Assembly (NCBI RefSeq): GCF_007859945.1
Contig: NZ_SJPQ01000002.1
Span: 908,279-972,278, forward strand
DNA from: Pseudobythopirellula maris
GTDB lineage: Bacteria > Planctomycetota > Planctomycetia > Pirellulales > Lacipirellulaceae
Length of the DNA stretch: 64,000 nt
Reading direction: 5' to 3'
Shown here: positions 1 through 64,000 of the stretch, piece by piece
How the letters are laid out: the number at the start of each line of letters is the position of its first letter
Numbering within the stretch: the stretch's first letter is position 1
Notes under the pieces: generated by a model
Seen by the model: only the letters and a program-made list of their open reading frames with translations
Databases searched by the model: none
Told to the model about the DNA's origin: nothing
Program-made: the position numbers and the translations under genes

Positions 1-3
1 ACC

Positions 4-606
4 ATGCCCAGCCTCCTGCGCAAGCTCACGGTAATCGCCACGCTTTCGTCAGCCGCAATGGGAGTGGGGTGCGGCGGCTCGGACACGCCGCCAGCTTCGT
101 CTAGCAGCACTCCATCAGGCGCGCCCGCGGGTCCGACGCTCGGCAGCCCCACCGGGGGCCCGATCGGCGAAGCCGCCCAGGCGTTCATGCGGGCGGTGAT
201 CGAGGGCGACACGGACATGGCGGCCCGGCAGCTCACCCCGGCGGCCATTGAGCTGGCCGAGCAGGGGGGCGGCTTCTCGCCGGTGGGCTTCGACATCGAA
301 CGATTCACCATGGGCGAGGTGCGGCAGGTCTCCGACACCGAGGCCGCCGTTCAGTTCACCCTCTCCGAGCCGGGCGCCGAAGTGACCGAGGAGATCTGCT
401 GCCTGATGCGCTACGAGGGCCAGCGCTGGGGCGTGGCTGGCGTGGCGGCCGAGATCGGCCCGGGCCAGCCCCCCGCCGTGATCAGCTTCGAAACCCCTGA
501 GGGCTCTCCCCCCGCCCAGCCCGATCCGAGCCGCTTCGTCGACCAGCCGGCCGGCGACGCGACGCCGCGTACGGCGCAGGCCCCGGGCGAAACAGCGGTG
601 CGCTGA
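4..606 (+). CDS. Putative secreted lipoprotein of unknown function
   Basis: The 200-residue protein starts at ATG 4. Its N-terminus has basic residues, then a hydrophobic stretch ending Gly-Val-Gly-Cys with Cys23, which is a plausible though not canonical lipobox. A Ser/Pro/Gly-rich linker follows to about residue 50. A compact domain then runs from about 55 to 150, starting with a helix containing FMRAVIEGD and including a Cys-Cys pair. This is reminiscent of NTF2-like or DUF4878-type domains, but that is inference from pattern only. The C-terminal 45 residues are Pro/Ala-rich and probably disordered. The gene lies at the window edge, so any upstream operon partner is unseen. Exported lipoprotein is moderately supported; function is unknown. 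Confidence 0.6.
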   Translation: MPSLLRKLTVIATLSSAAMGVGCGGSDTPPASSSSTPSGAPAGPTLGSPTGGPIGEAAQAFMRAVIEGDTDMAARQLTPAAIELAEQGGGFSPVGFDIERFTMGEVRQVSDTEAAVQFTLSEPGAEVTEEICCLMRYEGQRWGVAGVAAEIGPGQPPAVISFETPEGSPPAQPDPSRFVDQPAGDATPRTAQAPGETAVR

Positions 607-1070
607 GGCCGACTTTCCGCCTCCCCGAGTCGCCCCGCCAGCCGCGTGGACGCGCCCGATCGCTTGTCTTGCCGACGCGATTGGGGCGATCGCACCGGTT
701 GCGCCGCGGCGTGTGTCCACCCAGGCGTGGGCTTTCTCCACATCGGCAGCGGCCGCAGGGCTAAGACCCGCTCCGCGAGCGAGCTCACCGACCGGTGGTT
801 TAGCCGGGTTTCCACGGGGTGGGGGTGCTTGACATCCCCACCGAGACTGGTAGCCTCACCCTCGTAGGCGGCAAAAGCTGCGCATCCCTCCCGGATGCAA
901 ATTTTTGCCAGCACGCCAAATACGAGCCATCCTTCAGTCGTGTGAGACGAGCTTCGACCCACCCCTGACGAGCGGCGCCCCAGGCCTTACGTGGCCACCC
1001 CCTGCTGCTCAGCTTGTCTCTTTTGTTTGTTTTGCGTTTTTTGACCCACCTGGTTTGAGGGAGTAAGACG
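607..1070. other. Intergenic region, leader of the Cys-rich gene
   Basis: I see no convincing gene here. The right part is probably the promoter and 5' leader of the downstream Cys-rich gene. It holds a perfect TTGACA with a weak -10 (annotated separately), a short GGTGGGG/CCCCACC inverted repeat (818-824 and 836-842), and a T-rich stretch near 1018-1042. No tRNA-like fold was recognised. Confidence 0.5.
829..856 (+). promoter_or_regulatory. Possible sigma70-type promoter for the Cys-rich gene
   Basis: TTGACA lies at 829-834 and TAGCCT at 851-856, separated by 16 bp. The -35 is a perfect consensus match. The -10 keeps only the three most important positions (T1, A2, T6). Transcription would begin near 863, giving a leader of about 210 nt. 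The weak -10 keeps this tentative. Confidence 0.3.
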
Positions 1071-1427
1071 ATGCGTTTCCAGAAGTTCGTGCAGGCCGCC
1101 CTGGTCGCGGCGTTGTTTGTTTCGGCCGCCGCCAGCGCTGAGGCTGGGCTGTTCGGCTGCTTCAAGAAGAACGATTGCTGCGAGCCGGCCTGCGAGCCCG
1201 TTTGCTGCGAAGAGGCCGCTCCGGTCTGCTGCGAGGAGCCCGCTCCCGCGCCGTGCTGCGAGCCGGTTGTTGAAGAAGCCCCCTGCTGTGCCCCCGAGCC
1301 GACTTGCTGCGAGCCCGAGCCGTGCTGCAAGAAGCACCACTTCGGCGGCAAGCTGAAGGGTCTCTTCAAGCGCTTCCGCGGCAACGACTGCTGCGAGCCG
1401 GTCTGCGAGCCCGCCTGCGGCTGCTGA
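1071..1427 (+). CDS. Cys/Pro/Glu-rich exported protein with CCEP repeats
   Basis: The protein has 118 residues and starts at ATG 1071, behind a good Shine-Dalgarno (AGGGAG, 1058-1063). Residues 1-25 form a signal peptide that probably ends at AEA. The mature part contains 21 cysteines, mostly as Cys-Cys pairs in repeats of the form CCEP or CCEE. It is bracketed by two related blocks, GLFGCFKKNDCCEP near the start and GLFKRFRGNDCCEP near the end, with a basic KKHHFGGKLKGLFKRFRG stretch before the second. The composition suggests a disulfide-cross-linked envelope protein or a metal binder, comparable in style to Cys-rich planctomycete wall proteins. No enzymatic motif is visible. It is monocistronic, followed by a strong terminator. 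Confidence 0.8.
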   Translation: MRFQKFVQAALVAALFVSAAASAEAGLFGCFKKNDCCEPACEPVCCEEAAPVCCEEPAPAPCCEPVVEEAPCCAPEPTCCEPEPCCKKHHFGGKLKGLFKRFRGNDCCEPVCEPACGC

Positions 1428-1487
1428 GCTGTACAAGCGGCCTTTGCTAGCACGCCTTAGCGAGCCGGCGAAGCGCCCGACGATCGA

Positions 1488-1524
1488 AGAGACCCCGCTG
1501 CTCGGCAGCGGGGTCTCTTTTTTT
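1488..1524 (+). terminator. Rho-independent terminator after the Cys-rich gene
   Basis: A perfect 14-bp stem (1488-1501 with 1505-1518) closes a 3-nt loop and runs into a seven-T tract (1518-1524). The GC-rich stem and T-tract make this the clearest terminator in the window. It separates the Cys-rich gene from scpA. Confidence 0.93.
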
Positions 1525-1624
1525 GTGCCCCCGCCGTCAACGGGCGGTTCGGGTCGTCGTGTCTGCACCGCCCTGCTAAGCTCCGCCGCGATTGTCTCGT
1601 TGCCCCCCTCCGGCTCGCCGTCCG

Positions 1625-2422
1625 ATGCCCTTCAAAGTCGATCTCGACCTCTACCACGGACCGCTCGACCTGCTCCTGTACCTGGTGCGGAAGGAGGAGG
1701 TCGAGATCGCCGACTTGCCGCTCGCCGAGCTGACCGAGCAGTACCTCACGTACGTCGCCCTGCTCGAAGCGATCAACGTCGATGCGGTGGGGGACTTCCT
1801 CGAGGTGGCGAGCACGCTGCTGGAGCTCAAGTCGCGGATGGTCCTGCCGCGCGCCGACGACGAGCAAGACGACACGCCCGAAGAGCCGAGCGACGGCGTC
1901 GACGAGCGGAACCTGGTCGAGCGTCTGCTGGAGTTCAAGAAGTACCGCGACGCGGCCGCCGAACTCGAGGAGCGCGGCGCCCAGTGGCGGCTGCGGTTCG
2001 CCCGTCGCGCGAGCCGCGCCCCGGCGCCGCGTGGCGAGCCGGCCCAGCAGCCGATCGAGGGCGTCGAGCTGTGGGACCTGGTGAGCGCGTTCGGCCGCGT
2101 GATGCGCGACAAGCTGGCCCCCGGTCCCGACCCGCACGCGGTCCGCTACGACGGCACGCCGGTCCACGTGTTCATGCGCCGCGTGCACGAACGAATCGTC
2201 GCCGAGGGCGAGCTCCGCTTCAGCGAGCTGTTCCCGGAGCAGGTCCACAAGTCGACCTTGGTCGGCGTGTTCCTGGCGGTGCTCGAGCTGGTCCGTCACC
2301 GCCACGCCGTGGCGGTCCAGGGCCGTCGCTACGGCGACATCGTCGTCGGCCCCGGCCCCGAGCCGCTGGCCGCCGAACTGCGGGCGGTGAGCTCAGCGGG
2401 CGAGGAAACGGACGCGGCTTAG
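1625..2422 (+). CDS. scpA: Segregation and condensation protein A
   Basis: ScpA is the kleisin subunit of the bacterial SMC condensin. It bridges the SMC ATPase heads and recruits ScpB. The 265-residue protein opens with the family hallmark FKVDLDLYHGPLDLLLYLVRK, shown here in part as GPLDLLLYLV, followed by LPLAELTEQYL and FLEVASTLLELKSRMVLP. The C-terminal winged-helix region ends around VFLAVLELVRHRHAVAVQ. Length is normal for the family. I chose ATG 1625 because the family motif begins right after it; a TTG at 1592 would add 11 Pro/Arg-rich residues. No scpB lies next to it, which is unusual compared with Firmicutes. Family identity is secure. Confidence 0.93.
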   Translation: MPFKVDLDLYHGPLDLLLYLVRKEEVEIADLPLAELTEQYLTYVALLEAINVDAVGDFLEVASTLLELKSRMVLPRADDEQDDTPEEPSDGVDERNLVERLLEFKKYRDAAAELEERGAQWRLRFARRASRAPAPRGEPAQQPIEGVELWDLVSAFGRVMRDKLAPGPDPHAVRYDGTPVHVFMRRVHERIVAEGELRFSELFPEQVHKSTLVGVFLAVLELVRHRHAVAVQGRRYGDIVVGPGPEPLAAELRAVSSAGEETDAA

Positions 2423-2435
2423 AAGAAAAGCGGGG

Positions 2436-2625
2436 GAACCGCCAAGACGCCAAGACGCGCTAAGCGGAACGGACGCCCTGGCTTGCAGTGACCTTATTGT
2501 GAGCGGGACAAGTTTGTTGCGGGAGGCGTCTCCTGCAGCCATGCTCTCCCTCAAACGCAAGCAGCCCCAAGATCGAGTGCGCGGCTCGTTTGGCGAGTCT
2601 TGGCGTCCTTGGCGACTTGGCGGTT
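2436..2625. repeat. Paired inverted arms (GAACCGCCAAG type)
   Basis: The left arm near 2436-2457 reads GAACCGCCAAGACGCCAAGA. The reverse complement of 2605-2625 reads GAACCGCCAAGTCGCCAAGG, and further partial copies of the CGCCAAG unit continue inward to about 2590. The arms enclose roughly 150 bp between scpA and the RNase Z-like gene. This looks like a dispersed intergenic repeat with inverted ends rather than a terminator, since no T-tract follows. Confidence 0.65.
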
Positions 2626-2721
2626 CTCACTGCTAGCCCACGCTGGGCCTCGGGTTTCGCAGTAGTTAAGATGCGGGGCTTCGATTGCGTCCCGCCCCCC
2701 CGACTCTCGCCCATCTCCCCT

Positions 2722-3561
2722 ATGGTCAACAACGCCCCGGTCAAGACGCTCAAGCACGGCGATCTGACGATCGAGGGCTATTCGCGCGCGGCGGTGCAGA
2801 GCTACTGGCGCGTGCCCGAGCTGAAGCTCGGCTTCGACCTCGGCGCCCAGCCGTGGGGCTTCATGGGGACCGAGACTTGGTTCATCACGCACGGCCACCT
2901 GGACCACATCGCGGCGTTGCCGGTCTACATCGCGCGGCGGCGGATGATGAAGATGCCGCCGCCGGTGATCTACCTGCCGACCGAGACGATCGATCCGGTC
3001 CGCGAGATCCTCAAGAACTTCACGCGGCTCGATCGCGGCCGCATGCCGTGCGAGCTGAAGGGCGTGGCGCCGGGCGACGAGATCACGCTGTCGCGCGAGC
3101 TGGTCGTAACGGTCTCGGCCGCCAAGCACACCGTGCCGGCCGTGGGGTACTTGGTTTGGGACCGCCGCAAGAAGCTCAAGCCGGAGTACACGGGGCTCAG
3201 CGGCGAGGAGATCCGCGACCTGCGCAAGGCGGGCAAGGAAGTCTCGGCCGAGATCCGCACGCCGCTCGTGGCGTACCTGGGCGACAGCGCCCCGAAGGGA
3301 CTCGACGAGTGCCCGGCGATGTACGAGGCCATGATTCTGATCGCCGAGATGACGTTCGTCTCGCCCGAGCACCGCAAAGAGAAGATCCACAAGTTCGGCC
3401 ACATGCACCTCGACGACTTCGTCGATCGCAAGGACCGCTTCCAGAACGAGCTGGTGATCGCCGGGCACCTGAGCACGCGTTACCACCCCCGCCAGGTCGA
3501 GCGGATGGTCAAAGCGGCGCTGCCGGACATGCTCGACGGGCGGCTGCATCTGTGGCTATGA
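2722..3561 (+). CDS. Metallo-beta-lactamase-fold hydrolase, RNase Z-like
   Basis: The 279-residue protein belongs to the metallo-beta-lactamase superfamily. The zinc motif HGHLDH occurs in [20 protein letters not shown], as in tRNA 3' processing endonuclease Z. Further candidate ligands are His in [12 protein letters not shown], Asp in YLGDSAPKG and the distal His in [11 protein letters not shown], the last resembling the C-terminal His motif of tRNase Z. The start at ATG 2722 is preferred because homology to the fold begins shortly after it; an upstream in-frame extension is rich in Pro and unlike the family. RNase Z, maturing the tRNA 3' end, is the best call, but related MBL hydrolases cannot be excluded by eye. 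Confidence 0.75.
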
Positions 3562-3612
3562 AACGGCGGCTCTGAATCGGTGGCTGGGAGAGGTTTCTGC
3601 TGGGGCGGCGCT

Positions 3613-3690
3613 CTCCGCTTACTTCGTGCGCGGCTCCGGTCAAACGTTTCGTCGAGTCGTTGCCCCGAGCCGCGCACGCAGTAAGCGGAG
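3613..3690. repeat. 23-bp inverted repeat between RNase Z-like and channel genes
   Basis: Arms 3613-3635 and 3668-3690 are reverse complements with a single mismatch, separated by 32 nt. They begin CTCCGCTTAC and end GTGCGCGGCT. No T-tract follows, so a dispersed intergenic repeat is likelier than a terminator. Confidence 0.75.
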
Positions 3691-3814
3691 TACGCCACAA
3701 AAAAGCTAGGCGTGATTCCACTAGCCCCGCCGTGGGTCTACACTAGGGGCCAAGCCCCAGGCGGAACCGAGGGCTTTTCACCGAGTCCCTCCCACCACGC
3801 TGGCCCCAGCGCAC

Positions 3815-4882
3815 GTGCAGGTTCCGCTCAAACGATTGCTCACCACGCTGGTCTTCTTCCTGACCACGTGCGCGCTGGCGGCCACGGTCTACATGGCCCA
3901 CGGCTGGGAGGCGGCCGACGCCCTGTACATGGTCGTCATCACGATCTTCGGCGTCGGCTACGGCGAGGTCCGGCCGATCGACACGCTCACCCTGCGCACC
4001 GTGACGATGATGCTCATCGTCGTCTCTTACGGCTGCGTCATTTACATCGCGGGAGGGTTCATCCAAATGGTGATGGAAGGCGAGATCAACCGCGCACTGA
4101 GTCGCCGACGCATGACGCGCGGCATCGACGAGCTCGTCGGGCACACCATCTTGTGCGGCTTCGGCCGGGCCGGGCGCATCCTCGCGCTGGAGCTCAAGCA
4201 GGCCGGCGCCCCGTTCGTCGTGATCGATCAGGACGAGGCCAAGCTCAACGACGCCGAAGCCCAGGGCATGCTGATCCTCGAGGGGAACGCCATCGAGGAG
4301 GACGTGCTCACGCGCGCGCGGGTCCACGAGGCCCGCGTGCTGGCCACGGTGTTGCCGGACGACGCGGCGAACGTGTTCATCACGCTCACGGCGCGCGAGC
4401 TGAGCCCGGAGCTGGAGATCATCGCGCGGGCCGAAAACCCCTCGACCGAGAAGAAGCTGCTGCGCAGCGGGGCCAACCGGGTGGTGCTGCCGGCCGTGAT
4501 CGGCGGGCAGCGGATGGCGCACCTCATCACACGCCCCGGCGCCGAGGAGATGCTCGCCGACGCCACGGGCCAAGCCGACCTGCGGCATGAGCTGGAGCAG
4601 ATCGGGCTGAAACTCGACGAGTTGCCAATCGCCGCGGGCTCGCCGCTCGACGGCGGCACGGTGGGCGACATCGATCTTAAGGGGAACCGGGCGTTTCTTG
4701 TTGTCGCGGTGCGACGCGCCGACGGCGGCGTCGCCGTCGACCCACCCGCCGAGTTTGCGCTCACGGGGGGCGACACGGTCTTGGTGTTGGGGCACGCCAA
4801 CGAGCTGCCGCAGCTCGCCCGCCGCTACGCGGCGACTAAGGAAATCCTCTACCGCGGCGCGCGGATGCAAACGCCGGAATGA
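3815..4882 (+). CDS. Potassium channel protein with RCK (TrkA-N/TrkA-C) domains
   Basis: The 355-residue protein combines a two-helix pore module with a cytoplasmic NAD-binding regulator. TM1 spans about 9-28, the pore loop holds the selectivity filter GVGYGE (46-51), and TM2 spans about 62-85. The RCK domain starts near 110 with the Rossmann motif GFGRAG (115-120), followed by FVVIDQDE. A TrkA-C-like domain occupies about 265-345. The filter has Glu in place of the usual final Asp. The start is GTG 3815, because TM1 follows at once. It presumably gates K+ flux in response to a nucleotide or ion bound to RCK. The gene stands alone after a repeat element. Confidence 0.88.
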   Translation: MQVPLKRLLTTLVFFLTTCALAATVYMAHGWEAADALYMVVITIFGVGYGEVRPIDTLTLRTVTMMLIVVSYGCVIYIAGGFIQMVMEGEINRALSRRRMTRGIDELVGHTILCGFGRAGRILALELKQAGAPFVVIDQDEAKLNDAEAQGMLILEGNAIEEDVLTRARVHEARVLATVLPDDAANVFITLTARELSPELEIIARAENPSTEKKLLRSGANRVVLPAVIGGQRMAHLITRPGAEEMLADATGQADLRHELEQIGLKLDELPIAAGSPLDGGTVGDIDLKGNRAFLVVAVRRADGGVAVDPPAEFALTGGDTVLVLGHANELPQLARRYAATKEILYRGARMQTPE

Positions 4883-5125
4883 CATCGACAATTGGTGGTT
4901 TCTACCTACTTGCGAATTGTGGTTTCCCGACAATCACTAGGTCAGGCATGCCATGACCGGTAATTTGTTGATCGCCATGCGACCAACGGCCCGCCCCCTC
5001 AGCAGTTGCTACGGATTCGCGCGGCGTCGGCGGGACTCCTGTGCTATTTTTCTGCGGTCGCCAAGGCTCAGCACGCTAGGCGACTTGTATCAGTTATCTC
5101 CTCGATCCCATCGATTCCCGCCACG

Positions 5126-7045
5126 ATGCACGCCGTCAACCGTATCCGCTTGCTAACGTGCGGCGCCGTGTTGGTCACGGCCTTGGTGATCGGTTTGATT
5201 TCGTTGGGTGGATTCCGGGCGCTTGTTAACGAGCAACAGCGGCTGAGCCTCGAAGACCTCGTGCAGAGCGAGTCGCGGCGCCTGGAGCTGGCGCTGCACG
5301 AGCTGAGCAACGACGTCCGGCTGCTCGCCTCGCTGCCGATGACCAATTTCGTCGCCGAGTCGGCGATCGCAGACGACGAGGCCGCCACCGCACAGGGCGA
5401 TCGGAATCGCACGTATCTTGCCGACATCTTTGCCGAAGCGCTCCACGCCAAGCTTTACTACGAACAGATCCGTTTCATCGGGGTCAAGAACGACGGCAAG
5501 GAAATCGTGCGCGTCGACCGCGACGGAGGCGGGCTGCCGCTGAGGGTTTCGGATGTCAGGCTGCAACCGAAAGGGGGCCGCGACTACTTCCTTGGCGCGA
5601 TGCGGATGCCTCCGAGCGGTGTTTTCTTCTCGCGTATCGATCTGAACCGCGAGCACGGCGAGATCGAGGTCCCCCACCGGCCGATGCTCCGGGCGGCGGT
5701 CCGTGTCAACTCGGCGGAGGGCGAGCCGCTGGGGGTCGTCGTCGTCAACCTCCACATCGGGAGATTCCTGGCGGACTTGTACGACCTGGAGAACCAGCCC
5801 CACGATTTTTACATTACCAATAGCGACGGCGACTACCTGCTGCACCCCGACCCGGCCAAGACTTACGGATTCGATCTGGGAACGCCCCACCGGCTGCAAG
5901 ACGAGCACCCCGAGGCGACCGCCCTGTACGAAAGCGACGCACGGTCGTTAACGATTCAGCTAACCGACGACACCGCATACAAGGGGCTGCTGCACTACCG
6001 CAAGGCGGAGCTCTTTAAAGACGACCCGCAGCGCTACGTGGTGTTGGGCGTCGCCGCTTCGGACGAGGCGTTGAACAAAGGGATGAGCGGCGTGTTTCGC
6101 CGCGCCGTGGGGGTGACGACCCTGCTCATCGGCGCCGCCGTGCTGGTGGGGGTGATCGCGGGCCGCATGCAGACTAGGCCGTTGGAAACGCTCACCAGCG
6201 CAGCCCAAAAGCTCGCCCAAGGCGAGGCGATGCCGACGCTCCCGACCCGTCTCAACGACGAGGTGGGCGACCTGGCCCGCGCGTTCAAGCAGATGGCCGA
6301 CACGATTCGCCAGAAAGAGGCGGAGCTGCGCGAATCGAACTCGCGGCTCGAGATCGCCAACGAGGACCTGGAGCACTTTGTCCACATCGCGGCCCACGAC
6401 CTGCGTGAGCCGCTGCGCAAGCAACGCAACCTGATCGACTTGATCAGCGAAGACCTGCCGACGGGATCCAATCCGGAGGAAACCGAGGAACTTCTCGGCT
6501 GCGTGTCCAAGTGCTCGCTCGACATGCAAGCGCTGATCGACGACTTCCGGGCGCTCTCGCATCTGAAAGAATCGCACTTGGCCCGCGAACCAGTGGCGCT
6601 CGACGCGCTCATTTCCGAGGTGCTCCCGACGTACGAAGAAGAGCTCAGCGAACGGAATGTGGTTGTCCGTTTCGATGAGTTCCAGGCCCGGCCGCACGTC
6701 TACCCCGGCTTGGTATCTCGGTTGTACGACAATCTCATACGCAATGCGCTGCGGCACACCCAAATCGACGGGTTCACCCTCGCATTCACCGCCACGCAAC
6801 TCGAGGATCATTCGTGGCAGTACGGGGTTAGCAACACCGGCTCCTCGATCCCCGATGGTAAACGCAACGAGTTCTTCAAGCTGTTTCGCAAGTCGGCCGA
6901 CTCGGAGGGGAGCGGCGTCGGCCTGAGTATCTGCAAGAAAATCATCGACCGCCATCGCGGCAAAATCGCGGTCGACTCGGAAGGCAGCACGGTCCACGTA
7001 CGCTTCACGTTTGGCGGAGGAGCCGATGACGACAAAATTGGCTAG
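5126..7045 (+). CDS. Membrane sensor histidine kinase (copy 1 of tandem pair)
   Basis: The 639-residue protein starts at ATG 5126 (MHAVNRIRLL), which matches the start of its neighbour paralogue. TM1 lies at about 11-29, a Cache-like extracytoplasmic region at about 35-325 and TM2 at about 329-346. HAMP follows to about 400, then a short coiled coil. HisKA contains the phospho-acceptor in FVHIAAHDLREPLR (His424), typical of phytochrome-type kinases. The ATPase domain has an N box (YDNLIRNAL, 534-542) and a G2 box (GSGVGLSICKK). The G1 box reads SNTGSS where DxGxG is expected, so the conserved Asp is Asn and the second Gly is Ser. It overlaps its response regulator gene by 20 nt. The ligand is unknown. 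Confidence 0.9.
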   Translation: MHAVNRIRLLTCGAVLVTALVIGLISLGGFRALVNEQQRLSLEDLVQSESRRLELALHELSNDVRLLASLPMTNFVAESAIADDEAATAQGDRNRTYLADIFAEALHAKLYYEQIRFIGVKNDGKEIVRVDRDGGGLPLRVSDVRLQPKGGRDYFLGAMRMPPSGVFFSRIDLNREHGEIEVPHRPMLRAAVRVNSAEGEPLGVVVVNLHIGRFLADLYDLENQPHDFYITNSDGDYLLHPDPAKTYGFDLGTPHRLQDEHPEATALYESDARSLTIQLTDDTAYKGLLHYRKAELFKDDPQRYVVLGVAASDEALNKGMSGVFRRAVGVTTLLIGAAVLVGVIAGRMQTRPLETLTSAAQKLAQGEAMPTLPTRLNDEVGDLARAFKQMADTIRQKEAELRESNSRLEIANEDLEHFVHIAAHDLREPLRKQRNLIDLISEDLPTGSNPEETEELLGCVSKCSLDMQALIDDFRALSHLKESHLAREPVALDALISEVLPTYEEELSERNVVVRFDEFQARPHVYPGLVSRLYDNLIRNALRHTQIDGFTLAFTATQLEDHSWQYGVSNTGSSIPDGKRNEFFKLFRKSADSEGSGVGLSICKKIIDRHRGKIAVDSEGSTVHVRFTFGGGADDDKIG

Positions 7046-7442
7046 CAGCAACGAGCTCGTCTTTGTTGACGACGACGAGATGGAGGTGATGCTCATCCGG
7101 CAGTACCTCGAACGCTCACAGATCGAGAACAAGTTGCTCGCGTTCGGCTCGGGCGAGGAGCTGCTCGAGCACCTCTCGGCGATCACCGACGCCGCCGACG
7201 GCCATCCCTCGCTCTTGCTGATCGACGTGCGTATGCCCTCGATGGACGGGTTCGAGGTAACCGAGGCCGTCCGGCGACTGCCGAATTACGACGAGCTGCC
7301 GCCGATCATCATGTTCTCGAACTCCGACAACCCGGCAGACATCGCGCGTTCGAAGGAGGTCGGCGCCGACGAGTACGTGATTAAACCGACCGACGGGCCG
7401 GCCTACATCGAGTTCCTCAACTCCTTGGTCCCCGAGGGTTAG
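7026..7442 (+). CDS. Single-domain response regulator, partner of kinase copy 1
   Basis: The 138-residue protein is a stand-alone receiver domain of Rcp1 style with no DNA-binding output. The acidic triad DDDE is near residue 16, the phospho-accepting Asp is in LLLIDVRMPSMDG, the switch Ser is in MFSNSD and the conserved Lys is in YVIKPTDG. I chose ATG 7026 because GGAGGAG (7016-7022) sits just upstream, inside the kinase gene. The 20-nt overlap implies coupled translation with the kinase. It most likely acts by protein-protein contact or as an intermediate of a phosphorelay. Confidence 0.92.
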   Translation: MTTKLASSNELVFVDDDEMEVMLIRQYLERSQIENKLLAFGSGEELLEHLSAITDAADGHPSLLLIDVRMPSMDGFEVTEAVRRLPNYDELPPIIMFSNSDNPADIARSKEVGADEYVIKPTDGPAYIEFLNSLVPEG

Positions 7443-7741
7443 AGAGGCCGCTGCGCGTTCGAGCGTTGAGGATTCCCACCCGGTCCACCCTTGCGGAGAA
7501 ATAACGGCTTTCCACAAGGGCCGATGCCGCTCCGCTTGTCGGTTAAGTCACTCCACCTGGTCGCGGCCGGCACGGCAACGATGCGCTGCTCAATAAAGAC
7601 GCGTTATGCAACTGGGGATGAATCCACCACGAGATTTGTAATCCGACGCGACTCGCATGAAGTAGGTTTTTAAAGCCGCCTTCTGATTGTTTACGAACCG
7701 GCCAAAGCTCAGAGATAGCGGCAAGACAAAGAATCGCCCTC

Positions 7742-9637
7742 ATGCACGACGTCAACCGAATCCGTTTGCTCACCTGTGGCTCCGTGCTGATCACGGCCGT
7801 GGTGATTGGCCTGGTCTCGCTCGGCGGCTACAACGCCTTGTTCATCGATCAACAGCAAGTGAGCTTGCAGCACCAAGCGACCAGCGACGCCAGGTTGCTG
7901 GAGCTGTCGCTCGACGAGCTGCGCAACGACGCCGCCCTACTCGGCAGGCTGTCGCTCACCAAGTCGCTGCTCGAGCGCGTCGCCGCCGGCGACACAGCAA
8001 CAGCCGATCGCGATCGATTGGCCGAGTACTTCGAGCAGATGATCCGCGCTAAGAAGCACTACAAGAAGGTGCGCGTGTTCGACGCCAACGGGATGGAGCT
8101 CCTCCGGCTCAACCGACACGAGGGGGTCGTTTGGCGTGCGGCCGATACCGAACTCCAGCTGAAGGGCCATCGCGACTTCTTCCAAGAAGCGATGGAGGTC
8201 CCCCCGAAGCGGGTATACGTCTCCAAGATCAACCTGAACCACGACCAAGGCGGCATCGAGGTTCCGCACCGGCCGATGCTCCGCACGGCGCAACGGATCG
8301 ACGGGCAATCGGGGCGGCCGATAGGCGTGGTTGTGATCAACATGCACTTTGGAGAGTTCATCGATAACCTCCTCGACCTGGCCGACGACACGCGTCTGCG
8401 GTACATGACCAACGACAGCGGCGACTATCTGGTTCATCCCGACGAGTCGAAGACCTACGGTTTCGACCTCGGCAAGCGCCACCGCATCCAAGACGATCAC
8501 CCTGCGATCGCTGAATTCTTTAACGACGACTCGGACTCGACCACGATCTGGAACGATCGGGGCGGGACCGACGGGGGCCGCGTGTTGGTCGTCCGCAAAA
8601 CGCGACCGTTCCCCGACGAGCCCGATCGGTTCGTCACGGTGGGCGTCGAGGCGATGGGAGACACGCTCGCCCGCGACAGCCGACGGGTGCTCCGTTGGGC
8701 CGCCATCACCACCGGGTTGCTGATCATCGGCGCCTTGCTGCTGGGTCTCGCCGCAAGCCGCTTGCAGACCCACCCGCTCGAGTCGCTGACCGTTGCGGCC
8801 CAACGGCTCGAGGAGGGCGGAACGCTTCCCGAGCTGCCGATGAAGCACAAGGACGAGGTGGGCGACCTCGCGCGGGCTTTCCACAAGATGGCCGAGCGGA
8901 TCCGAGTGAATGAGAGCCAGCTGCAAGAGACCAACGCCCGGCTCGAAACCGCTAACGACGACCTCAAACACTTCGTCCACATCGCCGCCCACGACCTCCG
9001 CGAGCCGCTCCGCAAGCTCCGCAATCTGGTCGACTTGTTGCAGATGGAGGACGGCCAAAGCGACCCGCTGAAAGCCGAGGAGCTGCTCGGCTGCGTGAGC
9101 AAGTGCTCGCTCGACATGCAGGCGCTGATCGACGACTTCCGGGCGCTCACCAAGGTGGAGGAGACCCACTTGGTCCGCGAACCGGTGGCTCTCGACGTGC
9201 TGATCTCCGAGGTCCTCAGTTCGCACGCCAAGCAGATCCGCGCCCGGAACATCGTCGTCCGTTTCAGCGAGTTCCCGACCAAGCCGCACGTCTATCCCGG
9301 TTTGACCTCACGGCTTTACGACAACCTCATCCGCAACGCGCTGAATCACACCTCCAGCGACGGGTTCACCCTCACGTTCACCGCCGTGCGAACCGACGAC
9401 CTTTCGTGGGAGTACGGGGTGAGCAACACCGGATCGTCGATGCCCGACGGCGACCGCAGCGAATTCTTCAAGCTCTTCCGCAAGTCGCCCGACTCCGAAG
9501 GGAGCGGCGTCGGCTTGAGCATCTGCAAGAAAATCATCGACCGCCATCGCGGCACGATCACGGTCGACTCACAGAACAATACGGTCCATGTACGCTTCAC
9601 GTTTGGCGGGGGAGCCGATGACGGCAAAATTACCTAA
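7742..9637 (+). CDS. Membrane sensor histidine kinase (copy 2 of tandem pair)
   Basis: The 631-residue protein is a paralogue of the kinase at 5126-7045, matching along its whole length from MHDVNRIRLLTCG to the C-terminal FTFGGGADD. TM1 is at about 11-29 and TM2 at about 319-337. HAMP follows, and the acceptor His417 lies in FVHIAAHDLREPLR. The extracytoplasmic Cache-like half has diverged most, while GDYLVHPDESKTYGFDLG keeps the family pattern. The ATPase G1 box is again SNTGSS, so this odd feature predates the duplication. It overlaps its receiver gene by 20 nt, exactly as in copy 1. Divergence in the sensor half suggests a different ligand. Confidence 0.9.
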   Translation: MHDVNRIRLLTCGSVLITAVVIGLVSLGGYNALFIDQQQVSLQHQATSDARLLELSLDELRNDAALLGRLSLTKSLLERVAAGDTATADRDRLAEYFEQMIRAKKHYKKVRVFDANGMELLRLNRHEGVVWRAADTELQLKGHRDFFQEAMEVPPKRVYVSKINLNHDQGGIEVPHRPMLRTAQRIDGQSGRPIGVVVINMHFGEFIDNLLDLADDTRLRYMTNDSGDYLVHPDESKTYGFDLGKRHRIQDDHPAIAEFFNDDSDSTTIWNDRGGTDGGRVLVVRKTRPFPDEPDRFVTVGVEAMGDTLARDSRRVLRWAAITTGLLIIGALLLGLAASRLQTHPLESLTVAAQRLEEGGTLPELPMKHKDEVGDLARAFHKMAERIRVNESQLQETNARLETANDDLKHFVHIAAHDLREPLRKLRNLVDLLQMEDGQSDPLKAEELLGCVSKCSLDMQALIDDFRALTKVEETHLVREPVALDVLISEVLSSHAKQIRARNIVVRFSEFPTKPHVYPGLTSRLYDNLIRNALNHTSSDGFTLTFTAVRTDDLSWEYGVSNTGSSMPDGDRSEFFKLFRKSPDSEGSGVGLSICKKIIDRHRGTITVDSQNNTVHVRFTFGGGADDGKIT

Positions 9638-10034
9638 CGAGAACGACATCTTCTTTGTCGACGACGACGAGATGGAGGTGATGCTCGTTGAGCGTTACCT
9701 CACGCACTCGCGCGTCAAGAACAACCTGCTCGCGTTCGGCTCGGGCGAGGAGCTGATCGAGCACCTCGTGGCGAACGCCGACGACCCCAGCAAGCAGCCC
9801 GCGCTGTTGCTGCTCGACATGCGCATGCCCTCGCTCGACGGGTTCGAGGTGGCCAAGGCCGTGCGCGGCTTGCCGAGCTACAGCAAGACGCCGCTGATCG
9901 TCATGTTCTCCAATTCCGACAACCCGTCGGACATCGCCCGGTCGAAAGAGTTCGGCGCCGACGAGTACGTTATCAAACCGTCCGACGGGCCGGCCTACAT
10001 CGAGTTTCTCAACTCACTCGTTGCCGAGGTGTAA
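9618..10034 (+). CDS. Single-domain response regulator, partner of kinase copy 2
   Basis: The 138-residue receiver domain matches the regulator at 7026-7442 in length and motifs: DDDE acidic cluster, phospho-Asp in LLLDMRMPSLDG, switch Ser in MFSNSD and Lys in YVIKPSDG. There is no output domain. ATG 9618 is preceded by GGGGGAG (9608-9614), a Shine-Dalgarno in the same place as in copy 1. Its end lies just 4 nt from the end of the convergent sulfatase gene at 10039, so the two genes meet tail to tail. Confidence 0.92.
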   Translation: MTAKLPNENDIFFVDDDEMEVMLVERYLTHSRVKNNLLAFGSGEELIEHLVANADDPSKQPALLLLDMRMPSLDGFEVAKAVRGLPSYSKTPLIVMFSNSDNPSDIARSKEFGADEYVIKPSDGPAYIEFLNSLVAEV

Positions 10035-10038
10035 CGTG

Positions 10039-11502
10039 CTAGCGGGCGTTCGCGTTGCCCGCCGGCGAGGGCCCGTCTGTGGGAGACTGCTCGTCGATGG
10101 GCAGCGAGAAATCGGCCGAGGGCTCGCGGGAGGCCCGCATGACGGCCGCCAGCCGTCGCACCGTGTCGGGCCGCTCGGAGGCGAGGTCCCGATTCTCGCC
10201 GGGGTCACGGGCCAGGTCGTACAGCTCCACCGGCTCGGGATCGTCGGTCGCCACGCCCCGCTCGATCAGCTTCAGGTCGCCCACTCGCACCGCCCGCGCG
10301 CCCACGCCTTCGTGGAACTCCCAGTAGAGCACCTCACGCGGGGCTTGCTCCCCCTCGCCCATGAGGGTGGGCGCCAGCGAAACACCGTCGATCCCGCTTA
10401 GAGGCTCGGCGCCCGCCAGCTCGGCGAGCGTCGGCAGCCAATCCTCGAAGGCCGACGGCGACTCGCTCACACCGCCCGCCCCGATCACGCCGGGCCAGCA
10501 GGCTATCGCCGGCACGCGGATCCCCCCCTCGTACAAGTCGCGTTTGATCCCTCGCAGGCCACCGGACGAGTCCGAGAAGCGGGGGTCGCGTCCCCCCTCG
10601 GCGTGCGGGCCGTTGTCGCTGGCGAACACAACCAATGTGTTCTCCGCCAGCCCGAGCTCGGCGAGCCGCGCGCGCAACCGGCCGAAGTCGCGGTCCATGC
10701 GGGCGATCATCGCCGCGGTGGCGCGCTCGGCCGGCGGCCAAGGCTTGTCGGCGTACGGCCCCAGATCAGGAACCTCTTGGCCCTCGTCGCCCGCCTCGTT
10801 GTTGGCGTGCGGGATCGTCAGCGTGAGCAGCAGCATGAACGGTCTCCCGTGGGCGTCCTCCCCGATCCAACGCAGGGCCTCATCGACAAACAGGTCGTGC
10901 GTGTACTCGCCGCGCTCGGTCGCCACGCCGCCGCCCGACGGCGTCGGCTCGGGAACGGTGTTCGAGAGCGGCACGCGATCGCCATTGCGCCAGAGAAACT
11001 CCGGCCAATAGTTGTGCGCGTGGTTCTGGTGGTAGTAGCCGAAGAAGTGGTCGAACCCCTGCCGGAGCGGGTCGCCCGTGGTGTGCTGATCGCCCAGGCC
11101 CCACTTGCCGATGAGCGCCGTGCGGTAACCGACTTCTTGGAGCTTGCCCGCGAGCGTGACCGCGCCGCTCGGCAGCGGCCAGTTGCTCGTGGGGCTCGCG
11201 TTCCGATTGCCGCGCACCGGGCAATGGCCCGTGTGGAGGCCGGTCATCAGCACCGCCCGCGACGGCGCGCAGACCGTCGAGCCGGCGTAGTGCTGCGTGA
11301 AACGCACGCCCTTGCGCGCCGCGGCGTCGATGTGGGGCGTCTCCCAAAGCCGCTGGCCGTAGCAGCTCAAGTCGCCGTAGCCGAGGTCGTCGGCCAAGAC
11401 GAACAGCACGTTGGGCCGCATCGATTGGCCGCACACGGCGCCGCAGGGCGTTAGCACGGCGAGCATTAGCAAGAAGAACGCAACACGCTGCGAAAAGGGC
11501 AT
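10039..11502 (-). CDS. Secreted sulfatase (formylglycine-dependent)
   Basis: The 487-residue protein has a signal peptide (about 1-25) and the sulfatase core. The metal site begins with NVLFVLADDLGYGDL (Asp38, Asp39). The activation motif is CAPSR with Cys78, to be converted to formylglycine by a maturase not found here. It is followed by AVLMTGLHTGH. Further family elements are GKWGLGD and FASDNGPH. Family knowledge says such enzymes hydrolyse sulfate esters. In planctomycetes they usually act on sulfated polysaccharides, but the substrate cannot be told from sequence. No glycoside hydrolase is adjacent, so it is not in an obvious polysaccharide locus. Confidence 0.92.
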   Translation of the reverse strand: MPFSQRVAFFLLMLAVLTPCGAVCGQSMRPNVLFVLADDLGYGDLSCYGQRLWETPHIDAAARKGVRFTQHYAGSTVCAPSRAVLMTGLHTGHCPVRGNRNASPTSNWPLPSGAVTLAGKLQEVGYRTALIGKWGLGDQHTTGDPLRQGFDHFFGYYHQNHAHNYWPEFLWRNGDRVPLSNTVPEPTPSGGGVATERGEYTHDLFVDEALRWIGEDAHGRPFMLLLTLTIPHANNEAGDEGQEVPDLGPYADKPWPPAERATAAMIARMDRDFGRLRARLAELGLAENTLVVFASDNGPHAEGGRDPRFSDSSGGLRGIKRDLYEGGIRVPAIACWPGVIGAGGVSESPSAFEDWLPTLAELAGAEPLSGIDGVSLAPTLMGEGEQAPREVLYWEFHEGVGARAVRVGDLKLIERGVATDDPEPVELYDLARDPGENRDLASERPDTVRRLAAVMRASREPSADFSLPIDEQSPTDGPSPAGNANAR

Positions 11503-11823
11503 CGGTCAGGACGGGAAAAGGGATATGGGGTTTTCACCCCAGCATAACCACTGCGCCACGCTGCGTCAGAGGCGTGCCGGGCTCCCTGTCGGGCGGCCTA
11601 CCCTGCCAGCGGGGCCACTGAACCGTCCCGCCCGCGTCACAGCACCGCAAGGGATCGGCCATGAGGGATGTCGGTTGATCCGGTTCAATTCAGCTTCTCG
11701 AGCGAACGAAGACCGAATCCAGCGTGGCGCTGGAAAACGAATCCGGCCTATGGCAGCAGGGCTCTTGCCTCTAAACCGAGTACACAGCGGCTTTCTCCTC
11801 GATTCCGACCGTCAGGGATACCT
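11503..11823. other. Divergent intergenic region, sulfatase / LEPR-XLL gene
   Basis: This 321-nt region lies between two divergent genes and must hold both promoters. Only a short hairpin (TGGGGT/ACCCCA, 11526-11541) stands out. The reading frame of the downstream gene stays open upstream of ATG 11824 to 11668, but that part lacks family features. Confidence 0.4.
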
Positions 11824-14800
11824 ATGTTCAGGCGACTGCTGCCAGCGACTGAAGTGCTAGCCCGCCGTAGCCACGGTGGCCCGAAGCGTCGCCGTGGAAC
11901 CGGGACGCTGCGCCTGGAGCAACTCGAGCCGCGGCTGGTGATGGACGGCGCCGGCTTTGTGAACACCGACCCGCCCGAAGACCCCGACACGATTGTCGGC
12001 GTCGCCGAGATCGACGCCCAAGACGACCACGTCGAGACCAGCCGGGGCGTGCAGGAGCTGCGCATCGATCCCCTGGGGAACGACCCCCTGCCCGCGGGCG
12101 CCGAGGGGCTCACGATCAAATCGGTGAGCGGCACCAAGCTCGGCGCCGAGGTCACAATCTCCGAAGACGGCAAGCGGCTTATCTACAACGCCGCCGGCGA
12201 CGCCGGCCTGCAAGCCGGCGACACGTTCTATTACATCGTGCAGACCGAGGACGGAAAGCTCGGCAAGGCGAACGTGACGCTCTCGCTCGAACGGACCTAC
12301 ACTAGTGGCGGTGGCGGTGGCGGGACCACGCGCCCCCGCAACTCCAGCGACAATTACTCGTTCTTCGAGGACGCGCCCGAGCAATCGCTCCATGTGCTGA
12401 CGAACGACCGCGAGTTCTCCGCGGGCGAGATCGTGGCGGTCACGACGCCCTCGAACGGCGGCTCGGTGCGCATCGCCGACGACGGCCGTTCGTTGCTTTA
12501 CCAGCCCCAAGCGGCGACGACCGGTCGCGATCTGTTCGAGTACACCGTTCGCAACGCGGAGGGCGAAGAAGCGACCATCGGCGTCAGCGTGAACGTTTCT
12601 AAGCCGTATTACCTCAACTACCACTACGACAACGCCCGGTTCGATTTCGGAACAGGACCCCACACCCTCGACCCGCTAGCGAACGATTCCGTCCGCGGGC
12701 CGGTTGCTCAGACGCCGCGGATCGTCTCGTTCTCGGCGCCCGACTACGCCGGCCAGGTCACCCTCTCCGAAGACGGCCAGCGGTTCTTGTTTGAGCCGGC
12801 CGAAGGCTTCCTCGGCTCGTTCTCGGTAAGCTACTCGGTGCGCTACGGGCCTGACGATCACCAGACCGTCGAGGGCAGCTTCAGCGTGGCGGTCGAGCGG
12901 CGGTTCCTGGCCGTGGAGAACTACTTCTCCGTCGACCCGGGCGCCACCGGACCGGCAACGCTCGACGTGCTGACGAACGACCCGGTTTACAACTACAGCG
13001 GCTATTACGGCTACAACAAGGCCCACTACCAGCAGCAACGACAGGACGTGTCGTTGCGGATCGTCGGCGTCGCCGTAAGCGACGCGGGGGGCGAGATCAC
13101 GATCGCCGAAGGCGGCCAGACGTTGCTCTACACGCCGGCCGAAGGCTTCACTGGCGAGGAGACGTTCGAATACACGGTCGAGGCCTCGAACGGCTCGCGT
13201 GAGACCGCCCGCGTGACGGTCCGGGTGGGCGAAACGCCCAGCGACCCCTCGGGTGTCGACCGCTTCGCGACCGAGGGGGAGCTCAATCAGTTCCTGATCG
13301 ACAAGGCCGTGGCCCGCTACGGGCGTCATTTCGGCATTCAGCAGGAGCGCTACGCCCCGCTCGAGACTTACTACGGCGACGGGATCGCCCTCGTCAGTGC
13401 TACGCGATTATTTGCGGCGTTCGACGCCGACGGCGCCGCTCTCTCCGCCGCGGATGATTTCTCCGGCACCAACGTCCAGGTCGAGGGGGTCGACGAGGCG
13501 GACATCGTCGAGACCGACGGCCGCTACGTTTACACCTTCGCCCTCGGCAAGCTGGCGATCGTCGACTTGCTGGACCCCTCGTCGCCCGAGCTGCTGTCGA
13601 TGACGCTGATGGAGGGGGGCTACGACCAGATGTACCTGATGGGCGATCGCATCACGCTGCTGCGCACCGGTTCGACCTCGGGCCAAGCCGAGGTGTTGGT
13701 GCTCGATGTCGGCGACAGGTCCGCGCCCGCCATCGCCGAGCGGACGGAGATCGACGGCTACATCGCCGACTCGCGTGCGATCGGCGACAAGGTCCATCTG
13801 GTCGTCCAGCGCGACTTCCTCGTCCCCGAACTGGAGGGCGACTGGCTCGTCGAGCCGGCCCCGTCGGCCGGCGAGTCGAACGACAATTCAGACGCGACCG
13901 GCGACGACGCAATTTTAGTCGATCTCCTCTACGACCGAGGCGAGCCTGGCGTGTGGCGCACCGAGTCGCTCGAAGAGTACATTGACCGCGTACGCGACGA
14001 GCTGATCGAGACCGCCCTGCCGGCCTACCGCGGCTACAACGCCGCGGGCGAACTCGTCAGCGAGGGGCTGCTCACCACGCCGACCGACGTCCATAAGCCG
14101 CTCGCCGGGGCCGACCGGCTCCTCTCGTTCGTGACGATCGACGCGGGCGACGGCGACCCGGCGCCGCCGGCCGAGTCGACGACCTTCGTCGCCGACCGCC
14201 ACACCGACGTGTACGTCTCGGCCGAGTCGGCCTACGTGTTCGCCTACGATCCCGAGGCGGGGGAGACGAACATCTACAAGATGGACTTCGCCGAGGACGG
14301 CTCGTCACCGCTCGTCGCCTCGGGCGTTGTGGGCGGGAGCCTGCTCAACCAGTTCTCGGCCGACGAGCACGACGGCCGGCTGCGTGTCGCCACGACCGAG
14401 GTCCGCACGACCGAGATCACCAACAGCAGAGGTCGCACTCGCACGGTGCAGAGCCAACGGTTCAACAACGTTCTGGTGCTGGAGCAGAACGGCAACCAGC
14501 TAGAGACAGTCGGCGAAATCACCAACCTGGCGCCCACCGAGACGATCAAGTCGGTCCGCTTCATGGGCGACAGGGCTTACGTTGTGACGTTCCGCGTGGT
14601 CGACCCGCTGTTCGCCATCGACCTCTCGGACCCCACCGCGCCGACGGTCGAAGGGGCGCTCAAAATCCCCGGTTTCTCCGACTACTTGCACCCGGTGGGT
14701 GAGGACTACCTCGTCGGCATCGGCCGCGACGCCGACGAGATCACCGGCCGTTTGGGCCCCGCGCAGCTGACGCTGTTCTACGTCGGCGACCTGTCGGACC

Positions 14801-16362
14801 CGACCGTCGTCGACCAGATGACCCTGGAGGGCGCCCACTGGACCAACTCCGAGGCCTGGAGCGACCACCACGCGGTGGCCTACTTCGCCGGGGCTGGCCT
14901 GCTGACCGTGCCGCACACCTGGAACGAGCTCGCCGAGAAGGACATGGACGGCGACGGGCTGACCGACTGGCGCGGCTACGAGCAGCACTCGGCGATGTGG
15001 GCGTTCCAGGTCGAGACCGACGGCGAGGGGGGCGGCAGCCTCGGCGTGGCGGCCGAGATCGAGCACGAGGGGCCGGCCCGCCGCAGCCTGCGGATCGACG
15101 AGACGCTCGTGACCGTCTCCGGCCAGGAGCTCAAGACGCACGACCTGGACGACCCCACGCAGCAGCTCGGCGAAGTCTGGCTGGGGGCGCTCCCCACGGC
15201 CGACGCGTTCACGGTGCAAGAAGACAGCGGCGCCACGACGCTCGACGTGCTGGCGAACGACCGCCCCGGCGCCGACGGCGAGGCCCCGTCGATCGTGTCG
15301 GTCACCCAGCCGGTCCGCGGGCACACTTACAGGCCGTATCTGATCGACACGATCCGGCTCGTTTCCAATGAGCTGAGCTATCAAGTTGGCCAGCAAGACC
15401 AACAACCGGCGGGGGAGGTGACGATCGCCGAGGACGGCCGGTCGCTCGTGTTCACCCCGGCCGAAGACTTCTTCGGCACGGCGACGTTAACCTACACGGT
15501 GCTCGACCCGCTCCGCGGCGAGCAGACGGCGACCGTCACGATCACCGTCGAGGGGACGCCCGACGCCCCCGACGCAGAGGACGACACGTTCAGCGTCGAG
15601 CCGGGCGCCGTGGCGATCGTGCTTAACGTGCTAGCCAACGACACGGACCCCGACGCCGGGGGCCCGATTCGCCCGATCAATTACTTGTCGATCTGCGGGA
15701 CACAACCAAGAACGGTCGACGTTCTCCTGGCGGACCTCTACGTCGAATCTAACACATTTTGGACGTTTGGCAGCTTGACGGTCACCGAGCTAGGCCCGAC
15801 CGACAACGGCGGCGTGGTCGAGCTCGACGACATGGGAAGGCTCCACTACACACCGGTCGACGGCTTCGAAGGCGTCGAGACGTTCAGCTACACGGTCGTG
15901 AACGGTTCGGGACTCACCGACACGGCCACGGCGTCCGTTTATGTAGGCGTGCCGGTGGAGCCCCCCATCGATACCGTCGGGCCGATGGAAAGCACGGGGG
16001 AAGAGACTCCCGCCGCGGAGTCGTCGGCAGAGAATTCGTCGCCTGTTGAGACGTCGCCAGCCGAGACGGCGAGCGACGACCGGTTCGTGTTCTTCAGCGC
16101 CGCGGTTCCCATGAGCCGGGGGGACGGCGTCGCCGTCACTTCACAAGACGAGACCGCCGCCGCCACGGTCGGCGGCGCCGAACTGCTCATCGCTAGGCAG
16201 CAAGACAACGCCGCCGTGCGCCGTGCGTCGCTATCGCGCGAGAGCGTCTTCGAGAGATTGGGTTCGGAGCGATCTGCCGCGGACGACGACCTGGCAGGTG
16301 ACGCCGACCTCGGTTTGGCGGACGGATGGTCGGCATTTGGCGAGGCGTTGGCCCGCCGCTAG
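11824..16362 (+). CDS. LEPR-XLL surface protein with Ig/cadherin-like repeats and beta-propeller
   Basis: The 1512-residue protein begins at ATG 11824. The N-terminus is basic and then has LRLEQLEPRLVMDG, the planctomycete LEPR-XLL motif found on large exported proteins. About four tandem-95-type Ig/cadherin-like repeats follow (residues about 55-480), each with a pattern such as LDVLTND and LLYTPAEGFTGEETFEYTV. A Gly-rich linker sits near residue 161. Residues about 548-1120 match the Beta_propel family (PF09826), starting NVQVEGVDEADIVETDGRYV. Two more repeats cover about 1122-1378, then a Ser/Thr/Glu-rich tail. The role is probably adhesion or scaffolding at the cell surface, possibly calcium-stabilised given the many Asp residues. 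There is no catalytic motif that I can see. Confidence 0.85.
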   Translation: MFRRLLPATEVLARRSHGGPKRRRGTGTLRLEQLEPRLVMDGAGFVNTDPPEDPDTIVGVAEIDAQDDHVETSRGVQELRIDPLGNDPLPAGAEGLTIKSVSGTKLGAEVTISEDGKRLIYNAAGDAGLQAGDTFYYIVQTEDGKLGKANVTLSLERTYTSGGGGGGTTRPRNSSDNYSFFEDAPEQSLHVLTNDREFSAGEIVAVTTPSNGGSVRIADDGRSLLYQPQAATTGRDLFEYTVRNAEGEEATIGVSVNVSKPYYLNYHYDNARFDFGTGPHTLDPLANDSVRGPVAQTPRIVSFSAPDYAGQVTLSEDGQRFLFEPAEGFLGSFSVSYSVRYGPDDHQTVEGSFSVAVERRFLAVENYFSVDPGATGPATLDVLTNDPVYNYSGYYGYNKAHYQQQRQDVSLRIVGVAVSDAGGEITIAEGGQTLLYTPAEGFTGEETFEYTVEASNGSRETARVTVRVGETPSDPSGVDRFATEGELNQFLIDKAVARYGRHFGIQQERYAPLETYYGDGIALVSATRLFAAFDADGAALSAADDFSGTNVQVEGVDEADIVETDGRYVYTFALGKLAIVDLLDPSSPELLSMTLMEGGYDQMYLMGDRITLLRTGSTSGQAEVLVLDVGDRSAPAIAERTEIDGYIADSRAIGDKVHLVVQRDFLVPELEGDWLVEPAPSAGESNDNSDATGDDAILVDLLYDRGEPGVWRTESLEEYIDRVRDELIETALPAYRGYNAAGELVSEGLLTTPTDVHKPLAGADRLLSFVTIDAGDGDPAPPAESTTFVADRHTDVYVSAESAYVFAYDPEAGETNIYKMDFAEDGSSPLVASGVVGGSLLNQFSADEHDGRLRVATTEVRTTEITNSRGRTRTVQSQRFNNVLVLEQNGNQLETVGEITNLAPTETIKSVRFMGDRAYVVTFRVVDPLFAIDLSDPTAPTVEGALKIPGFSDYLHPVGEDYLVGIGRDADEITGRLGPAQLTLFYVGDLSDPTVVDQMTLEGAHWTNSEAWSDHHAVAYFAGAGLLTVPHTWNELAEKDMDGDGLTDWRGYEQHSAMWAFQVETDGEGGGSLGVAAEIEHEGPARRSLRIDETLVTVSGQELKTHDLDDPTQQLGEVWLGALPTADAFTVQEDSGATTLDVLANDRPGADGEAPSIVSVTQPVRGHTYRPYLIDTIRLVSNELSYQVGQQDQQPAGEVTIAEDGRSLVFTPAEDFFGTATLTYTVLDPLRGEQTATVTITVEGTPDAPDAEDDTFSVEPGAVAIVLNVLANDTDPDAGGPIRPINYLSICGTQPRTVDVLLADLYVESNTFWTFGSLTVTELGPTDNGGVVELDDMGRLHYTPVDGFEGVETFSYTVVNGSGLTDTATASVYVGVPVEPPIDTVGPMESTGEETPAAESSAENSSPVETSPAETASDDRFVFFSAAVPMSRGDGVAVTSQDETAAATVGGAELLIARQQDNAAVRRASLSRESVFERLGSERSAADDDLAGDADLGLADGWSAFGEALARR

Positions 16363-16736
16363 TGCGAATCGCACGGATGCGTAGCGTGTGTGGCGGTGTG
16401 ATTCGACGTCGATATGGCAAAAACAACGCTACGGCTAGCGGTAGTGCGATCTAGCCATCTCGATCTGCGTTCCTGTAGCGTAAACGGCGCCGCATGTACG
16501 GGCGGCAAACGGGCGATGCGCCGCTGCAGGCGGCCGCGTTCTTCGCACACGCAGCTCGCCAGCCGCGCTCGGCCGGTCGAATTGGCCCCCGGCCGCAACG
16601 CGGCAAGCATCGCCCAGGCTGGGCAGCGGGGCAGCGGATCTTCGGCGCCCCCCTCGGTCGTCGGCCCCCGCGTGGCGTGCTAATCTAAGGGGCCCGTTTC
16701 GTCTCCCCCTTTAGCTAGCTACGAACCACCGCCGCC
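16363..16736. other. Intergenic region upstream of the phosphohexomutase
   Basis: I see no gene in these 374 nt. A small palindrome GTGCG-AAT-CGCAC (16362-16374) starts right at the end of the preceding gene; its 5-bp stem is too short to call a terminator. The remainder presumably carries the promoter of the mutase gene. Confidence 0.4.
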
Positions 16737-18554
16737 ATGACCGCTCCCGCCGTCCTCACGGCCGTCGACTCCGCCGTCGCCGCCGACAAGCTGACCCCCT
16801 CGGCCGCCGAGAACCTCAAGGCGTGGCTCACCGAGCCGCGCTACGCCGATTACGCCGCCGAGTGTGCGGCCCACGTCGAGCGGGGCGACTGGCAGGCGCT
16901 CGACGACGCGTTCTGGACCATCATCCCGTTCGGCACCGGCGGCCGCCGCGGGCGGATGTACCCGATCGGCTCGAACGCGATCAACGACCGCACGATCGGC
17001 GAGAGCGCCCAGGGCCTGGCCAACTACGTCAAGGAGAACGCCGACAGCGCCGGGGCGCCGCTGTCGGTCGCCATCTGCCGCGACACCCGCCACAACGGCG
17101 AGCGGTTCGCCAAGCTGTGCGCCGAGGTGATGGTCGCCGCCGGCTTTAAGGTCTACTTCCTCCGCGGCTTCCGCAGCACGCCCGAGCTGTCGTTCGCCGT
17201 GCGCTACAAGTCGTGCTCGTGCGGCATCATGGTCACGGCGAGCCACAACCCGCCGAGCGACAACGCGGTGAAGGTCTACTGGTCGACGGGCGCCCAGGTG
17301 CTGCCGCCGCACGACAAGGGGATCATCGAGCGCGTGATGAGCTGCGGCGAGATTGTCCGCGGCGACTTCGACAAGGCGGTGGCCGAGGGGCAGATCGTCT
17401 ACTGCGAGGAAGAGATCGACAAGGCGTTCATCGACAACGTCGTCGGCCAGGCCGTGCCGGGGCCGCGGGAACTGAAGGTCATCTACTCGCCGCTGCACGG
17501 CGTGGGAGGCACGGCGGTCACGCCGGTGCTGGAGCGCGACGGCTTCCAGGACGTCGAGGTGTTCGGGCCCCACGCCGAGCCGGACGGCGACTTCCCGAAC
17601 GTGCCGGGGCACGTGTCGAACCCCGAACGCCCCGAGGTGTTCGAGGCGATGATCGAGCGCGCCAAGGAGACCGACGCCGACCTCTGCGTGGCGAGCGATC
17701 CCGACTGCGACCGCATCGGGCTGGCCGCCCGTCTCGAGTCGGGCGGCGACGGGTGGGCGACGATCAGCGGCAACCAGATCGGCGCCCTGCTGGCCGACTT
17801 CCTGCTCGAGTCGCGCAAGGGCAACCTCACGCCCGAGCATTTCAACGTGATCACGCTGGTGACCACGCAGCTCACCCGCCGCATCGGCGACAGCTACGGC
17901 GTGAAGACCGTCACCGACCTGCTGGTCGGCTTCAAGTGGATCGCCCAGGCGATCGACGCGAACGGGCCGGAGAAGTTCGTGCTCGGCACCGAGGAGTCGC
18001 ACGGCTACCTCGTGGGCACGTACGTCCGCGACAAGGACGGCGCCGCCGCGGCGATGCTCGCCTGCGAGCTGGCCGCCAAGTTGAAGAGCCAAGGCAAGAC
18101 GCTGCACGAGAAGCTCGACGACCTGTTCTGGCAGCACGGGCTGCACGCCGAGCGGACGATCAACGTGCAGATGCCCGGCAGCGAGGGGATGGGCCGCATG
18201 ATGGAGGTGATGGACGAGTTCCGCACGAACACGCCGCAGTCGCTCGGCCCGCTGAAGGTCGACCAGATGCGCGACTACAAGAACAACCTCACGGTCAAGC
18301 TCGGCGGTCCCGCCCCCCCAGCGCCGCTCGAAGGCCCCACGGGCGACCTGGTGATCCTCGACCTCTCGAGCGACGAGTGCCCCGAGGGGACTTACGTCGC
18401 CTGCCGCCCGAGCGGCACGGAGCCGAAGATCAAGTTCTACCTGTTCGGCTACACCCCGGCCGAGCAGCTGCACGACATGGAAGAGGCGAAAGAGGACCTC
18501 GAGAAACTGCTCGACGCGATCGAGGCCGACCTGAAGAAGTTCGCGGGGGTGTGA
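16737..18554 (+). CDS. Phosphoglucomutase/phosphomannomutase family protein
   Basis: The 605-residue enzyme belongs to the alpha-D-phosphohexomutase superfamily, which interconverts hexose 1- and 6-phosphates. All four signature loops are present: the active-site phosphoserine in TASHNPPSDN, the Mg2+ loop DPDCDRIG, the sugar-binding loop GTEESHGY and the phosphate-binding loop RPSGTEPKIKF. The length of about 600 fits the PGM2-like branch better than bacterial PMM/PGM of about 460. It could feed glucose 1-phosphate or mannose 1-phosphate to glycan or storage pathways. The last 46 nt of the gene, including the stop codon, are repeated exactly at 19626-19671. Confidence 0.9.
   Translation: MTAPAVLTAVDSAVAADKLTPSAAENLKAWLTEPRYADYAAECAAHVERGDWQALDDAFWTIIPFGTGGRRGRMYPIGSNAINDRTIGESAQGLANYVKENADSAGAPLSVAICRDTRHNGERFAKLCAEVMVAAGFKVYFLRGFRSTPELSFAVRYKSCSCGIMVTASHNPPSDNAVKVYWSTGAQVLPPHDKGIIERVMSCGEIVRGDFDKAVAEGQIVYCEEEIDKAFIDNVVGQAVPGPRELKVIYSPLHGVGGTAVTPVLERDGFQDVEVFGPHAEPDGDFPNVPGHVSNPERPEVFEAMIERAKETDADLCVASDPDCDRIGLAARLESGGDGWATISGNQIGALLADFLLESRKGNLTPEHFNVITLVTTQLTRRIGDSYGVKTVTDLLVGFKWIAQAIDANGPEKFVLGTEESHGYLVGTYVRDKDGAAAAMLACELAAKLKSQGKTLHEKLDDLFWQHGLHAERTINVQMPGSEGMGRMMEVMDEFRTNTPQSLGPLKVDQMRDYKNNLTVKLGGPAPPAPLEGPTGDLVILDLSSDECPEGTYVACRPSGTEPKIKFYLFGYTPAEQLHDMEEAKEDLEKLLDAIEADLKKFAGV
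18509..18554 (+). repeat. 46-bp direct repeat, copy 1 (3' end of mutase gene)
   Basis: The final 46 nt of the mutase gene, ending with its TGA, recur without mismatch at 19626-19671. The flanks of the two copies differ on both sides. Confidence 0.95.
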
Positions 18555-18585
18555 CAAATACTAGCGTGCCTTGAAAACACCGCCT

Positions 18586-19545
18586 TTAGAAGCGGATGAA
18601 TTCCTGACCGTAGTCCTTCGGCCGGTCGTCATCGAACCAAGTGCTTTCCGTGTGTTGATGAACATACTCGAACAACGGAGACCGGGCTGATTCTTCCGCA
18701 GGGAGTCGAATTGCCAGGTTAGCCTGCACCTCGTTGTCGATGTCGGGTCCATTCATCCAGTACGCAAGGACCTCAACGGCGCCATTGGCTTGAAGGTCGC
18801 GCACGAGTTGCGTTGATCGTTCATTATCCAAGGCGTTCGACGAGCACTCGACCATCCTGAGTTGATCCGTCTTCGAATCCTCCAGCCAAGTGATCGCATC
18901 AATAGCTGCGCCATCTTCGATTGCGGCGAGGACGAATTGATCGACCATGAAAGCGTCGTAAAAGAATTCGCGGCCGCCGTTCTCGACAACCCTTTTGTGA
19001 ACGTCAGCGGCGAGTTGCGGTTCCTTCATGGCGTAGCCGCGAACCCGAGTAGAAACCGTCTTGGTGTAGACATCCGAGCCGCAGCACAGCCCAAACGTTC
19101 CGCTGACACAAGGATACGCACAGATGATGTTTCCCCAATAGCGATGCTTCACCGAGGATTCCATGCGATCGTGCGTGCATGGATCACCTAGGTCAGCGAG
19201 AGCTAACGTCATTACGTTCGGGTCTTGATAGGAGTCCGATACTATCGGCGCCCCCAGAAAACGATACAGCTGAACGTCGTGTTGCGCGTAGCAAGTGGGG
19301 CATTCTTTGATGACCCAAAGGCTGTCAAACGCGGTGAACCAGAGCAGCACGAGAGCGGGCAGGACGACCAACACCCGGGCCCATCGCCACCAGCCGCGCA
19401 GACGGCACGCCCATGCCCAACCGAGAATCGTCGCCGCGAGTGCGACGCCTGTGGCGGCGAGATAGCCCAACTGCTGCCCGACGGCGAAATACGCCCCAAG
19501 CAGTGCGGTCACAATGAGTAGCGACCGGATGCTGAACCGGATCAT
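18586..19545 (-). CDS. Membrane-anchored hypothetical protein inside the repeat-flanked islet
   Basis: The 319-residue protein starts MIRFSIRSLLIVTALLGAYF, an N-terminal pattern common in planctomycete membrane proteins of unknown function. Two or three hydrophobic segments lie within about 7-75. The rest is probably extracytoplasmic, with Cys clusters (KECPTC, IICAYPC, FGLCCG) that may form disulfides. I do not recognise a functional family. Base composition looks less GC-rich than the adjacent mutase gene. The gene is on the opposite strand and lies wholly between two identical 46-bp repeats, which suggests acquisition or rearrangement. Confidence 0.7.
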   Translation of the reverse strand: MIRFSIRSLLIVTALLGAYFAVGQQLGYLAATGVALAATILGWAWACRLRGWWRWARVLVVLPALVLLWFTAFDSLWVIKECPTCYAQHDVQLYRFLGAPIVSDSYQDPNVMTLALADLGDPCTHDRMESSVKHRYWGNIICAYPCVSGTFGLCCGSDVYTKTVSTRVRGYAMKEPQLAADVHKRVVENGGREFFYDAFMVDQFVLAAIEDGAAIDAITWLEDSKTDQLRMVECSSNALDNERSTQLVRDLQANGAVEVLAYWMNGPDIDNEVQANLAIRLPAEESARSPLFEYVHQHTESTWFDDDRPKDYGQEFIRF

Positions 19546-19625
19546 CTAAATGGCTCTCTGTTCCCCTGCCCCCCTGTCCCCTCAGGGTAGCTGTTACATC
19601 GATCGGCTGCGAGCATTTGTAAGCA

Positions 19626-19671
19626 GCTCGACGCGATCGAGGCCGACCTGAAGAAGTTCGCGGGGGTGTGA
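19626..19671 (+). repeat. 46-bp direct repeat, copy 2
   Basis: This is an exact copy of the last 46 nt of the phosphohexomutase gene, including its stop codon, but with no mutase sequence before it. With copy 1 it brackets a 1071-nt segment holding the minus-strand membrane gene. Confidence 0.95.
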
Positions 19672-19762
19672 GCAGCTCCCACCTGCGATAAGCCTTCGCC
19701 ACCTAGGCGATCACGCAGCGGTGGGCGGCTTCATAGCGACAGCATAGCAAGTGCGTCAAAGG

Positions 19763-20656
19763 CTAACGCCAGACGTTCCACAACGCTTCGGTCCGTTTCC
19801 CCAGGGCGTCGGTCGTTTCGCAAAACAACCGGTCGGCTAGTGGCAAACTCTCGTCAAGTAGGCCTTCGCGGCGACGACTGATCAGCCCGATCGCCGCCTC
19901 CGTGTCCTGGGAGTCGCCAAAACCTTGCGGTTGCTGAGCGAGACACCCGCCCAGCATAGCCAAGTCATGATCGTCACCAAGAAGATCCGCCAGCCGCTTG
20001 CACTCACGCGCACGGGCCTTGAGCAGTTGGGGCCACATGATTTTTAGCAACTGACAGTGACGCCTGTGGTACTTCACTCGCTTGCGGAGCCTGTGCAGGC
20101 ATTCGGGCGTGGGAGAATCGTGGGCCCGCTTAGTCTGCTTGCGTGCGCGACCGTAAGTCTTTAACAGCCCGCCACGGACTGCCTCGAAACCCTCGTCGTC
20201 GATGGACCAACCAGCCGTCCGCCCTGCGGCCTTGGTGATTACGCGACGCGCTTCGCCGAGCCGCTCTTCGGGCGGGGTTGTTTCAATCAATGAATTGCGA
20301 CGCCGGGTCAACTCGGCGCGGATCGATCCGAATGCGCGACGCTCAACCTGGTCGGCAAAGTGCCCCATCAGCATGTCGTAGGTGTCTTGCATGACCTTGG
20401 CGTCACGCAACTCGCTCAGCCCGCGAGCGGCGTCGCGGAGACGGGCGTTCTCTTTCTTGTAGGTCTTCCCCAGCCCTGGCCGCACCAGACGCAGCAAGCC
20501 GCGCAACTTTTTGAGTCGCTTGCGTGTTTGATGGACCTTTTCCTCGGGCTCGAGCCGTGCCGAATCGATCTCCGTGATCGCCTTGTCGAATTGCTCACTG
20601 GCGATGCGACGGAGGGCGTCGGCGGGCGATTCTGCTTGTTGGATGCGATAAGACAT
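19763..20656 (-). CDS. CHAD domain protein
   Basis: The 297-residue protein is a helical CHAD domain (conserved histidine alpha-helical domain). Hallmarks are EKVHQTRKRLKKLRGLLRL near the N-terminus and ECLHRLRKRVKYHRRHC in the second half, both with the basic face and His residues of the family. CHAD proteins bind polyphosphate and are often associated with polyphosphate granules. The start at 20656 (MSYRIQQAE) is preferred because the domain begins there. A VTC polyphosphate polymerase-like gene lies about 3 kb away (23382), a plausible functional link but on the other strand. No CYTH domain is fused. Confidence 0.85.
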   Translation of the reverse strand: MSYRIQQAESPADALRRIASEQFDKAITEIDSARLEPEEKVHQTRKRLKKLRGLLRLVRPGLGKTYKKENARLRDAARGLSELRDAKVMQDTYDMLMGHFADQVERRAFGSIRAELTRRRNSLIETTPPEERLGEARRVITKAAGRTAGWSIDDEGFEAVRGGLLKTYGRARKQTKRAHDSPTPECLHRLRKRVKYHRRHCQLLKIMWPQLLKARARECKRLADLLGDDHDLAMLGGCLAQQPQGFGDSQDTEAAIGLISRRREGLLDESLPLADRLFCETTDALGKRTEALWNVWR

Positions 20657-20753
20657 GCAGAGCTGAAGGTGCAAATCACACGCCATACGGCCGCAGAACC
20701 CCTACGACCCCTCTGGCGATGGTCGATTGGCTCGCTTCAGAAGAGCACAGCGC

Positions 20754-20789
20754 AAGAAAAAAGCGGCTGGTCTTGCGACCAGCCGCTTT
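20754..20789 (-). terminator. Rho-independent terminator of the PEP-CTERM gene
   Basis: A perfect 13-bp stem (20760-20772 with 20777-20789) closes a 4-nt loop. Read on the minus strand it is followed by a T-tract, the A-run at 20756-20762. It lies 31 nt past the stop of the gene ending at 20821. Confidence 0.88.
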
Positions 20790-20820
20790 GCGCGTTCAGT
20801 AGGCGGAGTGGGCGCCTGGG

Positions 20821-21696
20821 TCAGGCGGTCTTTACCGAACCACGCTGACGGAATCGCAGGCCTCCCACTAGCGACAATCCAACCCACACCACGGCGGCGG
20901 TCGCCTCGGGGATCACTCCGCCGTTAGCCGACAACGATGTGTTATCGATCGCCAAGCCCTCGATGTTGTTGTAAGCCATGTAGCCGTAGCGGTTGCCGCC
21001 CACGGTCGTGGCGATCGAGTCGGAGGTGGTCCTCGTGATCGAGTGCAGAAGCGTGCCGCCAGCATCGAGCAAATTGAAGTCGACCGTGAGGAACCCACCA
21101 ACGTTGTAGAATGCGTGCTCGAGGCTGTACCACCCCGGCCCGGTCACGGTGGAGAAATCGCCAGCGTTTTCCGTGTTGAGCTTGAAGGCGTTGAAAGCCA
21201 AGTCGGTGTTGTTCGAGGCATTGACCTTCAGGTCACCGCCATCCTTCCCGACGTGGAAGATGAAGTCGCGTAGGTGAACGCCGCTCTGGTTGTTCACCGC
21301 AACCGAATAATCAAAGCCTTGCCCGTCTGTCCATGCAGCGGGATCGAGATAGACGGCGAGCGAAGCGGTAAACCCACTGCCGAACGAACTGCTGTAGCCC
21401 CCAAATTGGGTGTAGGGGCTTCTGGCGCCGAGCGAAGGATCGCCGAACACGTCGGCGCCGACCTGCAGGTCGTAGATCTCGGCATGGGCCGAACCGCTGG
21501 CCGACGCCACGCCCGCGATGCCGCCGCCTGATGCAACTCGCTGAATGCTTCCGCCGCTGAAGTTATTCCAGCTAGCCCCGCCCGGCGCCCAGCCCGGGTC
21601 TTCAAACCCTTCAAAGTGAATCGCCGCCAAGGCTACCTGGGAGGTGGCCAGAGTGGCTATCGCAGCGATCGCAACACATCGAATTGAAGTCAGCAC
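20821..21696 (-). CDS. PEP-CTERM-type secreted protein
   Basis: The 291-residue protein has a signal peptide (about 1-24, ending ALA). A beta-rich body follows, rich in Gly, Ser, Asn and aromatic residues (HFEGFEDPGWAPG at its start). The C-terminal sorting tail is VIPEATAAVVWVGLSLVGG followed by Arg-rich residues. The tail keeps the order of a PEP motif, a hydrophobic helix and a basic end, but with Pro-Glu-Ala instead of Pro-Glu-Pro. Such proteins are processed by an exosortase and placed on the surface or in exopolysaccharide. The start is GTG 21696 with GGAG at 21704-21707. The body resembles lectin-like or LamG-like folds only in general composition. Confidence 0.75.
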   Translation of the reverse strand: MLTSIRCVAIAAIATLATSQVALAAIHFEGFEDPGWAPGGASWNNFSGGSIQRVASGGGIAGVASASGSAHAEIYDLQVGADVFGDPSLGARSPYTQFGGYSSSFGSGFTASLAVYLDPAAWTDGQGFDYSVAVNNQSGVHLRDFIFHVGKDGGDLKVNASNNTDLAFNAFKLNTENAGDFSTVTGPGWYSLEHAFYNVGGFLTVDFNLLDAGGTLLHSITRTTSDSIATTVGGNRYGYMAYNNIEGLAIDNTSLSANGGVIPEATAAVVWVGLSLVGGLRFRQRGSVKTA

Positions 21697-22378
21697 GGCG
21701 TTACTCCATTAGGTGATTTCTCTTAGACGTTCCCTAATCGCCTCCGCCTGGAAAGCAGCTAGGCAGCGAGGAATAGCGGAATGCGTCGGGCCCTGTTGCG
21801 GCTTCCCGAGCAGCTCCCGTGCCGCATTTATAATTACTGACAGCCGCAAGATAAAGAGATTTCCCTGGTTTTAGGGATTTTTTACTGAGCAAGCTCTCCT
21901 GCTCCCTTGCTTGGCAACTGGTGAAAGCGGGACCCATTGATCGCCGCCAGAAAGAATCTACGGACGCGCAGGTCGCATCGCTATCGATGGCTGACATGCT
22001 GCGCCAACGGTCACCGAAAACTAAACACCGGTGATGTTCCCATCAACAAGCCAACGCCTGATACACGTTTCTGCAATCAATTAAGTACGAGAGCCGTCTT
22101 GAGCAGGGCCATGCGAAGCACGTTGAAGGTTCTAAGCCGACCAGTTCACGCCCTCACGCGATGAAGAGTGAACACGCCAGGCCCGTAAGCAAGACAGCGC
22201 CCACGCAACCAAGCCGATTTCTATCCGTCCTTTCGATTCGGGGCTGAAGCACGGCGTGCAAATGTGTAGAATCGGTTAAGGGCGCCTTCGCTCTGCTCGT
22301 TCGGGTGGCCGCTTTTTCTCATCTTTCATGCCGTGTTCGCTCGGGCTGCTTTCGCAGGGAGCGAACGATCGGGGCTCT
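21697..22378. other. Divergent intergenic region, PEP-CTERM gene / DUF1559 operon
   Basis: This stretch of about 680 nt has no gene I can support. Towards the left gene there is a TATAAA on the minus strand (21827-21832) with a poor -35 TTTATC 17 bp upstream. Towards the right gene there is TAGAAT (22267-22272) with a poor -35 CTGAAG. Both are weak promoter candidates. Several segments are less GC-rich than the surrounding genes. Confidence 0.4.
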
Positions 22379-23398
22379 ATGGATCTTCACCACTGCTGCA
22401 CGCTGCGAGCTTTGCGCTCGTTCCCCCCCAATCGAGCGGCGCCGCGCGGCGGTGTGCGGGGTTGGAAGCCTTGTGACGGCTTCACGCTGGTTGAGTTGCT
22501 GGTCGTGATCGCGGTCATCGGCGTCCTTGTGGCGCTCTTGCTGCCAGCGGTACAGGCGGCGCGCGAGTCGGCCCGGCGTTCGTCTTGCCAAGCAAACCTC
22601 AAGCAAGTCGGGCTGGCCCTGCACAACCACGTTTCCGCACATAGCAAGTTCCCGCCCGGCAAGAAGTGGTCGGGCCCGCGCAACGAGCCGACGACGTACT
22701 CGATCGGTTGGTCGGCCTACTTGCTCGACTTCGCCGAGGGGCAGGCCGTCTCCTCGAAGATCGACTTCACCAAACCGCTTGCGGACCCCGCCAACCTGCC
22801 CGCCACGGGCGCCCTGATCGAAATCTACCTCTGTCCCAGCGCGAGCCGATTCCAAGCCAATCGCACGCCCGGCGGCAGGCTCTTCGGCTTGGCTCCCCAC
22901 CCGGGCGACGGCATGGCGTGCATCGACTACCTGGGCCTCTCCGGCCCGAAACACGACAAGAAGAACCCCGTGGACGGCATGGACTACGGCCGCCAACGCG
23001 GCGTGCTGCTAGGCACCAAGGGCCTGCCCGACGAAGACACCGTCATCGAACCGCCCGCCGTTACGCCGGCCAAGATCACCGACGGCATGTCGCACACCGC
23101 CTGCGTGGCCGAGTGCAGCGGCCGCGGCGCCGACGTGAAGAAGAGCGGCGAAGTCGACGCCCTGAACGGCGCTTGGGCCTCGGGCAGCAACGTCACGCAC
23201 ATCGCCGGCCGGGTGAACGACACGCCTCCGCCCGACGCCTGGAAGGACGAGCGGATCTTCTCCGAGCACCGCGGCGGGGCCAACCTGCTGATGGCGGGCG
23301 GGTCGGTCCGATTCCTCAGCGAGCGGGTCGAGGCGAACGTGATCCGCAGCCTCAGCTCTCGCGACGGAGGGGAGACGATCGATGCCAGCGAACTCTGA
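22379..23398 (+). CDS. DUF1559 protein with prepilin-type N-terminus
   Basis: The 339-residue protein carries the type IV prepilin/pseudopilin signal [20 protein letters not shown] followed by [14 protein letters not shown]. The DUF1559 body follows: [33 protein letters not shown] and a C-terminal [20 protein letters not shown]. These proteins are found in large numbers in planctomycetes, and their role is unproven; pseudopilin-like assembly is inferred from the N-terminus. ATG 22379 is one possible start, and ATG 22328 would add 17 residues. Either leaves an unusually long leader before the prepilin cleavage site. It overlaps the VTC gene by 17 nt, so the two are translationally linked. Confidence 0.85.
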
Positions 23399-24161
23399 CC
23401 ACGCCGCGTCGGCGGACCCCGGCCCGCTCGACGCCGCGGCCCGGCTGCCCGATCCCCTCTCGCTCGCCGAGATCGAGGGCTCGGCGCTGATGAACCGCGT
23501 GGACGTCAAACACCTGGTCAGCGAGTCGCAAGCCGCCGGGCTGATCCGCCAGCTCGCCGACGAGTACCGCGTCCTCGAGATCGACGGCCTGCGGGCCTTC
23601 GAGTACTCCACGCTGTACTTCGACACGCCGCGGCTCGACTGCTACCTCGACCACCACAACCGCCGGCCGTTGCGGCGCAAGTACCGCATGCGCGAGTACG
23701 TCGCCTCGGGGGCCCGGTTCCTCGAGATCAAAACCCGCGACCGCCGCGGCAGGACCGACAAGCGACGGGAGCCGATCGCCGAGTTCGAGCTGTCGATGTC
23801 GGCCGACTCCCGCCAATTCGTCCACCGCGTGACCGGCGCCGAGCCCGAGCTGGCTCCGCAGCTGTGGGTCCGCTACCGCCGGCTGACGCTGGCCCACCGC
23901 CAGCGCGCCGAGCGGGTGACGCTCGACTGGGACCTCGCCTTCGAGCAGGAGGGCGCCGTCAGGCGTGTGCCGCGGGTGGTGATCGTCGAGATCAAGCAAG
24001 ACGCCAACGACCGCTCGTCGCCCGCCCGGGCCGAGCTACGCCGCCTAGGGCTGCGACCGCTGAGGGTCAGCAAGTACTGCCTCGGCACGGCGTTGCTCAA
24101 GCCCCACCTGAAGCAGAACCGCTTCAAGCCCAAGCTGCGGGCGATCGAACGGATCGCCTGA
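23382..24161 (+). CDS. VTC domain polyphosphate polymerase-like protein
   Basis: The 259-residue protein matches the VTC domain, a triphosphate-tunnel fold that makes polyphosphate from ATP in yeast Vtc4. Tunnel-lining motifs are visible: [68 protein letters not shown] and SKYCLG. ATG 23382 has GGAGGGGAG at 23366-23374. It overlaps the end of the DUF1559 gene and is followed by DUF4956, a pairing known from many bacteria. Whether it polymerises phosphate or acts on another triphosphate is not proven for this branch. Confidence 0.87.
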
Positions 24162-24211
24162 CCCGCCCGCCTTTCACACCTCCCCCCAACGCGCTCGCTG
24201 CGCACCCCGCG

Positions 24212-24829
24212 ATGGAATTCCTCGAAGTCCCGCTCTACGACGACGACCTGCTGAAGCTGCTCGTCCGATTCGCCGTTAACCTCACTTGCCTCACGATCGT
24301 GGTGCGCTGGGTCTACACGCGTTACGGCGGGCTGCCCAGGTTCCCGGTCACGTTCTGCCTGGTCAACGTGCTGGTCTTCTTCATCTGCTTCACGCTGAAG
24401 AAGTTCGACCTGGGGCTCGGCATGGCGCTCGGGCTGTTCGCCATCTTCGGCATCCTGCGCTATCGCACCGAGACGATCCCGATCCGCGAGATGACCTACC
24501 TGTTCCTCGTGATCGGCATGGCGGTGATCAACGCGCTGTCGAACAAGAAGATGAGCTACGCCGAGCTGGCGCTGACGAACGGCGCCATCTTGGGGATCGC
24601 GGCCCTTATGGAGTCGTACACCCACGGCATGCTCGAGCGTTGCCAGCAAGTGGTGTACGAGCGAATCGACTTGGTGCGACCCGACCGCCGGGCGGAACTG
24701 GTGGCCGACCTGGAAGAACGCACCGGCCTGAAGGTGAGCCGCGTCGAGCTGGGGCAGATCAACCTGCTGCAAGACACCGCCCAGCTAGACGTCTACTACA
24801 AGCCGAGCGAGCAGGCGGGCGGCGAGTGA
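24212..24829 (+). CDS. DUF4956 membrane protein
   Basis: The 205-residue protein has four or five membrane helices in its first 130 residues, including CLTIVVRWVYTRYGG and VLVFFICFTLKKFDLGLGMA. The DUF4956 hallmark FAIFGILRYRTETIPIREMTYLF follows, seen here as GILRYRTETIPIREMTYLF. A cytoplasmic C-terminal domain holds ERIDLVRPDRR and RTGLKVSRVELGQINLLQD. The start at ATG 24212 matches the family. DUF4956 genes typically sit next to VTC-domain genes and are thought to help export or anchor the product, although this is inference. It is the last gene of the DUF1559-VTC-DUF4956 unit. Confidence 0.87.
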   Translation: MEFLEVPLYDDDLLKLLVRFAVNLTCLTIVVRWVYTRYGGLPRFPVTFCLVNVLVFFICFTLKKFDLGLGMALGLFAIFGILRYRTETIPIREMTYLFLVIGMAVINALSNKKMSYAELALTNGAILGIAALMESYTHGMLERCQQVVYERIDLVRPDRRAELVADLEERTGLKVSRVELGQINLLQDTAQLDVYYKPSEQAGGE

Positions 24830-25212
24830 CGCTCGTGGCCGAGTCGCCGGCGGGTGGCCAAGAATCGTTGGGATTTTTTCCGCGGTGGGCCCTCGGAAAA
24901 AACGGGGCTCGACTCTCCCCCGATTACCGCAGCCATACGCCGCCCTATCACGCGAATGTTCCGCCACAACGCAGCGGGGCCGCCAGAAGCGCTCCCCTGC
25001 GGCGCCCAATTGTATTGATAACCTCTCGAACGCGAAATTTCTGCAAAGCGTTTTGAGCCAAGCGCGCAGAAACGATTTTTGGGCCAACGCGATTTTGTTC
25101 TAACGCCCACTCGGGCAACGCCTTGCGACGAGAATCGCCCGCCGAGGAATCGGCGCAAGTCGCGCAAAACTTTTCTTGGGCCAAGTTTTGACGCGGTTAT
25201 ACGGGCCTCGTG
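24830..25212. other. Intergenic region between convergent operons
   Basis: These 383 nt hold no gene. A hairpin with AT-rich ends (TTTTTTCCG 24874-24882, CGGAAAAAA 24894-24902) could stop transcription of the DUF4956 unit in either direction. From about 25030 the sequence is AT-richer and repeats a motif resembling TTGGGCCAA or TTGAGCCAA at about 25052, 25078 and 25175. Confidence 0.4.
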
Positions 25213-26088
25213 TCAGCCGCGCCGCCGGGCGGCGACGGCGGCCAACGCTCCCACGAGCAGCAACCCCGCGGCCGGCTCGGGCAGCGCGATGGGCGGGCCG
25301 GGCGCCGCGATGCTGGTGAAGATCAGGTTGTCGATCGTCGCCCAGGCGTCGCTGGTGGGAAAGGGCGCGCCCATGCCATCGTCGTAGAGCGATGGCGTCG
25401 ACCTGACGCCGAGCGTGAGCTCCATGCCAGCGATCGGTTCGATGTTGCCGGCGTAGAGCACGCCGTTCTGGTCGCCCGGCGCGATCTCCGCGGAGTAAGT
25501 GCTGAAGTCGACCTTGTGCATCTCGACGTACACGCCGTTGAAACGCACGCCGATGTGGTCCGCGACCCCGAGCGAGTTGTTGGGCGCTTCGGTCTGGATC
25601 AGCAGCGTCTTGGCGTCGGCCGGGACAACACCGGTTTGCGAGACCACCGGGACCGGCGTGCCGAGCGAGAAGGCGTCGGGGCTGAAGTCGCCCAGCAGCG
25701 TCAGCGAGTAATCCCCCTGGAGCGCTGACGCCGCGTCCTCGTATCGATTGACGAACACGTTGTTCGTCGTCCCGATGTGACCGCCGACGAGCGTCCCGTG
25801 AGGCTCGTAGAACGAGATGCTCGAACCGTCCAGCCGCTCCGCCGTCACGGCCCAGCCGGGCAAGATCACGGCGGGGTCGAACGCCTCGGGGCTGGAGATT
25901 GGGTCGATCGTGCTCAAGTCAACGAGCGCGCCTTCGAAATCGAGGTTCACGAACGAGCCGCATTGCGGCAGGCCCGGGTTGAGGTCGCAAAGGTCGATGG
26001 CCACACCACCAGCGCGACACGGCGCGGCGAGCAAGACGATCGGTGCGAGCGCCAACAGAAAAAGACAAGTCGAGCGGTTCGTGGTCAT
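25213..26088 (-). CDS. PEP-CTERM sorting domain protein
   Basis: The 291-residue secreted protein has a signal peptide (about 1-26) and ends with a canonical PEP-CTERM tail: LPEPAAGLLLVGALAAVAAR followed by a short basic end. The body is beta-rich and begins SFVNLDFEGA, with FYEPHG and QGDYSLTLLG. This is the pattern seen in planctomycete and cyanobacterial PEP-CTERM proteins with a jelly-roll-like fold. It is presumably exported, cleaved by exosortase and displayed. The start is ATG 26088; a further in-frame start at 26103 is possible. It is co-oriented with the membrane gene at 26153, 64 nt upstream. Confidence 0.85.
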   Translation of the reverse strand: MTTNRSTCLFLLALAPIVLLAAPCRAGGVAIDLCDLNPGLPQCGSFVNLDFEGALVDLSTIDPISSPEAFDPAVILPGWAVTAERLDGSSISFYEPHGTLVGGHIGTTNNVFVNRYEDAASALQGDYSLTLLGDFSPDAFSLGTPVPVVSQTGVVPADAKTLLIQTEAPNNSLGVADHIGVRFNGVYVEMHKVDFSTYSAEIAPGDQNGVLYAGNIEPIAGMELTLGVRSTPSLYDDGMGAPFPTSDAWATIDNLIFTSIAAPGPPIALPEPAAGLLLVGALAAVAARRRG

Positions 26089-26152
26089 GAGCGCCTCGGA
26101 CAAGTGAGGGGAGAGAAGGCGCCATTATTGTAAACGCGATTTGCCGCAACCG

Positions 26153-27196
26153 TCAATTTTGCGACGAAGAATCGTCGCCCACCTTCACCCCATCGGGTGG
26201 GGGGAACACAATCGAGCCGAGCGGGAGCAACGCGATCAGCGTGAACAGACCGAAGGAAAGGATGTTGCGCCAGTGGCGCTGTGACACCCACCAGTTGGAA
26301 TAGGAGCCACGGGGATTGTCGTCCGCCTCCTCGTCGCCGGCGACGGTGAGCAACGCTCTCGCCTTCTCGTGAGTCAGAGCGCCCGTCCTCGCTTGATGGC
26401 CATCGGCAAAGCAGACGATTCCCTCGCCCAGCCAATAGGATCTCGAGAAGTACCCCACGTTGCTGGCGGACTCTCTCCGAGCACGAGGGTCCGAGAGGAT
26501 TTTCGCCGCTTGCTCCAAGTCTAAGTCCTGGGGCTGAGTCCACGGCACGGCGTGGCCGCGGGCTTCGATGAAGAGCGCCGTGTTGGCCGGCCCGTCCACG
26601 ATGTCCGAGTATTTCATGGGCTGCTGGCCGGGAAACGCCGCGCCTTCGCCGGTGATCGCCAGAAACGCCGTGTGTGTATCCAACGCCTTGTCACCTGCAA
26701 AGTTTGGGTCACCGTATACCCTTGGCATGCTTTGCAGCAACTTGATGTTGTTCGGCCCGTCCCACGGCTCGTCGAAATCGTAAGCGTCGTAAAGCGCTTG
26801 CTCATCGAGGTACGGCAGGATGAGCACCCTCCAGCTGTGGGCCGGATTGCCAGAGGCGTCCAGAAAATAAGCGGGTGGCAACTCCCCATGGTCTTCATTG
26901 AAGAGGAGCAAGGCGAGTGCGATCTGTTTGCAGTGATTTCTAGAAACGCTTCTTTGCACCGTCAACTTGACGTTGCCCAAAGGCGACACGAAAAGAATTA
27001 TCAGGAGCAGGAGAATCGGGATCTGTACAAGCGGGGCGAGGGAAGCCCTCATCCGGCTGCGCCAAGCTCGCCTGCTGTGGTAAGTCCAGTAGGCCACGAC
27101 AAACGCCGCCACGAGAACGCCGACGGTTCCAAAAGCGGCTAGCGACGCCGCGATCAGCGCCGTCGTCCATAGCAGCGTTGGGATGCGGAAGCGCAT
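26153..27196 (-). CDS. Membrane protein with DUF1559-like domain, no prepilin signal
   Basis: The 347-residue protein begins with two or three membrane helices (about 8-40 and 58-75). An extracytoplasmic DUF1559-like domain follows: CKQIALALLLFNEDHGELPPAY, SWRVLILPYLDEQALYDAYDFDEPWDGPNN in parts, and later FADGHQA. The ordering matches the DUF1559 core, but the prepilin-type GFTLVELL segment is absent and replaced by ordinary helices. One more helix lies near the C-terminus (about 312-332). It may be an anchored relative of the pseudopilin-like DUF1559 proteins. Function is unknown. Confidence 0.75.
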   Translation of the reverse strand: MRFRIPTLLWTTALIAASLAAFGTVGVLVAAFVVAYWTYHSRRAWRSRMRASLAPLVQIPILLLLIILFVSPLGNVKLTVQRSVSRNHCKQIALALLLFNEDHGELPPAYFLDASGNPAHSWRVLILPYLDEQALYDAYDFDEPWDGPNNIKLLQSMPRVYGDPNFAGDKALDTHTAFLAITGEGAAFPGQQPMKYSDIVDGPANTALFIEARGHAVPWTQPQDLDLEQAAKILSDPRARRESASNVGYFSRSYWLGEGIVCFADGHQARTGALTHEKARALLTVAGDEEADDNPRGSYSNWWVSQRHWRNILSFGLFTLIALLPLGSIVFPPPDGVKVGDDSSSQN

Positions 27197-27255
27197 GGCG
27201 GCTCGTGGGTTGGGGCGTGGAATCGAACGGCGAGCTTCGAAGCGAGAGAAGATTA

Positions 27256-27379
27256 AGCAGCCGACGACCCATCAGCCTACGGCTGATCGGCGGCCACACA
27301 CCAGGCCCTTCTGCGTGGCGGTTCAGGTCGTCATTATGACACAGCAACCTTCTCCGACGACCATGGGTCGTCGGCTGCT
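27256..27379. repeat. 17-bp perfect inverted repeat upstream of the methyltransferase gene
   Basis: Arms AGCAGCCGACGACCCAT (27256-27272) and its exact reverse complement (27363-27379) enclose 90 nt. The short palindrome AGCCTACGGCT lies inside. The right arm ends 37 nt before the preferred start of the methyltransferase gene. Confidence 0.75.
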
Positions 27380-27416
27380 GACACTGTTATTTTGCCACGA
27401 GACCTCCGCCGCGCGC

Positions 27417-28316
27417 ATGACCGATTGGGACGACTACGAGCTGATCGACTTCGGCGCGAATCCGCGCGGCGAGGGTCGGCGATTGGAACGCTTCGGGTCG
27501 GTCGTGGTCGACCGGCCGTGTCCCGCGGCGAGCGGGACCAAGAAAGCGGCGCCCGACGCGTGGGGCGACGCCGTGGCGCGTTACGACGGCGCCCGTGCGG
27601 CCGACGGCAAGTGGACGCCCAAGGGCGCCGCTTGGGCCGAGGGCCAGGCGTGCCGCGTGCCGGTGGGCGGCGGCTTTGCGCTCGGCGTCACGCCCACGCC
27701 GGCGGGCCAAGTGGGGATGTTCCCCGAGCAGTTTGAGAACTGGCGCTGGATCGCCAATCGGGTGGCACGGGCGGGCAAGCCGCTGCGGGTGCTCAACCTG
27801 TTCGCCTACACCGGCGGCAGCACACTCGCCGCCGCGTCGGCTGCGGCGGCTGAGGCAAAGCATCCTGTGGAGGTGACGCACGTCGACGCGTCGAAGCCGT
27901 CGGTCGCCATCGCTAGGCGGAACGCCGAGCTGAACGGCTTGGCCGACGCGCCGATCCGCTGGATCGTCGAAGACGCCCTGAAGTACGCCCGCCGCGAGGC
28001 GCGGCGCGGCAACGGCTACGACGCGGTCATCCTCGACCCGCCCTCTTACGGCCACGGCCCCAAGGGCGAGGAGTGGCGCGTCGAACGCGACCTGCCGGAG
28101 CTCTTGGGCCTGTGCGGCGAGCTGTGCGGGCGGGCGCCGGCGTTCCTGCTGGCGACCTGCCACTCGCCGGGCGTGGGGCCGGCCGAGCTGTCGGCGTACC
28201 TGGCCGACGGCGTGTTCGGCTCGTGCAGCCAACCGGCGGCGAGCGGCGCCCTGTGGCTCAAGTCGCGCGACGGCCGCAAGCTCGAAAGCGGCGTCGTGGC
28301 GCGCTGGCCGGGGTGA
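27417..28316 (+). CDS. Class I SAM-dependent methyltransferase, RlmI/RlmK-like
   Basis: The 299-residue protein has a SAM-binding Rossmann core: LRVLNLFAYTGGSTLAAA (motif I), VTHVDASKPSV (acidic end of strand 2) and the catalytic-type DPPSYGHGPKGE. This arrangement matches the Methyltrans_SAM group that includes the 23S rRNA m5C methyltransferase RlmI and RlmK. There is no N-terminal PUA domain, which RlmI has. The start at ATG 27417 fits the usual opening DWDDYELIDFG; upstream in-frame sequence overlaps an inverted repeat and is not family-like. An rRNA target is inferred from the fold subgroup. The bidirectional terminator region separates it from rpsI. Confidence 0.82.
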   Translation: MTDWDDYELIDFGANPRGEGRRLERFGSVVVDRPCPAASGTKKAAPDAWGDAVARYDGARAADGKWTPKGAAWAEGQACRVPVGGGFALGVTPTPAGQVGMFPEQFENWRWIANRVARAGKPLRVLNLFAYTGGSTLAAASAAAAEAKHPVEVTHVDASKPSVAIARRNAELNGLADAPIRWIVEDALKYARREARRGNGYDAVILDPPSYGHGPKGEEWRVERDLPELLGLCGELCGRAPAFLLATCHSPGVGPAELSAYLADGVFGSCSQPAASGALWLKSRDGRKLESGVVARWPG

Positions 28317-28330
28317 GGCTGGCGCCCTAG

Positions 28331-28357
28331 TCGCCCTCCCCCCTTGGGGGAGGGCGA
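28331..28357. repeat. GC-rich hairpin (TCGCCCTCCCC type)
   Basis: TCGCCCTCCCC pairs with GGGGAGGGCGA around a small loop, 15 nt past the methyltransferase stop. It is related in style to the hairpin near 57620 and is probably a dispersed intergenic repeat. Confidence 0.55.
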
Positions 28358-28360
28358 TAC

Positions 28361-28390
28361 AAAAAAGCCCGCCGATGCCGGCGGGCTTTT
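28361..28390. terminator. Bidirectional Rho-independent terminator
   Basis: An 11-bp stem (28363-28373 with 28380-28390) has A-run and T-run flanks, so it can stop transcription from both the methyltransferase gene (plus) and rplM-rpsI (minus). It lies 27 nt past the rpsI stop. Confidence 0.85.
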
Positions 28391-28416
28391 CGTGTTTCGA
28401 TCGTTCGCAAAAAGCG

Positions 28417-28821
28417 TTACCGCTTGCTGAACTGGGTGCCGCGACGGGCGCCGTGCAGACCGGGCTTCTTGCGTTCCTTCATGCGCGAGTCGCGGGTGAG
28501 GAACTCTTCCTCACGGAGCTTGTCGTGCAGGTCGCTGTCGTACTTGACCAGAGCGCGGGCGATGCCGAGCATGCAGGCGCCGGCCTGACCGGTCGGGCCG
28601 CCGCCGTGGGTGCGGATGACCACGTCGACCTTGTCGCTGATCTCGCAATGCTTCAGCGGCGCGACGACCGCGTTGCGGTCTTGCGGCACGGTGAAGTAAT
28701 CGTCGAGCGTCTTCTTGTTGATCGTGAGCTGGCCGGTGCCGGGACGGATCCGCACGCGGGCGATGCTCGTCTTGCGGCGGCCGGTGCCGAGGGCGTCGAT
28801 CACTTTTTCGCTGGTGGGCAT
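28417..28821 (-). CDS. rpsI: 30S ribosomal protein S9 (uS9)
   Basis: The 134-residue protein shows the complete uS9 pattern: ALGTGRRKTSIARVRIRPG, INKKTLDDYF, THGGGPTGQAGACMLGIARAL, DSRMKERKKPGLHGARR and the invariant basic tail QFSKR. It binds the 16S rRNA head, and its C-terminal Arg contacts P-site tRNA. It follows rplM in the standard L13-S9 operon, with 75 nt between the genes. Length is normal. It ends just before a strong bidirectional terminator. Confidence 0.98.
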   Translation of the reverse strand: MPTSEKVIDALGTGRRKTSIARVRIRPGTGQLTINKKTLDDYFTVPQDRNAVVAPLKHCEISDKVDVVIRTHGGGPTGQAGACMLGIARALVKYDSDLHDKLREEEFLTRDSRMKERKKPGLHGARRGTQFSKR

Positions 28822-28896
28822 AGGTCCGAAAGCTCTCGAGGTTCTTGGCGTCGCTTCAGGGGGCGACCGCCGATTGGCTTGGGTAGGTGTGTGTGG

Positions 28897-29361
28897 TTAC
28901 TGCTTCTTGGCGGGCGCCAGGTCGATCGCCACGGGCTGCTGGGCGCCGTGCGGGTGCTCCGGGCCGACGCAGAGCTTGAGCTTGTCGAGCATCTTCGTGG
29001 CGAGCTTGTTCTTCGGGAGCATGCGACGGACCGCCTCGCGGAGGATCAGCTCCGGACGCCGCTCGAGCCGGTTCTCGGCCGAGATGGTGCGCTGGCGGGG
29101 GTAACCCGTGTACCAGGCGTAGGTCTTCTGGTCCCACTTTTTGCCGGTGAAGCGGACCTTCTCGCAGTTCACAACGACGACAAAGTCGCCGGTGTCGACG
29201 TGCGGCGTGTAGGTCGGGCGGTGCTTGCCCATCAGCCGCACGGCGATCTCGCTGGCGAGTCGGCCGACGATCTTGTCGGTCGCGTCCACCAGGAGCCACT
29301 GCGGATCAACCTCGGCCTGCTTGGCCATGTAGGTCTTTTGGGCGACGGCTGCTTTGCTCAT
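28897..29361 (-). CDS. rplM: 50S ribosomal protein L13 (uL13)
   Basis: The 154-residue protein is uL13: WLLVDATDKIVGRLASEIAVRL, HVDTGDFVVVVNCEKVRFTGKKW (in parts), YTGYPRQRT and EAVRRMLPKNKLATKMLDKL. It binds 23S rRNA early in 50S assembly. I chose ATG 29361 (MSKAAVAQ) because the core family sequence begins shortly after and the upstream in-frame residues are not conserved in type. Compared with E. coli L13 (142 residues), it has a short N-terminal extension. First gene of the rplM-rpsI operon. Confidence 0.97.
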   Translation of the reverse strand: MSKAAVAQKTYMAKQAEVDPQWLLVDATDKIVGRLASEIAVRLMGKHRPTYTPHVDTGDFVVVVNCEKVRFTGKKWDQKTYAWYTGYPRQRTISAENRLERRPELILREAVRRMLPKNKLATKMLDKLKLCVGPEHPHGAQQPVAIDLAPAKKQ

Positions 29362-29697
29362 CGGTCGTTTCTGCTTGTTCGATTCGGTCGGTACGGGAAG
29401 GCGGATCGGGCCGCCCGCCGGGGCGCAGCTCTGCGCAAAGATGCCAGATAGCCGACGCACTCATGTCGATGGGAATTTGGTAGCTTAGCGGTCTGGCGAC
29501 GCCTCCACAAGCCTCGCCAAAGCACCGTGGCCCGTTTTCTTGGTCAGAATTGTTCCAAGAGAACGGCCTGAGCCCCCCGCACAAAGCATGCTGGCGGGCG
29601 GATTGCTTGATATCGGCCGCGGCGCCCCCCGATCCCTCCCCCATTTGCCCTCCCGCCCCAGTTCTTTCTCCCGAAGCCCCCACCACAGAAGATTCCG
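29362..29697. other. Divergent intergenic region, rplM / ald
   Basis: These 336 nt separate the ribosomal operon (minus) from ald (plus) and must contain both promoters. I could not find a convincing -35/-10 pair or attenuator-like fold. No gene is supported. Confidence 0.4.
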
Positions 29698-30807
29698 ATG
29701 ATTATTGGCGTTCCCAAAGAGGTGAAACCTGACGAATACCGTGTCGCCATGCTGCCCGTGGGCGTCGAGGAGCTCACGCGCCGCGGCCACGCGGTGGTGC
29801 TGGAGCGGGGCGCCGGCGTCGGTTCGGGCCTGCCGGACGAGGCTTACGAGGCCGTGGGGGCCAAGCTCGTCGACGGCCCCGAGCAGGTGTTCGGCGAGGC
29901 CGACCTGATCGTCAAAGTCAAAGAGCCCCAGCCCGAAGAGTGGCCGCTGATCCGCCCCGGGCAGACGCTCTTCACCTACTTCCACTTTGCGGCTTGCCGC
30001 AACCTGACCGAGGCGATGCTCGAACGACGGGCGACCTCGCTCGCTTACGAGACGCTGTCGGACGGCTCGGGCCGGCTGCCGCTGCTCACGCCGATGAGCG
30101 AAGTCGCCGGCCGCATGAGCGTGCAGGAAGGCGCCAAGTACCTGGAGAAGCCGCAGATGGGCCGCGGCATCCTCTTGGGCGGCGTGCCGGGCGTGGCGCC
30201 GGCTTACATCACGGTGCTGGGGGGCGGCGTGGTGGGAGCGAACGCCGCGCGCATCGCCGCCGGCTTCGGGGCCAGCGTGTCGATCCTCGACATCAACATG
30301 GACCGCCTGCGGTACCTCGACGACGTGATGCCGGCCAACGTGACCGTGTTGTTCAGCGACCGCCACACGATCCGTCGCCAGCTCGAGCGGGCCGACCTGG
30401 TGATTGGCGCCGTGCTGATCCCCGGGGCCAAGGCGCCGATGCTGGTCGAGGAGGAGGACCTCAAGCGGATGCAGCCGGGCAGTGTGATCTGCGACGTGGC
30501 GATCGACCAAGGGGGCTGCATCGCCACGAGCCGCCCCACCTCGCACGCCGAGCCGACCTACATCGTCGACGACGTGGTCCACTACTGCGTGACGAACATG
30601 CCGGGCGCCGTCGGCCGCACGAGCACGTTCGCGCTGTGCAACGTGACGCTGCCGTGGGTGATCCAGCTCGCCCAGCGTGGCGTGGAGGAGTCGATGCGCG
30701 ACCTGAAGCCAATCGCCGAAGCGGCCAACACCCACGACGGTGCGGTCACCAACCGCGCGGTCGCGGAGACCTTCGGGCTGGAGTACGATGGGCGGTTCGA
30801 AGGGTGA
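29698..30807 (+). CDS. ald: Alanine dehydrogenase
   Basis: The 369-residue enzyme catalyses NAD-dependent interconversion of L-alanine with pyruvate and ammonia. Substrate-site residues are Lys75 in IVKVKEP and His96 in FTYFHFA. The NAD-binding motif is [20 protein letters not shown], and the catalytic Asp lies in VAIDQGG. Other conserved blocks are [17 protein letters not shown] and [17 protein letters not shown]. Length and motif order are typical. ATG 29698 begins directly with the family N-terminus. It stands alone; a long inverted-repeat element follows 3 nt after the stop. Confidence 0.97.
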
Positions 30808-30810
30808 TTC

Positions 30811-31109
30811 ACCACAGAGGCACAGAGGGCACGGAAAAAGAAAAATGGACTGGATTACAGGATTAAGAAAGATCGACAGGATTCGGGTCTTTAGAGCGGT
30901 TTGCTCATTGGTGTAGACGCTCGGCTCGCGATCGGCGTCATGGCTTCGTCAGCCTGCATCGACAATGCACCGCATTGCCTGCTTCGGCTTCCTCGCCACG
31001 CCGCCAATCGCTTCCCCGCTCCTCCACACCTATTCGAAAACCGCTCTAGTTTCCTGTAAATCACTTCCAATCCTGTGTTCCTGTCCATCCTTCTCTGAGC
31101 CTCTGTGGT
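30811..31109. repeat. Nested inverted-repeat element filling the ald-mtnA gap
   Basis: Outer arms 30811-30827 and 31093-31109 (ACCACAGAGGCACAGAG) are reverse complements with one mismatch. Just inside, related GGATT/ACAGGATT words face each other. Inner arms TAGAGCGGTTT (30892-30902) and AAACCGCTCTA (31038-31048) are exact reverse complements around 135 nt. There is no coding potential that I trust. The structure fills nearly the entire 348-nt gap and looks like two dispersed repeats, one inside the other. Confidence 0.7.
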
Positions 31110-31155
31110 AAAGAACTGATCCCTGACCTCTCACCTCCGACCTCTTTTCCGCCTC

Positions 31156-32244
<1,089 letters not shown>

Positions 32245-32329
32245 CCGCTTCCCCCGCCGGGCTAGAATAGAGAGGGTCGATGCCTCGGTTTACCACGAAC
32301 CTCTCCCAACCCTCGCGGGTCCCCCAGCC

Positions 32330-32590
32330 ATGGAACTACCCCTCACCCCCGACAGCGAGAAGTTGCTCAACGAACTGGTCGCCGGTGGCGGATACGCCTC
32401 CGAAGGCGAGGCGGTCTCGGCGGCGTTGCGAATGCTGCACGAGCGTACGGCCGGCAGAAGAAGCAACGTGAGTTTGACGAAAGAAGAAAAGCTGGAGCTA
32501 TTGAACAATAGCATCGATTCTCTTCCCAAGAGCAACGCACGCGATGTCGATACGAGCCGCGAGTCAATCTACGAAGGACGTGGTGAATGA
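32330..32590 (+). CDS. ParD-like antitoxin
   Basis: The 86-residue protein starts at ATG 32330. Its N-terminal part (LTPDSEKLLNELVAGGGYAS, then EGEAVSAALRMLHER) is the ribbon-helix-helix pattern of ParD/CopG antitoxins. The C-terminal half, KEEKLELLNNSIDSLPKS onward, is acidic and probably wraps the toxin. Its stop codon overlaps the start of the PIN toxin gene (ATGA), the usual arrangement for antitoxin-toxin translational coupling. It probably also represses the operon. Pairing ParD-type with a PIN toxin is uncommon compared with ParD-ParE. Confidence 0.8.
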   Translation: MELPLTPDSEKLLNELVAGGGYASEGEAVSAALRMLHERTAGRRSNVSLTKEEKLELLNNSIDSLPKSNARDVDTSRESIYEGRGE

Positions 32591-33045
32591 CGGTCCTTGT
32601 TGACACGAACGTGCTACTCCGTGTCAACCACGATGGCCACCCACAATCCGCAACCGCTCAAGAAACGATCTCGCGTCTTATCAACACTTCGCACGATCTG
32701 AGGACCGTGCCCCAAGTGCTGTATGAATACTGGGCGGTGGCGACCCGTCCTGTGGAATCTAATGGGCTTGGCTTCCCATCGTCCGTGGCGAATCGATGGC
32801 TTGTCGTGTGGGGCGATGTCTTCCCCACATTTCGCGATGAACGCGGCGTTCTCGATGAGTGGTGGAGGCTCGTGGTCGATCACGAGGTGAGCGGAAAAAC
32901 GACGCATGATGCGAGGCTCGTTGCCGCCATGATTCGCCACAGCGTCACGCATCTGCTGACCTTCAATGTCAGCGATTTCAAACGCTACGACGAGATCGTC
33001 GTCTTCTCACCTGATGCTTATCTTGCCGGCGAAGTCAGGTTGTGA
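32587..33045 (+). CDS. PIN domain toxin (VapC-like ribonuclease)
   Basis: The 152-residue protein carries the PIN-domain acidic residues: Asp in MTVLVDTNVLLR, Glu in QVLYEYWAVATR, Asp in THDARLVAAM and Asp in LLTFNVSDFKRY. PIN toxins are Mg2+-dependent RNases that cleave tRNA or rRNA. The ATG at 32587 overlaps the antitoxin stop. The codon usage and base composition look somewhat less GC-rich than flanking genes, consistent with an acquired module. RNA target unknown. Confidence 0.85.
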   Translation: MTVLVDTNVLLRVNHDGHPQSATAQETISRLINTSHDLRTVPQVLYEYWAVATRPVESNGLGFPSSVANRWLVVWGDVFPTFRDERGVLDEWWRLVVDHEVSGKTTHDARLVAAMIRHSVTHLLTFNVSDFKRYDEIVVFSPDAYLAGEVRL

Positions 33046-33070
33046 CTTATGGTCCGGTGTGGCTTAACTC

Positions 33071-33391
33071 TCACCACGCGACCTGGTCTTCCATCATCCG
33101 CCGCGCCTCGGCGGCGGCTTCCTCCCAGTCGCCCGCTCGCGCCTTGGCGACCACGCCGCGCAGCCACCGCGCCTCGTGCGGAGCGAGCCGACCGGCGTCG
33201 GATTCCGTGGCGAGGTACGACTCGACCGCGTCGAGCTTGTCCTCCGCCCGCCGGTTGCAGACGTTGTAGAGCGACTTGGCGCCGTCGTACGCCGCGGGGC
33301 TGAGTCCCTCGTAGCCGCCGCAGCCGCTCGCCGCGAGCAGCAGCAACGCCGCGGCCATTCGGATTCGGGCGGTACTCGATTGGTGGCTCAT
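33071..33391 (-). CDS. Small lipoprotein co-transcribed with DUF1559 gene
   Basis: The 106-residue protein has a signal peptide with lipobox LAASGC (Cys24), then [21 protein letters not shown], and ends in an acidic/basic helical part ([18 protein letters not shown]). The helical part may pack as two or three helices. It starts inside the stop codon of the DUF1559 gene (ATGA overlap), so the two are translated together. The operon is preceded by MntR-like operators. I recognise no characterised family. Manganese- or iron-related envelope function is inference from the regulation alone. Confidence 0.8.
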
Positions 33392-34521
33392 AGCTCCTCG
33401 CTGACTTCTTGTTCGCCGATGCTGGAGTACTCCGCCCAGCGGAGCAGGTCGACACTGTCGGTGACGAATCGCACCGAGGCGTCGCCCAGGCAGACGTTGC
33501 CGCCGCCGAGGTGCTCGGCGTACATCTGGCCGACGTGGTACGTGGGAAAGTTCACCGGGTGGATGATCGGCAGCCCCGTGATGTCGAGCTCGCCGCCCGA
33601 GGGGCCGCCGTGCACCAGCACGAGCGTGGCCGCCGCGTCGGGGCCGTTCTCCGGCGAGGCGAACCGCGGGTGCGTGAACGCCCCCGGCACGACCCCGGCC
33701 CACGACTTGTCGGAGAGCGCCGAGGAGTGCTCGCCGAAGAAGATCGTCTGCGACAGACCGTCGGTCACGTCTTTGAAGCGGGTCTCCGAGTTGCGGTAGA
33801 ACGGTCCGTCGGCCACGAGCGACACGTCGCCGCCGTGCTCGACCTGCTCCGTGGCGCTGGTGTAGATGTTGGTGAAGACCGGCCCCGAGGCGGTGGCGCC
33901 GCACTCGCCCCAACACGACTCCTGGCCGTGGCTCGCCACGTAGTGCGAGCGGCCCAGCAGCACGGTCGAGCCGCCCCGCACGAGCGGGTCGCCCGCTTCG
34001 TCTTGGGCCTCGAACGGTTCGCGTGGGCCCGAAGACGAAGGGCAGAGCAAGCCGCTGATCGGCGCAGCGACCTGCGCCGCTTGGCTGTCGTCCCACAGCG
34101 ACAATTCCTTGTCGGTCGCTTGGCTCAGCGCGCCCTCCTCCACGTAGGGCAGCAAGTAGGCGTACCAGCCCCAGCCGGGCGGCGCGTCCCACGTGTCGGG
34201 GTCGCGCTCGGCGGGGGGCGGCGTGGCGAGCGAGCGCGAGGCGTAGCCGGGAGGCAGGCGGCGGATGGCGTCGTGGTGGTTGTGCGCCGCCAGGCCGATC
34301 TGCCTCAGCTGATTCGAGCACTGAGCACGGCGGGCCGCCTCGCGGGCGGTCTGCACCGCCGGCAGCAGCAAGGCGACGAGGATCCCGATGATCGCGATCA
34401 CCACGAGCAGCTCGACGAGCGTGAAACCGCCAAGCGCCGCGCGACAGCCGCCGGGGCGACGCCTCACGGCGCGTCTCGGGCTAGCCAAGGCCCAGCGGTT
34501 GAGAGAAGCTTGCTTCCACAT
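33388..34521 (-). CDS. DUF1559 protein with prepilin-type N-terminus, MntR-linked
   Basis: The 377-residue protein has the class III-like prepilin segment [20 protein letters not shown], then [20 protein letters not shown] and the DUF1559 body with [57 protein letters not shown] and a C-terminal [15 protein letters not shown]. The start ATG 34521 has AAGGAG (34531-34536) nine bases upstream, a strong Shine-Dalgarno. A sigma70-type promoter with two MntR-like palindromes lies 80-130 nt upstream, facing mntR. The small lipoprotein gene overlaps its stop. Expected role: pseudopilin-like, probably manganese- or iron-responsive. Confidence 0.9.
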
Positions 34522-34599
34522 CGATTGCAACTCCTTGCGGTGCGTAAGAGACGAACGGCACAGCCCGTTGCTGGCATGCCGCCTTCGAAGCACCGGATA

Positions 34600-34615
34600 T
34601 TTAGCCAGGGTTAAA
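34600..34615. promoter_or_regulatory. MntR-like operator, box 1
   Basis: TTTAGCC-AG-GGTTAAA is an imperfect palindrome (six of seven positions per half-site). It resembles box 2 and includes TAGC with a 4-nt spacer to GTTA. It lies at or just past the predicted start of transcription of the DUF1559 operon. Confidence 0.65.
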
Positions 34616-34624
34616 CCCCGGCCG

Positions 34625-34652
34625 ATTGTAGCCCAGGCTAAACCCGCGTCAA
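34625..34652 (-). promoter_or_regulatory. Sigma70-type promoter of the DUF1559-lipoprotein operon
   Basis: On the minus strand TTGACG (34652-34647) and TACAAT (34630-34625) are 16 bp apart, each with five of six consensus matches. The spacer is occupied by MntR-like box 2, so repressor binding would block RNA polymerase. Confidence 0.72.
34627..34642. promoter_or_regulatory. MntR-like operator, box 2
   Basis: TGTAGCC-CA-GGCTAAA is an imperfect palindrome with the core TAGC-N4-GCTA, the same core and spacing as the E. coli MntR box. Box 2 starts 27 nt after box 1 and overlaps the -10 and spacer of the promoter. The neighbouring gene encodes an MntR homologue. Confidence 0.7.
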
Positions 34653-34717
34653 CCGTTTTTTTCGACTAATCAAAACCTTGCTGCCGGGCGAGCTCGCCTG
34701 ACGCCCCAGACGCCCGC

Positions 34718-35152
34718 ATGGATGCCCCCGCCCCCCGACAATCGAAACGCTTCCGCCGCATCCGCGACGACCACGCCGCGGAGACCGCCGAGGACTACGT
34801 CGAGGCGATCGCCGAGTTGGCGCGCGACGAGGGGCAGTGCCGCGGCGCCGACCTGGCGCGGCACTTCGGTGTGAGCCACGTGACGGTCACTAAAACCGTC
34901 GCCCGGCTGGCTGCCGAGGGTCTGGTCGAGACCGAGCCATACCAGCCGATCGCGCTCACCAAGAAGGGCGAGCGGCTGGCCGAGGCGAGCCGCAAGCGGC
35001 ACGAGGTGGTGCTCGCCTTCCTGCTCGCCCTGGGCGTGGACGAGGCGACGGCTCAGGCCGACGCCGAGGGAATCGAGCACCACGTGAGTCCATCGACACT
35101 CAAGCGATTCAAGGCGTTTCTTGAAAACCAGCCCGACGGAGAGGCGGATTGA
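34718..35152 (+). CDS. mntR: Manganese-responsive regulator MntR (DtxR family)
   Basis: The 144-residue protein aligns by eye with E. coli MntR rather than with the longer iron regulators DtxR/IdeR. Shared blocks are AEDYVEAIAEL, the helix-turn-helix GADLARHFGVSHVTVTKTVARL, LTKKGERLAEASRKRHEVVLAFLLALGV and DAEGIEHHVSPSTL. The last block holds the metal-binding Glu and His pair. No SH3-like domain is present. It would bind palindromes when loaded with Mn2+. It is transcribed away from the DUF1559-lipoprotein operon, and two candidate operators lie between the genes. No mntH or mntP transporter is next to it. Confidence 0.9.
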   Translation: MDAPAPRQSKRFRRIRDDHAAETAEDYVEAIAELARDEGQCRGADLARHFGVSHVTVTKTVARLAAEGLVETEPYQPIALTKKGERLAEASRKRHEVVLAFLLALGVDEATAQADAEGIEHHVSPSTLKRFKAFLENQPDGEAD

Positions 35153-35192
35153 AAATTGCGAATCGCAAATTATCAATTTTCAGATTCGCAAT
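35150..35192. repeat. AT-rich double inverted repeat between mntR and trmH-like gene
   Basis: Two overlapping inverted repeats occur: TGAAAATTG (35150-35158) with CAATTTTCA (35174-35182), and ATTGCGAATC (35155-35164) with GATTCGCAAT (35183-35192). They could fold into alternative hairpins. The AT-rich composition stands out sharply from the GC-rich genes. The element starts at the mntR stop codon. Confidence 0.6.
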
Positions 35193-35211
35193 CTTCGACC
35201 AACCGTTTCGC

Positions 35212-36021
35212 ATGACCGCACCGCTTATCACCAGCCGCCACAACCCGCGTCTCAAAGAGGCCGCCAAGCTGCGTGACGCGCGTGAGCGCCGCCGCACCGG
35301 CCGCTTCCTCGTCGACGGCGCCCGCGAGACGCTCCGCGCCCTGGCGGCCGGGGCCGAGCCGGTCGAGGCGTTTGTCTCCGAGGGGCTCGATGACGCGCTC
35401 ACCACAGAAGCCCTCGCCGAGCTGGAGCGGCGCAGCACGCCGCTCAGCCCCGTCGCGCCCGAGGCGTTCGCCAAGCTCGCTTATGGCCAACGCGAGACCG
35501 GCCTGGTGCTCGTGGCCACGGCGCCCAAACGCTCGCTAGGCGACCTCAAGCTGCCGGCCGACCCGCTGGTGGTCGTCTTGGAAGGGGTCGAGAAGCCGGG
35601 CAACCTGGGGGCGATCCTCCGCACGGCCGACGGCGCCGGGGTCGACGCCGTGGTCGTGGCCGACCCGCGGACCGACCTGATGAACCCGAACACGATCCGG
35701 GCGAGTGTCGGCGCCGTGTTCAAACAGAACATCGCCGTGGCGACCACCGAAGAAACGATCGCCTGGCTCGCCGGGCGCGGGCTGCGGACGCTCGTCACCC
35801 GGCCCGAGGCGGCGGAGCGCTACGACCGCACGGACCTCGCCGGCGGCGTCGCCCTGGTGCTGGGGAGCGAGGCGCACGGGCTGTCGGACGCCTGGGAGCG
35901 GTCGGCCCTCAAGCTGACCGCCCTGTCGCTGCCGATGGCGGGCGTAGCCGACAGCCTCAACGTGTCGGCCGCCGCGGCGGTGCTGCTCTACGAGGCGCGG
36001 CGGCAACGCGACGCGGTGTAG
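35212..36021 (+). CDS. TrmH/SpoU family RNA 2'-O-methyltransferase
   Basis: The 269-residue protein is a SPOUT enzyme. An N-terminal substrate-binding part (SRHNPRLKEAAKLRDARERRRTG, in parts) is followed by the catalytic domain. Motif 1 is LEGVEKPGNLGAILRTADGAG, with the family Asn and Arg; motif 2 is LGSEAHGLS; motif 3 is LPMAGVADSLNVSAAAAVLLYE. These knot-fold motifs transfer methyl from SAM to ribose in rRNA or tRNA. Length agrees with RlmB/TsnR-like enzymes. The start is set at ATG 35212, as the upstream in-frame part is translated from an inverted repeat. It meets the PhnD-like gene tail to tail with 18 nt between. Confidence 0.9.
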   Translation: MTAPLITSRHNPRLKEAAKLRDARERRRTGRFLVDGARETLRALAAGAEPVEAFVSEGLDDALTTEALAELERRSTPLSPVAPEAFAKLAYGQRETGLVLVATAPKRSLGDLKLPADPLVVVLEGVEKPGNLGAILRTADGAGVDAVVVADPRTDLMNPNTIRASVGAVFKQNIAVATTEETIAWLAGRGLRTLVTRPEAAERYDRTDLAGGVALVLGSEAHGLSDAWERSALKLTALSLPMAGVADSLNVSAAAAVLLYEARRQRDAV

Positions 36022-36039
36022 GGAACACGCTCGCAGGCT

Positions 36040-37119
36040 TCACTCCGCGGCGGCGGAGTGTTGGGCGCGGACGCGGCGGATCGCCTCGTCGATGCGGCGG
36101 ATGTTGTCCCAGTCGTCCTTGTAGTTGACGGCCACGAACTGCGCAGCGCCCGAGTCGGCGTACTTGGCCGCCACGCTCGAGCCTTCCCAGGCGAACGAGA
36201 GCAGGGCCTCGCGGATCGCGTCGCGCGTCGCGGCGGGCAGGTTGTGGGCGTAGCCGATCGTGGCCGGCGGGAAACGCTCCGAGTCGTAGATCACCTTGAA
36301 ATCATCCGTCGAGACCTCGCCGCTCGTGGTGAGCCGGTCGAGGATGTCGCTCGCCACCGGGGCGGCCGCCTCTTCGCCCGCCGCCACGGCGTGGATCGAC
36401 GTGACGTGGTCATAGGTAAAGCCCCATTGGTAGTCACGCTCGGGCAGCATCCCCTCGTCGTTCATCAGCTGCACCATCGCCGCCTTGAAGCCGGAGTTCG
36501 AGTCGGGCCGGGTGAAGGCGATCTTCTTGCCGCGCAGGTCGCCCAGGCCCTCGGCCTTGCTGTCCTTCGAGACGATCAGCTTCATGCGGTAGCCGTACTC
36601 CCCAGCGGCGTCGCCGAACGTGCAGACCGGCGTGAAGCCGACGTTGGCCACGGCCGTCGGCACGGCGCCGGTGTTCACGCCGATCACGTGGACCTCGTCG
36701 CGCGCCATCGCGGCGAACTGCTCGCCGGTGGTCTCGTAGTGGGCGTACTCGACCGGCAGGCCGGTCGCCTCGGAGATCGCCGTGGTCACGTCGGCCCACA
36801 CCTCGGCGGCGTCTTCCGGCTCGGGCGAGGCGATGTACGAGAACACCAGCCGCTCGGGCGCCGCGGCGGCCTCTCCGTCAGCGGGTTCGGCCGGCGGGTC
36901 GTTCACCAGGTCGTGGTCGGCGTCGCTGAAGGGGACGGTCTCTTCGGGAAGCTGCACCGCCTCGCCCATCAGGCGGGCGAGCATGTTGTCCTCCATCTCC
37001 TTCTGAGCGGCCCGCTCGTAGCCGGGCAGCGTGAAGCGGATTCCCACCGCTAGCAGCAGCACCGGCAGCAAGATCTTGAGCAAACGTCCGAAGGAAAAGG
37101 CGCCGGGGTCAGCACTCAT
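36040..37119 (-). CDS. PhnD-like substrate-binding protein, membrane-anchored
   Basis: The 359-residue protein has one N-terminal helix (about 12-30), a spacer to about 85, then a periplasmic-binding fold like PhnD/SsuA/transferrin family proteins. Typical blocks are RLVFSYIASPEPEDAAEVWADV, VHVIGVNTGAVPTAV, LIVSKDSKAEGLGDLRGKKIAFTRPDSNSG (in parts) and FTYDHVTSIHAVAAGEE. PhnD-like proteins bind phosphonates, phosphite or related oxyanions. The usual permease and ATPase genes are missing nearby, and the protein is membrane-tethered, so it may sense rather than import. Ligand is unknown. Confidence 0.85.
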   Translation of the reverse strand: MSADPGAFSFGRLLKILLPVLLLAVGIRFTLPGYERAAQKEMEDNMLARLMGEAVQLPEETVPFSDADHDLVNDPPAEPADGEAAAAPERLVFSYIASPEPEDAAEVWADVTTAISEATGLPVEYAHYETTGEQFAAMARDEVHVIGVNTGAVPTAVANVGFTPVCTFGDAAGEYGYRMKLIVSKDSKAEGLGDLRGKKIAFTRPDSNSGFKAAMVQLMNDEGMLPERDYQWGFTYDHVTSIHAVAAGEEAAAPVASDILDRLTTSGEVSTDDFKVIYDSERFPPATIGYAHNLPAATRDAIREALLSFAWEGSSVAAKYADSGAAQFVAVNYKDDWDNIRRIDEAIRRVRAQHSAAAE

Positions 37120-37590
37120 AGGGAAGGGTCCTCAGCGGGTCGAACGCGAAGAAGGAAGGGCGAAACAAAGCGGCCTTGCGCGAGGTCGGGTCATGGCCGT
37201 GACGAGAACTCCGCGACGAGGAGCGCCGATGCGGCGTTCCTCGTCTCCCGCTTTAGGCGAGAACCTGGCCCCGCGAAGGGCGAGAACCTGGGACCGTCGC
37301 CGCCACAAGATAGCACCACGCCCACGCGACTTGCAAACAAGCGTGGCCAAAAGCCGCCGCCCGACACGTCCGCCGCCCGCCGCCCGCCCCGGCGAGGCGA
37401 CTGCTTTGGGGCAGGATTGCTATGGCGGCGGAAGCCGCCCGGGCCTTATGCTGCGTGGCGCACCTTATGACGGATTCTCCTGCTGCGCGACGCCGCCCGC
37501 CCCCTGAGGCCCGAGTGGCGTTCTTTTTACCTACCTAGCAAGGGATTTGGCGGCCGTCCTCTCGGCGACGCCTCGAGCGTGAGCGGTTCG
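37120..37590. other. Divergent intergenic region with hairpin and short direct repeat
   Basis: This region lies between the PhnD-like gene and a plus-strand gene and contains no supported gene. A strong hairpin (14-bp arms 37215-37228 and 37232-37245, one mismatch) is followed by two exact copies of GGCGAGAACCTGG (37256-37268, 37279-37291). This compact group looks like another dispersed intergenic repeat. The remainder is very GC-rich. Confidence 0.5.
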
Positions 37591-38019
37591 ATGGAATGTG
37601 ATCGGGTTTTTTGGGTGCTCACCAGTGGGCCTTTCCCCACCGGCGGCGATGACGACCTGGAGGTCGACCGCCACCTTTCCCGTTGCGCCTCGTGCTGGAA
37701 GTTTGCCGCGGCGCTGCAGCCGTTCGATCACATCGAGCACGAGTCGCTCACCCCGTTTGAGAGCCGCGACCTGCCCGGCTACTGGGGCGAGCGGACCCCG
37801 CCGCGCGAGCTGCTCGAAGAGCTAACGTCCGCGTCCCCCGCACGCCAGGAGTCGGCGACCGCCGGCGCGGCGGCGCCCGTCGCGGCCCCACAGCTCGTGC
37901 CCCCCTTGGTCCGCCCGCGGGTCGCGACGGCCGAGCGTCGTGCGGAGCTCGCCCCGAAGGCGTGGCTGTGCGGCTCGCTGCTGGCGAGCGCGGCGGCGGC
38001 CGTGTGGTGGCTCTTCTGA
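37591..38019 (+). CDS. Membrane protein with anti-sigma-type zinc motif
   Basis: The 142-residue protein has the zinc-binding anti-sigma pattern His-x3-Cys-x2-Cys in VDRHLSRCASCWKFAA (near residue 30-40). A Pro/Ala-rich linker follows, and a single membrane helix lies at the extreme C-terminus (WLCGSLLASAAAAVWWLF). This topology matches small ZAS-type anti-sigma factors. No sigma factor gene adjoins it, so its partner must lie elsewhere. A GTG at 37579 could extend it by four residues. The call as an anti-sigma factor is inference from the motif and topology. Confidence 0.6.
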   Translation: MECDRVFWVLTSGPFPTGGDDDLEVDRHLSRCASCWKFAAALQPFDHIEHESLTPFESRDLPGYWGERTPPRELLEELTSASPARQESATAGAAAPVAAPQLVPPLVRPRVATAERRAELAPKAWLCGSLLASAAAAVWWLF

Positions 38020-38179
38020 GAGTTGGGCGGGGCAGGCGTTCCACCCCAACGACTATTTTTCTTGCAATCCGTTGCGGCAGTGCGCCATACTCCCCCACGG
38101 AACAGAGAACCGCGCCGGTGTTCCGCGTGGCGTGTCGCCGCGAAGGGCGCCGGCGGACTTTTCTTGAGGAGGCGTTGCG

Positions 38180-39049
38180 ATGTATGCAAGTCGTTTTTCG
38201 ATCGGCGTAGCTGTCGCTGTCTTGTGCCTTTCACCGTCACTCTCACGTGCGCAGGAAACCTTCGCGGAGCTCATTCAAGATGCGGGCGCGCGTCCGTCTG
38301 CTTCGGCGCCAGCGACAGCTCAAGGGCCTCGCTCCGAGAGTCACCCGGTTTGCCGTCACTGGGCTGATTCGAGTCCCGAGAAAACGGAACTGGTCTACCA
38401 ACGTTTGCTCTCTCCCATGACGTCGGCGGGCATGGAGTTCACCGACACACCGCTCGAGGAAGTCGTCGCGTTCCTACGCAACGAATACAACATCGAGGTG
38501 CAGTTGGACACCCCGAGCCTTGATGATTTTGGGATCGGGCCAGACAAGAGCGTTGATATCCAAGCGAGAAACACGACGCTCGGCGCCGCGCTGCAGTTGC
38601 TGCTGAACCAACTGGAGCTCGGCTACACGATCACCGACGGCGTGCTAATGATCACCACGCAAGAGGAAGTCGAGCTGCGTCTGACGACGGCGGTCTACTG
38701 TCTCGATGGCATGGATATCCGCCCTAATGCGATGCACCGAGCGCTGACCCAAACGGTCGCGCCTAGCAGCTGGCAGGATAAAGGGGGTAGCGATGCAGAG
38801 GCGATCTTGGTCAACGACCGCACGATTGTCATCTCGCAAACAACCCGAGCCCACGAGCAGATCCATGCTTTGCTCGGCGCCCTGCGGTCCGCGATGAAGG
38901 ACGCCACTTCGCCAGCAAAAGAGCACGCTGGCAGAGGTCGGGCGGCCCAAGCGAGAGCGCTTGAGGAAACCGCTCACGACCAGGACGGCTACAATCGCGC
39001 CATCGGCAACTCAGACGCCGATGCGTCAGACCCCTTCGGCGGCTTTTGA
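38180..39049 (+). CDS. Exported protein with secretin/TonB N-terminal-like (STN) domain
   Basis: The 289-residue protein has a clear signal peptide (about 1-24, ending SRA) and is preceded by GAGGAGG (38166-38172). Residues about 85-165 (FTDTPLEEVVAFLRNEYNIE, LGAALQLLLNQLELGYTITD, VLMITTQEE) match the STN-type domain seen in secretin N-termini and in planctomycete proteins with secretin-like repeats. The remainder contains a second possible domain (LTTAVYCLDGMD, TIVISQTTRAHEQIHALLGAL), which resembles the next secretin N-domain. There is no secretin beta-barrel. Its stop overlaps the start of ftr by one base, suggesting translational coupling. Confidence 0.75.
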   Translation: MYASRFSIGVAVAVLCLSPSLSRAQETFAELIQDAGARPSASAPATAQGPRSESHPVCRHWADSSPEKTELVYQRLLSPMTSAGMEFTDTPLEEVVAFLRNEYNIEVQLDTPSLDDFGIGPDKSVDIQARNTTLGAALQLLLNQLELGYTITDGVLMITTQEEVELRLTTAVYCLDGMDIRPNAMHRALTQTVAPSSWQDKGGSDAEAILVNDRTIVISQTTRAHEQIHALLGALRSAMKDATSPAKEHAGRGRAAQARALEETAHDQDGYNRAIGNSDADASDPFGGF

Positions 39050-39930
39050 TGCGGCTCGGAGCGACGCTCATCACCGACGAGTCGTGCCAGGCGTTCCGGG
39101 CGCACTACGCTCGGCTGCGCGTGACGGCGCAGGACGACCACTGGCTGCGCGCTGCGCTCGACGCGCTGTGCGGCTACGCGACGAGCGTTATCGGCTGCGA
39201 CGCCGAGGTCGGCGTCGAACGCACGCTCGCGCCGGACCGGTCCAGCGGGGACCGGCCCGGCGCCGACGTGCTGCTGTTCGGTCTCAAGGCCAAGCCGCTC
39301 GCCCGGGCGGTGATGAACCGCACGGGACAGTGCCTGCTCACCTGTCCCACGGTCGAGGTGCGTGTCGCCACGCCCGAGCCGCATCAATCGTTCACCTTCG
39401 GCGACTGGCTCCGCTGCTTCGGCGACGGCTTCGAACGCCAGGACGAGGCGACCGGCGAGTGGGTCGTTCCCGTGATGGAGGGCGAGGTGCGTTTCGAGCC
39501 CAAGGTGGGCGTAGCCCGCGGCCTGGCTGGCGGGGTGCTCATGCTGCAAGGCGCCGAGCAGGCGGCTGTGCTCGCCGCCGCGCGGCGTGCGGCCGAGGCG
39601 CTCGCCGAGACAGCGGGCGTGATCACGCCGTTCCCCGGCGGTGTCTGCCGCAGCGGCAGCAAGGTCGGCTCGAAGTACCGCGGCCCGGTCGCATCGACCA
39701 ACGAGGCGTTCTGCCCGACGCTCCGCGAGCGGGTCGCCACGCGGTTGGTCGAGGGCGCCCGCTGCGCGTACGAGATCGTCATCGACGGCGTCGACGAGCC
39801 GGCGGTCCGCGGCGCGATGGCCGTGGCGATGCGTGCGGCGGCGGGCGACGGCTTGCTGGCGATCGGCGCGAGCGACCTGGGGGGCCGCAGGGGAGGGGTG
39901 AAGATCGCCCTGCGCGACGTGCTCCGCTGA
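39049..39930 (+). CDS. ftr: Formylmethanofuran--tetrahydromethanopterin formyltransferase
   Basis: The 293-residue protein matches Ftr (FhcD), which moves a formyl group between methanofuran and tetrahydromethanopterin. Family blocks seen are GATLITDESCQAF, HYARLRVTAQDD, TSVIGCDAEVGVER, TGQCLLTCPTVEVRV, TPFPGGVCRSGSKVGSKY and GVDEPAVRGAM. Length fits. Planctomycetes are known to carry H4MPT-linked C1 genes, used in formaldehyde oxidation. I set ATG 39049 (an in-frame TTG lies 3 nt before). Other genes of the pathway (fhcA, fhcB, fhcC, mch, fae) are not in the window, so the gene has been separated from its partners. Confidence 0.93.
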   Translation: MRLGATLITDESCQAFRAHYARLRVTAQDDHWLRAALDALCGYATSVIGCDAEVGVERTLAPDRSSGDRPGADVLLFGLKAKPLARAVMNRTGQCLLTCPTVEVRVATPEPHQSFTFGDWLRCFGDGFERQDEATGEWVVPVMEGEVRFEPKVGVARGLAGGVLMLQGAEQAAVLAAARRAAEALAETAGVITPFPGGVCRSGSKVGSKYRGPVASTNEAFCPTLRERVATRLVEGARCAYEIVIDGVDEPAVRGAMAVAMRAAAGDGLLAIGASDLGGRRGGVKIALRDVLR

Positions 39931-40202
39931 GCGGCTTTTTCGCCGCACATCGGATCCGAAATCGCCGAAATACCTCGTTCTGGGGCCTCACGCGAGGATT
40001 TAGGTAATTTGCCGCTCGATTTCCTTGCATAAACCGCTTGATCGGGTGACTGGATCGTTGCTTGCCGCGGCCCGGGGTGGTTACACTCATCGGTTCCCGC
40101 GGGAGCCCAGCCCGAGCTGCGCGACTCACGGTTCATTTTTTGCGTGCTTACTTTTGCGATAAGTAAAGCGACACGTCCCTTGTCAACGAGGCCCCGAGTC
40201 GG

Positions 40203-41834
40203 ATGACCGACGAGACGACCGCCCCCACGGCGGAGCAAGCCGCTCCCACCGAGCGGCAGACCACCACGCCCGACGTAGTGGATCAATCGACCCCACAACC
40301 CGCAGCCACGCCCGCGCCCGAAGCGACGCCTGTCGCCACGGCGACGGAACCGGCGCCTGCTCAGCCCGCGGCTGAGGCTAGCGTCGCCCCAGCGCCCGTC
40401 GCCCCAGCGCCCGCCGCTCAGGCGACGGCGGCAGCGTCCGCAGACGACGGCGCGAAGCCGAGCGAGCGGATCCGCATCGGCACGCAGCGCGTCGAGGGTA
40501 GCGCCGAGGCGCTCGAGCCCAAGCCGGTGACGCCCGTCACCGAGGCGGACCCGTCGGCGCCCAAGCCGAGCCAGCAGAAGGCCTACCCACCGCCCAACGT
40601 CCGTTCGCAGCTCAGCGCCGAGGAGCAGTCGGAGCTCGACGCGGCGATGGCCGGCTCGGACCTCGACTCGATCGCCGCCGAGGCGGCCGGCGCCGCCGGC
40701 AAGACGATCGAAGACGACACCCGAGTGACCGGCACGGTGGCCCGGATCCACGGCGACGACATCTTCGTCGAGCTCGGCAAGCCGACCCAGGGCGTGCTGC
40801 CGCTCAAGCAGTTCGAGGGCAAAGAGGCGCCGACCGAGGGCCAGCAGGTCGAGGTCCGCGTGATCCGCCTGAAGGAAGACGACGGCCTGTACGAGCTGTC
40901 TCTACCGAGCGCCCCGCAGGAAGTCGGCAACTGGGACGAGGTGTCCGAGGGCCAGGTCGTCAACGTGACGATCACCGGCCACAACAAGGGCGGCCTGGAG
41001 TGCAAGGTTTCCGGCATCAGAGGCTTCATGCCGATGGGCCAGATCTCGCTCTACCGCGTGGAGAACGCCGAGGAGTACGTCGGCCAGACGATCGCCGCGG
41101 TGATCACCGAGGCCAACCGCTCGCGCAAGAACTTGGTGCTGAGCCACAAGTCGATCATGCAGCGTGAGCGCGCCGAGAAGCGCGACCAGCTGCTCGCCGA
41201 GTTGGCCCCCGGCCAGATGCGCGAGGGGATCGTGCGGAGCCTGCGCGACTTCGGCGCCTTTGTTGACCTGGGCGGCGTTGACGGCCTGGTGCATGTCAGC
41301 AAGCTGAGCTGGGAGCGTGTGGGCCACCCCAAGGAGGTGCTCACCGAGGGCCAGACCATCAAGGTCAAGGTCGAGAAGGTCGACCCCGAGACGGGCAAGA
41401 TCGCCCTCTCTTACCGCGAGGCGGCCGAGAACCCCTGGGACAAGGCCGAGCAGAACTACCCGGTCGGCGACGTGGCCAAGGGCAAGGTCTCGAAGATCAT
41501 GGAGTTCGGCGCCTTCGTCCGCCTAGAGCCGGGCATCGAGGGGATGATCCACATCTCCGAGCTGACCCACGGCCGCGTCGGCCGCGTGAACGACGCCGTG
41601 AGCGAGGGCCAGGACGTCGAGGCCAAGATCCTCAGCGTCGACCGCAACAAGCAGCGGATCGCCCTGTCGCTCAAGGCCCTGACCGCCGCGCCCGCTCGCG
41701 AGAAGCGCCCGGAAGAGCCGCCCGAGCCGCCCCCTTCGCCCGAAGAGATCGCCCGCAAGAAGAAGCGCGACGCGAAGCTCAAGGGCGGCATCGGCGGACC
41801 GAGCGGCGGCGAGAAGTTCGGCCTGAAGTGGTGA
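40203..41834 (+). CDS. rpsA: Ribosomal protein S1-like, four S1 domains
   Basis: The 543-residue protein has a long Pro/Ala-rich, probably disordered N-terminus (about 1-130), then four S1 RNA-binding domains at about 173-240, 247-317, 334-405 and 419-491. Repeats have the S1 pattern, as in GIVRSLRDFGAFVDLGGVDG, LVHVSKLSW and ALSYREAAENPW. E. coli S1 has six domains, so this one is a short form; the N-terminal tail is unusual. It probably helps ribosomes bind mRNA, consistent with many genes here lacking Shine-Dalgarno sequences. The C-terminal KLKGGIGGPSGGEKFGL is basic and Gly-rich. Confidence 0.88.
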   Translation: MTDETTAPTAEQAAPTERQTTTPDVVDQSTPQPAATPAPEATPVATATEPAPAQPAAEASVAPAPVAPAPAAQATAAASADDGAKPSERIRIGTQRVEGSAEALEPKPVTPVTEADPSAPKPSQQKAYPPPNVRSQLSAEEQSELDAAMAGSDLDSIAAEAAGAAGKTIEDDTRVTGTVARIHGDDIFVELGKPTQGVLPLKQFEGKEAPTEGQQVEVRVIRLKEDDGLYELSLPSAPQEVGNWDEVSEGQVVNVTITGHNKGGLECKVSGIRGFMPMGQISLYRVENAEEYVGQTIAAVITEANRSRKNLVLSHKSIMQRERAEKRDQLLAELAPGQMREGIVRSLRDFGAFVDLGGVDGLVHVSKLSWERVGHPKEVLTEGQTIKVKVEKVDPETGKIALSYREAAENPWDKAEQNYPVGDVAKGKVSKIMEFGAFVRLEPGIEGMIHISELTHGRVGRVNDAVSEGQDVEAKILSVDRNKQRIALSLKALTAAPAREKRPEEPPEPPPSPEEIARKKKRDAKLKGGIGGPSGGEKFGLKW

Positions 41835-41843
41835 TCTGTCGAG

Positions 41844-41928
41844 GCGAGCCGTAAGCGTCAGCGCCCGGAGCGGTTGGCGCGCCTTAGCGTGCTCCTTGCC
41901 GCTCCGGGCGCTGACGCTTACGGCTCGC
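41844..41928. repeat. Perfect 30-bp inverted repeat between convergent genes
   Basis: Arms 41844-41873 and 41899-41928 are exact reverse complements over 30 nt, separated by 25 nt. The left arm begins GCGAGCCGTAAGCGTCAGCG. The element lies 9 nt past the S1 gene and 5 nt before the end of the convergent glycosyltransferase gene. It could serve as a bidirectional transcript end, but there is no T-tract. Confidence 0.9.
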
Positions 41929-41933
41929 AATGC

Positions 41934-43196
41934 TTACTCCGGAGTATCGAGCCCCTCCACCACGATGTCCGCAAACCGGCCGCAGAGCTCTTTCTTGCTG
42001 TAGCGCCCGGCGATGAGTTGCTTCGCGCGACGGCCGCGTTCGGCGATCTCCTCCGGCGGCGTCGCGGCGATCTCGCGCAGCACGGCGGCGGTTTGCTCCA
42101 CGTCGCCCGGGCGGGCCTCCCAGCCGATCGGGCCGCCGCCCTCTTCGGGCGGGATGGCCTGGGCCGCGTCGAGCAGCTCGGTCACGTGGCTCGGCCGCGG
42201 GCCGAAGTAGAGGACCGGGCGGCCGACGGTCATCGCGCCGTAAACCTTGCACGGGTGGACGATGCCCACCAGCGCCTCGTTCATCAGCACCACGTGGATG
42301 TCGGCCGACGAGAGCGAGTAGCGGATCGCGTCGAGCGGCTGGTACGGCAGAGAGACGATGTTCTCCGGCTGATGCTCTTCGATCGCGCGGGTCACCGGCG
42401 CCTTGCCGGGCCCGCCGCCGATGAACATGAACCTGAGCCGCGGGTCGTCTTGCAGCGTGAGCGCGGCGTCGACCAGCGAGTCGAGCGGCGTGGTGAGCCC
42501 GTGGTTGCCGCTGTACATCACGACGAACTTGTCCGCCAATCCGTGCTCGGCGACGAACGGGTTCTCGCTCTTGGGGATGTCGTCCTCCGGCTCGTTGTGC
42601 GGCCAGGGGGGAAAGACCGTGGTCTTATCGCTCACGTCGCGTTTAGCGTTGAGCCGCTCGGCCATGAAGGGGTCGAGCGCCACCACGTGGTCCACGGCTC
42701 CCAAGAGCCAGCGGTTGAGCCAGTTGAGCATCTTCACGGGCAGCGCCGTGGGCTTCATCACGCCGGTGGCGATCACCTGGTCGGGATTGAGGTCCATCGC
42801 CCAGAACACGATCTTCGAGCGCCGCACGAGCCGCACGGCGAGCGCGGCGATGGCCGCCATCGGGGGCGAGGTGCTCACCACGATCTTGTCGGGTCGCGGG
42901 CCGAACCAGCCGCGCAGGATCGCCTGCACGAGGAACATCAGCTGCCCGGCGACGCGGTGGAGGATCGACTTCTTGCCGAGCGACGAGAACGGCAGCCGCA
43001 CGACGTCGACGCCGCCCAGGGTCTCGCGAGCCGGGTAGCGCTGCGTGGGGTCGTCGTAGCCGCGGCCCGAGGTGATCACGCGCACGCGGTAGCCGCGCGC
43101 GGCGAGCTCCTCGGCGGCGTCGGCCATGTGCTGCCCCACCGACGTCGGATCGGGCACGTAGACCTGGCTGATGAAGAGAATGTTGCGCTTCGGCAT
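41934..43196 (-). CDS. Glycosyltransferase family 4 protein (WbuB-like)
   Basis: The 420-residue protein has GT-B architecture. The N-terminal acceptor half begins MPKRNILFISQVYVPDPTSV and holds DDPTQRYPARETLGGVDVVR. The C-terminal donor half contains VVMYSGNHG, FIGGGPGKAPV, SLPYQPLDAI and VHPCKVYGAMTVGRPVLYFG, the site where GT4 enzymes bind the nucleotide sugar. The order and style match the WbuB/WcaI-type family that transfers sugars to lipid-linked oligosaccharides. The gene belongs to a glycan cluster with GDP-sugar biosynthesis genes, so GDP-fucose or GDP-mannose is a likely donor (inference). Confidence 0.88.
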   Translation of the reverse strand: MPKRNILFISQVYVPDPTSVGQHMADAAEELAARGYRVRVITSGRGYDDPTQRYPARETLGGVDVVRLPFSSLGKKSILHRVAGQLMFLVQAILRGWFGPRPDKIVVSTSPPMAAIAALAVRLVRRSKIVFWAMDLNPDQVIATGVMKPTALPVKMLNWLNRWLLGAVDHVVALDPFMAERLNAKRDVSDKTTVFPPWPHNEPEDDIPKSENPFVAEHGLADKFVVMYSGNHGLTTPLDSLVDAALTLQDDPRLRFMFIGGGPGKAPVTRAIEEHQPENIVSLPYQPLDAIRYSLSSADIHVVLMNEALVGIVHPCKVYGAMTVGRPVLYFGPRPSHVTELLDAAQAIPPEEGGGPIGWEARPGDVEQTAAVLREIAATPPEEIAERGRRAKQLIAGRYSKKELCGRFADIVVEGLDTPE

Positions 43197-43234
43197 AGGG
43201 CGAGGGGAGCGGTTGAACTTGGATTGCGGCCCGG

Positions 43235-43313
43235 CCGCCGACGGGAGTCGGCGGTTCGCCCCACACAGGGATCGGACTGCGCCGAGACTCGAGCCGCCGA
43301 CTTCCGTCGGCGG
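43235..43313. repeat. REP-doublet-like palindrome, element 1
   Basis: Two short hairpins share the stem CCGCCGAC/GTCGGCGG: 43235-43254 with loop GGGA and 43294-43313 with loop TTCC. They lie between the GT4 gene and gmd. The two hairpins are in inverted arrangement, as in REPIN-type doublets. Confidence 0.85.
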
Positions 43314-43374
43314 CTGGGCGGAGAGCCCTTTGTGAGGGGAACTTAAGGATAGCCGCCGAACCCAGGTTCGCGAC

Positions 43375-44460
43375 TCAGCGCTCCGCCGCGGCGGACTCCG
43401 ATTCGGCCAACGCGAGGTCGGATTGCGCCATCATTTTCGATAGTTCCGCGACCGTGACGGTCGGTTCCCAGCCGAGCACCCGCCGCGCCTTCGAGAAGTC
43501 GCCCTGCAGGTGGTCGACCTCGGCCGGGCGGTGGTAGCGAGGATCGATCTGGACAAGCTCGCGGCCGTCGGGCCCCACGCCCCGCTCCTCAACTCCCGAG
43601 CCGCGCCACTCGATCGGCAGACCGACCTCGGCGAAGCACCACTCGCAGAACTGCCGCACCGTGGTCGGCACGCCCGTGGCGATCACGAAGTCGTCCGGCT
43701 GGTCGGCCTGCAGCATGCGCCACATCGCCTCGACGTAGTCGCCCGCGAAGCCCCAGTCGCGTGCCGCCTCGAGGTTGCCCAGGTACAAGCGGTCCTGCAA
43801 GCCGAGCCGGATACGCGCGGCCGCGCGGCTGATCTTGCGCGTCACGAACGTCGGCCCGCGGCGCGGCGATTCGTGGTTGAACAAGATCCCGTTCACGGCG
43901 TACAGGCCGTACGACTCGCGGTAGTTGCGGGTGATGTGGTAGGCGTACGCCTTGGCCGCCGCGTAAGGGCTGCGGGGGTGGAACGGCGTGTTCTCGGTCT
44001 GCGGCGTCTCGACCGCCTTGCCGTACAGCTCGGAGGAGGACGCTTGGTAGAACTTCGTCTCGAGGCCGAGGTCGCGGATCGCCTCGAGCAGCCGCACCAC
44101 GCCCAGCGCGGTCACGTCGCCCGTGTACTCCGGCACGTCGAACGACACCTTCACGTGCGACTGCGCGCCGAGGTTGTAAACCTCGTGCGGCTCGACCAGC
44201 CGCAGCGTCTTGTGCAGCGACGAGGCGTCGCTCAAGTCGCCATAGGTCAGCCGCAGCCGCACGCCTTGCTCGTGCGGGTCTTGATAAAGGTGGTCGATGC
44301 GGGCGGTGTTGAAAGACGAGCTGCGGCGCACAATGCCCCACACCTCGTAGCCCTTGGCGAGCAACAGCTCGCTGAGGTACGAGCCGTCCTGGCCGGTGAT
44401 GCCGGTGATCAGCGCGCGCTTGCCGTTGGCCGCGGGTTGCTTGGTCTCGGGTAGCTTCAT
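43375..44460 (-). CDS. gmd: GDP-mannose 4,6-dehydratase
   Basis: The 361-residue extended short-chain dehydrogenase converts GDP-mannose to GDP-4-keto-6-deoxymannose. The NADP motif is [19 protein letters not shown], and the [15 protein letters not shown] block is specific to Gmd. The catalytic site has [16 protein letters not shown] and the Tyr-x3-Lys in [27 protein letters not shown] is another hallmark. It is the first committed step to GDP-fucose, with fcl directly upstream in the same direction. ATG 44460 is preferred over an adjacent GTG at 44463. Confidence 0.97.
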
Positions 44461-44565
44461 CACGAGTTTCTTCTTCGAAGGGGGGACGCCTTGTGGGCGA
44501 TCGTCTTGGGCGGGGGCCGGGGAGGCTGGGGGGAGGAAGCCGGTGGGGGAGGGGGTCTTAGCTGT

Positions 44566-45513
44566 TCACGCCTCGTTCTCCAGGAACCACTCGTAGGTCG
44601 AGCGCAACCCGTCGGCCAGGGGGATGCGGCTTCGCCAGCCGAGCGATTCGAGCCGTGACACGTCGAGCAGCTTGCGGGGGGCGCCGTCGGGCTTGGTCGT
44701 GTCGTAATCGATCGTGGCGTCGGGGCAAACGATCGACCGCACCTGCTCGGCCAGCTCGCTGACGGCCGTGTCGACGCCGACGCCCACGTTGACCGGTCCC
44801 GCGCCCTCGTAGCGGTCGAGCAGCGTGAGGCAGGCGTCGGCGAGGTCGTCGACGTGCATCAGTTCGCGACGCGGCGCGCCGGTTCCCCACAGCGCAACCG
44901 AACGCCTGCCGGAGCCTTGCTGGCGGCAGGTGTGGAACTTCTGGATCATGCCCGCCACGACGTGCGAGTTCTGCGGGTCGAAGTTGTCGCCCGGGCCGTA
45001 GAGGTTGGTGGGCATCGCGGCGAAGAAGTCGCAGCCGTGCTGGCGGCGGTAGGCGTCGCACGCCTTCACGCCGGCGATCTTGGCGATCGCGTAAGCGTCG
45101 TTGGTCGGTTCGAGCGGGCCGGAGAGCAGGTGCTCCTCGCGCATCGGCTGCGGGCAATCGCGCGGGTAAACGCAGCTGCTGCCGAGGTACAACAGCCGCC
45201 GCACGCCGGTGCGCCACGCGGCGCGCATCACCGTGGCGTGCAGCATCAGGTTGTCGTAAAGGAACTCGGCCGGGCGGGTGCGGTTGGCCTCGATGCCGCC
45301 GACCGTGCCGGCGGCGTGGACCACGACCTTGGGACGCTGACGGTCGAACCACGCGTCGACGGCCGCCTGATCGCGCAGGTCGACCTCGTCGCGCGTCGGT
45401 GCGAGCAGGTTCGCGAATCCCTCCGCGCGGAATCGGCGCAGCAGCGCCGAGCCGACCATCCCCCGGCCGCCGGTGACCAGCACCTTCGCGTCGCGTGGAA
45501 TGGGTGAGGGCAT
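44566..45513 (-). CDS. fcl: GDP-L-fucose synthase
   Basis: The 315-residue enzyme carries out epimerisation and reduction of the Gmd product to GDP-L-fucose. Motifs are VLVTGGRGMVGSALLRRF (NADP binding), AAGTVGGIEANRTRPAEFL, the active-site YLGSSCVYPRDCPQPMREE (in parts), and the Tyr-x3-Lys in NDAYAIAKIAGVKAC. PTNLYGPGDNFDPQNSHV is also typical. It precedes gmd on the minus strand with about 105 nt between, in the usual paired setting. Length is normal. Confidence 0.96.
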   Translation of the reverse strand: MPSPIPRDAKVLVTGGRGMVGSALLRRFRAEGFANLLAPTRDEVDLRDQAAVDAWFDRQRPKVVVHAAGTVGGIEANRTRPAEFLYDNLMLHATVMRAAWRTGVRRLLYLGSSCVYPRDCPQPMREEHLLSGPLEPTNDAYAIAKIAGVKACDAYRRQHGCDFFAAMPTNLYGPGDNFDPQNSHVVAGMIQKFHTCRQQGSGRRSVALWGTGAPRRELMHVDDLADACLTLLDRYEGAGPVNVGVGVDTAVSELAEQVRSIVCPDATIDYDTTKPDGAPRKLLDVSRLESLGWRSRIPLADGLRSTYEWFLENEA

Positions 45514-45559
45514 GGCGGGTTATTCGCGAGGGGCGTTTTAGTATGCGGGCGCGGCTGAG

Positions 45560-45637
45560 CCGCCGACGGGAGTCGGCGGTTTGCATGACGAAATGCTGGC
45601 CAGCGCTGGGGGGCGAACCGCCGACTCCCGTCGGCGG
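45560..45637. repeat. REP-doublet-like palindrome, element 2
   Basis: Hairpins at 45560-45579 (loop GGGA) and 45618-45637 (loop TCCC) share the CCGCCGAC/GTCGGCGG stem. The first hairpin is identical to the first of element 1 (20 of 20 bases). The element lies between fcl and the epimerase gene. Confidence 0.88.
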
Positions 45638-45745
45638 CTGGGCTTTCATCGTGCTTGGCGGGAAGGCGTTCTATCGCAAAACAAGCGACGCCGGCCAACG
45701 GGTGACCGGCGTCGCTCGCAAAGTGTTGTCACGTACCGGCTGAGC

Positions 45746-46750
45746 TCAGCCCGCCACGCCGGAGCCGTGCTTCTTGAGGTACTCGCCGTGGATCCAGTCG
45801 TAGGTGAGCTTCATGCCGTCGGCCAGGCGGATGCCCGGCTCCCAGCCCAAGAGCTCCTTGATCATCGTGTTGTCGCTGTTGCGGCCGTTCACGCCCTTGG
45901 GGGCGTCGAGCTTGTAGTGGCGGTCGAGCTTGATGTCGGCGATGTTCTCGACGATGTCCACCAGGCCGTTGATCGTCACGAGCTCGTTCGAGCCGAGGTT
46001 GATCGGCTCGAGGATGTCGCTGTGGGTGATCTTGAGGATCCCCTCGATGCAGTCGTCGATGTACATGAAGCTGCGGGTCTGCTTGCCGTCGCCCCAGATC
46101 TCCATGTCGTGGTTGCCGGTCTCCTTGGCGGTGATGACCTTGCGGCACATGGCCGCCGGGGCCTTCTCGCGTCCGCCGTCCCAGGTGCCGAGCGGGCCGT
46201 AGACGTTGTGGAACCGGGCGACGCGGGTCGTCAGGCCGTAGTCCTCACGGAAGTGGCGGCACATCCGCTCGCAGAAGAGCTTCTCCCAGCCGTAGCCGTC
46301 CTCGGGCATGGCGGGGTAAGCGTCTTCTTCCTTGAGGGCGACCACGTCCTCGTTCGTTTGCTTGTCGGCGTTGTAAACGCAGGCGCTCGACGCGTAGAAG
46401 AAGCGGTTGACCGTGCCGGCCTGTTGGGCCGCTTGCAGCAGGTGCGTGTTAATCAGCACGCTGAGCATGCAGAGCGCTTTGTTGTTCTCGATGAATCCCA
46501 TGCCGCCCATGTCGGCGGCCAGGTTGTACACCTCGTGGGCGTCGCGACAGGCGGCCTCGCAGGCGGCCTTTTCTTTCAGGTCGGCCACCACGTTCTCGAC
46601 GTCGTCGAACACCTGGTACCACTCGCTGGTCGGCTTGATGTCGACGCTGCGGATGCGGGTGTGGCCGAGTTCGCGGAGCTTGGCCACGAGGGCGCCGCCG
46701 ATAAAGCCGCCGCCGCCGGCGACGAGGATGAGCTTGTCCATGTCGGTCAT
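45746..46750 (-). CDS. GDP-mannose 3,5-epimerase-like NAD-dependent epimerase
   Basis: The 334-residue extended SDR protein looks closest to plant GDP-mannose 3',5'-epimerase. Parallels are LAADMGGMGFIENN, FFYASSACVYN (active-site Cys), EDGYGWEKLFCERMC (Tyr-x3-Lys), RFHNVYGPLGTWDGGREKAP and TRSFMYIDDCIEGI. The plant enzyme makes GDP-L-galactose and GDP-L-gulose from GDP-mannose. The cluster context (gmd, fcl) supports a GDP-sugar substrate. An alternative is another NDP-sugar epimerase of the same family, but the MGGMGFI and GTWDGGREKAP blocks are specific. Start 46750 is one of two nearby ATGs. Confidence 0.85.
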   Translation of the reverse strand: MTDMDKLILVAGGGGFIGGALVAKLRELGHTRIRSVDIKPTSEWYQVFDDVENVVADLKEKAACEAACRDAHEVYNLAADMGGMGFIENNKALCMLSVLINTHLLQAAQQAGTVNRFFYASSACVYNADKQTNEDVVALKEEDAYPAMPEDGYGWEKLFCERMCRHFREDYGLTTRVARFHNVYGPLGTWDGGREKAPAAMCRKVITAKETGNHDMEIWGDGKQTRSFMYIDDCIEGILKITHSDILEPINLGSNELVTINGLVDIVENIADIKLDRHYKLDAPKGVNGRNSDNTMIKELLGWEPGIRLADGMKLTYDWIHGEYLKKHGSGVAG

Positions 46751-46858
46751 TGCCTGAAAAAGGAGGGGATCAAGAGGAGTCTAAACAAAGTTGAAGGATG
46801 GCGGCAGACCCACCCCGGGGCGGGCGCCGCGGGCCTGGCGGCCTCGTGAAGAGGGGGC

Positions 46859-48487
46859 TTAGCTGGTCGATTCGAGCGTCGGGGCCGGCGGGGAGAGTGG
46901 GCCTGTCTTCGCATGATGCGGCCCCGCAGGGTCCGTCCCCTTCGGGGGGGCGGCGCCGGTCGGCGCGACGATCGTTTCGGCTTCGGATCGCTGCTTCTTC
47001 TCCAAAGCGATGCGATCGCGCAGCTCGCGGATGCGGTCTTCGATCGGCTCGAGGTAGTCGAGCGTCTCGGCGGTTTGGTTGAGCGTCGAGCGGCCGGGGT
47101 CGTCGCAGTTGCCGATCACCTCGAGGCGACCGATCACCGCCCCGTCGATCCGCAGGGGGTGGGCGGTGTGCCAAGTCTCGCTCTTGGGAGGCAGCTTGGC
47201 GGCGGCCTTCCAGCTGGCGTAAAACGACTCGTTGAGCCCCGGCAAGTGCAGCGTGATCCGCAAGCGGAGCAGCCGATGGTCTTCGGCCGACTCGACCAGC
47301 GCGTCCCACATCTCTTCCCAAGCGTGCGAGCCTTGCAGGCGGATCCGCTGGCGGCGGCCGGCGCCGTGGGCGTCGGTCGTGCGGCTGAGCCCCACGCCCG
47401 AAAGATCGACCCGGTCGCGGAGCAACGCGAACTCGTTGTGGCCAAACGTCTTGGTCGACACCAGGAAGGCGATCACGCCGAGCACCGTGAAGATGGCGAT
47501 CAGCTCGTTCTTCCACAGCACCGAGAGGACCGCGCTGAGGCACGTGGTGGCGCAGACCAACGCGATGAACAGCGCCGCCTGAGGCACGCTCCAGCCGCGG
47601 TCCAGCAGCGAGTGGTGCAGGTGGCCGCGGTCGGGGTCGAAGATGCTGCGGCCCGTGAGCCGGCGCCGCATGATCGCCGCGGCCGAGTCGAGCACCGGGA
47701 TCGACCACACGGCCAACGGGATGGCCATCGCGACGAACGCGGGGGTCTTGGCGTGGGTCATCACGGCGACGGCGCCCACCAACAGGCCGATCACCATGCT
47801 GCCCGCGTCGCCCAAATAGATCGACGCCGGGGCGAAGTTGTGCCGCAAGAAACCGAGCAACGCGCCGGCCAGGGCGAGCATCAGCACCGCCTCGGCGAAG
47901 TGGTCGTACAACCCGTTGATTGCGGCCAGCGTGAGGCAGATAACCACGCCGACGCTCGAGGCAAGGCCGTCGATGCCGTCGAGCAGATTGATCGCGTTGG
48001 TCGAACCGACGAGCCAAAAGATCGTGACCGGGATCGCGACCCAGCCCAACTGGTACGATTGGCCGAACGCCCCGAAGCGATCGATCCGCATGCCGAGGTA
48101 GACCAGCAGGCCGCAGATCACGAGTTGGGCGAGCAGCTTGTAGCGGCCCTTCATGCCGACCGCGTCGTCGTAAAGGCCGAGGATGAGTGTCGAGATAGCG
48201 GCCACGCCGAGGCCGGCGAGCAACCGCGGGTCGTCGTTGCGGAAGACGAGCGGCAAGATCGAGTCGGCCACCAGGTAAGCCAAGGTGGCCGCCGCCGCCA
48301 TCGCCGCAAACACCGCCACGCCGCCGCCCAAGGCGACCGGCTTGGCCTGCACCTTCCTCCCCCCGGGCCGATCGACAAACCCAACCCGCGCCGCGATGCG
48401 ACAGACCACGGGCGTGACCAGGTAAGCGACGACGGTCGCCGTCACGAACGCGATGACGTAAGTGACGGCTCGGAATTCGGAGAACAT
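46859..48487 (-). CDS. WecA/TagO-like glycosyl-1-phosphate transferase with C-terminal extension
   Basis: The 542-residue membrane enzyme belongs to the MraY/WecA family, which loads a sugar 1-phosphate onto undecaprenyl phosphate. About ten helices span residues 5-345. Catalytic features are DD107-108 in LGLYDDAVG, NAINLLDGIDGLA (Asn167, Asp170, Asp173), YLGDAGS (226-230) and HLHHSLLDRG (289-298), the last of WecA/TagO type. Beyond about 350 there is a soluble domain of nearly 200 residues (RIRLQGSHAWEEMWDALV, LHLPGLNESFYASWKAAA, then a coiled-coil near the end), which standard WecA lacks. It probably starts the glycan chain of this cluster. Start 48487 (ATG) is preferred to a GTG at 48493. 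Confidence 0.9.
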   Translation of the reverse strand: MFSEFRAVTYVIAFVTATVVAYLVTPVVCRIAARVGFVDRPGGRKVQAKPVALGGGVAVFAAMAAAATLAYLVADSILPLVFRNDDPRLLAGLGVAAISTLILGLYDDAVGMKGRYKLLAQLVICGLLVYLGMRIDRFGAFGQSYQLGWVAIPVTIFWLVGSTNAINLLDGIDGLASSVGVVICLTLAAINGLYDHFAEAVLMLALAGALLGFLRHNFAPASIYLGDAGSMVIGLLVGAVAVMTHAKTPAFVAMAIPLAVWSIPVLDSAAAIMRRRLTGRSIFDPDRGHLHHSLLDRGWSVPQAALFIALVCATTCLSAVLSVLWKNELIAIFTVLGVIAFLVSTKTFGHNEFALLRDRVDLSGVGLSRTTDAHGAGRRQRIRLQGSHAWEEMWDALVESAEDHRLLRLRITLHLPGLNESFYASWKAAAKLPPKSETWHTAHPLRIDGAVIGRLEVIGNCDDPGRSTLNQTAETLDYLEPIEDRIRELRDRIALEKKQRSEAETIVAPTGAAPPKGTDPAGPHHAKTGPLSPPAPTLESTS

Positions 48488-49035
48488 CAACACGCGGGGC
48501 GACTCACTGCGGTTGGGGTGTCGGAGTGGCTGATCGTGACAGTGTGAAGTCAGTCGGAAGGCCTAGGACGCAAACCGGGCGCCAATGCCGTTGCACGGTG
48601 CGGTGCGTGGCGGCCCCGGCGGCGTTTCCTCCGCAGCGCCGAGTCCCCGTTGGGCCTACAAAACTAGGGCTAAGGTCCGGTCGTCGTTACGACCCGAACC
48701 GCCCTCGGAGCGTAGCGGGTTCCGTCCGCCTGCCGCGTCGCATCATTTCGACGCTCTGAGCCGTGTAATGATCACCCGCGATTGGTGAAAAAACGCCAAT
48801 TCGGCCAGACTCGTTGCGCAAGTCGTTTCTTGGCAGGAGCTTACACACGCCGCCCAAGCCTAGCCGCATTATTCAGGAGAGCCTGGCAGGCGTCAACGAA
48901 GCGGGCCACGGGCGAGGGAAGACCGCATTCACGGCGCCAGGTCGACCGGGCGCTCGCCGCCACGGGGCGAGTGGGCGTGGTGTGGCGTCGCGGCAACGCT
49001 TGTGGCGTTTTTGCGACACGGCCCCACCCCATGGT
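48488..49035. other. Intergenic region inside the glycan cluster
   Basis: These roughly 550 nt separate two minus-strand genes and carry no supported gene. The sequence is mixed in composition, with an AT-richer patch near 48770-48850 that may hold the promoter for the WecA-like gene. No strong inverted repeat was found. Confidence 0.4.
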
Positions 49036-49623
49036 TCATTGGGGCGGCTGACGGTCGCGGAGCACCTGGGCCGGGTTGCCGCCGACGATCTTGCCCGGCT
49101 CGACCGACTTGGTGACGACGCTGCCACCGGCCACCAGGGCGTTGGCGCCCACCACGACGCCCGGCAGCAGCAGGCTGCTGGCCGCCACCCACGCGCCGTT
49201 CTCGATCACGATGGCGCCAGGTGTCAGGTCGAAGGTGCGTGTGCGGTGGTCGTGGCTGCCGGTGCAGAGGTAGACGTCCTGCGACACGCAGACATGATCA
49301 CCGAGGCGGATGTCCTCGATATTGTCGAACCAGCTCCCCTGGCCGATCCAGCAGTGGTCGCCAAACGCTAACCGCCACGGGTACTTGATCCGCAAGTGCG
49401 GCTTGATCACCACCCCCTTACCGATCCGTGCGCCGAACCACCGCAGGATCACCCGCTTGGGGGCGATCGGCAGGAACCAGCCGCTCTCGAATAGCAGCAG
49501 GCTCGTGTACCACCACAAGACCCGGCGCAGCTTGCCCCCGCCCGGGTCGTAGTCGCCGGTGGTGAACGAAGCGAGATCGACCCACGGCTTGCTCGGGTTC
49601 TCGGTTGCGGGGCTGTCGGCCAT
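49036..49623 (-). CDS. WcaF-like sugar O-acetyltransferase
   Basis: The 195-residue protein has the left-handed beta-helix of hexapeptide acyltransferases. It matches the colanic-acid acetyltransferase WcaF group: WVDLASFTTGDYDPGGGKLR, WWYTSLLLFESGWFLPI, IKPHLRIKYPWRLAFGDHCW (in parts), GTGSHDHRTRTFDLTPG-like sequence including GSHDHRTRTFDL, then VIENGAWVAASSLLLPGVVV and IVGGNPAQVL. The His in SHDH is the likely catalytic base. It would acetylate a sugar of the cell-surface glycan, using acetyl-CoA. It belongs to the same transcription direction as the rest of the cluster. Confidence 0.87.
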   Translation of the reverse strand: MADSPATENPSKPWVDLASFTTGDYDPGGGKLRRVLWWYTSLLLFESGWFLPIAPKRVILRWFGARIGKGVVIKPHLRIKYPWRLAFGDHCWIGQGSWFDNIEDIRLGDHVCVSQDVYLCTGSHDHRTRTFDLTPGAIVIENGAWVAASSLLLPGVVVGANALVAGGSVVTKSVEPGKIVGGNPAQVLRDRQPPQ

Positions 49624-49656
49624 CGGCCCTATCGGAGCAAAGAAATCGAACCGCAG

Positions 49657-49721
49657 CCGCCGACGGGGGGTCGGCGGTTGGCCCCGGGTGGTGAATCCGA
49701 ACCGCCGACTCCCGTCGACGG
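49657..49721. repeat. REP-doublet-like palindrome, element 3
   Basis: Hairpins at 49657-49677 (5-nt loop) and 49702-49721 (loop TCCC, one stem mismatch) share the CCGCCGAC/GTCGGCGG stem with elements 1 and 2. The element lies upstream of the acetyltransferase start. Confidence 0.8.
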
Positions 49722-49835
49722 CTGAGGGGCCTCTGCTGTAAGGCTAAGTCGACGAGCGCGGCCACGCCACACCCGCGGCATCAGGTTGACTGCCCGCGGG
49801 GTTCGGTTGTGACGGTTCTGCCGACGCCGGGGCGC

Positions 49836-50234
49836 TCAGTAAGTGAGTATGCCGCGCGTGCGGCTAGCTGCCTCGATCGCCTCGATCGTCTTCGGCGTCA
49901 ATTCCTGGTCTTCGTAGCGGAGTTTCAGCGGCTTCTGCTCGCCCGCCACCACGGCCTTCCAGAGGGCGAGGACCGGCGTCGGCTTGCCCGGCTTCGGCGT
50001 GAGCGTGACGACGAAGCGCTTGTGCTCGAGGTCGGTCTTCACGCGCTTGACGCCCGGCACGGCGTAGAGCTTGCGGGCGACCTTCTTGGCGCAGGTGGCG
50101 CAGTGCAGCTCCTCGAGCGACAACTCCACCACGCCTGGCGGCAAAGGCTTCGGGGCCGCCTCGGTGGTTTCTACCGCAAGGGCCGGAGCGGACAACAGCA
50201 GGGCGATTCCAAGAGACAAAACGAGGGGACGCAT
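49836..50234 (-). CDS. Exported heavy-metal-associated (HMA) domain protein
   Basis: The 132-residue protein has a signal peptide (about 1-20, ALA cleavage) and one HMA fold. The metal-binding Cys pair is in ELHCATCAKKVARKLYAVPG, then VKRVKTDLEHKRFVVTL. HMA domains bind Cu+ or other soft metals, and export of one is less common than cytoplasmic CopZ-type forms. The start at 50234 (MRPLVLSLG) is preferred since it begins the signal peptide. It follows the lipoprotein gene ending at 50279 by 44 nt, so the two are probably co-transcribed. The metal is not determined by sequence. Confidence 0.82.
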   Translation of the reverse strand: MRPLVLSLGIALLLSAPALAVETTEAAPKPLPPGVVELSLEELHCATCAKKVARKLYAVPGVKRVKTDLEHKRFVVTLTPKPGKPTPVLALWKAVVAGEQKPLKLRYEDQELTPKTIEAIEAASRTRGILTY

Positions 50235-50278
50235 GGCGGCCTCCGTGCAAGAATGAATGAGATACCGAGTGGAAGAAA

Positions 50279-50854
50279 TCACTCGCGGATAAAGAGCCCG
50301 TTGGCTTCGACAACAAGCAGGTCGCCGGCCAACAGCTGCGCCTCGCCGCGCACCACGACCGTGTCGCCCGCCTTGAGGCCCAGCAGCTCGCGCGCGCCGA
50401 TGGCGATCTGCTTGCCCTGCGCGTCGGAGAAGTTCACGGCCGCCACGGCGCTTGCTTGGTTAGCCGCCTCGCGGGCGCAGAACGGGCAATCGGCCAAGTG
50501 GTCGGGGTCGCCGGCGTCGTGCTCGTCGAATTCCATCGCCGTGGCGGGATCGACCAGGAAGAACGCCGCCTGGTTCTCACGCCATGGGAAGTCAGGCTCC
50601 AGCTTGCCCCACGGGTTCGGTATGCCGCCCACCTTGCCGACCAACACAACTTGGCTGGCGGTCTCGCCGTCGCCCTCCTCGAGCGTCTCGCGGTAATCGA
50701 GCGGCGAGAGTGCGTCGGCGGGCTCCTCGGCCAGCATCAGCCGCTCGCGCTCGGCCGCCACCCGCTTTGGATCGGGAGGCGCCGGCCCTTGGGAGCAGCC
50801 GATCAGAAAGCCTGCGGCGGCAAGGAACGCTAGCAATCGGCGGGGGTGGGGCAT
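50279..50854 (-). CDS. Lipoprotein with OB-fold-like domain and CPFC motif
   Basis: The 191-residue protein has a lipobox LIGC (Cys20) after a hydrophobic signal. The mature part includes VVLVGKVGGIPNPW, then CPFCAREAANQASAVAAVNF, and ends GDTVVVRGEAQLLAGDLLVV. The beta-strand pattern resembles an OB-fold like that of bacterial OB-fold lipoproteins, with a thioredoxin-like CPFC Cys pair in the middle. The Cys pair may bind metal, matching the HMA protein downstream. This link is inference. I do not recognise a named family. Confidence 0.72.
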   Translation of the reverse strand: MPHPRRLLAFLAAAGFLIGCSQGPAPPDPKRVAAERERLMLAEEPADALSPLDYRETLEEGDGETASQVVLVGKVGGIPNPWGKLEPDFPWRENQAAFFLVDPATAMEFDEHDAGDPDHLADCPFCAREAANQASAVAAVNFSDAQGKQIAIGARELLGLKAGDTVVVRGEAQLLAGDLLVVEANGLFIRE

Positions 50855-51156
50855 GGATGGCTAACGGAGTCGTGGGTGGGTGTGCTTACGGTCTTCCCAT
50901 TATCGGCCCCGGGGCCGGATAGCGTCCATGGTGAATGCGTTCCTCGTCCACTTAAGAAGTGGCGTAAGTCGTTGCGTGTGCGAGCGTTGCAGGCGCCGGC
51001 GGGTTGGCGACGGATTGGAGACTGGGATGAAATTTTATTTCAACACACGCCACAAGATCGCCCCGGGCGGGGCGAATTCCTCACTAGGAGGCCCGAATCC
51101 TTCGGCCGACGGGCCTCAAGCCAACCACCCAACCTTTCGTTCTACGAGGCATTCGC
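50855..51156. other. Divergent intergenic region
   Basis: These 302 nt lie between divergent genes. A small inverted repeat GAGGCCCG/CGGGCCTC (51088-51095, 51110-51117) lies 40 nt before the coiled-coil gene. The patch ATGAAATTTTATTTC near 51027 is the most AT-rich part. No gene is supported. Confidence 0.4.
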
Positions 51157-51990
51157 ATGTTCCGTCTTTTCAAAAGAACCGTCGTCACCACGCTGGCCGT
51201 CGGCTTGGTCGCCGGCCTGACCTTTGGCACAGACACCTTCAGCTACCTGAAGACCTCCTACAACCGGCTCACCAGCAGCGTGTCGGACAGTGTGCCTGTC
51301 GAGTTCCAGATCGACCGCGCCCGTCAGATGGTCCACGATCTGGCCCCCGAAGTGCGGCGTTCGATGCACGTGATCGCCAAGGAAGAGATCGAGCTCGACA
51401 AGCTCCGCAACCAGATCGCCAAGGCCGAGACCCAGGCCCAAGAGAGCAAGGAGCAGATCATGCGTCTGCAGTCGGACCTCGGCTCGGGGCAAGACGTGTT
51501 CCGCTACGCCGGCCGCAGCTACAGCCGCAACGAAGTGAAGCACGACCTGACGCAGCGTTTCTCGCGGCACAAGGTGGCCGACGACACGCTCGCCCACCTC
51601 TGCTCGATGCGAGACGCCCGCGCGGCCAATCTCGAGGCGGCCCAGAAGAAGCTCGCCGCGATGATGAGCGCCCAGAAGCGTCTGGAGACCGACATCACGA
51701 ACCTCGAGACGCAGCGCAAGCTGGTCGAGGTTGCCCAGGCGTCGAGCGACGTGTTGCTCGACGACAGCCAACTGGCGCGGGCCAAGGACCTGATCGTCGA
51801 CATCCGCACGCGGCTCGATGTGGCTGCCAAGCTGGCCAACGCCGACAGCCACTACCTGGGCGAGATCCCGCTCGACGAGCCGACCGACGAAGACGTGTCG
51901 GACCAAGTGGCCGCTTACTTCGGCGGCGAGTCGGCAAAAGCCGCCAAGCCGCAAGCCGAGCTGGCCTCGGTCGGCATTCAGCTCGACTGA
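51157..51990 (+). CDS. Coiled-coil membrane-anchored protein of unknown function
   Basis: The 277-residue protein has one N-terminal hydrophobic segment (about 8-26), which may be an anchor or signal. Long heptad-rich helices follow (about 50-100, and about 145-205 with NLEAAQKKLAAMMSAQKRLE), interrupted by FRYAGRSYSRNEVKHDL. This topology resembles PspA-like or SMC-hinge-free coiled-coil proteins, but no family motif is seen. Its product may be a structural or scaffold protein. It opens a cluster with FHA and Ser/Thr kinase genes, which suggests it could be a phosphorylation target. Confidence 0.75.
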   Translation: MFRLFKRTVVTTLAVGLVAGLTFGTDTFSYLKTSYNRLTSSVSDSVPVEFQIDRARQMVHDLAPEVRRSMHVIAKEEIELDKLRNQIAKAETQAQESKEQIMRLQSDLGSGQDVFRYAGRSYSRNEVKHDLTQRFSRHKVADDTLAHLCSMRDARAANLEAAQKKLAAMMSAQKRLETDITNLETQRKLVEVAQASSDVLLDDSQLARAKDLIVDIRTRLDVAAKLANADSHYLGEIPLDEPTDEDVSDQVAAYFGGESAKAAKPQAELASVGIQLD

Positions 51991-52008
51991 TGGCGCAGGG
52001 CTTTGCCC

Positions 52009-52109
52009 CTGTAGGGACCGCCCTCCGTGGCGGTCCCGCCCCGGGCACACGGTTCGTACTCGAAACCAACTGGCAAGGTCTGGAACGCCACGGAGGGCGT
52101 TCCCTACAG
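52009..52109. repeat. 28-nt imperfect inverted repeat (CTGTAGGGA type)
   Basis: Arms 52009-52036 and 52082-52109 are reverse complements with two mismatches; both outer ends read CTGTAGGGA. A further partial copy (TTCCCTACAGG) follows at 52117-52127. The element starts 19 nt past the coiled-coil gene. Confidence 0.75.
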
Positions 52110-52242
52110 ATTCGAGTTCCCTACAGGTTCAAGGCGTGGCCGAGTCCTCGCCGAGCCGAAATCGTGCGGAACCGGGGCCGGGGGTATCGCGACCAAGCTT
52201 CCAACGCGCAAGAATTCGGCGCTCCGCCTGCGAACGGATACC

Positions 52243-53019
52243 ATGGAAGACTCGACCCCCCCGGCCCTCGCCCGCCACTCAACTGCCAGGCGTCGCTTTG
52301 GCCTCACCACCGGCCGCTGGGCGGCGCCGATCGGCTCGCTTTCTCAGACCCCTACGGCCTATTACGGAGATCGACCCGTGGCCGGCCGCGACGCATTCAG
52401 CACCCCGGAAACCGCCGACCGGCGCATGGTGTGGGTCGACGCCGTGGGAGGTTTTCTCCTTTGCCTCGGCGACGAGGTCGCCATCGGCCAGCCGGACGGC
52501 GGGGACAAGGGAGCTGCCGAGCCGACGGTTGGCGTGCTCGCCGGGCTGTCGCGTCGCCACGCGGTGATCACCCGCCAAGGGGGCGTTCACGTCCTCGACC
52601 CGCTGGGCCCCGTGGCCCTCGATGGCCGGCCGCTCAGCGGCCCCACGGTGCTGCCCACCACGGCGATGCTCAAGCTCGGCGACCGCGTGGAGATGCGTTT
52701 CAGCAGGCCGCACGCCTTGAGCGCCACCGCCCGGCTCGAAATGCTCAGCGGCCACCGCACGTCGCCCGCCTGCGACGCGATCGTGCTGATGGCCGAGAGC
52801 TGCGTGCTGGGGCCTAAGGAAACTAGCCACATCCGCTGCCCCGGTTGGTCGGGCGAGGCGATCCTCACTCGCAGCGGCGGCGAGATCAGCTGCCGTGCGA
52901 ACGTCCCCCTGGCTGTCAGCGGCGTGCGGGCGACCGGCCCGGTGCGGGCGGCGCCCGGAGCGCGGATTGAGGGGCAAGATTTCTCGTTCAGTGTCGAATT
53001 GGCGGTAGAGAGCGGGTGA
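52243..53019 (+). CDS. FHA domain protein
   Basis: The 258-residue protein has a forkhead-associated domain at about 65-155. The pattern is VWVDAVGGFLLCLGDEVAIG, then LAGLSRRHAVITRQGGVHVL with the Ser-Arg-His core, and VALDGRPLSGPTVLPTTAML. FHA domains bind phosphothreonine peptides, so it is likely to receive signals from the Ser/Thr kinase encoded next. A further beta-rich part (about 165-255) may be a second domain. I prefer ATG 52243, since the upstream in-frame sequence is translated from an inverted repeat. Confidence 0.8.
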   Translation: MEDSTPPALARHSTARRRFGLTTGRWAAPIGSLSQTPTAYYGDRPVAGRDAFSTPETADRRMVWVDAVGGFLLCLGDEVAIGQPDGGDKGAAEPTVGVLAGLSRRHAVITRQGGVHVLDPLGPVALDGRPLSGPTVLPTTAMLKLGDRVEMRFSRPHALSATARLEMLSGHRTSPACDAIVLMAESCVLGPKETSHIRCPGWSGEAILTRSGGEISCRANVPLAVSGVRATGPVRAAPGARIEGQDFSFSVELAVESG

Positions 53020-53149
53020 AGTAGTACCCGCAAAGGCTTGGATAATTCGATTACCCCCGCGCAATAGGATGCCCAGCCCTCCGCCGCCCCCCTGGTGGGG
53101 GCCCCGACGCGGAGCCCCGTAGCCAGTTAACATAGAACAACCGCCCGCC

Positions 53150-55237
53150 ATGTTGGCCACACTCCGCAAGAAAGCCGAGTTGATGAAACCGAGCCCCCCC
53201 GCCACGCCCGACGACCCCCCCGGCGCCGACGCCGCGGTGGGTCGCTCCGTCGACGGGGCCGGCTCGGGGCCGACCGGCCGGTTCCTCTACGCCAGCGGCG
53301 CCCGCCCGCTCGAGGGCTACACCATCAAACGCGGCGTCGGCCGCGGCGGCTTCGGCGAGGTCTATTTCGCCCAGAGCGACGCCGGTAAAGAGGTCGCGCT
53401 CAAGCTGATCCGTCGCAACCTCGACGTCGAGCTCCGCGGCGTGCGGCACTGCCTGAACCTCAAGCACCCCAACCTGGTGTCGCTCTACGACATCCGAACC
53501 GACTCGTCTGGCGACGAATGGGTCGTGATGGAGTACGTCTCGGGTGAGTCGCTCGAGCAGCTGCTCGACCGCTATCCCCACGGCCTGCCCGTGGAGCAGG
53601 CCGTCGCCTGGATGCGCTCGATCGCCCGCGGCGTCGCCTACCTGCACGACAGCGGCATCGTGCACCGCGACCTGAAGCCGGGCAACCTGTTCCTCGACAA
53701 GTCGAACTTGGCCGAGGACCCGCTGCCGGGCGTGGTGAAGCTGGGCGATTACGGCCTGTCGAAGTTCATCTCGTGCAGCCGCCGCAGCGGCCAGACCGAG
53801 AGCGTCGGCACGGTCCACTACATGGCGCCGGAGATCGCCAACGGCCGCTACGGCCAGGAGATCGACACCTACGCCCTGGGCGTGATCTTCTACGAGATGC
53901 TCACCGGCAGTGTGCCGTTCGAGGGCGAAAGCGTTGGCGAGGTGCTGATGAAGCACCTCACGGCCGAGCCCGACTTGGGCAAGCTCGCCGAGCCGTTCCG
54001 CACGATCGTTAGCAAGGCGCTCGCCAAGGACCCCACGCAGCGGTTTGGCAGCGTGGGAGAGTTGATCGCCATGCTGCCCGGCTCGGCGCCGGCCGCAGCA
54101 GCCGCGCCCGAGCCAATGGTTCCGCTCACCCCGTCCGCCGCTGACGACGACGGCGTGTGGCGCCCGGTCAGCACCCCGCCGCATGTGCCGCAGCCCTCGC
54201 AGCTCGAGCCCGAGCCGCTGTGGCAAGGGATCAAGGACCTCAGCCACGGCGTCTCGCAAGGATGGCGTGACTGGGGGGCGCCGCCATTGGCCAAGGCGAT
54301 ACTGCTGCTCACGGCGATGACTTTTGCCGTCCTCTCGTCGGGGGCGTGGCTGATGGCGCTCGTGCCGATCGTGCCGCTCTACGCGATCTACTACATGGTG
54401 TGGGACACGTTCATCCGCCGCCGCGGGCCCGTGGCGCCGCCCAAGCCAACGGCCGCCGCCACCCAATCCTCCCCCCCCACGGTCCAACTCAACGCCGAGC
54501 AGCGCCGCGTGCGACGCACCCGCACGCACTGGCGAGTGTTGGCCCGCAAGCAGCTCGCTGAGCGCAGCGCCTGGACCGCGTCGCGTGAGCTGGTCGGCTC
54601 GATGCTCGTCGCCGCGACCATCTGCGGCATTGCGGCGTCGACGGCCGCTGCGACGATGGCCGAGGCGTACCGCGCCGACCCCATCGCGCTCGGCCTGTGG
54701 CTCGGCGTCACGGCGACGCTCGCCAGCTGGGGAGTGCTCGCCGTGAACGCCTACGCCGAGACCCGCTTCGAGGACCACGCCCCGGTGCGTGGCATGCTCG
54801 CGGTCGTGGGCGCCGGCGTGGGGCTGGCGGCCTGGGCGCTCGGCGGCGTGCTCATGCAGGGCGCCCCGCTCGACGATGGCTGGGCCATCGAGTTCTTCGA
54901 CAGCTTAATCGGCCACACCAACTTGAAGTGGGGCGACGACCTCAACGAGCCGGGCGACCAGCAATTGGTCTCACCCCCGGCGGTCGTGTCCGCCGTTTAC
55001 TTCGCCGCATTGATGTTCGCCTGCCGCTGGCAGCGGCTGGCAAACTTCACACGACGCAAGCGGATCGCCTTCTGGCCGATCGTCGGTTGCTTGGCGTGGG
55101 CGTGGGGCCTGCACCTGTTCGCTTGGTACCCGCAGCCCGCGGCGCTGATTATCGCCGCCACGGCGGCCTTAGCGATCCAGGCCTCGAGCCATTGGTTGCC
55201 GCCGAGCAAGCGGACCGAGCTGGCCCGCGGCGTTTGA
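53150..55237 (+). CDS. Membrane Ser/Thr protein kinase (Hanks type)
   Basis: The 695-residue protein has a kinase domain at about 57-315. The G-loop is GRGGFGEVY (64-72), catalytic Lys is in VALKLIRR (Lys85), the catalytic loop is HRDLKPGN (172-179), the Mg2+ motif is DYG (200-202) instead of DFG, and the P+1 region has MAPE (225-228). A Pro/Ala-rich linker leads to seven or more membrane helices between about 380 and 680. This differs from the usual single-helix kinase. It sits directly after an FHA gene and before a membrane protein and ECF sigma factor gene. It may phosphorylate the FHA partner or the sigma/anti-sigma pair (inference). Confidence 0.9.
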   Translation: MLATLRKKAELMKPSPPATPDDPPGADAAVGRSVDGAGSGPTGRFLYASGARPLEGYTIKRGVGRGGFGEVYFAQSDAGKEVALKLIRRNLDVELRGVRHCLNLKHPNLVSLYDIRTDSSGDEWVVMEYVSGESLEQLLDRYPHGLPVEQAVAWMRSIARGVAYLHDSGIVHRDLKPGNLFLDKSNLAEDPLPGVVKLGDYGLSKFISCSRRSGQTESVGTVHYMAPEIANGRYGQEIDTYALGVIFYEMLTGSVPFEGESVGEVLMKHLTAEPDLGKLAEPFRTIVSKALAKDPTQRFGSVGELIAMLPGSAPAAAAAPEPMVPLTPSAADDDGVWRPVSTPPHVPQPSQLEPEPLWQGIKDLSHGVSQGWRDWGAPPLAKAILLLTAMTFAVLSSGAWLMALVPIVPLYAIYYMVWDTFIRRRGPVAPPKPTAAATQSSPPTVQLNAEQRRVRRTRTHWRVLARKQLAERSAWTASRELVGSMLVAATICGIAASTAAATMAEAYRADPIALGLWLGVTATLASWGVLAVNAYAETRFEDHAPVRGMLAVVGAGVGLAAWALGGVLMQGAPLDDGWAIEFFDSLIGHTNLKWGDDLNEPGDQQLVSPPAVVSAVYFAALMFACRWQRLANFTRRKRIAFWPIVGCLAWAWGLHLFAWYPQPAALIIAATAALAIQASSHWLPPSKRTELARGV

Positions 55238-55270
55238 GCCTGCGGAGATTCCATCAGGGAGAAGAGGGTC

Positions 55271-56296
55271 ATGGCGCCGTTTACTTCACAACTCATCTTT
55301 GCCACAGGGCCGACGTTCTCAGTGAGGCTTTTCATTGTCATCGCGTTTGTGCTGTTCTTGCTCTTCTTCCTATCGGGTCAATTCACCCCAAGCCGCATGA
55401 AGCAGATGTTCAAATCTCTGCTGTTCTTTGCGGCTGCGTGCGTTTTAGTGGGTGGGATGTTATTGGGGGCCGGTTTTTTCTGGCGTTTGGCGGCAGACGG
55501 CGTGGCCCAAACTCCGCCGCACTTCGCGACGCCCGACTACCCGGTCCCCGTCGACCCGCAGCTCCTGACGGTGAGCAGAGACCACGCCCCTGCGAGCGAG
55601 ACAACCGCCGAGGCGGATGTTGAGCCGAGCGCCCAAGACGTGTGGCGCGCCGCCCGCTGGATCGGCCAGCAGATGGGCAGGAACGATTGGTCGGCCGAGC
55701 AGACCATCAAAGAGATCATCGCCCAAGTCAACGAGGCGCAGCAGCGGGCCGAGGCGCTCGCAGCGAGTGTGGAGGCCCCTGAAGCGGCCACGGCTTTCGC
55801 CTCGGACGCGCCGACCGAAACCGCAACCCCGCCGGAGCCCCCGGACCCGGTCGAAGCCTGGCTGAACACGCCCGGCGAAAGTTCCGAAGTCCGCTTGCGC
55901 GACGTCGTCCAGGTCGGCCCCTTCGCCACCCGCACCGAGTGCGACGAGGCGACCAACCAGCAACTCGTCGAGATCGCTCGGCGGTACGCCTCCGATCGCA
56001 TCGGAAAGATCCCGGCCAACGAGCCTTTCCCGGCGCCCACCCACGAGCTTCGCGAGCGACTCGTGCGCGACAGCAGCCTGAGCACGCACGACACTTCGGT
56101 AGGCAAGATGCTCGGCCTCGCCACCCTCGTCGAGATCGACGCGACGGACGGCGAGTGGGTGATCGATCAGTGGGACGGCTGGCGCCGCCAGCGCGGCGTG
56201 CGAATCGTGGCCGGCACGACGATGGGCGTGATCGGCTTGCTGTTCGCTTCGCTCGCCGTACTGAAAGCAGGAGAGAAGCGAGCTAAAAGCAATTAG
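55271..56296 (+). CDS. Membrane protein of unknown function in kinase cluster
   Basis: The 341-residue protein has two N-terminal helices (about 18-36 and 48-72) and a C-terminal helix (about 314-333), with an extracytoplasmic or cytoplasmic middle of about 240 residues rich in Ala, Glu and Pro. DVWRAARWIGQQMGRNDWSAEQTI may form a helical domain. No family is recognised. It follows the kinase gene by 33 nt, so it probably belongs to the same transcript. It may be a membrane partner or substrate of the kinase. Confidence 0.72.
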   Translation: MAPFTSQLIFATGPTFSVRLFIVIAFVLFLLFFLSGQFTPSRMKQMFKSLLFFAAACVLVGGMLLGAGFFWRLAADGVAQTPPHFATPDYPVPVDPQLLTVSRDHAPASETTAEADVEPSAQDVWRAARWIGQQMGRNDWSAEQTIKEIIAQVNEAQQRAEALAASVEAPEAATAFASDAPTETATPPEPPDPVEAWLNTPGESSEVRLRDVVQVGPFATRTECDEATNQQLVEIARRYASDRIGKIPANEPFPAPTHELRERLVRDSSLSTHDTSVGKMLGLATLVEIDATDGEWVIDQWDGWRRQRGVRIVAGTTMGVIGLLFASLAVLKAGEKRAKSN

Positions 56297-56466
56297 CTTT
56301 AAGCGGTTCGCGGTTCGCAAAGACGACGATGGCTCCGCCATCGCTAAATCTTCGCTAACAGCCAACGGCTAATGGCTAACAGCTTTCCAAGCGTTCCACC
56401 CGCCCCGGTCGTCGTTTATACTCGGCACGTTCACACAGCCGCACACGCCTCTCCACCAAACGCCCC

Positions 56467-57126
56467 ATGCCCCACGCCCTCAACCCCGACGCACTGATCG
56501 TCGAGGAAATCCGCGGCGGCGATCACGCCGTGCGGCAGGAGGCGTGGGGACGGCTCATCGGCGAGTACGAGGGGCGGCTGCTGGCGTTCGTGGAGAGCCG
56601 CCTGCGCAACCGCGCGGCGAGCGAGGACGTGGTCCAAGAGACCTTCATCGGCTTCCTCAACAGTTTGCCGAACTACGATGTTCGCCGCCCGCTGGAGAGC
56701 TGGCTCTTCTCGATCGCGGCGCACAAGCTGACCGACTCGATGCGTCGCGAAGGCCGCCGGCCCGCGGTGCCGCTGAGCTCGACCGCCAACTCGAGCGGCG
56801 GCGCCTGGGAGCCCCCCGGCTCGGCGCGCGGCGCGAGCACCATCGCCCGCAGCGGCGAACGACGCTGCCTCGAAGAGGAGGCCCTGGCCGACGCCCTCGT
56901 CGAGATCTTGGGCCGCTGGCGGTCGAAGGACGACTGGCAAAAGGTGCAATGCATGGAGCTGCTGTTCGTCCGCGGCGTGTCGAACAAAGAGGTGGCCGAT
57001 TGCCTGGGACTCACCGAGCAGCAGGTGGCCAATTTCAAATTCGACTTCCTGGCGGGCGTCAAAAAGCTCGTCCGCAAGCAAGGGCTCAACGAGGACGTGT
57101 TCCCCGAGTTGGGCGAAGACCCCTGA
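56467..57126 (+). CDS. ECF-type RNA polymerase sigma factor
   Basis: The 219-residue sigma factor has regions 2 and 4 only. Region 2 is ASEDVVQETFIGFLNSLPNYD followed by RPLESWLFSIAAHKLTDSMRRE, the part binding the -10 and core enzyme. Region 4 is LFVRGVSNKEVADCLGLTEQ with VANFKFDFLAGVKKLVRKQ, a helix-turn-helix for the -35. The linker between them is Ser/Gly/Arg-rich and longer than usual. An ECF sigma factor near a Ser/Thr kinase gene recalls planctomycete STK-linked ECF groups. The gene downstream encodes a zinc-motif protein that may be its anti-sigma factor. Confidence 0.88.
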   Translation: MPHALNPDALIVEEIRGGDHAVRQEAWGRLIGEYEGRLLAFVESRLRNRAASEDVVQETFIGFLNSLPNYDVRRPLESWLFSIAAHKLTDSMRREGRRPAVPLSSTANSSGGAWEPPGSARGASTIARSGERRCLEEEALADALVEILGRWRSKDDWQKVQCMELLFVRGVSNKEVADCLGLTEQQVANFKFDFLAGVKKLVRKQGLNEDVFPELGEDP

Positions 57127-57172
57127 CCGTTTATTTAGCCCCCGGTCAGTGACCGGGGGCTAAATAAACGGT
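57126..57172 (+). repeat. Perfect 22-bp hairpin at the sigma factor stop codon
   Basis: Arms 57126-57147 and 57151-57172 pair perfectly around a 3-nt loop (AGT). The stem begins at the last base of the sigma factor stop codon. Its outer part is AT-rich (TTTATTTAG) and the inner part GC-rich (CCCCCGGT). There is no T-tract on the plus strand, so it may act as an mRNA 3' end or a transcript-processing or attenuation site between the sigma and zinc-motif genes. Confidence 0.9.
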
Positions 57173-57209
57173 GCCCGGGGGCAAAATCACCCGCAAGGTT
57201 TTTAACCAC

Positions 57210-57605
57210 ATGTTCTCCGACGCCGAACTCCAAGCCTATCTCGACGAAGCCGCCGCGCCGGACCGGATGGCGGCGATCGAGGAGTCGGCGCGCAAGGACG
57301 AGAAGGTCTGCGCCAGGCTCGCCGGGCTGGTGGGCCAACGCGACGCGGGACTCCACTCGTTGGGCGAGGTGTGGCGACGCCGGAGGCTGACCTGCCCCTC
57401 GCGTGAGCAGCTCGGCAGTCACCTGATGGGCGTTCTGGACGAGGCGTACGCCGGGTACGTGGCGTTCCACCTCGAGGTGATCGAGTGCCGCTGCTGCCTG
57501 GCCAACCTCGAAGACCTGCGCCGACTGCACGCCGCCGACGAGTCGGAGCCGGCCGAGACGCGGCGGAAGAAATTCTTCCAATCGAGCGTCGGGCGGATTT
57601 CTTAG
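57210..57605 (+). CDS. Zinc-motif protein, candidate anti-sigma factor
   Basis: The 131-residue soluble protein starts at ATG 57210. Conserved parts are FSDAELQAYLDEA near the N-terminus, LTCPSREQLGSHLMGVLDEA and YVAFHLEVIECRCCLANLEDL, holding His-x5-Cys-x2-Cys, close to the ZAS zinc pattern of anti-sigma factors. No membrane helix is present. Its position right after an ECF sigma gene supports an anti-sigma role, though the spacing of His and Cys is unusual. A strong hairpin separates the two genes and could uncouple their expression. Confidence 0.65.
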   Translation: MFSDAELQAYLDEAAAPDRMAAIEESARKDEKVCARLAGLVGQRDAGLHSLGEVWRRRRLTCPSREQLGSHLMGVLDEAYAGYVAFHLEVIECRCCLANLEDLRRLHAADESEPAETRRKKFFQSSVGRIS

Positions 57606-57618
57606 GCCCCTCCCAAAA

Positions 57619-57716
57619 ATCCTCCCTCCCCCTTGGGGAGAGGGCCGGGGTGGGGGCGTGCGTCGGGTACCCGCTCCAACTTCATCCAGCCCCCCCTCGA
57701 AAAACGAGGGAGGGAG
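57619..57716. repeat. Dispersed GC-rich repeat with two hairpins
   Basis: CTCCCC/GGGGAG (about 57623-57640) and CCCTCG/CGAGGG with an A5 loop (57694-57710) are joined by a GC-rich stretch. The unit resembles the hairpin at 28331-28357. It lies between convergent genes, the zinc-motif gene and the cox operon end. Confidence 0.55.
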
Positions 57717-57734
57717 CTTATCGAGAAAGTGCTC

Positions 57735-58076
57735 TTAGAGCGGCGGCGCTTCGGCCTGCTTGTCGTAGATCAGTTCGCGGATCTGCGGCTGGTACTCGTT
57801 GCTGTCGAGCAACGCCATGCCGATGAACAGCGCCATAAACAGCACGGCGCTCAGGAGCAGCAGGCTGTTGAACAACTTGTCGTGCAGCAGGTGCATGAAA
57901 ATAAGCGCCACCAAGAGCGCTTTCACCGTGGCGATGCCGAGCGTGACCGGCATGTCCCAGGAGCCCAGGTCGACCATCGCCATCGCGCAGGTGAGGATCG
58001 TGAGCGCCACGAGCGCCACAAACGTGGCGACGAGCATGGCGGGGCTGGTGATGTGGTGATGGTGTGCGGCGGACAT
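57735..58076 (-). CDS. Cytochrome c oxidase subunit IV (prokaryotic type)
   Basis: The 113-residue protein has three membrane helices and belongs to the COX4_pro family. Typical blocks are LVALTILTCAMAM, VTLGIATVKALLVALIFMHL and LLLLSAVLFMALFIGMALLD. The N-terminus has His residues (AAHHHHIT). It ends the cox operon and stabilises the oxidase. Length and topology fit the family. Confidence 0.9.
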   Translation of the reverse strand: MSAAHHHHITSPAMLVATFVALVALTILTCAMAMVDLGSWDMPVTLGIATVKALLVALIFMHLLHDKLFNSLLLLSAVLFMALFIGMALLDSNEYQPQIRELIYDKQAEAPPL

Positions 58077-58079
58077 ACG

Positions 58080-58110
<31 letters not shown>

Positions 58111-58157
58111 AATGAAGCAAACAGCTGAAGGCTGAATGCTGAGTGCGGAACGCCTTC

Positions 58158-59303
58158 CTAGTGAATCAGGTACAAGAGCGGGAACAGGTAGATCCACACC
58201 AGGTCGACGATGTGCCAATACAGGCCGACGTACTCGACCGGGCCGTAGTACGAGGGGCCGAATTCGCCCGCCGCGCTGCGGCAGACGATCCAGGTGATGG
58301 CGATCATGCCGGCGATGATGTGCAGGGCGTGCACCCCGGTCATCACGAAGTAGATGCTGAAAAAGTTGCCGGCCGTGACGCCCTGCATAAGGGCGGGGGC
58401 GGCGGGCGAAACAACACCGGTCGCGACGTCGGAAACAGGGCCCTCGAGCGCGCCCGCTCCGCTGGAGTCGCCGTGCTCGGCAGTCTCCCCCTGGGCAGCG
58501 GCCTGGGCGTCGCCCAGCGGGTCGATCTCGCCGGGCGACCCGGTCGAATGCCCCACGTTGTCGAGCACTTCCGCGGCGTGCCCCTGTTCGGCGAGCCCTT
58601 CTTGCGAGTGGGCGGCGGCGTGCCCTCCGCCGTGCGTGGGCGCCTCGGTAGCGAGCGGCGTCATCGCCTTGGCGAGCACGATGCCCGCCCCCATGCTGAA
58701 CAGGCTCACCCCGATCGAGGTGAGCAGCCAGCCGCGGACCGGTTTGCTGTGGATCCACAGGTAACCGACCACGGCGATCAAGGCGCCGAAGCCGAACGAC
58801 GTGAAGGTGAGCGTCGGCAGCAGGTCGTGGAAGTAGTGCCCGCCGTGGGCGCCTTCGACGTGCGAATAGTCACCGGCCCAGTAGATGCCCTCGTCCCACT
58901 TGTGGGTGTACTCGACGGTCTTCACGCCCATGAAGAGCGCCGCGCAACCGAGCGTGAAGACGTGCGTCGCGATCAGCGTCTTCTGATCGCCCCGCATCAC
59001 GGCCCGCACGCCCCAGGCGATCGCCAGGCTGCTCGCCAACAGCACGATCGTGTTCACGGCGCCGAGCGTGGTGTTCAGGTGGTGGTGCGCGTCAACGAAC
59101 ACCTCGGGGTGGTTGTAGCGGTACACCGTGTAGGCGGCGAACAACCCGGCGAAGAACAGCACTTCCTGGGCAAGGAACAGCCACATGCCGAGCTTGCCGG
59201 CCTGGAACTGCTGCTCCATGTCCTCGAAGTGGTGCGCTTGGGACGGGTGGTGCTCGTGCTCGTCGTGAGCGTCGTGCGCGGGTTCGAGAGTGGCGGTCGA
59301 CAT
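58158..59303 (-). CDS. ctaE: Cytochrome c oxidase subunit III, with acidic/His-rich insertion
   Basis: The 381-residue subunit has the usual seven-helix pattern: [56 protein letters not shown], and later [20 protein letters not shown] and [20 protein letters not shown]. An insertion of about 90 residues rich in His, Glu, Gly and Ala (between [12 protein letters not shown] and NFFSIYFV) separates helices 5 and 6, which is much longer than in typical bacterial subunit III. The N-terminus is also His-rich. The start at 59303 (MSTATLEP) is preferred. It supports the catalytic core and may have an extra metal-related surface. Confidence 0.92.
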
Positions 59304-59434
59304 CGCTTGACTCGTAAGGTTCAACCGAGGCGGGCTCGGGAAGAATAACCGTCACCCAATCTCGCTAGCAACCAGCCGGGGCTGGTCGCGGGGCGTCGGG
59401 CAGAGACGGGGGATTACAGGTTGGTTGGTTTCTC

Positions 59435-61237
<1,803 letters not shown>

Positions 61238-61309
61238 GGCGGCGTCCTCAAAGGGACCGGTCGATACGCTGTGGTTGGTTGGTTCTGGCGTCTGCGGCGG
61301 CGGGCACGA

Positions 61310-62431
61310 TCAGACGTCGGTTGCGGCGGCTTCGCCGTCGGTCGGAGCTTCGCCCTCTCCGCCTTCTTCGCCCTCGGCGGGCAGGTCGGGCCAAGCGTCG
61401 GGAGCTTGCTCGCCGCTAAGGCTCTTGATGTACCAGATGATCGCGTCGATCTCGCGCTCCTTCAGCTGGCCTTGGTAGCTCGGCATCACCGGCTTGAAGC
61501 CGGCCCGCACCTTGGCGTTCGGGTTGAGGATCGACTCGCGGATGTAGTTCTCGTCGACCGTGACCGACTCGCCCGAGACGAGCGGCTCTTCCGTGCCGTA
61601 GATGCCCTTCCAGGTAGGCCCGGCCTTGGTCGAGCCGTCGATCGAGTGGCACGCGGCGCAGCCACGCTCCTTGTAGAGTCGCTCGCCGGCGACCGCGGGC
61701 GGTGTCTTGTCGATCCAGTTCGAGGCCTCGACGAGCCAATCCTGGAACGTGCCCGACTCGTGGACGATCACCTTCGCCAGCATCGACGAGTGCTGCTGGC
61801 CGCAGTACTCGGTGCAGAACAGGTCGAAGCCGCCCATGTCCTCGCCGCCCGAGCCGTCGTCGGTCGGCGCCATCTTGTTGGCCGTGAACCACACCTTGCT
61901 GTACCTGCCCGGCACGACGTCCATCTTCACGCGGAACGCCGGGATGAACACGCTGTGGATCACGTCGTCCGAGGTCATCACGAGCTTCACGGGCTCGTCG
62001 ATCGGCACGTGCAGGTTCGCGTCGATGTAGCCGTTCGGGTAAACGAACGACCAGTTCCACTTCTTGCCGATAACCTGCACCTCGTAGGCGCTGTCGGGCG
62101 GCGTGCGGAGGTTCATGTAACCCCAGTAGCCAGCGCCGAAAATCCACATGACGATGAACAACGGGATGATCGACCAAGTGGCCTCGAGCGCGTTGTTGTG
62201 GTGGGCCGTGTGCTCGGCGCTGTGCCCCGGGCGCGCGTAATAGCGCGCCGTGAACACGACCATCATCGCGACAATCAGCACGAAGAAGAACACGCAGATC
62301 CAAAGGATCGCGTTGAACAAGAAATCGACATCGCCGGCGTTCTCTGAGGCCGCCTCGCGGAACCAGAACCCAGCTAGGGGGAGGGCCGTCGCGGTCAGGC
62401 TGTTGGCGCTGTTGAGCAAGTTTTCGATCAT
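61310..62431 (-). CDS. ctaC: Cytochrome c oxidase subunit II with fused cytochrome c domain
   Basis: The 373-residue subunit has two membrane helices (about 37-62 and 85-106), a cupredoxin domain and a C-terminal cytochrome c domain. The CuA ligands are His159 (VIHS), then Cys206, Glu208, Cys210, His214 and Met217 in CTEYCGQQHSSM. The heme site is CAACH (258-262), with a later Met ligand in KPVMPSYQG. This caa3-type arrangement supplies electrons directly from a fused cytochrome. The acidic tail ends the protein. It precedes ctaD by 72 nt. Confidence 0.96.
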   Translation of the reverse strand: MIENLLNSANSLTATALPLAGFWFREAASENAGDVDFLFNAILWICVFFFVLIVAMMVVFTARYYARPGHSAEHTAHHNNALEATWSIIPLFIVMWIFGAGYWGYMNLRTPPDSAYEVQVIGKKWNWSFVYPNGYIDANLHVPIDEPVKLVMTSDDVIHSVFIPAFRVKMDVVPGRYSKVWFTANKMAPTDDGSGGEDMGGFDLFCTEYCGQQHSSMLAKVIVHESGTFQDWLVEASNWIDKTPPAVAGERLYKERGCAACHSIDGSTKAGPTWKGIYGTEEPLVSGESVTVDENYIRESILNPNAKVRAGFKPVMPSYQGQLKEREIDAIIWYIKSLSGEQAPDAWPDLPAEGEEGGEGEAPTDGEAAATDV

Positions 62432-62470
62432 CGCTTAGGTCCGGGCGGTGGCGCCGGGGAGGGAGTCGGT

Positions 62471-63364
62471 CTAACGGTCATCGCCGGCGGCGGGGGCTTG
62501 GGCCTCGGTCTCATCGGTCGGCGTGGCGGCCGCGTCGTGCGGGGCCGGGTGAGCCTGGGCGCGTTTGAGCCAGTAGGGCGTGAGCCCCACGACCAACGCG
62601 AACACGGTCATCGCGGCGCCGGCGCTCATGATGCGCTTGGCCACCGGCCCGTACCGGCCCTTCGTCTCGTCGTAGTGGAAGCAGAACAAGATCAGCCGGT
62701 CGAGCGGCGAGCCGACGCGGCCGTCGGCCGCCTCGACCAGCGAGAGCCGCACGGTCTGAGGGTCGTACATCACGCCGTAGAGGTAACGCGACACCACGCC
62801 GTCGGGCGTGACGACGATCTCGACCGCCGTGTGCGAGTACTCTTTGGTTTCGGGGATGTACTTGTAGCGGAAGCCGACCGCGTCGGCCAAAGCCCTGATG
62901 TTCTTCTGACGACCGGTGAGGAATCGCCAGCCGGCGCCCGCGCCGGGGCGGCCGTAGCGATTGAGGTATTTCTGTTCGGTCTGCTTCGCGCGGAGCGTGG
63001 TCTCAAGCGGGTCGACGCTCACGCTGACCACGTCGAACTCCTGCCCAGCGGTCCACTCCATCTCGCTGAGCGTGTCGACCAGGGCGTTGAGCTGCACTCC
63101 ACAGAGCATCGGGCAGTCGGAGTAGTTGAGCGACAGCAGCACCGGCCGCTCGCCGCCGAACACGTCGCGGAGCGAGACGTTCTTGCCGTTCTCGTCGCGG
63201 AACATCAGGTCGAGGGGCAATTGGTCGCCCGACTTGTCGTCGACCCCCACGCCCTGCATCTCGTCGGGGAGATCCTCGATCAACTGCGCGCGAACCGGCA
63301 ACGCAACACACGCCGCAAGGGCGAGCATGGCGAGGGTCGGGATGATTCGCGAGTGGGACATCAT
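62471..63364 (-). CDS. SCO1/SenC family copper chaperone
   Basis: The 297-residue protein has a signal peptide (about 1-26), a thioredoxin fold and one C-terminal membrane helix (about 246-265). Copper ligands are CPMLC (Cys84, Cys88) in LSLNYSDCPMLCGVQLN and the distal His178 in YSHTAVEIVV. SCO proteins deliver copper to CuA of subunit II. The gene lies directly upstream of ctaC in the operon. The acidic C-terminus is Ala/Pro-rich. The anchor at the C-terminus, rather than the N-terminus, is a variant also seen in related bacteria. Confidence 0.93.
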   Translation of the reverse strand: MMSHSRIIPTLAMLALAACVALPVRAQLIEDLPDEMQGVGVDDKSGDQLPLDLMFRDENGKNVSLRDVFGGERPVLLSLNYSDCPMLCGVQLNALVDTLSEMEWTAGQEFDVVSVSVDPLETTLRAKQTEQKYLNRYGRPGAGAGWRFLTGRQKNIRALADAVGFRYKYIPETKEYSHTAVEIVVTPDGVVSRYLYGVMYDPQTVRLSLVEAADGRVGSPLDRLILFCFHYDETKGRYGPVAKRIMSAGAAMTVFALVVGLTPYWLKRAQAHPAPHDAAATPTDETEAQAPAAGDDR

Positions 63365-63450
63365 GGGGATTCAAAATGGCGGAGGCCGAAGCCTTCGGCG
63401 CCAGTCAGGTGGATCGGGCGGCGTTGGTCGCAGCGCCGTTGGTCAATATC

Positions 63451-63801
63451 TCATTCGACGCTGAGTTGGCTTTGCATCTCTTGGACGACGATCGTCTTGG
63501 CCCGATCGATCGGCATGCGGTACGGCTTGCCGTCGGCCTCGGGCGGGGCGTACTTGTTGAGCAGCCCGCGTTGGGTGTCGATCACTCGATCGGCCTCGAT
63601 GTACTGCGCGCCGACGACCCGTTCCTCTTCGAACGCGTCGGCGGCCTCGTTGAACAGGGCGATCGCCAGCAGGACCACGGCCAGCGTGACGAACACCGAC
63701 ACAAGGCCCCAGACGGCGATCTTCACCGAGTTGATGTCGTCGGCCTCGACGCCGGTCTCCGTGACGCGCGGGTCGCCGATCACGTTCGCGTGGTCGCTCA
63801 T
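63451..63801 (-). CDS. Small membrane protein of the cox/alternative complex III locus
   Basis: The 116-residue protein has one hydrophobic helix (about 28-48, KIAVWGLVSVFVTLAVVLLA) and a soluble tail with GLLNKYAPPEADGKPYRMPI. It starts at 63801 (MSDHANV). It lies between the putative ActF gene and SCO, in the oxidase operon, so it may be an accessory subunit of the respiratory supercomplex. I do not recognise a characterised family. Confidence 0.75.
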   Translation of the reverse strand: MSDHANVIGDPRVTETGVEADDINSVKIAVWGLVSVFVTLAVVLLAIALFNEAADAFEEERVVGAQYIEADRVIDTQRGLLNKYAPPEADGKPYRMPIDRAKTIVVQEMQSQLSVE

Positions 63802-63869
63802 GCGGGCTTGGATCGTTGGGGGTTGTTGGTTTCTACGTCGCGAGGCCCCTACAGGGACTCTAGCGCCGA

Positions 63870-64000
63870 CTAGTGGTTGTGGTAGGTCAGGGCGATCGGC
63901 ATGCGCGGGTCTTGCAGCGGCAGCAGGTTCTTGCCCGCCGCGCCCCACAGGGCCGCGGCCTTGAACAGCAGCGCCATGCCGACGACGCAGCCGATCTCCA
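63870..64000 (-). CDS. C-terminal end of a quinol oxidoreductase (ActF-like) subunit, partial
   Basis: Only the last 42 residues are in the window, the rest lying beyond 64000. The sequence ends NLLPLQDPRMPIALTYHNH after a hydrophobic segment with EIGCVVGMALLFKAAALWG. The ending resembles the C-terminus of NrfD-like ActF subunits of alternative complex III, which close on a PLxDPRL-type motif. Its place upstream of the cox genes fits the known ActABCDEF-cox order. Identification is from this short tail and context, so it is provisional. Confidence 0.6.
   Translation of the reverse strand, partial: EIGCVVGMALLFKAAALWGAAGKNLLPLQDPRMPIALTYHNH

Follow-up and report, generated by a model that had tools for sequence, protein, structure and literature searches.

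Several described systems resemble the locus reported here. The MntR regulon of Escherichia coli shares with it the type of regulator (NCBIfam PRK11050) and the TAGC-N4-GCTA core of the operators. Upstream of E. coli mntS, two palindromes, TATAGCACAGGCTATA and TATAGCTATTGCTAAA, match TNTAGCN4GCTANA exactly, and one upstream of mntH, CATAGCCTTTGCTATG, departs from it at two positions outside the core; we take these palindromes to be the E. coli MntR sites. For Bacillus subtilis MntR, the portion of the source used here gives six Mn ligands, Asp8, Glu11, His77, Glu99, Glu102, and His103 (PMC9861239). The TBDR-pTFP module of Stenotrophomonas, as far as it is described in the excerpts used, is an MntR-linked extracytoplasmic two-gene locus beside mntR with the box between the −10 and −35 elements, and a metal-acquisition role has been proposed for it (PMC13217887). 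In T. denticola, the TroABCD/TroR system resembles the present one in its TroA-type ABC importer, DtxR-family repressor, sigma70-like promoter, and dyad, according to extracts of PMC2628430. Finally, DUF1559 (SBP_bac_10, PF07596) is a large family with N-methylation and H-X9-DG motifs, as here, to which a general solute-binding or stress-response role in Planctomycetes is given in the sections used of PMC2754498 and PMC10632474; in the latter, its 68 members, two of them essential, make up the largest group of paralogs in Planctopirus limnophila, and it is listed as of 'unknown function'.

Here we analysed a locus in a 64,000-nucleotide stretch of the genome of the planctomycete Pseudobythopirellula maris (the window), where two MntR-type palindromes lie between mntR and a divergent operon that encodes a DUF1559 protein and a small lipoprotein. 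Our reading, to which we give a probability of roughly 60%, is that Mn-loaded MntR represses a pseudopilin-lipoprotein pair that helps to capture Mn outside the cytoplasm.

Results

The initial annotation had assigned the adjoining regulator to MntR rather than DtxR, and profile searches agree: the mntR product scored 183.7 bits against the MntR model PRK11050 (cut-off 153) and 32.4 bits against the DtxR model. In an ungapped alignment, its residues D26, E29, H95, E117, E120, and H121 fall on the B. subtilis ligand positions. The operon divergent from mntR (Table 1) begins with a protein that scored 170 bits against PF07596 (gathering cut-off 23.3) and carries both the N-methylation motif (PF07963, 22.8 vs. 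a cut-off of 21.2; TIGR02532, 24.1 vs. 16.3) and the H-X9-DG C-terminal motif (TIGR04294, 25.8 vs. 19). The start of the small lipoprotein gene overlaps the DUF1559 stop codon (ATGA); its product has a lipobox-like Cys, as judged by eye, and matched nothing in Pfam or NCBIfam at E ≤ 0.001. Two other features of the neighborhood were recorded: near mntR, a gene for a periplasmic binding protein of the phosphonate type (36040-37119, minus strand), and, past the operon end, two small open reading frames (32222-33045, plus strand) that resemble, by eye, an antitoxin gene and a gene for a PIN-domain toxin.

Table 1. Features of the mntR-DUF1559 locus (window coordinates) and the second-operator sequence
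Feature	Position	Strand	Remarks
Small membrane-anchored protein gene	33071..33391	minus	106 aa; lipobox-like; predicted four-helix
DUF1559 (PF07596) protein gene	33388..34521	minus	prepilin N-methylation motif; MntR-linked clade with H265, H304, H321, H329, E311
MntR box 1, TTTAGCCAGGGTTAAA	34600..34615		just 3' of the DUF1559 −10 element
−10 hexamer TACAAT of the DUF1559 operon	34625..34630	minus	16-nt spacer to −35
MntR box 2, TGTAGCCCAGGCTAAA	34627..34642		in the −35/−10 spacer, overlaps −10
−35 hexamer TTGACG of the DUF1559 operon	34647..34652	minus	sigma70-like site scan
One-mismatch copy of the second operator, TTTTGATTAGTCGAAA vs. TTTTGA-N4-TCAAAA	34660..34675	minus	upstream of −35
mntR, E. 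coli-type manganese-sensing regulator	34718..35152	plus	NCBIfam PRK11050; six ligand positions conserved
Second-operator sequence for MntR-less species, TTTTGATTAATCAAAA			

The initial annotation had further described two 16-nt palindromes between mntR and the operon, 27 nt apart, the second with an E. coli-type TAGC-N4-GCTA core and placed between a TTGACG and a TACAAT spaced by 16 nt on the minus strand, the first near the predicted start site. All of these elements were found as described. The starts of boxes 1 and 2 are 27 nt apart; box 2 matches TNTAGCN4GCTANA exactly and box 1 with one mismatch. A scan of 34450-34800 for sigma70-like sites returned a single one, TTGACG-16-TACAAT (34652-34625, minus strand; 0.0 on average in shuffled sequence, sd 0.1). 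Box 2 fills the −35/−10 spacer and has TACA in common with the −10 element, and box 1, just downstream of that element, falls a few nucleotides past the likely start site.

We then searched for the joint motif TTTAGCCnnGGCTAAA. Within the window it has two matches at up to three mismatches, boxes 1 and 2, each with one mismatch. Across the 5.07-Mb genome, 61 places match at up to three mismatches, none of them exactly and only boxes 1 and 2 with a single mismatch, and the stricter TKTAGCN4GCTAMA occurs exactly at one place only, box 2. This genome has 59 PF07596 matches (58 above the cut-off) and one place with exact or one-mismatch MntR boxes. When the window was shuffled 100 times, 16 of the shuffled versions had at least two matches to TTTAGCCnnGGCTAAA at up to three mismatches, so the pair of boxes is only moderately unusual when judged by the window alone, and the case rests on the comparison of genomes.

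In an order-level set of 196 genomes, 80 had a DtxR-type match; 47 of these, the genome of the window included, were taken as carrying MntR (48 places, E ≤ 1.4e-36), and the other 33, with weaker DtxR-like matches only, were not counted as MntR. A TNTAGCN4GCTANA box with at most one mismatch lies within 450 nt upstream of mntR at 35 of the 48 loci and was not found there at this threshold at 13; these and the following counts run over related genomes and are not independent. A DUF1559 ortholog stands upstream of mntR on the opposite strand at 29 of the 48 loci, the lipoprotein being detected at 26 of them. At ten loci, a TroA-type operon of substrate-binding protein (SBP), ATPase, and permease takes the place of DUF1559 next to mntR (nine divergent, and one, L052, downstream of mntR), and at nine neither was found near mntR, the available stretch being short in some (322 nt upstream at L079). 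At five of these 29 loci (five of the 48 overall), SBP and ATPase genes come after the DUF1559-lipoprotein pair, with permease genes as well where the stretch reaches that far; at two of these five (L038 and L040), another gene precedes the pair. At L038, L040, and L049, the first of the genes divergent from mntR encodes a relative of the PF13557 protein of L038 (L038:5687-6601), presumably of an outer-membrane type, and lies ahead of DUF1559 and/or the importer. Separately, a second short DtxR/MntR-like gene is divergent from mntR at L083 (L083:6696-7160) and L041.

To follow the pair beyond mntR, a lipoprotein profile (A1) was made from 27 sequences of mntR-adjoining loci. Of 392 genomes from the phylum, 34 gave a match, in the same order and elsewhere in the class, with 35 lipoprotein places in all, of which 30 loci were examined. 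DUF1559 adjoins the lipoprotein gene at all 30 of these loci, which were picked by lipoprotein similarity (the window locus included). Of the 34 lipoprotein-bearing genomes, 17 have an MntR that scored above the NCBIfam cut-off, and 17 of the 30 loci were counted as belonging to MntR-positive genomes, among them G419, where a contig end interrupts the MntR match; the genome of the window and G053 are present in both the mntR set and the lipoprotein set. A box with at most one mismatch was found upstream of DUF1559 at 13 of the 17 loci with MntR versus none of the 13 without (Fisher p = 2.2e-5, relatedness ignored). The four MntR-positive exceptions (L150, L155, L158, and L159) have two-mismatch boxes in the promoter. 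Two loci found by DUF1559 similarity are consistent with this pattern: at L174, where mntR lies in tandem about 470 nt upstream, DUF1559 is preceded by two exact boxes, and at L175 by an exact operator of the second type described below. Two more distant matches, L176 and L177, have neither an MntR box nor that operator. The TAGC-N4-GCTA palindrome is thus a promoter element whose occurrence is tied to the presence of MntR.

The promoter anatomy was compared over 61 orthologous upstream regions, the window included (orthologs at E ≤ 1e-60 among 80 loci). A box with at most one mismatch lies upstream of 39 of the 61 DUF1559 orthologs, compared with 1.15% of mononucleotide shuffles. In 39 of the 61, the end of a box (up to two mismatches) forms the −10 element with a −35 element 15-19 nt before it, each with at most two mismatches, an arrangement seen in 0.77% of shuffles; the −10 variants at this place are TACAAT, TAAAAT, TACACT, or similar. 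Two boxes (up to two mismatches) stand 24-34 nt apart in 40 of the 61 promoters. The initial annotation had proposed scanning other planctomycete genomes for the boxes, and had named their absence upstream of orthologous operons as an outcome that would speak against it; as the counts of 35/48 before mntR and 39/61 before DUF1559 show, they recur at both. In genus g104 (L145, L147, L148, and L149), we also noted a third MntR-like box, TACT-ended on the operon strand, downstream of the pair.

These comparisons bear on three other explanations of the boxes. That the palindromes arose by chance, as the window shuffles would still allow, is contradicted by their conservation over 61 orthologs and their dependence on MntR, and we regard it as negligible. 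A second possibility is that the boxes serve autoregulation of mntR only, with the divergent operon as a bystander; the 35 of 48 mntR loci with a box upstream of the regulator would suit it. However, box and DUF1559-lipoprotein operon also occur together away from mntR (G091, locus L093; G129, locus L110), boxes precede DUF1559 at loci that were selected through the lipoprotein, some with mntR far off by coordinates (for example, G374 and G430), and at the window locus a box sits within the spacer of the DUF1559 promoter, which makes this explanation very improbable. Thirdly, MntR might activate the operon at high Mn, the pair then handling Mn excess by export or sequestration. B. subtilis MntR can activate exporter genes, according to the extract used of PMC11275975, but boxes in the −35/−10 spacer and over the start region have the layout of repressor sites, and an importer shares the operon with the pair in some genomes; we consider activation very unlikely. 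Control of the DUF1559-lipoprotein operon by MntR is, on this sequence evidence, highly probable.

Where MntR is lacking, a different palindrome appears. TTTTGA-N4-TCAAAA, with at most one mismatch, lies at the DUF1559 promoter of 11 of the 13 MntR-less loci. It is present in 13 of the 61 upstream regions, compared with 0.07% of shuffles; two of these also have an MntR box (L039 and the window, Table 1) and 11 do not. Another 11 of the 61 regions have neither the MntR box nor this second operator. The exact sequence was found in 19 of 22 whole genomes searched, in one or two copies in 17 of the 19, and the reversed control sequence matched in one. Judged by position, an exact copy stands before the importer in 11 of the 22 genomes (that of the window included) and before the DUF1559 operon in ten; for the 16 MntR-less genomes searched, the numbers are nine and ten. 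Five genomes (G083, G088, G474, G512, and G558) have it at both the importer and the DUF1559 operon, the DUF1559-operon sites of G083 and G558 being placed by comparing coordinates. In 56 further genomes, the second operator was present in 27, and, by coordinates, directly upstream of the importer SBP in eight (the importer was searched in 17 of the 27); G053, which has no second operator, belongs both to this set and to the importer-search set of 47 genomes. The genome of the window has a single exact copy (C1:492558-492573), upstream of a ZnuA/TroA-type ABC operon. Eight genomes of g104 carry it six to nine times each, and three such places that were looked at (L295, L296, and L317) are not at an importer or DUF1559 operon, so that the second operator is not specific in this genus.

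By eye, no DtxR- or Fur-like gene was recognised beside the second operator in the open reading frames around ten sites. Outside the window, the same genome encodes a second, longer DtxR-type protein (C2:226870-227280, within a 260-aa open frame), a possible reader of the TTTTGA operator. The pattern is that of a regulator swap, in which one and the same pair of target genes is preceded by MntR boxes in some lineages and by another type of operator elsewhere.

The metal of the importer was approached through L062 (genome G058), whose importer proteins match ZnuA, ABC_tran, and ABC-3 in Pfam. By NCBIfam, the SBP scored highest against AztC, a zinc model (202 bits), followed by MntC (171 bits), both below the cut-off, and the ATPase scored best with an Mn model, again below the cut-off; these scores leave Mn versus Zn undecided. 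A tblastn search found no importer within 15 kb around mntR of the window. The importer of this genome has no MntR box at up to one mismatch and has the second operator instead, so MntR is not obviously in control of both the importer and the DUF1559 operon there. Two domain fusions were seen in passing. Both importer permeases of L062 (L062:8429-9808 and L062:9805-11148) are ABC-3 proteins fused to a C-terminal PF02742, the DtxR-type metal-binding and dimerisation domain, and genes for PF02742-FeoA fusion proteins occur at L091:1599-2621 and L100:320-1489 with exact MntR boxes nearby, that of L091 being followed by a gene that reads by eye like FeoB.

The operon could be one for zinc or iron, in which the TTTTGA regulator would be of a Zur/Fur or long DtxR type, the importer ZnuABC-like, and MntR control a lineage-specific add-on. 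The AztC score of the L062 SBP and the importer of the window genome, with its TTTTGA operator only, favor this possibility. Against it, all six Mn-ligand positions of MntR are conserved in the regulator that adjoins the operon, boxes with at most one mismatch precede the importer beside mntR at eight of the ten importer-only loci, and the top score of the L062 ATPase, though below the cut-off, is with the Mn model. We judge a zinc or iron operon unlikely, though worth keeping in view, and retain manganese, or a mixed-metal pool, as the preferred assignment.

We then compared the DUF1559 proteins themselves. One alignment (A2, 29 rows) left out L111 and L076 because of stops (in the translation and near the start, respectively), L061 because of unread bases, and L078 as a short paralog, and alignment A3 left out L211 (stop), one row of L218, L237, and two rows of L238. 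In a FastTree tree of the 61 orthologs and 108 other DUF1559 proteins, the 61 plus L174 form one group with support 1.0. H265, H304, H321, H329, and Q332 are present in all 61 orthologs, and E311 and D112 in 60 of the 61 each. Among the 108 others, H265 occurs in one, H304 in four, H321 in three, H329 in eight, and E311 in ten; all four His occur in only one, L174, which groups with the clade, and one other protein has two. The clade is thus marked by conserved residues of metal-ligand type (His and Glu).

Structure models were obtained for both proteins. For the DUF1559 protein, the AlphaFold2 input consisted of two sequences at least 60% identical to each other, plus paralogs, and the model has a long N-terminal helix (residues 35-86) and a mixed C-terminal part; the clade-specific segment 292-329, which holds H304, H321, and H329, has pLDDT below 50. 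Compared with solved chains (VIA-align 2), pilins are the nearest to this model, weakly (Z ≤ 4.3), and Foldseek gave no match at E ≤ 0.001. A sequence search of solved structures with the DUF1559 protein matched pilin-type chains in the N-terminal region at E < 0.001. The lipoprotein is modelled with confidence as four helices (residues 31-100, block pLDDT 95-98), likewise with no Foldseek match at E ≤ 0.001, and the lipoprotein alignment shows no conserved His or acidic ligand set.

The pair might be part of the envelope or an adhesion device, for example, a surface pseudopilus for attachment that is switched on under Mn shortage and binds no metal itself. The N-methylation motif, the weak pilin-like matches, and the lack, in the literature searched, of any report tying other DUF1559 proteins to a metal are compatible with such a function. 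It would leave unexplained, however, why the four His are found in 61 of 61 clade members versus one of 108 others, that one grouping with the clade, and why the pair lies ahead of the importer at five of the 48 mntR loci and has the second operator in common with it in five genomes. An adhesion role seems unlikely to us, and metal acquisition remains the preferred function of the pair.

Discussion

We propose the following sequence of events. When Mn is plentiful, Mn-loaded MntR dimers would bind both palindromes and cover the −35/−10 spacer, the −10 element, and the region just past the start, so that transcription of the DUF1559-lipoprotein operon would be off. When Mn is scarce, MntR would be released and the operon expressed. 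The DUF1559 protein would be pilin-like and held by its N-terminal helix, its clade-specific His and acidic residues probably forming a metal site in the extracytoplasmic domain, and the small lipoprotein would be its helical partner. Outside the cytoplasm, the two would together probably help to capture Mn, or a mixed Mn/Zn/Fe pool, for a TroA-type ABC importer. Metal-dependent binding, the repressive sign of control, and the partnership of the two proteins are what we infer from the arrangement of operators and genes.

The steps differ in how firmly they can be held. Because the pair stands beside mntR, ahead of a TroA-type importer in some genomes, and has two unrelated operator types in common with it, acquisition of Mn or mixed metal is its most likely role, and we lean slightly towards a function in uptake. 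Direct metal binding by the DUF1559 protein, as suggested by the histidine signature, is a tentative proposal that we hold at a little under even odds. More speculative is the idea that the MntR-linked clade acts in metal capture as a pilin-type protein, in the form of a pseudopilus or a membrane-tethered pseudopilin, which with the helical lipoprotein would bind Mn outside the cytoplasm and feed the TroA importer; we think this specific form improbable, and we know of no described system with such an acquisition route for trace metals. The recurrence of the MntR-box arrangement in related Planctomycetes nevertheless points to a probable manganese-acquisition job for one branch of DUF1559, and one member of this family becomes directly testable, since the clade has a defined set of operators, a partner gene, and a candidate site for metal.

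How does the locus compare with the systems described? The targets of the E. coli regulon are a permease or MntS, whereas here they are a pilin-like protein and a small lipoprotein. Unlike the TroABCD/TroR system, the present one has a DUF1559-lipoprotein pair ahead of the importer (five of 48 mntR loci) or an operator type in common with it. For the lipoprotein model, the top Foldseek match is SMBP, a small metal-binding protein of Nitrosomonas (PDB 3u8v; probability 0.93, TM 0.49/0.60), but its E-value of 0.94 is non-significant and the lipoprotein has no conserved His, so we treat it as a lead only. The portions of the DUF1559/SBP_bac_10 literature used here (PMC2754498 and PMC10632474) deal with solute binding and stress, whereas the clade described above is set apart by a histidine signature of its own and by operators of a metal type; our searches of the open-licence PubMed Central literature, MntR in Planctomycetes included, found no link between DUF1559 and a metal. 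The nearest published parallel that we found, by comparison of descriptions and on the excerpts used of PMC13217887, is the Stenotrophomonas TBDR-pTFP locus, in which the two genes encode a TonB receptor and a thioredoxin-fold protein in place of a DUF1559 pseudopilin and a helical lipoprotein. Taken together, regulation by MntR is known already, and what appears to be new is the DUF1559-lipoprotein operon as its target and, with it, a link of DUF1559 to metal.
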